This document shows positions 1-43,967 of a DNA stretch of 43,967 nt, one piece after another; within the stretch, counting starts at the first letter, position 1, and every line of letters begins with the position of its first letter. A program made the translations under genes and the position numbers. The notes below the pieces were generated by a model, which saw only the letters and a list, made by a program, of their open reading frames with translations, did not search any database and was not told the DNA's origin. Origin of the DNA: a bacterium (GTDB lineage: Bacteria > Bdellovibrionota > FAC87 > UBA2466); contig RFNT01000057.1 of assembly GCA_009927045.1 (NCBI GenBank), positions 1 to 43,967 on the forward strand, read 5' to 3'.

Positions 1-418
1 TACTGATATTGAAGTTGAGTTTGGTATCGGCAATCAAAATTCCGACGCCTAGATTTTTTGTCACAAAGTATGGCAGCGCCCCAATGTTTGCATATAAAGG
101 CTTCCCTTTGGTTTCATCCAAAGCCTGGATTTTTTCCTTTAACGAAGCCCCCCCAATATCTTTAAACTTGTTGAAACTTGAAATGGCATCTCCAGAAACA
201 TGCCCGTTCATCCTGAGCATCACTTCCGTTCCGCTTTTTCTTAAGCTCAAGCCCGCTGGATTAGAAAATAATGCGTACTCATCATCAGAAAGACCAAAGA
301 AAGCACCGCCCATCCCCATGGAACGGATACTTTTTGAAAGACTGTAAAACTCTTTCACTCCAAAAGCGGAGTGTGAAAATAAAGCAACAAAACTACAACT
401 CAGTAACAGTTTTTTCAT
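1..418 (-). CDS. Outer-membrane beta-barrel protein, PorV/FadL/TraF-like, 5' part only
   Basis: The reading frame opens at an ATG ending at 418 and stays open for 139 codons to the left edge, so only the N-terminus is present. A hydrophobic signal peptide (MKKLLLSCSFVALFSHSAFG) is followed by a segment rich in Gly and Asn containing RSMGMGGAFFGLSDD and SNPAGLSL. That pattern, a conserved MGMGGA block followed by DD and NPAGL, is typical of the N-terminal hatch/first strands of the FadL/PorV/UPF0164-type barrel families. A purine-rich AGAGA lies upstream of the ATG. The substrate cannot be told from this fragment. A small open frame on the opposite strand here looks like a shadow. Confidence 0.7.
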   Translation of the reverse strand, partial: MKKLLLSCSFVALFSHSAFGVKEFYSLSKSIRSMGMGGAFFGLSDDEYALFSNPAGLSLRKSGTEVMLRMNGHVSGDAISSFNKFKDIGGASLKEKIQALDETKGKPLYANIGALPYFVTKNLGVGILIADTKLNFNIS

Positions 419-517
419 TTTGATTCTCTTTCTAGTTTTGGTTTCACTGAAAAATTTGAATGAGAGACAATTTACCACACGCAGCGGTGTTAGAAAAAGG
501 TGAGAAAGCGAGTTTTT

Positions 518-2530
518 TTATTCTGCGTTGCGAAATTTCTGAAAGCGCAATCGGAGAGAATTCCCTACAACTAACAAAGAACTGATCGTCATCGCCATAC
601 TAGAAAACACCGGAGTCAGTTTGAGCCCCCAGATAGGATAAAAGGCTCCCGCGGCCAGAGGAATTCCAACTAAATTATAGGAAAACGCCCAAAACAGGTT
701 TTGCCGGATATTTCGCATCATCAAGCGACTCAACTCAAATGCATTGAAGAGCGCAGAAAGGTTTCCTTTTATTAAAGTGATACTCGCACTCTGACGAGCG
801 ATGTCAGTTCCAGTTCCCATAGCAATTCCCAAGTCGGCTTGAGTAAGAGCTGGAGCATCATTGATTCCATCCCCCAAAAAACACACGGTTCTGCCCTGTG
901 ATTGTAAGCGGCGAATAGTTTCTGCCTTTTGGTGGGGGAGTAGCCCGCCTTCCCATTCCGATATTTCTAATTGGGTCGCTATCTTTTGGGTCACTGAAGG
1001 CTGATCTCCAGAAGCAAGCAACAGTTTGAGCCCTCGATGCTTAAAGGCTCGAATCATGGATGGAGCTTCAGGGCGAATTTGATCTTGAACCCCAATTAAA
1101 AACACACACCGCTTTTCGATGGCCACCCAAAGCACCGTTTGTCCTTGATCCTCAAGGGACCGTGCTCTGCTCAGCACCTCTTCAGTAGCAATTCCCTGAT
1201 CTTTAAGGAAAGCGGGATTCCCGATGAGAAGGGTTTGACCTCCTACACTTCCAGTTATCCCCAACCCTGGAAAAGACCGGAAATTTTCTACTGCGTCGAG
1301 TTGAGAAATTCCTTGATTCCCAGCTGCATCCAGAACGGCGGAAGCTAAAGGATGCTCACTCGCCCGCTCTAAGCTCGCAACTTGGCGCCAAACAACTCTG
1401 GTATCAAGATTTTTGTCCAGCAGTTGAGAACTCACCACTTGAGGTCTTCCCTGGGTCAAAGTCCCAGTTTTATCAAAAACAATCGTATCGATTTTTTCAA
1501 AGATTTGAACCGACTCTAAGTTTCGAAAAAGGATTCCAGAGCGAGCAGCTCTAGCAGTCCCCACTAAAATCGCAATAGGGGTTGCAAGGCCTAAAGCACA
1601 CGGGCAAGCCACCATCAGAACAGAAATAGCGGGAACTATCGCTTGAAGTGGATTGCCAGGCTCACTCCCAAAAATCCACCAAACCAATCCAGTGATAGCA
1701 GCGAAAACAAATACGAGTGGAGTGAACACCGCAGAGATCCGATCCACCAGTTTCTGAATAGGTACTTTTTGTGCTTGGAGTTCAGCCACCCAATCAATCA
1801 CATGAGCCAAAAGCGTTTGAGTCCCTGTTTTTTCAGCAACAAAAACAAAACTTCCTAATTGATTGAGAGTTCCAGCTAAAACAAAATCCCCCACTTTTTT
1901 TTCGATGGGTTGAGATTCGCCAGTCATCCAAGATTCATCTACGGCACTAGCGCCATCCACGATTCTTCCATCCACTGGGATTTGCGTACCCGGAAGCACT
2001 CGAAGGTGATTGCCCAATTGAATAGCTTCAACAGCAATTTCTTGATCTGGACTTCCCTCCACCACCAAACGAGCTTTACTGGGAATAAGCTCAGTGAGTT
2101 GATCGAGTGCTTGTTGAGTATTGTCACCCGCTTTCGCCTCAAGGACTTGCCCCAAAAGCACCATGCTCAACAGCATGGTAGCTCCTTCAAAATAAAAACC
2201 CATGAAGCCTGAAGCATCGGAATGAAAAAAAAGCCAAACACTAAGGCCATAAGCACTCAAAAGCCCCACTGCAATTAAAGTAAACATATTAGGCTTAAGA
2301 GCCTTCACGGAGACCCAGGCTTTTTTCCAAATAGGCCCACCAAAACCAAAAAGACTGACGGAAGTAAGCCCCCACTGAATAGCTCCGTGCCCTAAGTGAT
2401 TTTTCATAGCGAGCCAAGCCACGGGCACCGTACAAAGTAATGAGCCCCAAAACTGAACGCGAAGACTGGGCTCAGGAGCCGGCTTGTTTTTTATGGATGG
2501 GGCGCAATGATGGCAGGATTCTTTCGACAT
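518..2530 (-). CDS. copA: Copper-translocating P1B-type ATPase without N-terminal HMA domain
   Basis: This is a P-type ATPase of 670 residues that probably exports Cu(I) across the inner membrane. The sequence shows the membrane CPC motif in CPCALGLATP (Cys309), the phosphorylated aspartate in DKTGTLT (Asp353), SEHPLA of the nucleotide domain, and GDGINDAPAL near residue 552. The C-terminal helices carry a YN pair and an M-x-x-S-S arrangement (MTISS), the known signature of the Cu(I) P1B-1 subgroup. The usual N-terminal HMA metal-binding domain is missing; only a short tail with CHHC at residues 6-9 precedes the first helix. No well-placed ribosome-binding site is seen. A role in periplasmic cuproenzyme assembly rather than detoxification is possible. 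Confidence 0.93.
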   Translation of the reverse strand: MSKESCHHCAPSIKNKPAPEPSLRVQFWGSLLCTVPVAWLAMKNHLGHGAIQWGLTSVSLFGFGGPIWKKAWVSVKALKPNMFTLIAVGLLSAYGLSVWLFFHSDASGFMGFYFEGATMLLSMVLLGQVLEAKAGDNTQQALDQLTELIPSKARLVVEGSPDQEIAVEAIQLGNHLRVLPGTQIPVDGRIVDGASAVDESWMTGESQPIEKKVGDFVLAGTLNQLGSFVFVAEKTGTQTLLAHVIDWVAELQAQKVPIQKLVDRISAVFTPLVFVFAAITGLVWWIFGSEPGNPLQAIVPAISVLMVACPCALGLATPIAILVGTARAARSGILFRNLESVQIFEKIDTIVFDKTGTLTQGRPQVVSSQLLDKNLDTRVVWRQVASLERASEHPLASAVLDAAGNQGISQLDAVENFRSFPGLGITGSVGGQTLLIGNPAFLKDQGIATEEVLSRARSLEDQGQTVLWVAIEKRCVFLIGVQDQIRPEAPSMIRAFKHRGLKLLLASGDQPSVTQKIATQLEISEWEGGLLPHQKAETIRRLQSQGRTVCFLGDGINDAPALTQADLGIAMGTGTDIARQSASITLIKGNLSALFNAFELSRLMMRNIRQNLFWAFSYNLVGIPLAAGAFYPIWGLKLTPVFSSMAMTISSLLVVGNSLRLRFQKFRNAE

Positions 2531-2554
2531 CCCTATAAAGTAGCAAGGCTATAG

Positions 2555-2597
2555 AAAAAAGAAACCCAATGTTCACTTAAGAGTGATCCATTGGGTT
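2555..2597 (-). terminator. Intrinsic terminator of the lipoprotein gene
   Basis: Perfect 9-bp arms AACCCAATG (2563-2571) and CATTGGGTT (2589-2597) enclose a second short stem (TCACT/AGTGA). On the minus strand the hairpin is followed by a T-rich tract (positions 2562-2555), so it terminates transcripts of the lipoprotein gene before copA. A T-tract on the other side (CTTTTT) could also let it act on plus-strand transcripts. Confidence 0.8.
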
Positions 2598-2632
2598 CTT
2601 TTTGCCCTTACTGACTTTACTGAAACTTTTCT

Positions 2633-3514
2633 TTAAACGCCTCCCGCAAGAGTGCGGTTGAATCGATTCAAAAACATATCCCGAGATGCCGGATTTGCAA
2701 AAGGGACTGATGAAATTGTGGGAATTTGCAGAGCAGCTCCTCCCGCTCCTAAATTACAAGAGCCGCGCTCCACTGCACACATCATCATTTGCAGCGGCAG
2801 GGCGGACCCTGAGTTTTCAGCTAAACCTTGACCCACTTTAAAAGCTTGAGCGAGCATAAATCCTGCTTGGTCTGGATTGCGTTCTCCAGAACCTCCCGCT
2901 GAAAACATGATGGACCCTAAGGTTTCAGCAAGCCATGCTTGCGCTGCTGGGTCATTCGCATAAAGCACTTTTCCATCTTCACTCTTGATGGTGATGAAAG
3001 AAGCAATCAAGTTTTTAATAGCGTTCTGACATTCATCCGTTTTAGGTTTTGGAGTTGGAAAATTTGGGACGTTAGGAACGCCACATACAGGGGCGCCCGG
3101 TGTGGGATAGCCTTGCTGAATTACTGCGCTGCCAGGAACTTGAATCGCTACTGAAAAAGGATCAAAAGAGGCCATGCCTGAGGCTCCAACCACGGGCGCT
3201 CCTGGCACTGGTGCTCCAGCAACGGGGGCTCCGGGAATTGGCATTCCAGGGTTTCCAGGGATTGCTCCACCGGGACCACAAGGAACAACGGGAGAGCTGT
3301 TATAAAGTAATTCAATTTCAGCCACTATAGGCGCTAAGTCCGATGAGCATGTGCTTTTAGCTTGCTGGGCATGCTGGTAAAGGTTTTCTAAAATTGCAGG
3401 ATCAATCTTCGCGTCTTTAGGCTGGGGAGGTTTGCTCTCTCCACCGCAAGCCGTGAAAAATAAAAATATGCCGGGTGCTAATAAAGCTAAGATGCGTTTC
3501 AACATAAAGGGCAC
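2633..3514 (-). CDS. Lipoprotein with Pro/Gly-rich repeat segment, unknown function
   Basis: The 293-residue product begins with a lipoprotein signal peptide; the lipobox is FTAC, so Cys23 would be the lipidated residue. Residues of roughly 80-115 form a low-complexity stretch of repeated PGAPV/AGAPV units (collagen-like spacing). A more ordinary, mostly helical C-terminal half follows with several Cys residues (CGVPN, DECQN, MMMCAVERGSC). I recognise no enzymatic motif. The gene ends at its own hairpin terminator and is transcribed away from gmd. A structural or surface-attachment role is only a guess. Confidence 0.75.
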   Translation of the reverse strand: MPFMLKRILALLAPGIFLFFTACGGESKPPQPKDAKIDPAILENLYQHAQQAKSTCSSDLAPIVAEIELLYNSSPVVPCGPGGAIPGNPGMPIPGAPVAGAPVPGAPVVGASGMASFDPFSVAIQVPGSAVIQQGYPTPGAPVCGVPNVPNFPTPKPKTDECQNAIKNLIASFITIKSEDGKVLYANDPAAQAWLAETLGSIMFSAGGSGERNPDQAGFMLAQAFKVGQGLAENSGSALPLQMMMCAVERGSCNLGAGGAALQIPTISSVPFANPASRDMFLNRFNRTLAGGV

Positions 3515-3827
3515 TCCTGTTTAGGTCTCACCCCTCCAAAGTGCAACGCATAAGCCACTCTCAACGAATACGTCTAGCAGCCGCTAATTTGAATGAAGTT
3601 CACCAGTTGGCGAGTCTTTCACAATCTGTAAACCAAATGGACACCTTCTATCTTTTTGACGCCCATTAGCAGAACTAAAAAAGCCCTTAAAAAATAAGGA
3701 GCTTACAGCGTTTCGCTTTTATACAGTTAGGTGCTTGGATGCAGTGACTCACAGTAACTCCTCAAAAGAAATAGACTAATTCGAGCCTAGCCCGGTAAAC
3801 TTAAAAGACTCTATCCAAGGAAAATCC
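3515..3827. other. Intergenic region between divergent lipoprotein gene and gmd
   Basis: This 313-bp stretch holds the divergent upstream regions of the lipoprotein gene and gmd. I see no convincing gene in it. An AAGG ribosome-binding site lies at 3817-3820, seven bases before the gmd ATG. No promoter pair is good enough to annotate. Confidence 0.5.
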
Positions 3828-4858
<1,031 letters not shown>

Positions 4859-4872
<14 letters not shown>

Positions 4873-5587
4873 TAGCGGTTTTTCTCAATTCCTTTAAAAC
4901 CAACCAGTAAGTGGTCCATTTCTTTTTCCACCCCCGAGACCAGTGAGATTGGCCATGAAGTCTGGCATTCAAATTCACTAGGATAGACCGGAAGACGAAC
5001 TGGTGTTTTTTCGCTTGAAGTAAGACGTAGGCATCGAATGAAATCCCTCGGGGAGAGCGTTGAAGATATTTTTTGAGCTCACCCGAAAATAATTTTGGCT
5101 GTCCGTTGATATCAAAACACCAAAAGCCCCAAAGTACTCCCACTGCTAACTCATAGAGACGACTCACAATCCAGTCTTTCCGGTTTCTCTGAGAGCGAAT
5201 ACCCCGCACAAGCACTGCTCCACCCACCGTTTGTCCCTCCCGGAACGCTCTGAAAACATCTCTCGGATCATATTGTAAATCAGCGTGCGAATATCCAATC
5301 CAAGCGGCCGTAGAAGAGGTGATTCCGGCGGAAAGCCCGCCTCCGTATCCCTGATTTTCTTCAAGATTCAAAACTCGAAGCCAGTGACGGAAAGAACCCG
5401 ATTGAAACCCGCTCAAGACTTCAAGTGAAGCATCGCTACTCCCATTATTCACTAACACTAATTGAAATTCATCGGGTGTCAGCTCGACCGATTGAGCTGC
5501 TCGAATCGTTTTCTCAATCAATAGAGACAAAGAGGCAGCTTCGTTGAAACAGGGAATAATAAGCTCAAACAAAGGAGTTTTAGTCAT
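4859..5587 (-). CDS. Family 2 glycosyltransferase (dolichyl-phosphate-sugar synthase type)
   Basis: A 242-residue GT-A fold glycosyltransferase. The N-terminus LIIPCFNEAASL is the classical family 2 start, NNGSSD the nucleotide-binding loop, and HADLQYDP holds the acidic DxD-like motif (ADLQ version of the DADLQ motif of polyprenyl-phosphate mannose/glucose transferases). The protein is cytosolic or membrane-attached, with no C-terminal transmembrane pair typical of GtrB. Start: ATG with AAGG three bases upstream. It is divergent from asnB with only 41 nt between the starts, which suggests coordinated expression within the polysaccharide region. The acceptor and sugar donor cannot be told from sequence. 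Confidence 0.88.
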
Positions 5588-5628
5588 TCACCTTTTCCGA
5601 AGCTGGTATTGATGTCACAATGCCTATT

Positions 5629-7593
5629 ATGTGTGGGTTTGCAGGCTTACTCAATCCTAAAACTAATCAATCCCGGGACTGGTATCAGCAGCGTTTGGAA
5701 AGCATGACTAACGCTATTCGGCATCGTGGTCCCGATGACAGCGCCTATTGGGTTGAAGCAGAGCGTGGTCTCGCCATGGGGTTTCGGAGGCTCTCCATAT
5801 TGGACTTGTCCGTCCAAGGGCGCCAACCCATGGAATCAGCTTGTGGAAGATACACCCTCGTATTCAACGGAGAAATTTACAATCACTCAGAGATCAAGCA
5901 AGCCGTGATTGCATCCGATCAATTTCATTTCGAATTTCGGGGTCGTTCCGACACCGAAACACTTTTGGCCGGATTCACAGTATGGGGAGTTGAGGCAACT
6001 CTCAAGAAAACGAATGGCATGTTTGCTTTAGCGGTTTGGGATCGTGAATCGCACTGTTTATTGATGGGTAGAGATCGTCTCGGTGAAAAACCACTCTATT
6101 ATGGTTGGGCTCAAGATCTCTTTATATTTGGGTCTGAATTAAAAAGTTTCATGTGTCTTCCGGAGTTTTCAAAAACCCTTGATAAAAAAGCTCTTAATCT
6201 TTTTTTCCGTCACAGTTGCATTCCAGCGCCCTATTCTGTTTTTGAAAAAGTAAAAAAACTTCCTCCTGGCTGTTTTCTTAAATGGTCCCCTAACCAACCT
6301 GCTACTGTTGAAATAAATAGGTATTGGTCTGCGCAAGACGTTTGCGTTCAAGGAGTCAAAAATCCCTTCACTGGCACTTTTGAAGAAGCCGAGGAGAAGC
6401 TACACGAACTTTTGAAAGACGCAGTCAAATTACGTATGGAGGCTGATGTTCCTTTGGGGGCATTTCTTTCCGGCGGTATTGATTCATCTTTGATTGTTGC
6501 ATTGATGCAGAAACAAAGCTCTGTCCCCATCAGAACATTTACCATAGGTTTTGAAGAGGCACGCTTTGACGAATCAGAATATGCGAGAAAAGTATCACAA
6601 GCATTGCACACCCATCACACCGAATTGAAAGTAACCGCCAAAGAAGCACAGTCTGTTATTCCCTTGTTGCCTTCGATGTTTGATGAGCCTTTTTCGGACG
6701 CTTCTCAAATACCCACTTATTTGTTGGCACACCTCACTCGACAAAGTGTGACTGTCTCTCTAAGCGGGGATGGCGGAGATGAACTTTTTGGTGGCTATGA
6801 TCGTTATATTTACGGACAAAATTTTTGGAATAAATTCTCTGAATTTCCAATCAGTTTAAAAAAATCGCTAGCAACCTTACTGAATTTAATTCCGTCCAAA
6901 CAGTGGGAACAAGGATTTCGCGCCCTTGAACCGTTCTTACCACCTCACTGGCACTGGAAATCCCCAGGTGAAAAAATAAAAAAACTCCAGGAGGCTCTCC
7001 GAGTTACTAATCCGCTCGAACTGTACACGGCACTCACTTCTCATTTTAATCCGCCGAGTTCGGTAACTTTTACATCTGAAGAATACTCCACGCAGATAAA
7101 GGATGCTGAACATTTGCCGCTCTGGGAGCCCATCTCCCAAGGAATGATGTATCTCGATTTAGTTAGTTATTTACCGGATGATATTTTGGTGAAAGTTGAC
7201 CGGGCTACTATGGCCGTAAGTTTGGAAGGCCGCATGCCGCTTTTGGATCATCGATTGGTGGAGTTTGCTTGGAAGCTCCCGCCACACTTTAAAATTCAGG
7301 ACGGTGAAGGAAAGGCCATCACCAAAAAAATGTTGAACCGTTACCTTCCAGAGACTCTCTATCAACGCCCGAAAATGGGATTCAGTGTTCCTGTGGGCGA
7401 ATGGATCCGCGGCCCTTTAAAAGATTGGGCAGAATCTCTGTTAAATCACGAGCGCATCCATCGCGAAGGCTATCTGAATCCTCAACAAGTGGAGACGCTT
7501 TGGCGGGAGCACTTGAGCGGGGCTCGTAATCATGAGCATCGGCTTTGGGATCTGCTCCAGTTCCAAAACTGGTTAAACACCTGTATTTATTAA
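5629..7593 (+). CDS. asnB: AsnB-type glutamine-dependent amidotransferase (asparagine synthase family)
   Basis: The enzyme has an N-terminal class II glutamine amidotransferase domain (residues 1-210) and a C-terminal ATP-pyrophosphatase domain. I place the start at the second ATG (5629), not 5620, because the catalytic cysteine must follow the initiator Met (MCGFAG). GFRRLSILDLS, FNGEIYNH and SDTE line the glutaminase pocket. LSGGIDSS near residue 280 is the PP-loop, and SGDGGDELFGGYDRY and LEGRMPLLDH are the synthase motifs. The 654-residue length fits. It could make asparagine, but homologues inside O-antigen and capsule clusters amidate uronic acids. The gmd, GT2 and glmS neighbours favour that second role (inference). 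Confidence 0.9.
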   Translation: MCGFAGLLNPKTNQSRDWYQQRLESMTNAIRHRGPDDSAYWVEAERGLAMGFRRLSILDLSVQGRQPMESACGRYTLVFNGEIYNHSEIKQAVIASDQFHFEFRGRSDTETLLAGFTVWGVEATLKKTNGMFALAVWDRESHCLLMGRDRLGEKPLYYGWAQDLFIFGSELKSFMCLPEFSKTLDKKALNLFFRHSCIPAPYSVFEKVKKLPPGCFLKWSPNQPATVEINRYWSAQDVCVQGVKNPFTGTFEEAEEKLHELLKDAVKLRMEADVPLGAFLSGGIDSSLIVALMQKQSSVPIRTFTIGFEEARFDESEYARKVSQALHTHHTELKVTAKEAQSVIPLLPSMFDEPFSDASQIPTYLLAHLTRQSVTVSLSGDGGDELFGGYDRYIYGQNFWNKFSEFPISLKKSLATLLNLIPSKQWEQGFRALEPFLPPHWHWKSPGEKIKKLQEALRVTNPLELYTALTSHFNPPSSVTFTSEEYSTQIKDAEHLPLWEPISQGMMYLDLVSYLPDDILVKVDRATMAVSLEGRMPLLDHRLVEFAWKLPPHFKIQDGEGKAITKKMLNRYLPETLYQRPKMGFSVPVGEWIRGPLKDWAESLLNHERIHREGYLNPQQVETLWREHLSGARNHEHRLWDLLQFQNWLNTCIY

Positions 7594-7628
7594 TATTTAT
7601 TCCTTTTTTGGCAGCAGCTAGACAAGTA

Positions 7629-7657
7629 TTGAAATCGGCCCCCAAACTCGATAGAAA
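7629..7657 (+). promoter_or_regulatory. Possible sigma-70 promoter of glmS
   Basis: TTGAAA (7629-7634) lies 17 bases before TAGAAA (7652-7657), a reasonable -35 and a moderate -10. The GGAGG ribosome-binding site follows at 7673-7677. The asnB-glmS gap is only 90 bp, too short for a glmS ribozyme. Confidence 0.35.
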
Positions 7658-7683
7658 ATGAGGTTTCGGGCTGGAGGAATGGA

Positions 7684-9547
7684 ATGTGCGGCATTATTGG
7701 TTATAACGGTTCAAATGACCCGAAAGAAATCCTCATTGATGGTCTGAAGCGATTAGAATATCGCGGCTATGACTCTGCTGGGATTGCGATTCAAGATTCT
7801 CATAAAGTAGATGTTTTTCGCTCCAAAGGTCGCATTCAGAGCTTAGAAAATAAACTCGTCGGTAAACATTTTAAAGGATCCTTGGGGATTGGGCATACTC
7901 GATGGGCCACTCATGGAGCCCCCAATGAGATCAATGCTCACCCCCATCGAGTGGGTTCTATCACTCTGGTGCACAATGGAATCATAGAGAATTATCTCGA
8001 ACTGAGAGAGGATTTGAAGTCGAAAAAAAGAGTTATTACCAGCGATACTGACTCTGAACTGATTGCACATCTCTTCGATATTGAATTGCACAAAGGACTT
8101 TCTCTGGTTCAGGCAGTGGGTAAAGTAATTCCACAATTAACCGGCTCTTACGCTTTCGTGGTTATGAGTGACCGGGAGCCTGAGCTTCTCTTAGGAGTAC
8201 GTAAAGGGCTCCTTTATTGGTCGGGTTAGGCGACCAGGAAAACTTTTAGCCTCTGATGTTCAAGCTATCCTCCATCGCACGCATCGAGTGATTTACTTGA
8301 ACGATGAAGAATACGTTGTCTGCCGAAAGAAGCAGGTTGAAATATTTTCTTTTTCTGGAAAACCCGTTCCCCTGGTCATTAAAACGATCGAGTGGACACC
8401 GGATCAGATGGAAAAGGGTGGTTATCAGCACTTCATGCTCAAGGAAATTTATGAGCAGGGACAAGCTGTATCAAACACTTTAGAGAATAAAATTGATCAT
8501 GTGCAAGGAATTGTGAATATTCCTGAGTTAGCTCCTCACTTTGAAAAATTAAAACAAGTCAGCAGCATTTCCATCGTAGCTTGTGGAACTGCCCGACATG
8601 CTGCACTTGTAGGTAAATATTATTTGGAAAAATTTGCTCGAGTTGCTGCTGATGTCGATTTTGGTTCTGAGTTTAGATATCGCGACCCAATTTTAAATCC
8701 GAAGTCTTGGACGCTTTTAATTTCTCAATCTGGGGAAACTGCTGACACCTTAGCGGCTCAAAAAGAATCTAAGCTTAAAGGTGTGCCTAGTTTGGCCATT
8801 TGTAACGTCAGAGAAAGTACGTTAGCTCGAGAATCTGATGTTGTGATCTACACTCAGGCAGGTCCAGAAATTGGAGTTGCTTCGACAAAAGCATTCACTA
8901 CTCAACTCGTAGTGCTCTATTTATTTGCTGTTCAATTAGGATTATTAAAAGGCTCTCTTTCAGAGCAACAAGCCCGAGAACTGACTTCAGAAGTTCAAAA
9001 ACTTCCATTTTTGATTGAAAATACGCTGGCCATGGAATCTAAAATTGAGAAGTTATGCACTCAATTGCAAAAAAAGAATTTCTTTTTCTTCTTGGGCAGA
9101 GATGTGAATTACCCCATAGCTTTAGAAGGATCTCTGAAACTGAAAGAAATCAGCTATGCCCATGCAGAAGGCTATCCAGCAGGGGAAATCAAACATGGTC
9201 CCATTGCGCTGATTGAAAAGCAGGTGGCTACTTTGATTCTTTCTCCCCAAGCACTCAGCACAGAAATCAATCCAGATCCTATGAGTGCTGTCATTTATGA
9301 AAAGATGATGAGTAACTTACAGGAGATCAAAAGCCGAGGAGGCATGATTCTGAGTATTGGGAGTGGTGAGGACAAAAAGCTACAAGACCAGTCAGATTAT
9401 TATTTAGGTATTCCCAAAACCACTTGGGCTCTCAACCCCATTTTATTGACTCTACCGCTGCAGATGATTGCTTACCACATAGCCGTTGGTCGCGGGACCG
9501 ATGTGGACAAGCCCAGAAATCTCGCTAAGAGTGTAACGGTGGAATAG
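7684..9547 (+). pseudogene. glmS: Glutamine-fructose-6-phosphate aminotransferase, interrupted by two 1-nt frameshifts
   Basis: GlmS makes glucosamine-6-phosphate from fructose-6-P and glutamine, the first step to UDP-GlcNAc for peptidoglycan and LPS. MCGIIGYNG gives the N-terminal nucleophile Cys and RLEYRGYDSAG the glutaminase core. SQSGETADTL and VASTKAFTTQ mark the two SIS domains, and the C-terminus KPRNLAKSVTVE is canonical. Start ATG 7684 has GGAGG six bases upstream. The frame breaks at the G3 run 8206-8208 (one G restores RKGAPLLVGLG) and at the T4 run 8244-8247 (one T restores ENFLASDVQAI). The repaired length is about 621 residues. Because GlmS is normally essential, sequencing errors are the likeliest cause. 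The 3' end overlaps the convergent phosphatase gene by 23 nt. Confidence 0.93.
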
Positions 9548-10067
9548 ATTTTTCACACGCATCCCAATCCTTAAACCAAGGTACTTCAACATTTTGTAAC
9601 TCGGCTGGTTTGTCAGGCGGATAGTGCGAATTTAGTAACACTCCGGTGCTCTGGCTTCGGTAGGCCAACTGGATATCACTCCATTTGTCCCCAATAACAT
9701 AACTTCGAGATAAATCGAGTTCATAGCTTTTCGCTAACGCCGTTATTAATCCTGTTGCAGGTTTTCGACAGTTGCAATCATCTTCAGGCTTATGAAAACA
9801 GTAAGCAAATTCTTGAATCTGAATTCCCTTTTCTCGAAACCAGACTGCTATTTTTTGGTGTACGCTTTGGAACTCCCCATCTGAAATCAACCCTCGTCCC
9901 ACTCCGGACTGATTACTCACAACGAATAAAAAGTAGCCCTTGTTCTGTAATTTGATCAAAGCTGTATCTACTCCTGGAAGTGGCTGAACCCGGGCGGGGT
10001 CTTTTGGATAATGTTGATCGATAATCAGAGTTCCATCGCGATCTAGAAAGATTGCAGGCTGGCTCAC
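9525..10067 (-). CDS. gmhB: HAD-family phosphatase, GmhB-type (heptose 1,7-bisphosphate phosphatase-like)
   Basis: A 180-residue HAD phosphatase. FLDRDGTL (Asp9, Asp11) is motif I, VVSNQSGVGRG motif II and GDKWSDIQLA motif IV. The Cys90-x-His92 and Cys98-x-Cys100 cluster (YCFHKPEDDCNC) is the zinc-binding loop characteristic of GmhB. GmhB removes the 1-phosphate from D-glycero-D-manno-heptose 1,7-bisphosphate. Here it is the last gene of an operon with kdsA and kdsD: its GTG start shares one base with the kdsD stop (TAGTG). Its position suggests it may serve the Kdo pathway or a heptose pathway whose other genes lie elsewhere; sequence alone cannot decide. Confidence 0.85.
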   Translation of the reverse strand: MSQPAIFLDRDGTLIIDQHYPKDPARVQPLPGVDTALIKLQNKGYFLFVVSNQSGVGRGLISDGEFQSVHQKIAVWFREKGIQIQEFAYCFHKPEDDCNCRKPATGLITALAKSYELDLSRSYVIGDKWSDIQLAYRSQSTGVLLNSHYPPDKPAELQNVEVPWFKDWDACEKSIPPLHS

Positions 10068-11011
10068 TAGAGAACCTTTTTCTTCAGAAGATCATAAACG
10101 TGGACAACACCCGTCAGTTTTTCATTGGAGTCTTTTACCAACAACTGCTGAACTGAATTTTTTTCTACTAGTTCTCTGGCCTCTACAACGAGAGCATCTT
10201 CCGAAATAAACTTAGGATCCCGGGTCATAAAATCGGCTGCTAGTGCGGTATCTTTAAATTTACCCGACTGCAGGAAGCGTCTTAAATCACCATCAGTAAT
10301 CACTCCCAACACTTCTTGTTCCTTCATGACTACAGCTAACCCCAAACGTTTTTCTGTCATTGTCAGGAGTACCGACTGCCAGCTATCACTCAAATTCACT
10401 TTGGGAATTGAATTTCCGGAATGCATTAAGTCTTTTACTCGAAGCCATAATCGTCGGCCCAGCGATCCGCCCGGATGGAGTCTAGCAAAATCTTTCTCGG
10501 TAAAGCCTCTCAATTGCATCAGCACTACAGCCAATGCATCTCCCAGGGCCATCATGAGGGTGGTTGAGGTAGTGGGAGCTAAATTCAGTGGACAGACCTC
10601 TTCGATTGTTTTTACCGACAAAGTGATATCACACTGCCTCGCCAAGGAACTTTCTTTATTTCCAGAAACGCCAATTCGATAGATGCCGGTTTCGCGCGCA
10701 TGTCTCAAAATAGAGCTCAATTCTTCGGTTTCACCACTATAGCTTAACGCAATCAGAAGATCTTCCGAGTGCATGATTCCCAAATCCCCGTGAGAAGCCT
10801 CAGCAGGATTAATGAAATAAGATTTTGTGCCTGTACTTGCAAATGTAGACGACCATTTACGGGCTACTAATCCTGATTTTCCAATACCAGTCAGCAGAAC
10901 CGTCCCTCTACACTGAATAATTTTTTCACAGGCCGTGGAGAATTGGGCATCCAAATCAGAGACAAACGCAGAGAGTGCACGAGCTTCTTTCTCTAAAACT
11001 TTTCGCCCCAT
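10067..11011 (-). CDS. kdsD: Arabinose-5-phosphate isomerase (SIS plus two CBS domains)
   Basis: KdsD/KpsF interconverts ribulose-5-P and arabinose-5-P, the precursor of Kdo-8-phosphate. The SIS domain occupies roughly residues 20-165, with TGIGKSGLVARK, SYSGETEEL and PAEASHGDLG. A tandem CBS pair follows (about residues 200-314), beginning after LHPGGSLGRRL and containing VKDLMHSG and DGDLRR. I use the ATG at 11011 rather than the TTG one codon upstream. It lies 19 nt after the kdsA stop and overlaps the phosphatase gene by one base, so the three genes are clearly cotranscribed. Length (314 residues) is normal for the family. Confidence 0.94.
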   Translation of the reverse strand: MGRKVLEKEARALSAFVSDLDAQFSTACEKIIQCRGTVLLTGIGKSGLVARKWSSTFASTGTKSYFINPAEASHGDLGIMHSEDLLIALSYSGETEELSSILRHARETGIYRIGVSGNKESSLARQCDITLSVKTIEEVCPLNLAPTTSTTLMMALGDALAVVLMQLRGFTEKDFARLHPGGSLGRRLWLRVKDLMHSGNSIPKVNLSDSWQSVLLTMTEKRLGLAVVMKEQEVLGVITDGDLRRFLQSGKFKDTALAADFMTRDPKFISEDALVVEARELVEKNSVQQLLVKDSNEKLTGVVHVYDLLKKKVL

Positions 11012-11030
11012 CAATACAATATCATTTTGG

Positions 11031-11864
11031 TCACAGGTTCACTCCAGCGTGAGCCGCTCGCGCAATAGCTTGAGAACGGACCATCAACTTTTCCAATTGA
11101 TCTAAAGGCCACGCATTAGGCCCGTCTGACTTAGCCTCGGCCGGATTTGGATGAGTTTCCGCAAAAAAACCAGAGACGCCCACGGCGGCTCCCGCTCTCG
11201 CCAAATAGGGAACTGCTTCTCGGATTCCACCAGTAGTGGCTCCGTCGCCTCCAGGAAGTTGAACAGCATGCGTGATATCCAAAATCAAGTCAGCATTCGT
11301 TTTTTCCATCTCGGGGAATGCAGCAAAATCCACAACGAGCCGTTGATAACCGAAACTCACTCCACGCTCGGTAACCCAGAAATCCGAAGCATTAAAGTTT
11401 CTCAATTTACTCGCCAGTTGGGATACAGATGCTGGACTTAAAAATTGTCCCTTTTTTAAATTGATGGGCTTTCCAGTGCTACAAGCAGCTTCCAACAAGT
11501 CGGTTTGCCGACATAAAAAAGCAGGAATTTGAAGAATGTCTGCCACTTCAGCTACGGGTCGAGCCTGTGCACTTTCGTGAATATCTGTCAAAATGGGAAG
11601 TTCAAACTCTCGTTTTACCCAATCCAATTGCTTCAATCCCTCCTGCATGCCAGGACCCCGAAAACTCTGATGAGATGTACGGTTTGCTTTATCAAAGGAG
11701 GCTTTAAAGACTACGGGAATGTGATGTTTCTCGGAAATATTTTTAAGAGTATGAGCAACTTGCTTCAAGAGCTCTAAGTTTTCGATCACACAGGGGCCCA
11801 CAATCCAAAACGGATTGGATTTTCCACCTTGTTGCAGATTTTGCTTCAGACTTTCCACCTTCAT
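11031..11864 (-). CDS. kdsA: 3-deoxy-8-phosphooctulonate (Kdo-8-P) synthase
   Basis: KdsA condenses arabinose-5-P with phosphoenolpyruvate to Kdo-8-P for the LPS inner core. The protein shows IVGPCVIEN at the start of the barrel, VFKASFDKANRTS, GLKQLDWVKREFELPILTD, then DILQIPAFLCRQTDLL and GANQ-region equivalents, with NLKKGQFLSP. CVIEN and the Cys-containing metal site suggest the metal-dependent subclass may apply, but I did not test this. I chose the ATG at 11864 (MKVESLKQ), with GAGG just upstream, over an earlier in-frame start that would add 17 residues without similarity. Length is 277 residues. It follows the LhgO-like gene after 77 nt. Confidence 0.94.
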   Translation of the reverse strand: MKVESLKQNLQQGGKSNPFWIVGPCVIENLELLKQVAHTLKNISEKHHIPVVFKASFDKANRTSHQSFRGPGMQEGLKQLDWVKREFELPILTDIHESAQARPVAEVADILQIPAFLCRQTDLLEAACSTGKPINLKKGQFLSPASVSQLASKLRNFNASDFWVTERGVSFGYQRLVVDFAAFPEMEKTNADLILDITHAVQLPGGDGATTGGIREAVPYLARAGAAVGVSGFFAETHPNPAEAKSDGPNAWPLDQLEKLMVRSQAIARAAHAGVNL

Positions 11865-11941
11865 ACATCCTCGAAAACGGAACCCCATCCTAGAGGGGGT
11901 ACCTCCATGAATCAACGCCCCCTTCTATCTTGTTGGAATCA

Positions 11942-13054
11942 CTAGCTTATGGCCTCTGTTTCTCTTCCTACCTGAGCTCCGATACTCAAAGAAGCCGTTA
12001 AACCTGGCGATTCAATTCCCAATAAATGAATATAACGCTCATGGCGTTCAATAAGAAAATCTCGATAGGCCTTGCCTTCCACATAGAGTTTCGGTCGCAC
12101 TCCCACAAACCCGGGACTGAGGTGTTGCTCAGAAAGCGATGGCAAAAGTTTCTTAGATTGAGCCACAAATTCTTTTTTAAGAGTGTCCCAATCGCAATCA
12201 TATAAAGACTTGCTGGCTTTATTCTTGTGTTGGGGACTCCACCATTCGGTGTCAGGTCCCAATCTCACCTGACCTGATAAATCAGGTGTTAAATGGAGTC
12301 CGAGCCCCTCTTCTTCTGGAACCGGATAAATCAAAACAGAAAGGGGTTCAGAAAAAAGATGGTTGATCAGCAAATACCTGCCTCGACACAGTTTGTGTTC
12401 ATAACGATCCACCTGAAGCGCCTCATTGCTTAGGGTTGCTGCTTCTAATCCAGCCGCATTGATCACTATTTTTGCACGAAGTTGCCATTTCTGGTCGCCC
12501 TCTTCTACTTCCAAAATCCACGGATCGCGACTCAAAAACCTGGAGACTCGAGAGTTCGTGGCGATAGTAACCTCTTTGCTTCGGGCCTTTATTTCTAAAC
12601 ACCGCAGGTATTGGTGCACATCGAAAATGCCTGAAAGGGGAAAATACAAAGCCTCGACTCCCTGAACCCAAGGGATTCTTCTCTGGATCAAATTTTTGCT
12701 GAGGCGTTGGAAAGGAACAATTTCATACTCGCAATGAGCTGCTAACCCTTCTAGAAACTGAACTTCGTCCTGAGAAGTGGCAACTACGACTTTTCCACAT
12801 TGCTTAAATGGAATCTGGTTCTTCTCACAAAACCGATAGAGTTCATTCCGACCCACTTTACAATGCTCAGTCTTTTGAGAACCATGAGGGTAATAAATTC
12901 CACTATGGATGACTTCGCTATTTCTTGAGGAACTCTCTTCACCACAGCGCCTATTTTTTTCAATCAGAATGGCTTTCAACCCTACGGGGATCTGGTTGAC
13001 GCAACTCAGCCCTATAACGCCTCCACCAATGACAACTACGTCCGTATCAATCAT
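11942..13054 (-). CDS. FAD-dependent oxidoreductase, L-2-hydroxyglutarate oxidase (LhgO) type
   Basis: A 370-residue DAO-fold flavoprotein. VVVIGGGVIGLS is the N-terminal FAD-binding Rossmann motif, followed by IEKNRRCGEESSSRNSEV and IHSGIYYPHGSQK. The HSGIYY block with a G-SRNS loop is characteristic of the L-2-hydroxyglutarate dehydrogenase/oxidase family, as is the C-terminal GVRPKL and GIESPGLTASLSIG. The family oxidises L-2-hydroxyglutarate with transfer of electrons to quinone or oxygen. Here it overlaps rmlD by 8 nt and precedes kdsA, so it belongs to a sugar-nucleotide/Kdo operon. A different alpha-hydroxy-acid substrate is therefore conceivable. Family assignment is firm, substrate is not. 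Confidence 0.82.
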   Translation of the reverse strand: MIDTDVVVIGGGVIGLSCVNQIPVGLKAILIEKNRRCGEESSSRNSEVIHSGIYYPHGSQKTEHCKVGRNELYRFCEKNQIPFKQCGKVVVATSQDEVQFLEGLAAHCEYEIVPFQRLSKNLIQRRIPWVQGVEALYFPLSGIFDVHQYLRCLEIKARSKEVTIATNSRVSRFLSRDPWILEVEEGDQKWQLRAKIVINAAGLEAATLSNEALQVDRYEHKLCRGRYLLINHLFSEPLSVLIYPVPEEEGLGLHLTPDLSGQVRLGPDTEWWSPQHKNKASKSLYDCDWDTLKKEFVAQSKKLLPSLSEQHLSPGFVGVRPKLYVEGKAYRDFLIERHERYIHLLGIESPGLTASLSIGAQVGRETEAIS

Positions 13055-13913
13055 TGTTAAGGGTACCCAGAAAATTTTTCAGAGAAGTTTTCCAACTTCC
13101 AAGCTCAGAGACTCCTAGAAATTTTTTTAACTTTTGGTTGCAAAGCCTTCCATTCAAGGGGCGTTTTGCAGGTAGCTGGACCTCATCCGATTTTTTGGGC
13201 TTGAGCTGAACCGCAAGATTCCATTCCTGTTTCACGAAATCATATACATCGTACCAAGATGCAAAATCATCATAAGCTAAATGAAAGAGACCATTCCCCC
13301 CTCTTTTCATCACCTCAAAACACGTTTTGACAATATCTTGAGTCCACGTAGGAGCCCCAAACTGGTCGATGAATGGGGTAAACTCAGTCCGAGTTTTCAA
13401 AACACTGAACCGTTCTTTTTTTTGCCCATAAAGCCATTGAATTCTAAAAATGAGATTACTAGATTCCCGGAGGACAAAGTCCTCCCCCAACTTCTTTGTT
13501 TGTCCGTACCAATTCCCAGGCAGGGGATTAGGAGTATCTTTTTCAGTCCAAGCATGATGACCAAAACCATTAAAAACATAATCCGTACTGAAATGAATCA
13601 GTCGCGCATTTACTTTCGAGGCGGCCTCTGCCAAGTTTTGAGGTCCTAAAACGTTGAGTTGGTAAGCCAAGTCTCGTTCTGTTTCCGCTTTATCTACATC
13701 GGTATAGGCTGCTGAATTAATGATCCAATGCGGCTGGAATTCTTTCACTGCTCTCTCGACTTGAGCCGAATGAGTGATATCCAGCTCTCGGCAGTCTGTG
13801 CCTAATACGGATACCTCTGGATGATGATGAGCCAAAAAAACAGCCCACTCAGTGCCTAACATACCTTGAGAACCAGTGATTAAAATTCGTGTGGGCTCGT
13901 GAGAGAGCATCAT
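13047..13913 (-). CDS. rfbD: dTDP-4-dehydrorhamnose reductase
   Basis: RmlD reduces dTDP-4-keto-6-deoxy-L-mannose to dTDP-L-rhamnose. The 288-residue SDR protein has ILITGSQGMLGTEW as its nucleotide-binding loop, INSAAYTDVDKAE, LIHFSTDYVFNG (the catalytic Ser/Thr region) and the YGQTKKLGE form of the YxxxK catalytic pair. These motifs are specific for the RmlD branch. It overlaps rfbA through ATGA and the following oxidoreductase by 8 nt, so translation is coupled along the operon. No rmlC (3,5-epimerase) gene is in the window, so the product could be dTDP-L-rhamnose with RmlC encoded elsewhere, or another 6-deoxyhexose. Confidence 0.93.
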   Translation of the reverse strand: MMLSHEPTRILITGSQGMLGTEWAVFLAHHHPEVSVLGTDCRELDITHSAQVERAVKEFQPHWIINSAAYTDVDKAETERDLAYQLNVLGPQNLAEAASKVNARLIHFSTDYVFNGFGHHAWTEKDTPNPLPGNWYGQTKKLGEDFVLRESSNLIFRIQWLYGQKKERFSVLKTRTEFTPFIDQFGAPTWTQDIVKTCFEVMKRGGNGLFHLAYDDFASWYDVYDFVKQEWNLAVQLKPKKSDEVQLPAKRPLNGRLCNQKLKKFLGVSELGSWKTSLKNFLGTLNND

Positions 13914-14620
13914 TGTTCAAACATCAGGCGATTAGCTAAGTAAAGAGAATCAAACGTCCCAGCGTCTGTCCACGGTCCTTTAAAGAAATCACAGGTAAGA
14001 GTCCCTTGTCTCACGTAACAATTATTGACGTCAGTGATCTCTAATTCCCCTCGACCGCTGGGCTTGAGCGTCCGGACGACTTCAAAAACGCTAGATTCGT
14101 AAAAATAAATCCCCGTTACAGCAAAATTAGATTTCGGCGCCTTTGGTTTTTCCTCAATTCCCCGGATCCGATTGCCCTCAAGCTCTGCAACTCCAAATCG
14201 TCCCGGATCTTTGACCTCTTTCAGAATGACTTTCGCGCCACCCTTCTGGTTTTCAAAAGAGTTTACAAAAGGTGTGAGATCATCCGAAAAAATATTATCT
14301 CCCAAGATAGTCACAAACTTAGAATCATGAATAAAGTCTTGAACCAGCCCCAAGGCCTGGGCGATCCCACCAGCCTCATCTTGTACCTTGTAGCCAAAGC
14401 GCACACCGAAATCTTTCCCAGAGCCCAAGAGATTGACCACATCCCCCATGTGTTCGACGCCGGTAACGACAACGATATCTTTAATTCCAGCTTGAACCAA
14501 TTTATCAATTGGGTGAAGGATCATGGGCTTTTTACCCACTGGCAGTAGGTGCTTATTAGTTACTTTGGTGAGTGGAAATAAGCGCGAGCCGGTTCCTCCT
14601 GCTAAAATCACACCCTTCAT
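13910..14620 (-). CDS. rfbA: Glucose-1-phosphate thymidylyltransferase (short form)
   Basis: RmlA makes dTDP-glucose from dTTP and glucose-1-P. The start MKGVILAGGTGSRLFPLT carries the nucleotidyltransferase signature with G-G-T-G-S-R, followed by NKHLLPVGKKPM. VTILGDNIF supplies the metal-binding aspartate, and EEKPKAPKSNFAVTGIYFY and GRGELEITDVN match the family. At 236 residues it lacks the C-terminal extension of the usual 290-residue RmlA and resembles the short archaeal/StrD-like group. It overlaps rfbB by 4 nt (ATGA) and rfbD by 4 nt. The short form is complete rather than truncated, since the ending LANRLMFEQ is a natural terminus. Confidence 0.93.
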   Translation of the reverse strand: MKGVILAGGTGSRLFPLTKVTNKHLLPVGKKPMILHPIDKLVQAGIKDIVVVTGVEHMGDVVNLLGSGKDFGVRFGYKVQDEAGGIAQALGLVQDFIHDSKFVTILGDNIFSDDLTPFVNSFENQKGGAKVILKEVKDPGRFGVAELEGNRIRGIEEKPKAPKSNFAVTGIYFYESSVFEVVRTLKPSGRGELEITDVNNCYVRQGTLTCDFFKGPWTDAGTFDSLYLANRLMFEQ

Positions 14621-15660
14621 AATTGAACCTCGGAAGATGTTGCTGTCTTGGGCTGATAATTTTCTTGATAGTATTTAAAGTAATCTTTGTTTCTTACTTT
14701 TTCCCACCATGAACGATTGACTTGGTACCACTGAACCGTTTGTTTCAAACCATCATCTAAAGTTACTTGAGGATTCCAGCTGAGTTCGCTCTTGATTTTT
14801 TGAGGGTTCAAACCGTAGCGTCTATCGTGGGCAGGTCGATCTCCCACGAAAGTGATTAAACTTTCTGGTTTACCCAACAGGGCCAGTAGTTTTTTTACCA
14901 GCACCAAATTAGGAACTTCCGATTGTGCGCTGATATTATAAACTTCTCCGGCCTTTCCTTTTCTTAAGACGGCATCTATTCCCCGGCAGTGGTCCACCAC
15001 GTGGATCCAGTCTCTAACTTGCATACCATCCCCATATACGGGCACTGGTTTATCCTCTAGGGCATTGGCAATCACGAGCGGTAAGAGCTTTTCAGGAAAC
15101 TGATAAGGACCGTAATTATTAGTGCATCGAGTGATTACCAAATCCTGCTGGTAAGTGCGTTGACTCGCGATTACCAAAAGATCAGAGCTCGCTTTTGAAG
15201 CGGCGTAAGGCGAATTCGGATCTAGAGGAGTTTGCTCGGTGAATGTCGGATCTGAAGGGTTCAAGGAGCCATAAACTTCATCAGTGGAAACATGAACAAA
15301 ACGAGGGTTTCCGCAAGCTCGGGCTACTTGAAGTAGATTTTGGGTACCCTGAATATTGGTCCGAACAAACGCTTGAGGATCTAAAATACTGCGATCCACG
15401 TGAGATTCAGCAGCAAAGTGGACAACGGCTTCAATCGCATGCTTTTTAAAAATATTTTTGATGTTGGGATCACAGATATCCATTTTATAAAAATGGTATC
15501 GGTTGCCTCCCAGAACCGAGAGCCGTTCAACGGTGTCTGGATGGGCTGCATAAGTCAGGAAATCCACATTCACTATTTCAGCCTGCGGATACTTCGCTAA
15601 AACATATTCAACAAAATGCGAACCGATAAATCCGGCTCCCCCAGTAATTAACACCTTCAC
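14617..15660 (-). CDS. rfbB: dTDP-glucose 4,6-dehydratase
   Basis: RmlB converts dTDP-glucose to dTDP-4-keto-6-deoxyglucose. VLITGGAGFIGSHFVEY is the NAD-binding motif, HFAAESHVDRSI the active-site loop, VSTDEVYGSL and PYAASKASSDLL the catalytic Thr/Asp/Glu and YxxxK regions, and NNYGPYQFPEKLLPL is diagnostic of RmlB. I place the start at the GTG of 15660 because AAAGGAG lies five bases upstream. An earlier in-frame ATG at 15711 would add 17 unrelated residues. It heads a seven-gene leftward operon and is divergent from the Rmd-like gene; the 117-bp gap must hold its promoter. Confidence 0.95.
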   Translation of the reverse strand: MKVLITGGAGFIGSHFVEYVLAKYPQAEIVNVDFLTYAAHPDTVERLSVLGGNRYHFYKMDICDPNIKNIFKKHAIEAVVHFAAESHVDRSILDPQAFVRTNIQGTQNLLQVARACGNPRFVHVSTDEVYGSLNPSDPTFTEQTPLDPNSPYAASKASSDLLVIASQRTYQQDLVITRCTNNYGPYQFPEKLLPLVIANALEDKPVPVYGDGMQVRDWIHVVDHCRGIDAVLRKGKAGEVYNISAQSEVPNLVLVKKLLALLGKPESLITFVGDRPAHDRRYGLNPQKIKSELSWNPQVTLDDGLKQTVQWYQVNRSWWEKVRNKDYFKYYQENYQPKTATSSEVQL

Positions 15661-15759
15661 ATCGACTCCTTTAAGAGGCTTCGTGTTACCACAAGTGACT
15701 TTGATGCACAAAAGCCTTCTTTTTTGTCTCGGCGCGTTATTTTTGGTGATCTGAAGACC

Positions 15760-15768
15760 TGCTACAAT
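15760..15768 (+). promoter_or_regulatory. Extended -10 promoter for a near-leaderless epimerase transcript
   Basis: The sequence TGCTACAAT fits an extended -10 element (TG-n-TACAAT). The start codon ATG is at 15778, only about ten bases downstream of the element, so the predicted transcript would have almost no 5' leader and no Shine-Dalgarno is visible. No good -35 is seen, which fits extended -10 promoters. Confidence 0.45.
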
Positions 15769-15777
15769 AGGGCACCT

Positions 15778-16665
15778 ATGAGTTCACTGAAAGTAATGGT
15801 CACCGGAGCCACAGGTTTTCTCGGAAGTTCTGTGATCCCAGCACTTCAAAAGAATAGCGGATTCACAGTTTACCCAATCGGAAGAAAAGAATGTGACCTA
15901 TCCCTACCTCAACAAGTGCGTCAGGTGATTCAAACCATTCAACCGGACATCGTCCTGCATTTGGCGGGACTTTCAAAAGTATCTGCTGCAATTTCCCTTG
16001 AAGATTATTTTCTTGGGAATGTCTGTCTTACCCAGAATCTGCTCACTGAACTCCAATCATTAGTTAAACCGATACGCTTCGTTTTAATCAGTTCAGTTCA
16101 TATTTATGGCCACCAAACGGGAGTGGTTGAGGAAACTGCCTTACCCCATCCGCAAAGCGCCTACGCATTTTCAAAGTTTTTGGCTGAGGAAGCGGTTAAA
16201 AAATCGAGCAAGTCCTTCTCCCACCTTCGGGGAACAGTAGTCCGATTATCCAGCTGTTTGGGTCCCGGACAACCCAAAGGATTTGTTGCTAGCGATCTCA
16301 GTTCCAAACTAAAAACTGCCAAAACAAAGTCTTTACCTTCAATTTCAACGGGTCCTCTAAATGCTTTCAGACAATTTTCAGACCAGCGGGACATTGCGGA
16401 GGCGTTGAGTATTTTGCTTCGACTGGATCAATCGACCCCCTTCGAAATTTTCAATTTAGCCAATCCTGAAAAAAAATCGGTACAAGAGCTTTTGAATACT
16501 TTCCTAGAAGTAACTCACTTAAAACTGGCCGTGTCTAGCGAAGCCACCACCCACAATCCTTTTAATGGGCTCGAAATGTCCACCGCTAAATTTCACCAAC
16601 TTGCCCCCAGCTTTCGATTTCGACCCCTAAGGGAAACCCTTCAGGATATTTGGAAGTGCTCCTAA
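15778..16665 (+). CDS. NAD-dependent epimerase/dehydratase, GDP-4-keto-6-deoxy-D-mannose reductase (Rmd)-like
   Basis: An extended SDR protein of 295 residues from the ATG at 15778 (an upstream in-frame start at 15724 adds 18 unlikely residues). VTGATGFLGSSV is the cofactor loop, VLHLAGLSKVSAA the NAD-binding beta-4 region, Ser114/Ser115 and Tyr129xxxLys133 (YAFSK) the catalytic set. GPGQPKGFVASDL followed by RQFSDQRDIAEAL resembles the Rmd family, which reduces GDP-4-keto-6-deoxy-D-mannose to GDP-D-rhamnose. With gmd 11 kb away it would complete that route. Alternatives are another sugar epimerase; the substrate call is moderate only. Confidence 0.7.
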   Translation: MSSLKVMVTGATGFLGSSVIPALQKNSGFTVYPIGRKECDLSLPQQVRQVIQTIQPDIVLHLAGLSKVSAAISLEDYFLGNVCLTQNLLTELQSLVKPIRFVLISSVHIYGHQTGVVEETALPHPQSAYAFSKFLAEEAVKKSSKSFSHLRGTVVRLSSCLGPGQPKGFVASDLSSKLKTAKTKSLPSISTGPLNAFRQFSDQRDIAEALSILLRLDQSTPFEIFNLANPEKKSVQELLNTFLEVTHLKLAVSSEATTHNPFNGLEMSTAKFHQLAPSFRFRPLRETLQDIWKCS

Positions 16666-16674
16666 AGCCGTCAG

Positions 16675-16703
16675 TTGAATTCCGCCTCCCCATTCACTAG
16701 ACT
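16675..16703 (+). promoter_or_regulatory. Probable sigma-70 promoter of trxB
   Basis: TTGAAT (16675-16680) is separated by 17 bases from TAGACT (16698-16703), giving a start point near 16710. The strong GGAGG site (16717-16721) sits six bases before ATG. CCTCC (16708-16712) and GGAGG could pair across a TAAG loop, which might mask the ribosome-binding site if the transcript begins upstream of 16708. Confidence 0.4.
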
Positions 16704-16727
16704 GAGACCTCCTAAGGGAGGCACAAA

Positions 16728-17657
16728 ATGTCTGAAGAGCACGTGATTATTATTGGTTCTGGTCCGGCTGGCTATACTGCGGCTATTTATGCGGCTCGAG
16801 CCAATCTCAAACCTCTGATGATTGAGGGCTATCAATCCGGAGGACTGCTCATGCTCACCAGCGAAGTGGAGAACTTCCCTGGCTTTCCTCAAGGTATTCA
16901 AGGCCCTGAGCTGATGGCTCATTTTCGTGCTCAAGCTGAAAGATTCGGAACCCGCTTCATTCAAAAAAATGCGACTGACGTCGATTTCAGTGGTTCCCTT
17001 AAGAAAGTTTTCATTGAAAAAGAAGTTTATCAAAGTCGTTCAGTGATTATCACTACAGGAGCGGCCACTAAATGGTTGGGCCTTGAATCAGAACAACGCC
17101 TGTTAGGAAAAGGGGTTTCCAGTTGTGCAACCTGTGATGGAGCCTTTTTTAAAGGAGCGCGGCTCGTCGTCGTTGGTGGTGGAGACTCCGCTATGGAAGA
17201 AGCTCATTTCTTAACTCGTTTTGCCTCTCAAGTCACCGTAATCCATCGGAAGGAAACTCTGAGAGCTTCTAAAATCATGCAAGAACGAGCCATGAAAAAT
17301 CCAAAAATTCAGTTTATTTGGAACAGTGAAGTAGTGGAAGTTTTAGGTCAAGATGCGGTCACTGGGTGCAAAATCAAAAATCTTAAAACACAAGAAACTT
17401 CAGAGGTTCCCTGTGAAGGCTTCTTTGTGGCAATTGGCCATGAACCCAACACCACTTTTCTTCGAGGTAAAATTCAACTTGATGACAAAGGCTACATCGT
17501 TTTGAGTCATCGCCCCTCAACAAAAACGAGTGTGAGTGGAGTTTTTGCTGCGGGTGACGTACAGGACACAGTATATAGACAAGCAATCACAGCTGCAGCG
17601 TCTGGCTGTCAAGCGGCGATTGATGTTGAACGCTATTTAGAATCCTTACATAACTAA
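16728..17657 (+). CDS. trxB: Thioredoxin-disulfide reductase
   Basis: TrxB uses NADPH and FAD to keep thioredoxin reduced. The N-terminal IIIGSGPAGYTAAIYAARA is the FAD-binding motif and VVVGGGDSAMEEAHFLTRFA the NADPH-binding motif. The redox-active disulfide is Cys133-Ala-Thr-Cys136 (SSCATCDGAFF), and GVFAAGDVQDTVYRQAITAAASG binds FAD at the C-terminus. Length, 309 residues, is the low-molecular-weight bacterial type. A strong GGAGG site lies six bases before the ATG. The TAA stop is immediately followed by the ATG of the M3 peptidase gene, so the two are cotranscribed. Confidence 0.97.
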   Translation: MSEEHVIIIGSGPAGYTAAIYAARANLKPLMIEGYQSGGLLMLTSEVENFPGFPQGIQGPELMAHFRAQAERFGTRFIQKNATDVDFSGSLKKVFIEKEVYQSRSVIITTGAATKWLGLESEQRLLGKGVSSCATCDGAFFKGARLVVVGGGDSAMEEAHFLTRFASQVTVIHRKETLRASKIMQERAMKNPKIQFIWNSEVVEVLGQDAVTGCKIKNLKTQETSEVPCEGFFVAIGHEPNTTFLRGKIQLDDKGYIVLSHRPSTKTSVSGVFAAGDVQDTVYRQAITAAASGCQAAIDVERYLESLHN

Positions 17658-19595
17658 ATGATCTCTCAATTAGCATTTGATTTGACGCCTCTACAGATCC
17701 AACAAATAGGCGAGGAACAGCTGAAATGGCTGGAGCATCGAATTTCCGAATTGATCTCGAAGAACGAACCTCTCGCTTTTATAGATTTAGACTTAGCCCT
17801 GGCCCAAGTATCTAACACGCTCGGTGTCAGCATCTTTTTGAAATATGTTTCCACTGACGATGCTGTTCGAGCAGCAGCAGACCAACTCGAAACTCAGCAT
17901 CAAAAATGGATGGTCGATCTTTTTGCTCGGGAAGACTTATTCAAGCTTGTAAAAAATGCTGAGAGAGAACGCGCAAGACTAGACCCCACTCAAATCGAGC
18001 TTTTGAATGATTACTTGTTTCAATTTAAGAGGAATGGTCTGGAGTTACCCTCGGAACAGAAACAGTTGTTCCTCAACAACAAAAAGCGATTGGTAGAGAT
18101 AGAAGCTGAATTTTCCAAAAATCTACTGAAGGAAAATACGGTTTTAGAATTCTCTCGCGAGGAACTCACCGGATTGCCCGAGAGTTTCATCAATTCGCTG
18201 ACATTGTCACCCAATGGCCTTTATCAGGTCACATTGTCTTATCCTCATGTGACTCCTTTCATGGAAAATGTCCGGAGTGAAGCTGCGCGGAAGAAAATGA
18301 GTTTCCACTTTAATAACAGAGGGGGATTACAGAATAAAAAGCTGCTTGAAGAAGCTGCTAGCTTGCGACATGAGTTAGCACAGGTGTTAGGCTACGAGAA
18401 TCATGCGTCACTGGTGCTTTCTCGTCGCATGGCTTTGGATCCCAAAACGGTTGAGGTCTTTCTAAAGGAATTATTTAACAAGCTCAAGTCAGTGGGTAAA
18501 AAAGAGCGAGAAGCGTTGATTCAAGTCAAAAAGAAACTGTTTAATAATGGGCAGCCCCTCACCTCTTTTGAGTGGCGGTATTTGCACAATCAGATATTAA
18601 AAACCCACTTTGATGTCGATCCCTTGGAAGTTCAGACATATTTCCCATTGGAAAAAGTGCTGGAAGGCATGTTTGCTGTATATCAAAAGCTTTTGGGTGT
18701 GGAATTCCTGAAGGCCACTTCTGCTCCAGTTTGGCATTCTTCAGTTCAAAAGTTTGAAGTTTGGAAATCAGGTCAGTTGGTTTCCCATTTCTACATGGAT
18801 CTTTTTCCAAGGCCTGGTAAGTATAACCATGCAGCTGCTTTCACTTTGGTTTCTGCGTTTCTGGACAAAGATGGCAGCTATCAGATTCCTTTTTCATCAA
18901 TCGTTGCCAATTTTAGTGCACCTTCTCAAGATCGGCCTTCGCTATTGCTGCATACAGAAGTAGAGACTTTGTTCCATGAGTTTGGACACATCATGCATCA
19001 GGTGCTCACTACGGCTCGGTACCCTTCATTTTCTGGCACTGGTGTAAAGACTGATTTTGTAGAGGCCCCCTCCCAAATGTTTGAAAATTGGGTTTGGGAT
19101 AAGGAAATGTTACGTCGATTGAGCAGTCATTATTTAAGTCCCCACAATCCACTGCCGGATGAGTTGATTGAAAAAATATTAGCTGCGAAGAATCTCAACT
19201 CAGGCCTTCATTACTTACGGCAAATTGCATTCGGACTGATTGATTTAGAAATCCATACTCGAGCCTCTTGCGATTCGTCTGAAGTTTATGAGCGCCACAT
19301 GAGAGAGGTTTTGGAAATCCCAGTGCTCGAAGGTACCATGCCCCAAGCGAGTTTTGGGCATTTGATGGGTGGCTATGATGCGGGTTACTACGGATACCTG
19401 TGGGCTGAAGTTTTTGCACAAGATATGTTCACTCGCTTTGAAAAGGAAGGGCTTCTCAATTCAGAAACAGGAATCGATTATCGTAAGTGGATTTTGGAGC
19501 CCGGAGGAGAACAGCCTCCACTGACTCTCATCAGCGGCTTCTTAAAACGCAAACCTAATTCAGACGCTTTTTTAAAGAGTTTGGGAATATCCTAA
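17658..19595 (+). CDS. M3-family oligoendopeptidase (thimet/PrlC-like)
   Basis: A 645-residue cytosolic zinc oligopeptidase of the MA clan. The metal site is His440-Glu-Phe-Gly-His ([11 protein letters not shown]), with the downstream conserved [12 protein letters not shown] containing the third ligand Glu region. [21 protein letters not shown] is the family's C-terminal substrate-binding block and matches oligopeptidase A/Dcp. No signal peptide or membrane segment is present. Such enzymes degrade short peptides, including signal-peptide fragments. The ATG directly abuts the trxB stop codon, so it is the second gene of that operon. The 3' end overlaps the convergent DUF2490 gene by 4 nt. Confidence 0.92.
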
Positions 19596-20272
19596 AAACT
19601 GGCATTTAGAGCATAGAAAAGCACATGATTCACCCGGTTCTCAGAAGCCCTGGGACGCCAAACGTAATTGAACATATACGCAAAGTCTGAGGTAATCCCC
19701 TGAGACCACTTATAGTTCATTCCTAAAAATAAGCGATTTTGATCTAAGCCCGATTTGGGCCCAGCCGGTTGTGTTGTATTCAAATTCACAAAGAGCTCAT
19801 TGGAAATCAAGCCTTTGAGAGATTCATTATGGAACCAAGGATGCAACGTACGTAGCTGATAGCGAAGTCGGAAAGCCGCCTCCCCGGTATTGCTCAAATT
19901 TCTATCCTCAATCCGCAGTCGATGCACCCACTGAGTTTCCGAACCTCCCCCGGCGGTGAAAGCTCCCTGAGCAAACATCCGGGTTTCATCCAAAAAACTC
20001 GGTAGATATTGGGGTTGCCAAAGAAAGCCCGCCCCCACGACCAGGTTTGGGCTAATTTCGTACAGAGCTGCAAACCGAGTCAGAATCACTGCTAACGCAC
20101 TCCGGGTGAGCGAAATACGCGGCTGAACCTCAGTAAACAGTTTAACTTGCCCAGCTAAGGGAAAAGTTTGGTTGAGTTGAATCCAGTTTTGAATCTCAGA
20201 GTCCGCACGAACAGGCGTTGCAACCCCACTGAGGAAGAGAGCGCCAATAAAAAGAAGGTGCAGTCGCCTCAT
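19592..20272 (-). CDS. DUF2490-type outer-membrane protein
   Basis: A 226-residue secreted protein. A signal peptide ([20 protein letters not shown] then VRADS) is followed by alternating hydrophobic/polar strands with many aromatic and Arg residues, ending in LNASF with a terminal Phe typical of beta-barrel outer-membrane proteins. The motif set ([34 protein letters not shown]) resembles the DUF2490 family, whose function is unknown. It follows the aldolase gene with a 4-nt ATGA overlap. The stop region overlaps the convergent M3 peptidase gene by 4 nt. Confidence 0.75.
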
Positions 20273-21189
20273 TGTCGGGCCTCAAGCCACATCCGGCAAA
20301 AGCCTGCGTAGTTCGCAGCAATTTTATCTGAAGCTTGAGCTTGCGATAGTTTGCCTTCCTTGAATTCTTTGAGCGGCTCCCAAAATACGGTTCTGCCCAC
20401 TGCAAAGCCGATGACCCCCTTCACATTCACTCCAGCTTGCAACCATTCTCGCACCTTCTCGCTGCTCTCACCACGGCCCAAAACAATACAGCCCACTTTT
20501 TCTCGGCCACCCGCGCGAGCCGCCTGACAAACCTTCACAAAATCTTCAGTGCGATCAAGTCCCTCTAATTTCCAAACATCTGGCTCAATCCCTGATTTTT
20601 GTAGCTCCTCAATGGCTCTTACCATCAATGCCGGTCGCATTTCGCGATCATAAGTCTTCTTATCGCCCTGACATTTTTGAAGTTGCTCCTCGGTGTGCGG
20701 TACTAGCAACTCAAACATAAACTTGCGATTGGTTTTTTCTAAAAATCGACTGAGCTCCGCGAGCCGCCCCGCTTGACGACAGTTCATTTCCTTATTCCCT
20801 TCGGGATTATAACGAACCAAAACTTTCACCAAATCAGGGTTGGTTTTTTCAATGTGGGATTGATAATCCGAATACTCAAAATCAAACTCATCTTGACCAC
20901 TTTTTTCGGCAGGAACCGAAACCGAAAATCCGGAAGCTTTAGCACGCTGAATGACTTCATGGCCAAATTGCTCATCGACCAAAATACCCATAATATCTTT
21001 AGGAAGACCACTTCTCACAGCCTTCTCAAACCCCTCATAAATAATTCCTTTATAGGAGGCGATCATTTTGGTCTGCTCCGGAGTAGGTTTACCTTTTATA
21101 CCGAATAATTTTTCCTGAAATGACCCCCGATGATCGAAGGGAAGCACGAGCAATTGTTTGTTGTAACCTCTATGTTGGATACTGGCCAT
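20269..21189 (-). CDS. DUF2090/IolC-C-terminal-type class I aldolase
   Basis: A 306-residue TIM-barrel protein like the C-terminal domain of fused IolC, which cleaves 2-deoxy-5-keto-D-gluconate-6-phosphate to DHAP and malonate semialdehyde in inositol breakdown. [59 protein letters not shown] and [12 protein letters not shown] match this family. No other inositol genes lie nearby, so a role in another deoxy-ketose phosphate pathway is possible. The ATG has AGGAG five bases upstream and the stop overlaps the DUF2490 gene's start. The family assignment is good, the physiological substrate is not known. Confidence 0.8.
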
Positions 21190-21280
21190 GGACGCTCCTT
21201 GAATTTTAACTCCCCAAGTCTAGGCAAAAAGAAAGCTGTTAGCAACCCCGTGCTGTGAATTTAATACCCCCCATGTTAAG

Positions 21281-21883
21281 ATGACGACTTCCATGAAATC
21301 CATCGGCGTATCAGACTTCTTAGACTTTCTCATTCCTTTGAAAAAGTCTGATTTTGTTTCGGAAAAAGTGGATGAATTTCTCAAGTCCAGAACCTTTTCA
21401 GAAGATGCTTTTCTGCCTTTTATTCACTTTAGAGATGACACATATGGACGAAACCTCGTGTATCGAAACGAGTTTTTTGAACTCGCAGTTCTCACTTGGC
21501 TGCCCCAACATCGAACCCCAATTCATGATCATGCGAATCAGAGATGCTGGATGTTAGTTGAAGCGGGCGAGCTCACTTTTAAAAATTACCACCCACCCAC
21601 CTCGGACTCCGCTGGGTTGCGACCCTTAGGTAAAAGTGAGGTTTTGAAAAAAGGAAGCCCTATCTATATAGATGATGATCTTGCAGTCCATGCAATCACC
21701 AACGCATCGAAAAAACCAGCTGTCAGTGTCCATTTATATGCTGGGCCCATCAAAGAATGCCGAATTTATAACGAACTCACCAAGCGTTTTGAAAAGAAAA
21801 CACTCAGTTATCTCACAGAAGGCGTCTGGTCCCCGGAAGGGGAATTGATTGAGAGCCGCCTTTGCGAGCCTTTTCTCTTCTAA
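21281..21883 (+). CDS. Cysteine dioxygenase type I family
   Basis: A cupin-fold iron enzyme that oxidises cysteine to cysteine sulfinate. The iron ligands are His82, His84 (PIHDHANQRCW) and His137 (AVHAITN). Cys89 lies five residues after His84, and Tyr153 sits in SVHLYAGPI. Their spacing equals the mammalian enzyme's His86/His88/Cys93/His140/Tyr157, so the Cys-Tyr cofactor cross-link is possible. Most bacterial homologues lack the cysteine. Start is ATG 21281 or the second ATG four codons later. It is convergent with the glycosyltransferase gene (3-nt gap between stops). Length is 200 residues, normal. Confidence 0.87.
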   Translation: MTTSMKSIGVSDFLDFLIPLKKSDFVSEKVDEFLKSRTFSEDAFLPFIHFRDDTYGRNLVYRNEFFELAVLTWLPQHRTPIHDHANQRCWMLVEAGELTFKNYHPPTSDSAGLRPLGKSEVLKKGSPIYIDDDLAVHAITNASKKPAVSVHLYAGPIKECRIYNELTKRFEKKTLSYLTEGVWSPEGELIESRLCEPFLF

Positions 21884-21885
21884 TA

Positions 21886-22846
21886 TTAAAAAAAATCAAA
21901 AGGTACTTTCTGAGCCGACGGCTGAGTGACCGGTGGATTGGGGTTCAACTGGTGTCCGTTCAGAACTCTGTCATACAAGCTCAAATAGGACTGGGTCATT
22001 TTTAAATAGTGGAATTTGGATAGTGCCCAATCTCTACAATCCTGAGGTTTGAACTGGCTCAGATTTGCCGCCTGTTGAATAAAATCCTCATAGGTAGAAC
22101 ATAAGTTCCCCACCTGAGCGGGTACCAGTTCTTTCAGGGAGCCGAAGGGAGTTGCTAAAACGGGAGTGCCTGAAACCAATGCCTCGGTGACCGCAATACC
22201 AAACGGCTCATGCCATAAGACTGGGAATAACAGACCCTCGGCTCCTGCGATCCATTGCGATTTTTCAGCTCCACCTAACATGCCTCGCCAAGAGACACTC
22301 CTCCAATGCGGTAACCACCGTCGGCTACCACCCAAAATATTCAAATGTTTATTGGCCGATCGAGCGATTCGAATTGCCCCACGCACATTTTTCACACTCC
22401 AAGACGCCTTTGCTAAAAAAAGAAGTCCGCTTCTGGTTGCTTGTTCAGGGTTGAAAATATAATCGTCGGGATCTAATCCGTTATATACAAATGCAATAGC
22501 CCCATGTCTCCGAGCATGGTCTTCACTCACAAAAACAGTATTTGGAAGAAACCGTTCTCCAACCTGACCATTCCCTTCAATAGTCACTACGTAGGGAGTT
22601 TTCGGCTCTGCTTGTGGAGAGTAAAAAAAATGCTGAATTTCACTCTTTAATGAGCTCTTACCATGAGCAAAATCAGCATAGGAAATAATTTCGGCAAAGG
22701 GGCAGGAAGATTGGGGATTACAAACAAGCTGCACCGAATGGCCCAGTTCGTGAAGACCTTTTGCTAGCCACCAAATCACGCGTTCGGTGCCCCCATATTT
22801 GGATGGGGAACAACGCGTTGTGAATTAAGGAAACTCTGATAGACAT
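21886..22846 (-). pseudogene. Family 4 glycosyltransferase, one 1-nt frameshift near its start
   Basis: The main open frame begins with WWLAKGLHELGHSVQL and shows GT-B features: VYNGLDPDDYIF, LFLAKASWSVKNVRGA, the FPVLWHEPFGIAVTEALVSGTPVLA nucleotide-sugar block with the E-x7-E motif, and FLPNTVFVSEDH. The natural N-terminus is in another frame. An ATG at 22846 gives MSIRVSLIHNALFP and, when one C is added to the C4 run at 22805-22808, runs into PPSKYGGTERVIWW, the family's canonical start (xYGGTERV). The repaired protein is about 320 residues. The lesion is a homopolymer contraction and may be a sequencing error. The gene is upstream-isolated and not part of the main polysaccharide cluster. 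Confidence 0.87.
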
Positions 22847-22903
22847 AAGTGCGCTTGAATCTATCAGGACCCATTTAAAATTTCGAGAGCTGAACTGAGC
22901 AGA

Positions 22904-23371
22904 CTATTTTTTTGCTAATTGCGAACTATAAACACGATAGACATGTTCATCCGCTTCTCTAGCCCAATCATCAATAAACCGTGCAATCCACTTTTGAATT
23001 TCTGGGTGAGCGGAGGTCAGAGTGCCATCGTTTCTACCCATGCGTTCAGCTTTATCCATCATCTCAAAACGCAACCCTTTTAAGAACCGAGCAGCGGCTT
23101 CAGGGTTTTTGTTCTTCAGATCCTGAAAGGCCTTTTCCAGCCGAGTCGTGCTCGATAAATGACTTCGCTTACCGACCAATACCACAAAATCTAAGTAAGC
23201 CTGATAAGTCTTGAGCATATCGCTAGAGTCTCTCACTGTTCTCGTTTTTGGAAACCCTATTCCGGAAGCATAACCAGTACTGGAAAAAGATACGATACCT
23301 AAACCAATGAGTGTGATTGAAACAACAATCTGTCGTTTTCTCTTTTGAATTTCTTGAGCGATAGAAAGCAT
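22904..23371 (-). CDS. Small exported protein, unknown function
   Basis: The 155-residue product has an N-terminal hydrophobic segment (roughly residues 13-30, VVSITLIGLGIVSFSS) preceded by basic residues and followed by STGYASG, so it is probably exported or membrane-anchored. The rest is helical and charged (LKTYQAYLDFVV, PEAAARFLKGLRF, WIARFIDDWAREAD). I recognise no family. The start codon is preceded by a run of seven G instead of an ordinary Shine-Dalgarno. It is divergent from the 23677 gene, with a 305-bp gap between them. Confidence 0.65.
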   Translation of the reverse strand: MLSIAQEIQKRKRQIVVSITLIGLGIVSFSSTGYASGIGFPKTRTVRDSSDMLKTYQAYLDFVVLVGKRSHLSSTTRLEKAFQDLKNKNPEAAARFLKGLRFEMMDKAERMGRNDGTLTSAHPEIQKWIARFIDDWAREADEHVYRVYSSQLAKK

Positions 23372-23676
23372 TGCCCCCCCTTTTTGTCCCCGGGGGAGAC
23401 TAACTACAATTGCTGTGCCAGGTGTAGACCCCGAGAATTCGCCTTGGTTTTAGACAAATCCGGAACGCCGCAGGCGAAATACGGCACTTTCCGGGCAATG
23501 GAGACACAATTTGTGTTACTTTCCAAGAATTCCCCCCCCAAAAAAAACCAAACTTTCCGCAGCTCACTCACAGAATACGTCTGGCCTAAGGCTTGCTTTG
23601 CATTTTGCCCGACCGAGATCTCGAAGGTCGAGAGGGCGGGAGTTAGTTTCAGAAATCCACGTGGGGGAGAGATTCA
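23372..23676. promoter_or_regulatory. Intergenic region with hairpins and a C8A8 tract
   Basis: No gene is visible here. The stretch contains an imperfect hairpin (CCGGAA/TTCCGG with an inner GCCG/CGGC, about 23460-23492), adjacent C8 and A8 runs near 23531-23546, and a second hairpin TCTCGA-AGG-TCGAGA (23619-23633) with a competing GACC/GGTC pairing just before the GGGGGAGAG ribosome-binding site of the downstream gene. No recognised riboswitch consensus was found by eye. Confidence 0.4.
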
Positions 23677-24237
23677 ATGACAGCTTGGACGTTAAAAGTA
23701 GGCCTTGTTTTAGGAACAGCATTATTTATCGGAAAGGGATATGCCGAACAAGAAACCGGAGTGACACCCACTCTCATCAAACCTTATAGAACTTTTGTTA
23801 CCATCAAAAAGTATAATCTAGAAAACAACGGAATTCCTTCAAAACCAATTTCAAATGTGAAGTTGGAGATCAAGTTTCCAGGGGGTCATGCAGTTCAACT
23901 TCCTGAGGGGGGGCATTACTGGTCCATTGGAAATAACCAGTCTCAAGAAATCAATCGCACTTTCGAACTCCCTTTTACAGTGATTCAAAACGACGGCTTT
24001 TCATTTGAACTCACCATGATCCGAAAAGGAAAGAAAATTCTTCCATGTCGTTTTGAAGTAGCTAAACTTTCTCAATTCAATCGATCTTATATTTGCCGAA
24101 CCGATGTGGCGTTTCAAACCAATCAACAACATTTGCCGGATGAGAAAGTCGCTAAGGAGGCCATTGAAATACGAGTATTCAGTGATTTAAATGCGCTCCC
24201 TGCAGAAATTCCTAAAGACGCTATTGCTCTCAAGTAG
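23677..24237 (+). CDS. Secreted protein, unknown function
   Basis: A 186-residue protein with an N-terminal signal peptide (hydrophobic WTLKVGLVLGTALFIGK, then GYAEQE cleavage region). The mature part is rich in beta-strand-like alternation and carries two Cys residues (LPCRFEV, YICRTD) that could form a disulfide in the periplasm. No family motif is evident. The ATG follows a GGGGGAGAG ribosome-binding site. The gene ends 35 nt before a strong intrinsic terminator, so it seems to be a single-gene transcript with its own leader. Confidence 0.65.
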   Translation: MTAWTLKVGLVLGTALFIGKGYAEQETGVTPTLIKPYRTFVTIKKYNLENNGIPSKPISNVKLEIKFPGGHAVQLPEGGHYWSIGNNQSQEINRTFELPFTVIQNDGFSFELTMIRKGKKILPCRFEVAKLSQFNRSYICRTDVAFQTNQQHLPDEKVAKEAIEIRVFSDLNALPAEIPKDAIALK

Positions 24238-24272
24238 AGCCCATCTCTCAGCTAGAATTGCTCGAGAGTTCC

Positions 24273-24307
24273 GGCCCAGTGCTCAATGAGCGCTGGGCCT
24301 TTTTTTT
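24273..24307 (+). terminator. Rho-independent terminator after the 23677 gene
   Basis: GGCCCAGTGCTC (24273-24284) and GAGCGCTGGGCC (24288-24299) form a 12-bp stem with one G-U pair and an AAT loop, followed by eight T residues (24300-24307). It serves the plus-strand gene. There is no U-tract on the other strand, so the convergent gene does not use it efficiently. Confidence 0.95.
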
Positions 24308-24953
24308 AATGACCAAACTCTGCTCTTAAAAAGCCTTTTTGAAGCAGTTGCCCGTCTTCTACTCGGAGGAGGAGTTGTGTAGGTTTGGAATTTAAAACTG
24401 AATCAATGGCTTGCGTGGAGAAAGCCAACTCCCCTTCAGAGACGCTCTCTCTGACTAAAATCACTAAGGATTCCGTATTCAAATCTGACATTTGATACCG
24501 GTCCATATCTGTCTTAATAATTTCTGCACGCTCCGCCAAATCTTGAATGTCTAAATCAACCCGGGGAATAGGCCGGTAAGTATTTTCCTCTTCAACAAAC
24601 TCACCGGATGTGTTTTGAGTCATTCGAACTACCATTCCTAGTATAGGGACTCCCTCTTGCACAAAACGATAGCTGACTGTTTTACCGAAGGGAGATTCGG
24701 ATTCCTCGGCTTCCATCTGATGGTAGTCCTGCACACCCCACTGTTGTCTCAATTTCTCTTCGTTTAAATCCGGGTAGCCTAGGGCTTGAACTCGTGGCTC
24801 TTCAGAGGCAATTGCTCGATTGCCTTCAGCAGTCGGTGTTGAACACTGGGCTGGGCGTGCAGCAATCCTTGGAATAGAAACTTGCTTTTCTCCTGGGGTC
24901 ATTCGGAACCAAATCAAAACACCGAAACACGTTGCAAGAACAAGTTTTCTCAT
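24306..24953 (-). CDS. Exported propeptide-like (FTP/PepSY-type) protein, separate from its protease
   Basis: The 215-residue product begins with a weak hydrophobic leader (KLVLATCFGVLIWF). Its central segment, VSYRFVQEGVPILGMVVRMT followed by a Thr/Ser and acidic loop, resembles the FTP propeptide domain of M4/M36 metallopeptidases, where a VPV/ILG core packs on the catalytic domain and inhibits it. It overlaps the metalloprotease gene immediately upstream by 4 nt (ATGA), so the pair is translationally coupled. It may therefore act in trans as an inhibitor or chaperone of that protease. The resemblance is short and by eye, so moderate. Confidence 0.5.
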   Translation of the reverse strand: MRKLVLATCFGVLIWFRMTPGEKQVSIPRIAARPAQCSTPTAEGNRAIASEEPRVQALGYPDLNEEKLRQQWGVQDYHQMEAEESESPFGKTVSYRFVQEGVPILGMVVRMTQNTSGEFVEEENTYRPIPRVDLDIQDLAERAEIIKTDMDRYQMSDLNTESLVILVRESVSEGELAFSTQAIDSVLNSKPTQLLLRVEDGQLLQKGFLRAEFGH

Positions 24954-26545
24954 AGGCTCAACTCCAAGTTGAATCTGGATTCACCACCGTTTTCAGAAAT
25001 CACTTTCAAAACTATCGGGATTCTAGTTCGGCCGTTGGCATGTTTCTTATCCAAGGATAAGGAAACAGAAGACTGAAGAGCTGAATAATTGTTTCCTACA
25101 ATTGAAATGGTTGCATTTGAGCCGAGATCACCAAAGCCTTGAAAGTTGGTAATAGGAACCACTGCAGGATCCCCTGTTTCAATGACCAATCGGAGATTTC
25201 TGGCACTTGCTCTGTTTGGATTCTTAATTTGAATATTGAAGAGAATTTCTTTTGCTGATCCATTCGCGGCGACGGGAATCGCCTGACTACCGGAAAAGTT
25301 AAATCCTACTGGCACTGCCTGAAGTTGTAGCTTGGAAGTCAAAGGGGCAACTGTTTCTGCAAAGCCCTTTGAGGTAAAAGCCTTTCGAATGGATTGCTGA
25401 TGCAGGCCACAGTGGAGTCGAGTATCAGATTCCAAAAGAGCGGCTCGAAACTCACTCATCGATGCGTTTTTTCCAAGAAGGGCTACGGCACCAAAAATAG
25501 TTCGGTCAGAGAAGAAGGCTCCAGTTTGAGAGTCTTCCTTTTGGAACTGCTGCCGAATTTCCCACAGCACTCGCGAGCACCATTCTCCGACTAGATAAGT
25601 TCTGTTACCGTGTGTTTGCGGGTTCCAAGTTCCCACTTGGGAAAAGTTATTTTTGGAATCATTTTGTGAAACTGCCCACCTTAAGGGCTGACCCGGTTTT
25701 ATTTCTTTTATATTTTTAGCGGTCCATTTGCCGATATACCCTTTTCCGGAGGCACTTTCAGCCAAGTAATCAGCTAAGCACTCGTGAAGAGCTCCGGACT
25801 CTGCGTAGATAGCGCCCCTCTCGGTGGCTTCATCTAAACCCTTGCTAGCACTCACACTTTCATTGAAGAGATGCCCAAATTCGTGCCAAAACACATCACG
25901 GTCCGCCCCCAAGGGATATTGAACATCCCCAAACAACTGAATGTAACGGGGCAGTTGGGGTTGTTGGGTATTATGAACGTAATAGGCATTGATATCTTTT
26001 CCCACAGGGGATTCGGTCTTCTCAGGATCCAAATTGGAACGAACCATCACAAATAAAGGCCGCGATTGATCCACTGAAAATCCAAGAGACTTTACGAAAT
26101 CAGAGATGGCAGTGATGGCATGATAAGCCATCACTTGGGAGTATTTTGGGTCTTTAACTTCCACAGATGCTTCGGAGAGCTCCTGGGGATTTACTAATAA
26201 ATCCGCAGAATCAAAACGACTGTGCTGTCGCACTTTGAGAAATTTATTTTCAAGACTCGCAGTGCTGGACAGCCCGGGCAACCCAACTGCATCTTGAGCA
26301 TTTCTAAAAGTACTTGAAGAAAACTCAAATAAATTCAATTTGGGAGAGTCGATGGGATTGGGAAGAACTAGATACGCTTTGGCTCCGACAGGAAACTCAT
26401 CTTGTTGAAGCTGTAAAAGCTTTTCCGTGTTGGCAAGAGGTCCTCCTGCGCAATCGGTCAATCGAATCGAACAGCTCGAAAGAATGAACACGATGAGAAG
26501 TGCGCAAAAGATGGATTCAAGATGTCGTAACCTGTTGCAAAGCAT
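24950..26545 (-). CDS. Lipoprotein gluzincin metallopeptidase (M4/M36-like)
   Basis: An export lipoprotein (lipobox LSSC near residue 25) of about 531 residues from the ATG at 26545; a GTG seven codons upstream is an alternative. The metal site is His221-Glu222-Phe-Gly-His225 (FWHEFGHLFNES). Thirty residues later Glu255-x-x-x-Asp259 (HECLADYLA) gives the ExxxD third-ligand motif of gluzincins such as thermolysin and fungalysin. SALHECLADYL-type and YAESGALHE residues support M4/M36-like catalysis. A C-terminal domain of about 110 residues rich in beta-strands (starting near PVAANGSAKE) looks like a secreted-protein adhesion or Ig-like module. Its propeptide-like domain is encoded by the next gene. 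Confidence 0.68.
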   Translation of the reverse strand: MLCNRLRHLESIFCALLIVFILSSCSIRLTDCAGGPLANTEKLLQLQQDEFPVGAKAYLVLPNPIDSPKLNLFEFSSSTFRNAQDAVGLPGLSSTASLENKFLKVRQHSRFDSADLLVNPQELSEASVEVKDPKYSQVMAYHAITAISDFVKSLGFSVDQSRPLFVMVRSNLDPEKTESPVGKDINAYYVHNTQQPQLPRYIQLFGDVQYPLGADRDVFWHEFGHLFNESVSASKGLDEATERGAIYAESGALHECLADYLAESASGKGYIGKWTAKNIKEIKPGQPLRWAVSQNDSKNNFSQVGTWNPQTHGNRTYLVGEWCSRVLWEIRQQFQKEDSQTGAFFSDRTIFGAVALLGKNASMSEFRAALLESDTRLHCGLHQQSIRKAFTSKGFAETVAPLTSKLQLQAVPVGFNFSGSQAIPVAANGSAKEILFNIQIKNPNRASARNLRLVIETGDPAVVPITNFQGFGDLGSNATISIVGNNYSALQSSVSLSLDKKHANGRTRIPIVLKVISENGGESRFNLELSL

Positions 26546-26672
26546 GCGTGTTGACTCTTTCAACACGACTATCAGTGCAACCTCAGTGCCGCGCAGTTCA
26601 GCGAGGAGCGCCTCCTAAAACTGAATAAACTTTGGACAGTTAGAATACACCCCGGCTGGAACTCTATTTTAA

Positions 26673-26702
26673 TTGAGTAATATTAATTACTTATGGTATA
26701 AG
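26673..26702 (+). promoter_or_regulatory. Promoter of hisS, extended -10
   Basis: TTGAGT (26673-26678) is followed after 18 bases by TATAAG (26697-26702), preceded by TG at 26694-26695, so the -10 is of the extended type (TGGTATAAG). The identical string TATGGTATAAG occurs before carD. The TTG start of hisS is about 70 nt downstream of the predicted transcription start. Confidence 0.55.
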
Positions 26703-26778
26703 TAGGGTTTTGTACAGCGCAAGAATGGTTTAGGCAGTTTTCACTTTTCGATGCTATTCTGGCGCCTTCGGAGGCAAG

Positions 26779-28044
26779 TTGAAAGCAGTCAGAGGCATGC
26801 ATGATTTGTTTGGCGTAGAAATCGCCAAATGGCAGTGGATTGAATCTCAAGTAAAACAAGTTTTTGAGAACTTTGGTTACCAGGAAATTCGAACTCCTGT
26901 TTTGGAGTCTGTCGAAGTCTTTAGCAAAACCGTTGGAGATGAAACGGACATCGTTGAGAAACAGATGTATTCGGTTCAAAAAGAGTCTGAGTCTCTAGTT
27001 CTCCGACCCGAAGGCACTGCGGGTTTTGTCAGGGCGGTTCTGGAACACCAACTGCATCGAGATGCTCTCCACCAACGATTTTTTTACTACTTGCCCATGT
27101 TTCGACATGAGCGTCCTCAAAAAGGAAGACTTCGCCAATTCCATCAATTCGGAGCCGAACTGATCAATGATGATTCCCCGGAAGCGGATGCCGAGGTTAT
27201 TGCCTTATTAGTCGCGATATACAAAAAACTGAGAATAACTGAGTATGAAGTCCGCATTAACAGCCTGGGTTGCACAGAGTGTCGGCCAGGGATGAAAAAA
27301 CAACTCTTGGATTTTCTACAGCCCCGTTTAGAGCACTTGTGTGAGCTCTGTAAAAAAAGATTTGAAAGAGCTCCGCTACGAGTTTTGGACTGTAAGCGTG
27401 AAACGTGTAAAACCGCGGTGGCTGGAAGTCCTCAACTCAATCAGTGTCTTTGTGACCAGTGTAAAACTCATCATGACCAACTGAAGAAACGCCTGAACGA
27501 AGCTGATGTCACTTTCATTGATGATCCATCAATTGTGAGAGGGCTAGACTACTACTCCCGAACGGCGTTTGAGTTCACTTCCTCATTATTAGGAGCACAA
27601 AGTGCTTTAGGCGGTGGAGGACGTTACGACCAACTCGCAAGCCGGTTCGGTGAAAAGCCTTTTCCTGCCGTGGGATTTGCTCTGGGCATGGAGCGCTTGG
27701 TGATCGCTTTGGAAGCAAAAGGGGCATTTCCAGAAATCAAGGCAACTCCTGATGTTTATTTGGCAGCACTAGGAAATCTCCCGATGGACCATTTATTTCC
27801 CCTTTCGATTCAGTTAAAAAGTTCGGGCGTGCAAACAGAAATAAGCTATGCGGCTGATAAACCTTTGAAGTGGCACTTGAAACAATCCAATCGACTCCAA
27901 TGTAAATTTACTGTGATTCTTGGAGAAGATGAGCTGAAAAAGAAAGTCATCCTAGTGAAAAATATGGCTGCTCAAACTCAAGTTGAATTTCCATTGGACT
28001 CCGCTCGGACACATATTCTTAAACAGGTGAAAAGTGAAAACTAA
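26779..28044 (+). CDS. hisS: Histidine-tRNA ligase
   Basis: Class II aminoacyl-tRNA synthetase charging tRNA-His. GMHDLFG opens the protein, LRPEGTAGFVRA is motif 2 loop, RGLDYYSRTAFEF is the histidyl-specific signature and GFALGMERLVIAL motif 3. The insertion between motifs carries a Cys-rich segment (CTECRPGMKK, LCELCKKRFE, LDCKRETCK, CLCDQCK), as in many bacterial HisRS. Translation starts at TTG 26779, with GGAGG five bases upstream, rather than any ATG. The 3' end overlaps aspS by 11 nt. Length is 421 residues, normal for the family. Confidence 0.96.
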   Translation: MKAVRGMHDLFGVEIAKWQWIESQVKQVFENFGYQEIRTPVLESVEVFSKTVGDETDIVEKQMYSVQKESESLVLRPEGTAGFVRAVLEHQLHRDALHQRFFYYLPMFRHERPQKGRLRQFHQFGAELINDDSPEADAEVIALLVAIYKKLRITEYEVRINSLGCTECRPGMKKQLLDFLQPRLEHLCELCKKRFERAPLRVLDCKRETCKTAVAGSPQLNQCLCDQCKTHHDQLKKRLNEADVTFIDDPSIVRGLDYYSRTAFEFTSSLLGAQSALGGGGRYDQLASRFGEKPFPAVGFALGMERLVIALEAKGAFPEIKATPDVYLAALGNLPMDHLFPLSIQLKSSGVQTEISYAADKPLKWHLKQSNRLQCKFTVILGEDELKKKVILVKNMAAQTQVEFPLDSARTHILKQVKSEN

Positions 28045-29836
28045 ACGAACACATCAATGTGGCGAACTGAACAAACAGCATTTAGAAAAAGAAGTTGGCC
28101 TGTGTGGTTGGGTAGATCGATGGAGAGACCATGGAGGCGTTGTTTTTATCGATCTTCGAGATCGTTCCGGTATCGTGCAAGTTGTTTTTGATCCGTCGAC
28201 TCAGCCCGTTCCTGATGCGAACACACTCCGACAAGAGTTTGTGATTGGTGTTAAAGGAAAAGTGAGAGCTCGTCCTGAAGGCATGAAAAACTCGAATTTG
28301 CCCACTGGAGATATTGAAATCATCGTTCATGAGTTGGAAATTCTGAGTCGGGCTCAACAGCTCCCATTTTCACTCCATGACGACTCTCCTTCTGCTGGAG
28401 AAGTGGATGAACAACTGAGACTCACCTACCGATATCTGGAACTTAGAAAACCAGGGCTACAGAACAACCTGAGGATCCGCCACGAATTTATTCGAGCGGC
28501 TCGAGAATTTTATTTTGAAAATGGTTTTTGGGAGATAGAAACCCCTATTTTATACAAAACAACTCCTGAAGGAGCTCGAGATTACTTGGTTCCCAGTCGA
28601 GTCCATCCAGGAATGTTTTATGCCCTTCCCCAGTCCCCGCAAACTTTGAAGCAGCTTTGCATGATTTCTGGAATGGATAGATACGTACAAATCGCCAGAT
28701 GCTTCAGGGACGAAGACTTGCGGGCGGATCGACAACCAGAGTTCACCCAAGTGGATGTTGAAATGTCTTTCATCACTGAGGAAGATATTTATGATCTCCA
28801 CGAAAAACTGATGTCCAAAGTTTTTGAACGTGTTTTGGGAAAAAAATTGAAAACACCTTTTGAGAGAATCCCCTATCCGAAAGCGATGGCGATGTACGGA
28901 AGTGACAAGCCTGATTTAAGAAACTCATTAAAGCTGGTTGATCTCACGGAACAAGGCAAAAAAAGTTCGTTTCAAGTGTATCAAACTGCATTGGGGCAAG
29001 GCTCGATTCTAAAAGCGCTGTGTTTTGAAGAGAAGGAAGCTCTTTCCCGGAGCGAGCTAGATGCTCTCCCCAAAAAAGTCAGTCCCTATGGAGCTAAAGG
29101 GATCACTTGGATTCGCATCAAGAGTCCAGGTGATTGGCAATCACCTCAGGCCAAGTTTTTTGACGAAAACCTTAAAAAGGAAATTGAATCTCAACTTCCT
29201 TTCACCCAAGGGGCCATGGTGTTTCTCATTTGTGCAAAAAGCACAGTCGTTAACAATGCGCTCAGTGCCTTACGTCTCGAGTATGGCGATCGTTTTGGAT
29301 ACACCAATAAAGAAGAGGACCGCTTTGCATGGGTGACCGATTTTCCTTTGTTTGAGTACAATGAAGACGATAAGCGCTTCTATGCTGCTCATCACCCTTT
29401 CACAAGGCCGCATCCAGAAGATCTCGATCTATTCATGAACAAAGAGGACCACGATTCTACTGCCCGTATCCGAGCCTGCGCTTATGATCTGGTTTGGAAT
29501 GGCTTTGAAATTGGGGGCGGAAGCTTGAGAATTTATGATTCTGCAGTTCAAGCTCGCATGTTTCAGAAGTTAGGAATTAATGAAGAAGAGGCTCAGAGGA
29601 AGTTTGGCTTCTTTTTACGAGCTTTACAGTACGGAACCCCTCCCCATGGAGGTATTGCCTTGGGAGTGGACCGAATTGCCATGCTTTTAGCGGGGTGTGA
29701 TGCCATCCGAGATGTCATTGCTTTCCCCAAGACACAAAAAGCAAGTTGCTTGATGAGTGAAGCGCCTTCGCCCGCAGATCCAAAACAACTGGAAGAGCTT
29801 TTCATTCGCACAGTACCGGTGCCTCAGAAGAGTTGA
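28034..29836 (+). CDS. aspS: Aspartate-tRNA ligase
   Basis: Class II aspartyl-tRNA synthetase of the long bacterial type. The N-terminal OB-fold (residues 1-100, GWVDRWRDHGGVVFIDLRDR) binds the anticodon. Class II motif regions include FIRAAREFYFENGFWEIETP (motif 1), FRDEDLRADRQPEFTQ (motif 2) and GIALGVDRIAMLL (motif 3). The GAD insertion domain (about residues 290-420) is present. GTG start, preceded by AGGTG. It overlaps hisS by 11 nt, as in many bacteria where hisS-aspS form an operon. Whether it also misacylates tRNA-Asn cannot be told here. Confidence 0.96.
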   Translation: MKTKRTHQCGELNKQHLEKEVGLCGWVDRWRDHGGVVFIDLRDRSGIVQVVFDPSTQPVPDANTLRQEFVIGVKGKVRARPEGMKNSNLPTGDIEIIVHELEILSRAQQLPFSLHDDSPSAGEVDEQLRLTYRYLELRKPGLQNNLRIRHEFIRAAREFYFENGFWEIETPILYKTTPEGARDYLVPSRVHPGMFYALPQSPQTLKQLCMISGMDRYVQIARCFRDEDLRADRQPEFTQVDVEMSFITEEDIYDLHEKLMSKVFERVLGKKLKTPFERIPYPKAMAMYGSDKPDLRNSLKLVDLTEQGKKSSFQVYQTALGQGSILKALCFEEKEALSRSELDALPKKVSPYGAKGITWIRIKSPGDWQSPQAKFFDENLKKEIESQLPFTQGAMVFLICAKSTVVNNALSALRLEYGDRFGYTNKEEDRFAWVTDFPLFEYNEDDKRFYAAHHPFTRPHPEDLDLFMNKEDHDSTARIRACAYDLVWNGFEIGGGSLRIYDSAVQARMFQKLGINEEEAQRKFGFFLRALQYGTPPHGGIALGVDRIAMLLAGCDAIRDVIAFPKTQKASCLMSEAPSPADPKQLEELFIRTVPVPQKS

Positions 29837-29854
29837 TTGCCGGGGTGATTCAGA

Positions 29855-30292
29855 TTAATACTCACAGGCAGTTGATTCTGGAGCCACGTATCCCGCATAG
29901 TATTGTCCTGAACCCACGTGGGTACTGCTAAATAGGATATGATCGTATTTGTTATACTCAGCTTGGCTGATATAAAAGTTAATCTCATCTCCATTGAAAA
30001 CAACTAATTGTTCTTTCTTAGGCTCTGAAATCGTGCGGTCATTGATCAAGCCAATATCGATAATCGCGCCATCTTCAACCGCCAAAACCAAAATCCTAAC
30101 TTCCAGCTGCCCATTTCCATAAGGAAGCACTTCAATAGCAAACTCCCCGAGATTTCCTTCGGAGCAAACATTTTCTCCGCCGGTTAAGTACGAGCTCCGT
30201 CGTTTTCCACAGCTAGTGAGGGAAAGCGCAAGCGTTGCAACAACGACTAAAACCCACCACTTTTTCACAGTCTCTTTCAATTGCCCCTTCAT
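29855..30292 (-). CDS. Small lipoprotein, unknown function
   Basis: From the ATG at 30292 the product has 145 residues; an upstream in-frame start would add 36 residues before the signal peptide. GGAG lies seven bases before this ATG. The signal peptide (KKWWVLVVVATLALSLTSC) ends with a lipobox LTSC, so it is membrane-anchored by lipid. The mature part is beta-rich (EFAIEVLPYGNGQLEVRILV, ISQAEYNKYDHILFSST) with Cys near both ends (ENVCSEG and STACEY), possibly disulfide-linked. No known family motif. It is convergent with aspS. Confidence 0.7.
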   Translation of the reverse strand: MKGQLKETVKKWWVLVVVATLALSLTSCGKRRSSYLTGGENVCSEGNLGEFAIEVLPYGNGQLEVRILVLAVEDGAIIDIGLINDRTISEPKKEQLVVFNGDEINFYISQAEYNKYDHILFSSTHVGSGQYYAGYVAPESTACEY

Positions 30293-30633
30293 TTCTTTTC
30301 TCCATCTACACAAAAACAAAAAACACTGACGCCCGAAACCCAAGTTGCTCTTCTCTGCGCTGCAAATTGATTGCCATTGAGAGCCCAGAGCTGTAGTCAC
30401 GCCTAGTATTCAGTGTATTCTGAAAGAGCACAAACTATCAGACCCCCTGAAGAACATTCATTCAGATCAACAATTCAAAGTGAGATCTCAAGCAAGCTGG
30501 AGTTTTTCCTTTTGCATTTAATAGCTTAAGCCGAAAGAGTGTCGTTGTTTTAGACTATTCAAGTGTCTATGGTTTTAACACCATGAAGAGAACACAATTC
30601 CGGCATACTTGTTCGATAGACTGACTACAGGTG
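30293..30633. other. Divergent intergenic region between two lipoprotein genes
   Basis: About 340 bp with no gene that I can support. It must carry promoters for both flanking lipoprotein genes. A weak pair TTGTTT and TATGGT (spacing 17) near 30550-30580 could drive the rightward gene, but the -10 matches only four of six positions. Confidence 0.35.
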
Positions 30634-31602
30634 ATGAATTTGAAATACTACAAATTATTATGCTTGGGTCTTCTTCTCATAGGTGGCTGTAAAACCGAGC
30701 TCTCGGGCAATACAACTGCGTGTTCCCCTTTTGTTCCGTGTACAACAGGCGCTGGAGCTGGGGGTGGAGCTGGGGGTGGAGCTGGGGGTGGAGCCGGGGG
30801 TGGAGCGACTGACCTCGAAGCTCTTGGGAGTCCATTTCTGCTCACTTTAGAAAGCTATTGGTACTCGGATCAAGCGCAGACTTATCCTTTTTCGCTAAAT
30901 TTAAAAAGAATTTCTGGAACTTCTAATACAGGGACCGCTGCTGATTTAGACCAAAACACACCCTGTATCATCAACAAAAACGTAACCTTCAATTCTTCTC
31001 AAGCCGCCAGAAATATTGAATGTGGTGTGGAAATTCCAGAAACTCAGCTCTGGTTCAGCTCTTTGAAATTCAAAATTCGAACTCCGAGTGGTCTCAACGA
31101 AGATGAACGTTGCGATGTGATCTATTTTTATCCCTACTTTTACCGAGTCTCCAATTTGAATACTGAGGGGTTCAAACCCTTTTGGGCTCCTGGAGGAGTC
31201 GATTGCTCAACAATGACCAACGGTGCTTTTCCTGTCGGTTGCTACAGTGGGCCGGCAACGCACTTGGTTCCCGGCTTTCCTCAAAATGTTGGGCTTCACC
31301 ATATTCCTCTGACTAACGGAGCCCTTACGGTCAGTTGGACTGCTAATTCTGCGTATACATCTAGCCGCTTGGATAATCGTTGGACGGGATATCGCAGTGA
31401 TGGTGGAGGGACCCCAGGAACAACAGTAGGAGCTACTCAAGATTGGGAATTTCAATGTGTAAAGACCGGAAGTAATCTGCAATATAGCTACTTGCTTAGA
31501 ATTTATCCGGTTCCTGATAGCCCACTCACTCCTGGAGCTCCTCGAAGAAGAGGTTGGCTAGAGGACGATGGAGTCACGAGCAGAGCCAATGAAGCTCATT
31601 GA
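30634..31602 (+). CDS. Lipoprotein with Gly-rich repeat linker, unknown function
   Basis: About 322 residues with a lipoprotein signal peptide ending in LIGGC (lipidated Cys near residue 19). A short Cys-rich part is followed by a linker of repeated GAGGG units encoded by a 12-bp tandem repeat, then a globular domain with several Cys residues (CIINKN, IECGVE, RCDVIYFY, VDCSTM, GCYSGP, FQCVKT). This suggests a disulfide-rich periplasmic or surface domain. The start could be the GTG at 30631 or this ATG; neither has a good ribosome-binding site. The TGA stop abuts the TCA of the convergent gene's stop. No family recognised. Confidence 0.68.
   Translation: MNLKYYKLLCLGLLLIGGCKTELSGNTTACSPFVPCTTGAGAGGGAGGGAGGGAGGGATDLEALGSPFLLTLESYWYSDQAQTYPFSLNLKRISGTSNTGTAADLDQNTPCIINKNVTFNSSQAARNIECGVEIPETQLWFSSLKFKIRTPSGLNEDERCDVIYFYPYFYRVSNLNTEGFKPFWAPGGVDCSTMTNGAFPVGCYSGPATHLVPGFPQNVGLHHIPLTNGALTVSWTANSAYTSSRLDNRWTGYRSDGGGTPGTTVGATQDWEFQCVKTGSNLQYSYLLRIYPVPDSPLTPGAPRRRGWLEDDGVTSRANEAH
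30754..30806 (+). repeat. 12-bp tandem repeat in the lipoprotein linker
   Basis: The unit GGAGCTGGGGGT is repeated four times plus a partial copy (30754-30806); the last full copy has C in place of T. It encodes the Gly-Ala linker. Copy number is likely to vary by slippage, and the repeat keeps the reading frame because its length is a multiple of three. Confidence 0.9.
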
Positions 31603-32532
31603 TCACCATTCACCCTCTTCATCGTCTACCGGTACCTCAGTGGGCTCTCGTTTGAGTGGAGCTTCCGCGGGTGCTTCATCACCCCAACCATCCTCATCTG
31701 GCTGAGTGTCCAACCGAACCTGAGGCTCTCTAGGGGCTACATCCTCCGTACGACTCTCCTCCCAATTTTCCACCGGTGCAGACTGAGCATCTTCTGAAAC
31801 TGTATTTGGTTCACTAAAGCCATTCTTGGTTCTTAAATATTCCCTGGCACGCTCTAAAGGCGTGTTAGCCTCTCTTTGATTTTTAAAGCGAATGCCCGCA
31901 AAACCATAAAATCCATTCCAAAGTCCGTTCCGCCCTTGGGTAGTACTGACATTTAAATGGTTACTCAAACCTCGACAATAAGTTAAACCAAACAACAAAC
32001 CCGAATCGGCATTTAATTCGAACTCTACTCCGGCTCCCCCCTGGAAGGACAATTCATTTTTTGCCAATTGATTCGTAGAATTAGTGACCGCCCCCAACGA
32101 ACTGATAGTTTCCCCGCCCATCAGAATACCAAACCCCAAACCCGCACCTAAGTAGGCTCTTGTTCCCAGATCATCCACAAAATACCAACGAAGATTTGCT
32201 GAGAGCTCCAAATAATCGGCTTTTGATGTGGCACTACTGCCCCCAATATTCAATTTCACACCCTTCTGGCTGAAATAGACACCAGGATTCAGCGTTATAG
32301 CGTTTCCCAAGTATCGCTCCCCAAAAACTCCCGCGTAAGCTCCCTGGGCATTAGCAGGGTCTAAATCGATTGATGCACCACTACCATCTGTCAGATTTTG
32401 GTTGAAAGAGCTCATCCCAGCTAAAAATCCGTAAGTGTTTTCCCGCTCTAACGCATACCCAGATTGAGTATCCATGTGAAAAAAAAGAACGAAGCTCATG
32501 ACTAGATAAGAGAAAAAATATCGCCGCCTCAT
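31603..32532 (-). CDS. Outer-membrane beta-barrel protein with acidic C-terminal tail
   Basis: A 309-residue protein. After a signal peptide (roughly residues 1-27) comes an 8-stranded-barrel-like region resembling the PorT/OmpA-like outer membrane barrel domain (YGFLAGMSSFNQ, YAGVFGERYLGN, LNPGVYFSQKGVKL, AYLGAGLGFGILMG, FQGGAGVEFELNADSG). After about residue 215 the sequence becomes disordered and strongly acidic and Pro-rich (EDGWGDEAPAEAP, VPVDDEEGEW), which could be a periplasmic or surface-exposed tail. It overlaps the PilZ gene by 4 nt, so it is the last gene of a three-gene operon. The convergent gene's stop codon abuts its own. Confidence 0.75.
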   Translation of the reverse strand: MRRRYFFSYLVMSFVLFFHMDTQSGYALERENTYGFLAGMSSFNQNLTDGSGASIDLDPANAQGAYAGVFGERYLGNAITLNPGVYFSQKGVKLNIGGSSATSKADYLELSANLRWYFVDDLGTRAYLGAGLGFGILMGGETISSLGAVTNSTNQLAKNELSFQGGAGVEFELNADSGLLFGLTYCRGLSNHLNVSTTQGRNGLWNGFYGFAGIRFKNQREANTPLERAREYLRTKNGFSEPNTVSEDAQSAPVENWEESRTEDVAPREPQVRLDTQPDEDGWGDEAPAEAPLKREPTEVPVDDEEGEW

Positions 32533-33062
32533 ACCATTCCTCCTGTTCTCACATGACTCTCGGGTATTACACTCTCAAAAATGGTGCAGATTCTATAAAC
32601 TCGATATCGGAGCGAGCTGAGATCCAAACCTTTCAAATGGGTGAGTTGCTTCAAATGCTTCTCAATTTCATTCACTGAGGGCCGACGCTCCTTGAGTACC
32701 TTTTCTAGGACAAGATAAGCGGACTTCTCCCGTTCGATAAAATCATCGATCATTTTTTGGTGATTATTTGATATTTCTACAAATTGGAGACCCATTCCAC
32801 AATCTACTTCCGCTCGCTGGCGATCAAATACTAAGTGCGCAACTTTCGATTTCAAACAGATACTCTTCTCATTTCCAGGCAGAATGAAAACTAAATAGCC
32901 CAAGGCATCTAGAGGCAGCGGACTCAATGTCTTTAGAAAGAGTCCGCCCCGACTGATATTAAGCGCTTGTCCTACCACAGTCTGGTGCCCATCTGTAACC
33001 AAGAGGGGCTCTCCAAATGGCAATCTATAAAATCGGCGCTTTTCGATAAAGTGCTGTTCCAT
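32529..33062 (-). CDS. PilZ domain protein
   Basis: A 177-residue protein with an N-terminal PilZ domain (residues about 7-105). The c-di-GMP binding signature is present in the form RRFYRLPF (RxxxR) and NISRGGLFLKT (N/DxSxxG). The C-terminal part (SAYLVLEKVLKERRPSVNEI onward) is helical and basic and is not a known domain to me. It is likely a cytosolic effector that responds to cyclic di-GMP. It lies between a small exported gene (stop 4 nt before its ATG) and an outer-membrane barrel gene (4-nt overlap). Confidence 0.85.
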   Translation of the reverse strand: MEQHFIEKRRFYRLPFGEPLLVTDGHQTVVGQALNISRGGLFLKTLSPLPLDALGYLVFILPGNEKSICLKSKVAHLVFDRQRAEVDCGMGLQFVEISNNHQKMIDDFIEREKSAYLVLEKVLKERRPSVNEIEKHLKQLTHLKGLDLSSLRYRVYRICTIFESVIPESHVRTGGMV

Positions 33063-33066
33063 TCAT

Positions 33067-33378
33067 CTACTCTCTCTCAAGAAGTGACTTGACTGCTTCG
33101 CTCTCCTCTTGGCTTATATCTTCTGGGGCGACTAAAACCTTCAATCGATTTTTCAAGTTTTTTTCAGCAAGTGCTCGGGCCGGTTGCTCAACTGGGTCCT
33201 GTGCCATTTTTTCGAAAGACTCTTTTGCTTCTTGCACTACTTCATGCTCTCTGAATTTGGTAAATGCCATTCGAAGAGTATCTACATAAACAGCTCCGAT
33301 GGTCGAATTTTTGAAAGGGATTTGCCCAACCCCCAAAATGACTCCTACCTGAATTAATTTGAAAATAAACGTTTTCAT
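33067..33378 (-). CDS. Small exported or anchored protein, unknown
   Basis: A 103-residue protein with a hydrophobic N-terminal segment (IFKLIQVGVILGVGQIPF) followed by an entirely charged helical region rich in Glu, Lys and Ala (FREHEVVQEAKESFEKMAQ). It is probably anchored by its N-terminus or processed. No family is recognised. It is the first gene of the operon with the PilZ and barrel proteins. Its ATG has no strong Shine-Dalgarno. Confidence 0.55.
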   Translation of the reverse strand: MKTFIFKLIQVGVILGVGQIPFKNSTIGAVYVDTLRMAFTKFREHEVVQEAKESFEKMAQDPVEQPARALAEKNLKNRLKVLVAPEDISQEESEAVKSLLERE

Positions 33379-33471
33379 AAAAGGTTTGAAAATCTCAAAG
33401 ATTGATGCGGGTGGGCACGAAATGCACCCTACCCTTATATTTTAGCATATGGGAAAGCGACAAGTTCAGTT

Positions 33472-33477
33472 TATAAT
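33472..33477 (+). promoter_or_regulatory. -10 element of the HTH/coiled-coil gene
   Basis: A perfect TATAAT (33472-33477) lies 34 bases before the ATG of the rightward gene and about 27 bases before its AGGAG site. No convincing -35 hexamer is seen at the expected distance, so only the -10 is annotated. Confidence 0.4.
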
Positions 33478-33511
33478 GAAGGGAGTTGATCATCTTCACT
33501 AGGAGACACTC

Positions 33512-33868
33512 ATGTCGCATCCAGTCCAGGATACGCACCATGAGAGTGTTGGCCAGTGGCTGCCCCTGATTGAATTTTCAATCCGGAGTGGAGTGAGTCT
33601 TAGCACCATTCGACGCAAAATCAAAAGTAACAGCATTCCTTTCAAGCTGGAAAAAGGTAAATACCTTGTTTTGTTTGAAGGGAATAGCCAAGCGTGGGAT
33701 GGAGCCAAAGATTTTTCTTCACACCAAGTCAGCCAGGCAAGCTCTCAATTGGAATCTCAAGCTATTATTGGCCAACAGCAATTGCGCATTAAGCAGTTAG
33801 AGCAAGAGCTGGAGGAAATGTCTTTGCTTGTTCAAACCCTGGAAAAAAAATATGGAGTTCGCTATTAG
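33512..33868 (+). CDS. Small HTH DNA-binding protein with C-terminal coiled coil
   Basis: The 118-residue protein has an N-terminal helix-turn-helix of the MerR/excisionase style (residues about 18-60, LIEFSIRSGVSLSTIRRKI followed by FKLEKGKYLV, a wing-like strand pair) and a C-terminal heptad pattern (IGQQQLRIKQLEQELEEM and LLVQTLEKK) typical of a dimerising coiled coil. It probably binds DNA as a dimer. AGGAG is six bases before the ATG. It is followed after 9 nt by the BatE-like gene, with which it is probably cotranscribed. Its targets are unknown; it may autoregulate. Confidence 0.68.
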   Translation: MSHPVQDTHHESVGQWLPLIEFSIRSGVSLSTIRRKIKSNSIPFKLEKGKYLVLFEGNSQAWDGAKDFSSHQVSQASSQLESQAIIGQQQLRIKQLEQELEEMSLLVQTLEKKYGVRY

Positions 33869-33877
33869 CAGGTTCTC

Positions 33878-34657
33878 GTGAAACCGCTTTTTCTCATTCT
33901 GACTTGTCTACTGACTCAATGGCTTTTCGCGGACTCAGTTGAATCTTGGGAGCAGTTACTCCAAAAATCCAATTCGGAAAAAGTTTCATCTTGGCAAAAC
34001 TGGATTGCTTCTCAGGGCGAAAATCATATCCAATCTCCTGAGGCCTATTTTAATTTAGCGCAAGCCTTCTGGGAGGCTGACGAAGTTGCACCAACAGTAG
34101 AGGCACTCTTCCAATCTATCCAGTGGGAAAACAACCCGGTTAAAATTTTAGAAAAAATTCAGCTCATCTCGGATATTCAACGTGTTCTAGCTGATCATTC
34201 CTCCCCAATCGACTCTTTCGGACTCAGACTTTCACTGCTCTACAATTCGGCTTTCAAAAATTTTTTGGGTATTCTTTTTACTTTGGCAGTGACGTGCTTT
34301 TTATTGCTTCAATTCGGAGTTTACCAGACTTCGAGGTATCGTTGGATTCCATTGAGTTTAATGTTTTTGAGTTTGATTCTGATTGGAATTTTGGAACTCA
34401 ATCAAAAAAGGACTCCTATCCCTGTCGTTTTGGACAATAACAAGCTCCCTGTAATTCTTTATAATTCGCCTTCAGAATCTCAGGAGGTAGTGGCAGACTT
34501 GCCTTCAGGTCTTCTAGTGACACCAGAAAACCTTGATTCTGACTGGATCTCTATTCAACATCCCCTGGGGGGATGGATTTCTAAAAAAGAGAGCCGAAAG
34601 TTGGCTTTCACTTCAGCTCAATGGGATTTGAGTGGGTCTTTTTTCGGGCTTTTTTAA
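33878..34657 (+). CDS. Membrane protein with TPR-like region, two TM helices and SH3-like tail (BatE-like)
   Basis: A 259-residue protein starting at GTG 33878. A signal peptide (KPLFLILTCLLTQWLFADS) is followed by a helical TPR-like region (QSPEAYFNLAQAFWEADEV). Two transmembrane helices lie near residues 127-171 (FLGILFTLAVTCFLLLQF and IPLSLMFLSLILIGILEL). The C-terminal part (VILYNSPSESQEVVADLPSG and DWISIQHPLGGWISKKE) is SH3-like. This order of modules resembles BatE of the aerotolerance operon, but no other bat gene lies here. It follows the HTH gene by 9 nt, and its 3' end overlaps the DivIVA gene by 45 nt. Confidence 0.6.
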   Translation: MKPLFLILTCLLTQWLFADSVESWEQLLQKSNSEKVSSWQNWIASQGENHIQSPEAYFNLAQAFWEADEVAPTVEALFQSIQWENNPVKILEKIQLISDIQRVLADHSSPIDSFGLRLSLLYNSAFKNFLGILFTLAVTCFLLLQFGVYQTSRYRWIPLSLMFLSLILIGILELNQKRTPIPVVLDNNKLPVILYNSPSESQEVVADLPSGLLVTPENLDSDWISIQHPLGGWISKKESRKLAFTSAQWDLSGSFFGLF

Positions 34658-35125
34658 ATATTCCTGCAGCTTCGAGGTAAGTGGCTCTTGAGCATCTTGC
34701 TCCTGATTCAAAATCTCATAATGACTGTCCAGAGCCGATTTGAATGCCATTAGAAAGTTTGCTTTTCTTTTCTCTACCGTTTCGACTTCTTCAAGTACAG
34801 TCGCCAACCACTTCTCTGTTTCCAACCTAACGGTGGCCGCTTGTTCTTCCGATTGACCAATTATTTTTTTAGCCTCCTCACGGGCTTTTTCTTTAATGAC
34901 TTCCAGCTCAGCTTCTTTACTTTTCCAATCTTGAATCTCTCGGTCTAAAGTTTCTATGACCGCCACCAAATCTTTTTCTCGTTTTTGAACTTTTTCCCAG
35001 AGCTTAGCTACTTTATCCAAAAATCCGACGACCTCCTCTGGAGAATAGCCCAGCATAATTTTCTTGAAGTCTTTGTTTTTGATTTCAGCTGGAGATAAAT
35101 CGAAGGAAGTTGCTGTTTTTTTCAT
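34613..35125 (-). CDS. DivIVA-domain protein
   Basis: A 170-residue cytosolic coiled-coil protein. The N-terminal DivIVA box (residues about 7-42, FDLSPAEIKNKDFKKIMLGY then SPEEVVGFLDKVA) holds the conserved S-P-E-I/E-V-x-x-F-L-D pattern that binds curved membranes. The rest is predicted to form a long coiled coil (EKVQKREKDLVAVIETLDRE). DivIVA proteins recruit division or polar-growth factors. Here it follows yggS, 66 nt downstream, the order seen in Firmicutes division clusters and in Bdellovibrio-like genomes (family knowledge). It overlaps the convergent BatE-like gene by 45 nt. Confidence 0.85.
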   Translation of the reverse strand: MKKTATSFDLSPAEIKNKDFKKIMLGYSPEEVVGFLDKVAKLWEKVQKREKDLVAVIETLDREIQDWKSKEAELEVIKEKAREEAKKIIGQSEEQAATVRLETEKWLATVLEEVETVEKRKANFLMAFKSALDSHYEILNQEQDAQEPLTSKLQEYLKKPEKRPTQIPLS

Positions 35126-35162
35126 TTCTGAATTCTACCAAGTCAAAAAGAAAAATAGAACA

Positions 35163-35192
35163 GAAGGAAAAAGAAAGAGGCGCGCAGCGCGC
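35163..35192 (-). terminator. Possible terminator after yggS
   Basis: GCGCG (35180-35184), loop CAG, and CGCGC (35188-35192) form a 5-bp GC stem. On the minus strand it is followed by CTCTTTCTTTTTCC, a moderately T-rich tail. The right arm reaches into the yggS stop codon. It may be a weak or attenuating terminator before divIVA. Confidence 0.35.
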
Positions 35193-35862
35193 TAAACTTG
35201 AGAGCGAACGCGCTGACCAAACAACTGAGTTCCAAGACGGATCAGGTTACTGCCCTCTTCAAGAGCCACTGAATAATCATCACTAGTTCCCATCGAAAGC
35301 GTGTTGAGTTCATAGATATCCTGAAGTTCCTGATAAATTTTCAGCATTTGCTTAAAAAAGGGGCGTCGTTCCTCTACATCAATGAAAGGAGGCATGGTCA
35401 TAAGACCTTAACTTGAGCTGTTGATAGTCCTTGAGTGCCTTACAAAAAGATTGAACCTCTTCAGGCATCACTCCAGATTTCTGAGATTCCCGACCGATAT
35501 TCACTTCAACCAGCACAGAAACCGTTTTTCCTTGCTCAAGAAGGAGGCGATTGAGTTTCTCGGCGATGTCTAGCCTATCCAAGCTCTGCACACAGTCATA
35601 ATCGGATAAAAACTTGGTTTTTCTCGATTGGATGTGCCCAATAAAATGCCACTCGCACGAAAACCTCCGAGGCTCTGTTCAGAGCGGCCCCATCCTGAGC
35701 GTAATTGACACCCAGGACTTGAATTCCGTTTCTTAATGCCTCGACTACTTTTTCTACGGGCTGAAACTTGGTGACCCCCAGAATCCGCACCGATTCAGGC
35801 ACTGGAGAGCGCTTCAAAATTTCTTGTTTTATCTGGGTAATATTTTCCTGTATCGAAGCCAT
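35192..35862 (-). pseudogene. yggS: YggS/PLP-homeostasis protein, interrupted by frameshifts
   Basis: YggS (PLPBP) binds pyridoxal phosphate and buffers vitamin B6. RILGVTKFQPVEKV carries the PLP-binding lysine, and three fragments in different frames together give a full protein. The first stops shortly after ALNRASEV. Around 35650-35656 a GA pair seems missing (CGAGTGG for CGAGAGTGG), since the next frame gives EWHFIGHIQSRKTKF, SLDRLDIAEKLN and VLVEVNIGRESQKSGV. Near 35406-35407 a two-base shift in a G run (AAGGTCT) restores LRGLMTMPPF, and the last fragment has LNTLSMGTSDDYSVALEEGS and RLGTQLFG. The repaired length is about 224 residues. The ATG 35862 overlaps the maf stop (TGATG). Confidence 0.85.
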
Positions 35863-36467
35863 CAAATGAACCATTGATGTATAGGAACACCGCTAATCTT
35901 CGGCAACACCTTCAGGAACTCTTCAATAGGAAAACCCATAATATTTGAATAAGATCCCTCGATACCTTCAATAAAGAGAGACCCTAAACCTTGAACTGCA
36001 TAGCTCCCAGCTTTATCGTAAGGTTCCCGAGTTTGGATATAGTCCGAGATTTCCCCTTGAGATAAGCGACGAAAAGTAACTTTAGAAGCAACCGCAAACT
36101 CTTGAACTTCACCACTGAACCGACGCAAATGGACTCCTGTCATCACTTCATGAGTGTTTCCGCTCAAGAGTTGAAGCATCTCTTCCGCTTGCTGCAAATC
36201 GATGGGTTTTCCCAACACCTGATCCTGAAAAACGACTAACGTATCAGCAGCAATAATAATTCCGCCAGGATCCTGAACCCGATTGGCAGCTGCCAACGCT
36301 TTTAAGCGGGCATTCTCAATCACGCCCTCACGAAGCGTCCGATGGCTAGGATGCCGCTCATCGACGGGAGCCGAAATCACTTGAAAGGCAAAACCAACGG
36401 CTTCGAGCAATTGCTTTCGTCGCGGGGACGCTGAAGCTAAATAAAGTTGGGGGAGTAAAGGAGCCAT
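35862..36467 (-). CDS. maf: Maf-family nucleotide pyrophosphatase
   Basis: A 201-residue Maf/HAM1-fold protein that hydrolyses modified or canonical nucleoside triphosphates (dTTP/UTP or m7GTP subfamilies). LYLASASPRRKQLLE is the N-terminal signature, DERHP and ENARLKALAAA follow. AADTLVVFQDQVLGKP is the catalytic Asp segment, LSGNTHEVMTGVHL and YDKAGSYAVQGLGSLF complete the pocket. The last 13 bases overlap the preferred upstream in-frame start of yggS, and the stop shares a base with its ATG (TGATG). It is the first gene of the maf-yggS-divIVA run, divergent from carD over 193 bp. Confidence 0.93.
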   Translation of the reverse strand: MAPLLPQLYLASASPRRKQLLEAVGFAFQVISAPVDERHPSHRTLREGVIENARLKALAAANRVQDPGGIIIAADTLVVFQDQVLGKPIDLQQAEEMLQLLSGNTHEVMTGVHLRRFSGEVQEFAVASKVTFRRLSQGEISDYIQTREPYDKAGSYAVQGLGSLFIEGIEGSYSNIMGFPIEEFLKVLPKISGVPIHQWFI

Positions 36468-36585
36468 AGTGATTAGAATTCCGGCGGGCCGACCATAGCG
36501 AAGTCCGATCCCTTGGTCAAAAAATATTTTTTATTTTTTTCATTAGAATATAAGTAATTGTTTTTATTGTTTTATTTTTTGGTGT

Positions 36586-36648
36586 GACATTTTGGGGAAA
36601 GCGGTTTTTTTACTTTTTGGTGCAAAATGTCAAAGCCTATGGTATAAG
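36586..36648 (+). promoter_or_regulatory. carD promoter with inverted repeat
   Basis: TATAAG (36643-36648), preceded by TG (36640-36641), gives an extended -10; ATG is only 12 bases downstream, so the leader is minimal. GACATTTTG (36586-36594) and CAAAATGTC (36623-36631) are a perfect 9-bp inverted repeat with its right half about 12 bp upstream of the -10. A direct TTTTTGGTG repeat occurs at 36576-36584 and 36614-36622. The 60 bp upstream are very AT-rich, like an UP element. Confidence 0.5.
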
Positions 36649-36660
36649 CCTTCACGCTTT

Positions 36661-37176
36661 ATGAAAACAAAACAAACCAGTCATGAATTCAAAGTTGGGG
36701 ATAACGCTGTTCACTTATCTCACGGAGTGGGTATTGTTCGTGGGATTGAAGAGCGTGAATTTGGACAAGGGCTCAAACAACGATTTTACATCTTAGAAAT
36801 TCAAGATAACGGAGCTCCAAAAAAGGTTTTTGTACCTATTGGGTCTTCTGGACAACGGCTCCGACCTATCATCAAAATGAAGGAAGTAGAAGAAGTTTAC
36901 CGAATTCTGAGAAAACGGGATGGTAGCGATTTGGATTATCAAACGTGGAATAGACGCTACCGTGAATATATGGAGAAAATCCATACTGGTAAAGTTCAGG
37001 AAATCGCTGAAGTTCTCAGAGCTCTTTTCTTATTGAAACATGATAAAGAGCTGTCTTTCGGTGAACGCAAGCTCTTGGATCAAGCTAAAACACTTTTAGT
37101 TAAAGAACTCTCTCTGGCTCAGAATATTCTTGAGTCCGATGTAGAAAAAGAACTGGAAGCAATTTTTGGAACCTGA
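36661..37176 (+). CDS. carD: CarD/CdnL-family transcription regulator
   Basis: A 171-residue protein. The N-terminal RNA polymerase-interacting domain (residues about 10-70) has the CarD/CdnL_TRCF pattern FKVGDNAVHLSHGVGIVRGI followed by VFVPIGSSGQRLRPII, and the C-terminal half (residues about 75-170) is helical and basic (YRILRKRDGS, WNRRYREYMEKIHTG, RALFLLKHDKELSFGERKLL), as in CdnL proteins that stabilise open complexes at rRNA promoters. I use ATG 36661, since the longer reading frame upstream adds low-similarity residues. No ribosome-binding site is visible and the promoter is close, suggesting a short or leaderless transcript. It is followed by ispD after 11 nt. Confidence 0.9.
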   Translation: MKTKQTSHEFKVGDNAVHLSHGVGIVRGIEEREFGQGLKQRFYILEIQDNGAPKKVFVPIGSSGQRLRPIIKMKEVEEVYRILRKRDGSDLDYQTWNRRYREYMEKIHTGKVQEIAEVLRALFLLKHDKELSFGERKLLDQAKTLLVKELSLAQNILESDVEKELEAIFGT

Positions 37177-37187
37177 GCGAGGAGCTC

Positions 37188-37973
37188 ATGAGCGGCCTAA
37201 CCGATGCCATTGTTTTAGGAGCTGGGGCAGGCACTCGCTATGCTCAGGGACAAACTGATAGCGCTTCTGAACTCAAGCCCAAGCAGTTTTTACTCTTGAA
37301 TGGGAAACCCGTTTTTATTTGGTCGGTAGAAGCCCTGCTCCATTCACTCACTCTGCGCCAACTGGTGATTGTAGTCAGCCCCGAGCACCTATCTCTCACC
37401 TCTCGGCTAGTGGCTCAGTTTCTTCCTCAAACCAGTTGCCCAATTAAAATCATTGTAGGGGGCAGACAACGCCAAGATTCCTCGTATTCGGGTCTCCTGG
37501 CTCTGGAACATTTAACTCCAAACGCAGAATTTGTATGGATTCATGATGCTTGTCGACCCATTCTGAGTAAGTCTCTGTTGAGTCGATTGAATCAAATCAC
37601 AGAAAAGATTCCAGAGGCCAGCGGTTGGATCCCGGTACTTCCGGTCACTGACACGTTAAAACGAGTGCAAGATCATCATGTTTTGGAAACTGTTGACAGA
37701 ACTCCGCTCGTCCGGGTTCAAACACCGCAAGTCTTTCGATTTAATAAATTACTGACCTGCTTCAAAAATCTGGCCGAAGAGCCTCCTCATGTTTTTACCG
37801 ACGATGCAGCCGTTTTGGAGTATTTCAAAGAACCTATTGTGACACTTCAGGGAGATGATAAAAATATCAAACTCACCTATGCGTCCGATTTAGAACTTGC
37901 TCAAAAGTATGTGCTCGCCACTGAAAGGAACGATTTATGCGTATCGGAATCGGTTACGACATCCACCGTCTAA
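37188..37973 (+). CDS. ispD: 2-C-methyl-D-erythritol 4-phosphate cytidylyltransferase
   Basis: IspD catalyses the third step of the non-mevalonate isoprenoid route, making CDP-ME from MEP and CTP. The N-terminus DAIVLGAGAGTRY with the following PKQFL forms the CTP-binding motif (a GAGAGTR variant of the usual AAGxGxR), IHDACRPIL the metal site, and VTDTLKRV, ETVDRTPLVRVQTPQVFR and FTDDAAVLE are family signatures. GAGGAG lies six bases before the ATG. Length is 261 residues, somewhat longer than typical because of the C-terminal tail. It overlaps ispF by 37 nt, so the two are translationally coupled in the carD-ispD-ispF-cysS operon. Confidence 0.94.
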   Translation: MSGLTDAIVLGAGAGTRYAQGQTDSASELKPKQFLLLNGKPVFIWSVEALLHSLTLRQLVIVVSPEHLSLTSRLVAQFLPQTSCPIKIIVGGRQRQDSSYSGLLALEHLTPNAEFVWIHDACRPILSKSLLSRLNQITEKIPEASGWIPVLPVTDTLKRVQDHHVLETVDRTPLVRVQTPQVFRFNKLLTCFKNLAEEPPHVFTDDAAVLEYFKEPIVTLQGDDKNIKLTYASDLELAQKYVLATERNDLCVSESVTTSTV

Positions 37974-38425
37974 TTCCCACTGTGAAATGCGAAAGCATTC
38001 AGTTAGGAGGACTACCAATTCCTTGCTACTACCGAGTACAAGCCCATTCAGATGGGGACGTGCTGTTGCATGCTCTTACGGATGCCTGTCTAGGGGCCTT
38101 GGCGCTAGGAGATATTGGCCAATGGTTTCCTGATACTGCATCAGAAAATCAAGATCGTCCAAGCATCGACTTTTTGAAAAGTGCTTTGGCCGAAATAAAA
38201 CGTCTAGGTTTCCGAGTTTATCAGGTTGATGCTAATTTATTTTTAGAGGAGCCAAAAATTTCACCTCATACGGATGGCATTCGACGTCATTTGGCACAAG
38301 CGCTTGACACCGAACTCGCCTTAGTGAGTGTAAAAGCGAAAACGATGGAGGGTTTAGGTCCCATCGGAGAACGCCGTGCGCTCGCAGCTCAAGTAGTCGT
38401 TCAACTCAAGGAAATCGCTTCATGA
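37937..38425 (+). CDS. ispF: 2-C-methyl-D-erythritol 2,4-cyclodiphosphate synthase
   Basis: IspF cyclises CDP-ME 2-phosphate, the fifth step of the non-mevalonate isoprenoid pathway. IGIGYDIHRL carries the zinc ligands Asp8 and His10, HSDGDVLLHALTDA the second metal-binding motif, and GDIGQWFPD, KAKTMEGLGPIGERRALAAQ the trimer interface and substrate pocket. Length is 162 residues as usual. Translation starts inside the end of ispD (37-nt overlap) and its stop overlaps the cysS ATG by 4 nt (ATGA). Nearest ribosome-binding site is GGAACG seven bases upstream. Confidence 0.95.
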   Translation: MRIGIGYDIHRLIPTVKCESIQLGGLPIPCYYRVQAHSDGDVLLHALTDACLGALALGDIGQWFPDTASENQDRPSIDFLKSALAEIKRLGFRVYQVDANLFLEEPKISPHTDGIRRHLAQALDTELALVSVKAKTMEGLGPIGERRALAAQVVVQLKEIAS

Positions 38426-39903
38426 TTCAAGTGACGAATAGTTTGTCTGGGAAAAAAGAAGCTTTTGTCCCTCAGGTTCCAGGACTGGTTCGAATGTATG
38501 TTTGTGGCCCAACTGTCTATAACTTCATCCATATTGGGAATGCTCGTCCCTTAGTTTTCTTTGATGTAGTGGCCAGATATCTCCGCTTTGCTGGTTTTGA
38601 AGTCACTCGTGTAATGAACTACACAGATGTGGATGATAAAATCATACAAAAAGCCAATCAGGAGGGTTCCAGTTCCGAAGCAGTCTCCGAAAAGTATATT
38701 CAGGAATTCCAAACTGACATGCGCCTACTACACATTGAGCCTCCTACCCATCAACCCAAGGTCACGGATCATATCACTGAAATTATTTCATTGATTGAAA
38801 CCCTTATAAAAAAGGGGCATGCCTACATCAGTGATGACGGAGAAGTGTTTTATTCAGTTCGGTCATTTGAGGATTACGGAAAATTATCCAAAAAAAGAGT
38901 GGATGATTTATTGGTAGGGGCACGCGTAGCGCCAGACGAAAAAAAGAAAGACCCACTCGACTTTTCACTTTGGAAGCCACAAAAAGCTCCCAATGAACCC
39001 GCATGGAAAAGCCCATGGGGATTAGGAAGACCCGGCTGGCACATTGAATGCTCTGCAATGGCCATCAAGTACCTGGGTAATTCTTTTGATATTCATGGTG
39101 GTGGAATGGACCTGATGCATCCCCACCATGAAAACGAAATAGCTCAGTCCGAAGGTGCCACTTCTGCTCCATTTGCTAAATACTGGCTGCACAACAACAT
39201 GCTTACTTTTCAATCAGAAAAGATGAGCAAGTCTCTAGGGAACATCTGGCTCACCAGAGATTTTATTGAGAAGTATTCTGCTGAACTGTTGAAGTTCTTT
39301 TTGATTTCTGGACACTACCGTTCCACCCTCGACTTTTCTGAAGGACAAATCAAAGACCATCAATCTGCTCTTCAGCGCGTTTACAAAACTCTTGATAAGG
39401 CAAATCGCTTGATTGTTCTATCTCCTACCTCCGGTGGAGCTTCAAGCGCAGAATACCAAGCAGCGCTTAAGTTCAGTGAAACCTTCACTAACAAGTGGCA
39501 GGAAGCCATGAATGATGATTTTAATACAGCAAAAGTGCTGGGGTTCGTCTTTGAATATGTGAAACTTATTAACTCGTTTGTCGATAAAAAAGGTTTTGTT
39601 TTAACTGAAGATGGTCGAAATTTGCTGAAAATATTTTTAAGTCATATGGCACAATTAGCCAGCGTTTTAAATGTTTTTGGAGAACCCACTGATGCTTTCC
39701 TTACTCAAATGAAAAGTCTTTTCCTAAAGTCTCAAGGTTTAATGGAAGCTGATATTCTTAAATTAATCGAAGAAAGAATTGAAGCCAGAAAAAATAAGGA
39801 TTTTAAACGAGCGGATACCATTCGAGACGAGCTACTTCAGAAGGGTATAGAGCTTATGGATAAAGGCACCCAAACAGAATGGGAAGCAAAGTTTACTGGA
39901 TAG
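38422..39903 (+). CDS. cysS: Cysteine-tRNA ligase
   Basis: Class I aminoacyl-tRNA synthetase. CGPTVYNFIHIGNARP includes the zinc-binding Cys and the HIGN form of the HIGH motif; GWHIECSAMAIKYLG and MHPHHENEIAQSEG supply the remaining zinc ligands, and KMSKSLGN is the KMSKS loop. Anticodon-binding helices occupy the C-terminal third. Length, 493 residues, is normal. The ATG overlaps the ispF stop by 4 nt. It is the last gene of the operon and its 3' end overlaps the convergent lepB gene by 11 nt. Confidence 0.97.
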   Translation: MIQVTNSLSGKKEAFVPQVPGLVRMYVCGPTVYNFIHIGNARPLVFFDVVARYLRFAGFEVTRVMNYTDVDDKIIQKANQEGSSSEAVSEKYIQEFQTDMRLLHIEPPTHQPKVTDHITEIISLIETLIKKGHAYISDDGEVFYSVRSFEDYGKLSKKRVDDLLVGARVAPDEKKKDPLDFSLWKPQKAPNEPAWKSPWGLGRPGWHIECSAMAIKYLGNSFDIHGGGMDLMHPHHENEIAQSEGATSAPFAKYWLHNNMLTFQSEKMSKSLGNIWLTRDFIEKYSAELLKFFLISGHYRSTLDFSEGQIKDHQSALQRVYKTLDKANRLIVLSPTSGGASSAEYQAALKFSETFTNKWQEAMNDDFNTAKVLGFVFEYVKLINSFVDKKGFVLTEDGRNLLKIFLSHMAQLASVLNVFGEPTDAFLTQMKSLFLKSQGLMEADILKLIEERIEARKNKDFKRADTIRDELLQKGIELMDKGTQTEWEAKFTG

Positions 39904-40465
39904 AGGACAGCCATCGTTCTGACCTGATCTGTCCTTGATGATTGATCGATAACCAAACCAAACTCACACGCCCCTTCAAACAAGAATACGGAATAGGCCC
40001 CCAAACTCGGGAATCAATGCTGTCTGGCCTGTTATCGCCGAGAGCAAAAAAATGTGCTTCTGGAATATCAATAGGCCCATAGTCAGGGACTTCGGCATCT
40101 GTGACATTCAGAGAATATGTGGGCTTTACGATTTCTCCATTGAGCCACACCTCCCCTTTTTTAATCTCTATTCGATCGCCACCCACCCCGACAATACGTT
40201 TAATGTAGGTTTCATTTCCGCTTCCAGGAACTGAAAAAGCAACAATGTCTTCTCTGGCTGGTTTGCCGGTGCGCACTAACTCGAAAGATGAAAAAGGTAA
40301 CCTCAGGTTAAAAGCTGATTTGGATACAAGAACCAAATCTCCTTTGAGTAGATTGGGTGTCATGGAATCAGAAGTGATGCGGTAATCTTCAACTACAAAG
40401 AGACGTAAAGTGAGAGCTGTAATAGTTGCAATAAAAAAAGCTTTGATTACATGAGCAGTTTTCAT
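39893..40465 (-). CDS. lepB: Signal peptidase I
   Basis: An inner-membrane serine protease that removes signal peptides. One N-terminal transmembrane helix (AFFIATITALTLRLFVV) is followed by the catalytic Ser34 in SDSMTP and Lys89 in YIKRIVGVGGD. The C-terminal GDNRPDSIDSRVWGPIP is the family's box E. With 190 residues it is a short form with a single membrane anchor, as in many non-enteric bacteria. The ATG lies one base after the lepA stop, so the genes are cotranscribed, an arrangement conserved in many bacteria. Confidence 0.95.
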   Translation of the reverse strand: MKTAHVIKAFFIATITALTLRLFVVEDYRITSDSMTPNLLKGDLVLVSKSAFNLRLPFSSFELVRTGKPAREDIVAFSVPGSGNETYIKRIVGVGGDRIEIKKGEVWLNGEIVKPTYSLNVTDAEVPDYGPIDIPEAHFFALGDNRPDSIDSRVWGPIPYSCLKGRVSLVWLSINHQGQIRSERWLSSIQ

Positions 40466-40466
40466 A

Positions 40467-42266
40467 TCAATCCAACGATAAAGCTGCCAAAAAGGCTTCC
40501 TGAGGAATTTCTACACTTCCTACCTGCTTCATTCGCTTCTTACCTTCTTTTTGCTTTTCCAAAAGTTTACGTTTGCGGCTGATATCTCCGCCATAACACT
40601 TAGCCGTTACATTCTTCCTGAGAGGCGCAATGCGTTCTTTGGCAATAATTTTACTGCCGATTGCCGCTTGAATGATCACTTCAAACATTTGACGTTCTAT
40701 CAGCTCCTTCATTTTGGCAGCCAACTCTCGTCCTCTGTAATAAGCTTTGTCCTTGTGAATGATCCAGCTCAGAGCATCTACTGGATTAGAATTCACAAGC
40801 AAATCTAATTTTACTAAATTGCTTTTTTCGAATCGAACAAACTCATAGTCCAAGCTCGCATAGCCCTTACTGAAACTTTTCAGTTTGTCATAGAAAGAAA
40901 GAACGATTTCATTAAAGGGAATATCATACTCGAGTACGATATGCTTCGGGGAATGGTAGTGAAGACGAGTTTGAGTGCCCCGTCGTTCCTCGCATAGTTT
41001 AATCAAATTCCCTAAGTAGGTTTCTGGAGTGTGAATGGTGGCATGAACAATCGGCTCTTCGATTGATTCAATATTCTGAGCAGCCGGCAAATCTGAAGGG
41101 TTGTAAATGCTTAAAGTTTCTCCCTGAGTAGTGTTCACGCGGTAAACCACGCTCGGTGCAGTGGTTACTAGGGGAATTCCAAATTCTCTTTCCAACCTTT
41201 CCTGAATAATCTCCATATGGAGCAACCCAAGAAAACCACATCTAAAACCGAAACCCAGAGCTTCAGAGGTCTCTATTTCAAAGGTGAAAGAACTATCATT
41301 TAAGCTCAGTTTCTCCATGGCTACTTTGAGATTGGCATAATCCGAGCTGTCTACCGGATAAATACCACTGAAGACCATCGCTTTTACTTCCTTAAAACCC
41401 GAGAGAGGTTTCTGAGCAGGTTGATTCACATGGGTGAGGGTGTCCCCAATTTTTACATCTCGAATAGTTTTTATGTTCGCAGTCAAAAAGCCGACTTCAC
41501 CGACCCCGATTTCTTTTACGTCCGTCGGATGGGGATTGAATGTTCCTAATCGCAAGACTTCGTGCTCTGTACCCGTATAAATCATTTTAATTTTGTCGCC
41601 CAGCTTCAGAGATCCCTCGACCACTCGAAACTGAACCACAACACCTTGATAAGGATCAAACCAGGCGTCAAAGATCAAAGCTTGCAAGGGGGCTTGAGCA
41701 TCACCCTTCGGCGGAGGTATCAGCTCCACTACTTTCTCCAAAACCTCACGTATGTTGATTCCCTCTTTGGCACTGATAGGAACCGCATGATCGGTGGGTA
41801 TTCCGATAATGTCCTCAATTTCTTGCTTTGCTCGATCTACATCCGCTCCGGGCAGATCAATTTTATTGAGGACTGGAACTATTTCTAAATTGTTATCCAA
41901 GGCCAAATATACGTTGGCCAGTGTTTGAGCTTCCACGCCCTGAGAAGCGTCAACAACGAGAATTGCACCCTCACAAGCTGCAAGGCTTCTGGAAACTTCA
42001 TACACAAAATCCACGTGTCCTGGAGTATCGATTAAATTGAGAACATAATCGTGACCATCTTTCGCTTCGAAATGGAGTCGCGCTGTTTGCGCTTTGATCG
42101 TGATCCCACGTTCACGCTCGATATCCATCTTATCCATGAATTGATCTCTCATTTCACGTTGAGTCAGCGCACCTGTGACTTCTAAGAGGCGATCAGCAAG
42201 CGTAGATTTTCCATGGTCGATGTGAGCAATGATGCTGAAATTTCTGATGCGTTTGGGATCGGTCAC
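40467..42266 (-). CDS. lepA: Elongation factor 4 (LepA)
   Basis: A translational GTPase that back-translocates or helps ribosome assembly and binds the membrane periphery. The GTP motifs are [16 protein letters not shown] (G1), RGITIKAQT (G2), DTPGHVDF (G3), NKIDLPGAD (G4) and SAKEG (G5). The C-terminal LepA-specific domain with [20 protein letters not shown] replaces domain IV of EF-G. Length is 599 residues, normal. Translation starts at GTG 42266 without a clear Shine-Dalgarno, 11 nt after the ribbon-helix-helix gene's stop. lepB follows after one base. Confidence 0.97.
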
Positions 42267-42277
42267 AAATAAGCCGT

Positions 42278-42502
42278 TTAAATATCTAGAAGCTGAGGTT
42301 CGCGAAAATCTTTTCGGGCCTCGTCTTCTTGCAACAGAGAAAGTTGACCGGGTAAATGCTGCTTATGTTTTTCAAGAACTAAGTCGATTCCTTCCCGAAT
42401 GTATTCGGCTATCGGAACCTTTGTTTTTTGATTCAATAATTTCAGCAGGTTATTTTGGTCCTGAGTGATATAGACAGTCGTCGAAATTTTTTTTCGTTCC
42501 AT
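42278..42502 (-). CDS. Ribbon-helix-helix (CopG/MetJ-like) DNA-binding protein
   Basis: A 74-residue protein from the ATG at 42502 (AAGG six bases upstream); an upstream start would add 13 residues. [20 protein letters not shown] forms the beta strand and first helix of a ribbon-helix-helix fold and [19 protein letters not shown] the second helix, with the conserved turn between them. Such proteins bind operator DNA as dimers. It sits between phoH (59 nt upstream) and lepA (11 nt downstream), so it may regulate this operon; an antitoxin role is also possible for the fold, but no toxin gene accompanies it. Confidence 0.72.
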
Positions 42503-42561
42503 AAGAGCCTTCAACAATACATAGCCATATATATATGTCAATTAACTCGTGGCGTCACAGA

Positions 42562-43890
42562 CTATAGAAGATTGGTTGCCAGTTCAGCAAGCTGGGACCG
42601 TTCTCCCTTCGACAAAGTCACATGACCTGAAATTTCCTCTGCTTTGAAACGCTCAACCACATAAGTCAGTCCGTTGTTTGAAGAATCAATGTAGGGATTA
42701 TCAATTTGATAGCAATCCCCAGTCAGTACCACTTTTGTACCCTCCCCCGCACGAGTAATGATGGTTTTCATTTCGTGTGGAGTGAGGTTTTGAGACTCGT
42801 CCACAATCAGATATTGATAGGCCAAGCTTCTTCCTCGGATATAAGTCAAAGGTTCGATTTGCAGCATTCCTTGATTGATCAACTCTTGCCAAGCTCTTCG
42901 ATTGGGACGTTTCTGAGGCTTCTCTCCAGCACTGAAGGAAACAATATAATCCACATTATCAAAAATGGGCTGCATCCATGGGTTCAGTTTCTCCTCAATT
43001 TCACCCGGCAAATACCCAATGTCTTTACCCAATGGAAAAATGGGACGAGAAACTAACAGCTTCTGATATTTTCCATCATCAATCGTCTTTTGAAGACCAC
43101 AGGCTAAAGCCATGAGAGTCTTTCCAGTGCCCGCTTTTCCCACGAGACTCACCAGTGCGAGTTCATCATCTAGAAGAGCATCCATGATGCAAGCTTGCTC
43201 GGCATTACGAGGCCGAATGCCCCACACTCCTTGAGGAGGTGTTTTCAAAGGCACCAATTCATTCAGATTAGCTCTGTACCGAGCCGTTGCAAAATGTTCG
43301 GGATCTTTTTGATCTCTCAAAATAACATAGGTATTCGGTAGAAGTTCTTTTTGCTGCATGGGCAATCGTTTATCGATCAAAAACTTATCCACAACATCCG
43401 ACGGAACATCCATCGTAATGATGCCCCCATAGAGTTCATCAATGCTCACTCGAGAGGGCTCATAATCAACTGAGTTGATTCCCAAAGCATCGGCCTTAAC
43501 GCGGAGATTTACGTCTTTAGTAACAAAGACTACGCTGGTATCTCGTTTCTCCTGCCTGAACTTGAGAGCTACCGCCAAAATTTTATGGTCATTCTTTTCG
43601 TGGGACATGTCACTGGGAAGGTACTTTTCGGCATCCCGAAATAAGTCCACTACTAAAGTTCCCTTTTTCCCAATTTCCACGCCGTTCGTCAGCGATCCTT
43701 TTTTTCTAATTTCATCCAAGTACCGGGAAAAATGGCGGGCATTTCTTCCTATTTCTGTGAGATCCTTCTTAAATCGGTCCATCTCTTCCAAGACAGTGAT
43801 GGGTACGACCACAAAATTGTCTTCAAATTTAAAGATGCACTGAGGGTCGTAGAGTATGACGCTGGTATCGAGAACGAATGTTTTTTTCAA
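42562..43890 (-). CDS. PhoH-family protein with N-terminal PIN domain
   Basis: A 442-residue protein combining an N-terminal PIN nuclease-fold domain (residues about 1-140; KKTFVLDTSVILYD, acidic residues in ITVLEEMDRFK and VTKDVNLR) and a C-terminal PhoH ATPase. Lys257 sits in the Walker A motif GKAGTGKT, VDESQN is Walker B and GDCYQID the sensor region. Such PIN-PhoH (PhoH2-like) proteins act as RNA helicase-nucleases in some bacteria. Translation starts at TTG 43890, which overlaps the rseP stop by two bases (TTGA). No good Shine-Dalgarno is seen. Confidence 0.9.
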   Translation of the reverse strand: MKKTFVLDTSVILYDPQCIFKFEDNFVVVPITVLEEMDRFKKDLTEIGRNARHFSRYLDEIRKKGSLTNGVEIGKKGTLVVDLFRDAEKYLPSDMSHEKNDHKILAVALKFRQEKRDTSVVFVTKDVNLRVKADALGINSVDYEPSRVSIDELYGGIITMDVPSDVVDKFLIDKRLPMQQKELLPNTYVILRDQKDPEHFATARYRANLNELVPLKTPPQGVWGIRPRNAEQACIMDALLDDELALVSLVGKAGTGKTLMALACGLQKTIDDGKYQKLLVSRPIFPLGKDIGYLPGEIEEKLNPWMQPIFDNVDYIVSFSAGEKPQKRPNRRAWQELINQGMLQIEPLTYIRGRSLAYQYLIVDESQNLTPHEMKTIITRAGEGTKVVLTGDCYQIDNPYIDSSNNGLTYVVERFKAEEISGHVTLSKGERSQLAELATNLL

Positions 43891-43967
43891 TGAAGTATTA
43901 TCCTCGAGATGTCGTTGAATAAAGTTAACACGACCAGGGTTAAAATGAAAACCATTCCGATCTGATT
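43887..43967 (-). CDS. rseP: Site-2 protease RseP, C-terminal end only
   Basis: Only the last 26 residues lie in the window (NQIGMVFILTLVVLTLFNDI then SRIILH). A hydrophobic helix followed by LFNDxSR is the characteristic C-terminus of RseP-type intramembrane proteases (E. coli RseP ends LFNDFSRL). The TGA stop overlaps the TTG start of phoH by two bases. The rest of the gene lies to the right, so the active-site HExxH cannot be confirmed here. Confidence 0.75.
   Translation of the reverse strand, partial: NQIGMVFILTLVVLTLFNDISRIILH

Follow-up and report, generated by a model that had tools for sequence, protein, structure and literature searches.

FTP/PepSY propeptides encoded in cis are well known, and zymogens of the M4 and M36 families are normally activated by cleaving such a propeptide off. 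The pair of genes described here resembles the pro-enzymes of fungalysin (M36) and vibriolysin (M4) (structures 4k90, 3nqy and 3nqz) in both its catalytic and its FTP-PepSY propeptide folds; in those enzymes, however, the propeptide is N-terminal, in cis and cut off, whereas its counterpart here is specified by a separate downstream gene and has a probable membrane anchor. Functional precedents are RhpP-RhpC of Pseudomonas and protealysin-emfourin of Serratia, the latter being a two-gene metalloprotease and inhibitor pair (PMC9505478); in each of these operons, the gene for a metalloprotease is coupled to that for a small chaperone or inhibitor protein. No known M4-type propeptide is present in RhpP, and the cytoplasmic 11-kDa RhpC, although not described as a propeptide homologue, has been termed a "functional mimic of prepropeptides" (PMC6490944). 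The partner studied here, in contrast, is exported, has an FTP-PepSY fold and accompanies an M36-type enzyme. The layout also recalls Lif/LipH, which are membrane-anchored steric chaperones with a flexible linker (PMC3352829, PMC13381987). This likeness is architectural only; the client of Lif is unrelated (LipA, which goes on to type II secretion), while the client here is a lipoprotein. Propeptide domains occur as independent proteins in SUB1-ProM (PMC6993865) and crammer/I29 (PMC3551606), but these concern eukaryotic serine or cysteine (subtilase- or papain-like) proteases and are not operon-coupled as the bacterial pair is. No description of a trans-encoded M4 or M36 propeptide was found in the open-access literature.

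The window, i.e., the whole 43,967-nucleotide stretch of DNA that was analysed, contains two minus-strand genes, referred to below as the protease and the partner, whose features are collected in Table 1. Both open reading frames were re-found at the positions assigned to them by the first-pass annotation, with the 4-nt overlap that it had reported. The partner starts at the ATG (24953) within this overlap, and an ATGA overlap is present in 12 of the 13 complete homologous pairs, TAATG being found in the thirteenth. As listed, the protease ORF begins with a GTG at 26566 and codes for 538 amino acids; the alternative ATG at 26545, which yields a 531-residue product, is the better start because a purine-rich AAAGAG sequence lies ca. 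9 nt upstream of it and because of where homologues start. From position 26779 on, the upstream neighbour is a divergent gene that, from reading its sequence, we take to be hisS-like. The downstream neighbour is a convergent gene (positions 23677-24237, plus strand) for an exported protein of 186 amino acids, which is conserved beside the pair in a large part of the class to which the genome belongs and has no match in Pfam or NCBIfam. A strong terminator-like hairpin (24273-24299) is located between this gene and the protease-partner pair.

Table 1. Features of the protease-partner locus (window positions).
Feature	Position	Strand	Basis
Protease gene, M36-type (fungalysin-like) lipoprotein metalloprotease, 531 aa	24950..26545	-	Pfam M36, AF2 fold match, invariant catalytic residues
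Lipobox LSSC; residue +2 is Ser, not Asp	26471..26482	-	Lipidation Cys invariant across class
HEFGH zinc-binding/catalytic motif	25871..25885	-	Sequence, homologue alignment
E262..D266 (ExxxD), third zinc ligand motif	25769..25783	-	Invariant in 13 homologues
C-terminal beta-sandwich (Ig-like) domain of protease	24953..25339	-	AF2 secondary structure, pLDDT ~90
GGAG, Shine-Dalgarno-like, 8 nt before partner ATG, within protease gene	24962..24965	-	Sequence
ATGA stop/start overlap of the two genes, predicted translational coupling	24950..24953	-	Kept in class pairs
Partner gene, 215-aa exported FTP-PepSY protein, probable trans-encoded propeptide	24306..24953	-	AF2 + Foldseek; profile comparisons
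N-terminal hydrophobic segment of partner, probably uncleaved signal anchor	24906..24944	-	No [AV]xA site in 13/14 class members
FTP-like four-strand part of partner, residues 78-124	24582..24722	-	AF2; profile comparison
PepSY-like helix and strands of partner, residues 136-208	24330..24548	-	AF2; profile comparison
C-terminal tail of partner, LRAEFGH; candidate active-site-cleft peptide	24309..24329	-	Class consensus (P)RxEF; putative role

The protease belongs to the M36 family: HExxH and ExxxD are present, the curated Pfam M36 cut-off is passed (24.5 bits versus 23.3, E = 2e-5), and the M36 fold is matched. Its AlphaFold2 model (mean pLDDT 71, pTM 0.76, with an N-terminal half of low confidence) finds its best fold match in 4k90_A, the Aspergillus M36 enzyme, with other M36 chains, aureolysin and vibriolysin ranking next. 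Residues H228, E229, H232, E262 and D266, as well as the lipobox cysteine, are invariant among 13 homologues, while position 3 of HEFGH varies. The lipobox cysteine, the motifs and the Pfam match bear out the earlier reading of this protein as a lipoprotein gluzincin with HEFGH and ExxxD. An N-terminal FTP/PepSY propeptide, which is typical of M36 enzymes but forms no part of their catalytic definition, is absent in cis and is found in the next gene. The lipid-bearing cysteine and HEFGH are separated by 196 residues, compared with ca. 183 residues before HExxH in mature M36 (fungalysin) chains; there is, therefore, space for the catalytic domain alone, in agreement with the first-pass annotation, which had described the protease as lacking an N-terminal propeptide.

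Searches of Pfam, NCBIfam and PDB with the single sequence of the partner (P0001) gave no useful match, and so the assignment was made using family profiles and structure. Pfam FTP (PF07504) was not detected in P0001 and reached E 0.023 in one of 13 class members. An alignment of 13 partners contains an FTP-like core with the consensus PLGTxVxYxVYQxGxPIxGMxIxxxVxxxGxVxxxxNxYRPI. In the AlphaFold2 model built from this alignment, residues 61-210 (pLDDT ~94) form four strands, a helix and further strands. When this model was compared with 350,542 PDB chains by Foldseek, the top three matches, 3nqz_A and 3nqy_A of vibriolysin and 4k90_B of fungalysin, were all propeptide chains of M4/M36 enzymes (E 2e-5 to 3e-3, probability 1.00). 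The TM-scores are moderate (about 0.4-0.5) and the rmsd is close to 5 A; the two halves of the partner may therefore be arranged differently relative to each other. PepSY/BLIP-like structures 2gu3 (YpmB) and 4fr9 appear lower among the matches. Since the partner matches 4k90_B and the protease matches 4k90_A, the adjoining genes correspond to two chains of one solved propeptide-enzyme complex.

When mature regions were compared by hhalign, FTP propeptides together with stand-alone FTP proteins gave a score of 81 (E 7e-12) with the partner family; scores did not exceed 14.7 for 30 column-shuffled versions or 13.1 for four unrelated alignments taken from the same genomes. The class partner profile used by itself reached E = 0.18 at best against a PDB propeptide, and the assignment thus rests on structure and profile-profile comparison. 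The exported protein with an FTP/PepSY-like core that had been proposed from the sequence, with structure prediction as the suggested check, is recovered by the family profile and the predicted model alike; the outcome named beforehand as refuting, a lack of this fold, was not obtained. No Pfam or NCBIfam match linked the partner to the emfourin or RhpC inhibitor families or to the lipase chaperone (Lif) families.

The partner begins with a short segment that is basic and hydrophobic and has no obvious signal-peptidase site; a flexible linker comes next (ca. residues 28-59, pLDDT < 50). The strict [AV]xA signal-peptidase motif was found in 6 of 68 partners, as opposed to 7 of 9 proteins encoded by the neighbouring exported gene. 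Judging by this simple motif count, the segment is probably an inner-membrane signal anchor rather than a cleaved signal peptide. At the other end of the protein, just past the last strand, lies the RxEF tail, which is conserved in the class.

Conserved synteny had been named as a further check, and it was found at both levels studied. Within the class, the pair is present in 14 of 15 genomes, a second family included, with the protease cut by a contig end in one of them; the fifteenth genome, which is 73% complete, has neither gene. The relatives carry the names of Bdellovibrionales or Deltaproteobacteria MAGs. A search of 369 genomes of the phylum with the partner profile first retrieved the true partners, with one adjacent copy in each genome that has them plus an extra short fragment in one genome, and no orphan full-length copies were seen in genomes of the class. 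Next in rank (E 5e-5 to 5e-3) came the N-terminal propeptides of M36-like proteases of the cis type, and FTP proteins that stand alone; three of the latter, from family f23, score above the Pfam cut-off for FTP.

Outside the class, the protease profile retrieved many M36-like genes, of which 16 + 60 loci were sampled and sorted by the position of HExxH (room versus no room for a propeptide). A small co-directional ORF directly follows the protease at 71 of 74 propeptide-less M36 loci of Bdellovibrionota; the gap ranges from -115 to +19 nt and is mostly between -8 and +15, the largest overlaps probably reflecting start codons set too far upstream. At L149, in an f9 genome, a partner-like gene is found ca. 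519 nt downstream of the protease and is not adjacent; at L142, the protease is frame-broken, and the partner-like gene lies 955 nt downstream; L162 is the sole propeptide-less locus for which no partner is shown. Conversely, an FTP-like downstream gene was found at none of the 13 M36 loci with room for a propeptide; at one of these loci (L158), the long N-terminal region could not be shown to be FTP. The corresponding Fisher p = 5e-13 is descriptive only because relatedness is ignored and the two groups were scored by unlike rules: an FTP-like score was required at cis loci, which had in part been found via FTP profiles, while propeptide-less loci were counted on size and position.

Not every small ORF behind an M36 gene can be counted as a partner: 4 of the 13 cis loci are followed by a gene of another family, whose FTP score (<=19.3) is background. 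Six cis-FTP M36 genes of the class (L015, L030, L031, L032, L033 and L034) are followed by an overlapping gene, by 4 nt in several cases, for an exported, outer-membrane-barrel-like protein of 236-319 amino acids with a background score against FTP. One genome contains, in addition to the split pair (G000:C66), a second M36 enzyme with its FTP propeptide in cis (G000:C233, L087), and this organism thus has the split and the fused design side by side.

The fold, gene coupling, conservation and complementary trans/cis distribution of the partner were all computed. From homology and gene arrangement, we infer with good confidence that the partner acts in trans as a propeptide for the adjacent protease, which it would bind, help to fold and inhibit. 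Most likely, then, it serves as a trans-acting, membrane-anchored steric chaperone and inhibitor. In such a split zymogen, the upstream gene would supply the catalytic half as a lipoprotein, and the coupled downstream gene would supply the anchored FTP-PepSY propeptide. Both chains would be exported by Sec. In the periplasm, the anchored propeptide domain would bind the nascent catalytic domain as a steric chaperone and would fill the active-site cleft, perhaps via the RxEF tail, leaving the enzyme silent in the periplasm of the producer. The protease would later part from its anchored partner, probably via lipoprotein sorting to the outer membrane, and would be active there.

In E. coli, a lipoprotein residue +2 other than Asp favours the outer membrane. 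This residue is not Asp in the window protease or in the relatives read, and the partner appears to be anchored, so the two proteins may separate en route to the outer membrane. We likewise infer the localisation and release steps: the Lif-like layout and the +2 residue are the grounds for proposing that the anchored propeptide both folds the enzyme and keeps it silent until separation activates it. Activation by separation is a tentative proposal, to which we would give somewhat less than an even chance. The first-pass annotation had envisaged an inhibitor or chaperone anchored near a lipid-tethered protease; the lipoprotein protease stands, as does a probable inner-membrane anchor of the partner, but their nearness is put in doubt by the +2 residue, given that the two may separate.

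The same data can be read as a case of pure self-protection, in which the protease folds alone and acts on prey or competitors, and the partner is an immunity-type inhibitor that shields the envelope of the producer. An inhibitory role of PepSY domains has been postulated (PMC2954215), protealysin and emfourin have been suggested to form an effector-immunity-like pair (PMC9505478), and an anchor would hold such an inhibitor at home. One partner stands beside each protease, though, and the class has no full-length orphans, unlike many immunity families. Moreover, as known for the family, the cis FTP-PepSY relatives are all pro-domains that classically also fold the enzyme, and we consider a purely protective role unlikely. 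A foldase without physiological inhibition could be envisaged on the model of Lif, which has been classed together with protease propeptides as a steric chaperone (PMC3352829). The order of signal anchor, flexible linker and folded domain and the position of the gene directly downstream of its client are indeed as in Lif. Yet the RxEF tail is conserved as if for binding, and M4/M36 propeptides of this fold normally inhibit as well, which makes a role restricted to folding improbable to a similar degree.

It would be very surprising if the partner were an FTP/PepSY-fold protein with another target, akin to BLIP or YpmB, and its proximity to the protease merely operonic. The presence of 2gu3 and 4fr9 among the lower fold matches speaks for this reading, but M4/M36 propeptides make up all of the best three matches, the two genes have stayed adjacent in many families of the phylum, and the partner adjoins the protease where the cis propeptide is missing, with no FTP-like partner where it is present. 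The 4-nt overlap could also raise the suspicion of an annotation artefact, i.e., a single zymogen gene that was frameshifted or mis-called. This is effectively excluded: the catalytic domain precedes the propeptide, each has its own export signal, and 12 of 13 relatives share the overlap without stops.

If the partner is the anchored chaperone and inhibitor that we propose, a naturally separate propeptide would mean that chaperoning and inhibition are possible in trans and can be switched by localisation. The proposal also suggests what a conserved but unannotated gene beside M36 lipoproteins may do in a phylum containing bacterial predators, and the genome with both trans and cis M36 enzymes would offer a natural experiment on the purpose of covalent propeptide linkage.

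Partners of families f8, f20, f24 and f25 consist of FTP and PepSY parts. Their profile matches 3nqy_A (E 2.4e-6) and 4k90_B (1.3e-4) by sequence, also matches thermolysin 5a3y_A (E 2.4e-4), and gives E 5e-12 when aligned with the window family; Pfam FTP was detected in 5 of 10 of these proteins (E <=0.1; lowest, 3e-4). Partners of the large family f9 are 150-220 amino acids long, and their resemblance to PepSY is limited to the C-terminal half. They score 28-38 against FTP propeptide alignments and f8 partners (shuffled versions, <=16.7), and Pfam PepSY was found in 2 of 24 of them at E 0.03 or worse. No PDB chain was matched by the f9 profile; these partners are, therefore, termed PepSY-like tentatively and are perhaps PepSY-only. 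That a split M36 zymogen with an anchored FTP-PepSY or PepSY-only propeptide is widespread in Bdellovibrionota, activated by spatial separation and not by propeptide proteolysis, appears to us about evenly balanced. At nearly all f9 loci (L100, L101 and others), a gene for an exported protein of ~900-1100 amino acids lies directly upstream of the M36 lipoprotein gene, forming a three-gene unit with it and the partner gene.

In family f23 (L094, L095 and L096), a stand-alone Pfam-FTP gene is located upstream of the M36-like lipoprotein gene, i.e., in the reversed order. A tree of catalytic domains placed the window clade nearer to the cis-FTP M36 enzymes (88/89) and grouped f8, f9, f20, f24 and f25 elsewhere (91/70). 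The best tree contains two or more trans groups, but the AU test does not reject a tree in which the split arose once (p = 0.18). The split may have arisen more than once, once with the reversed gene order of f23. The f23 split pair adjoins an acyltransferase-like gene, with another short ORF in between at L096.
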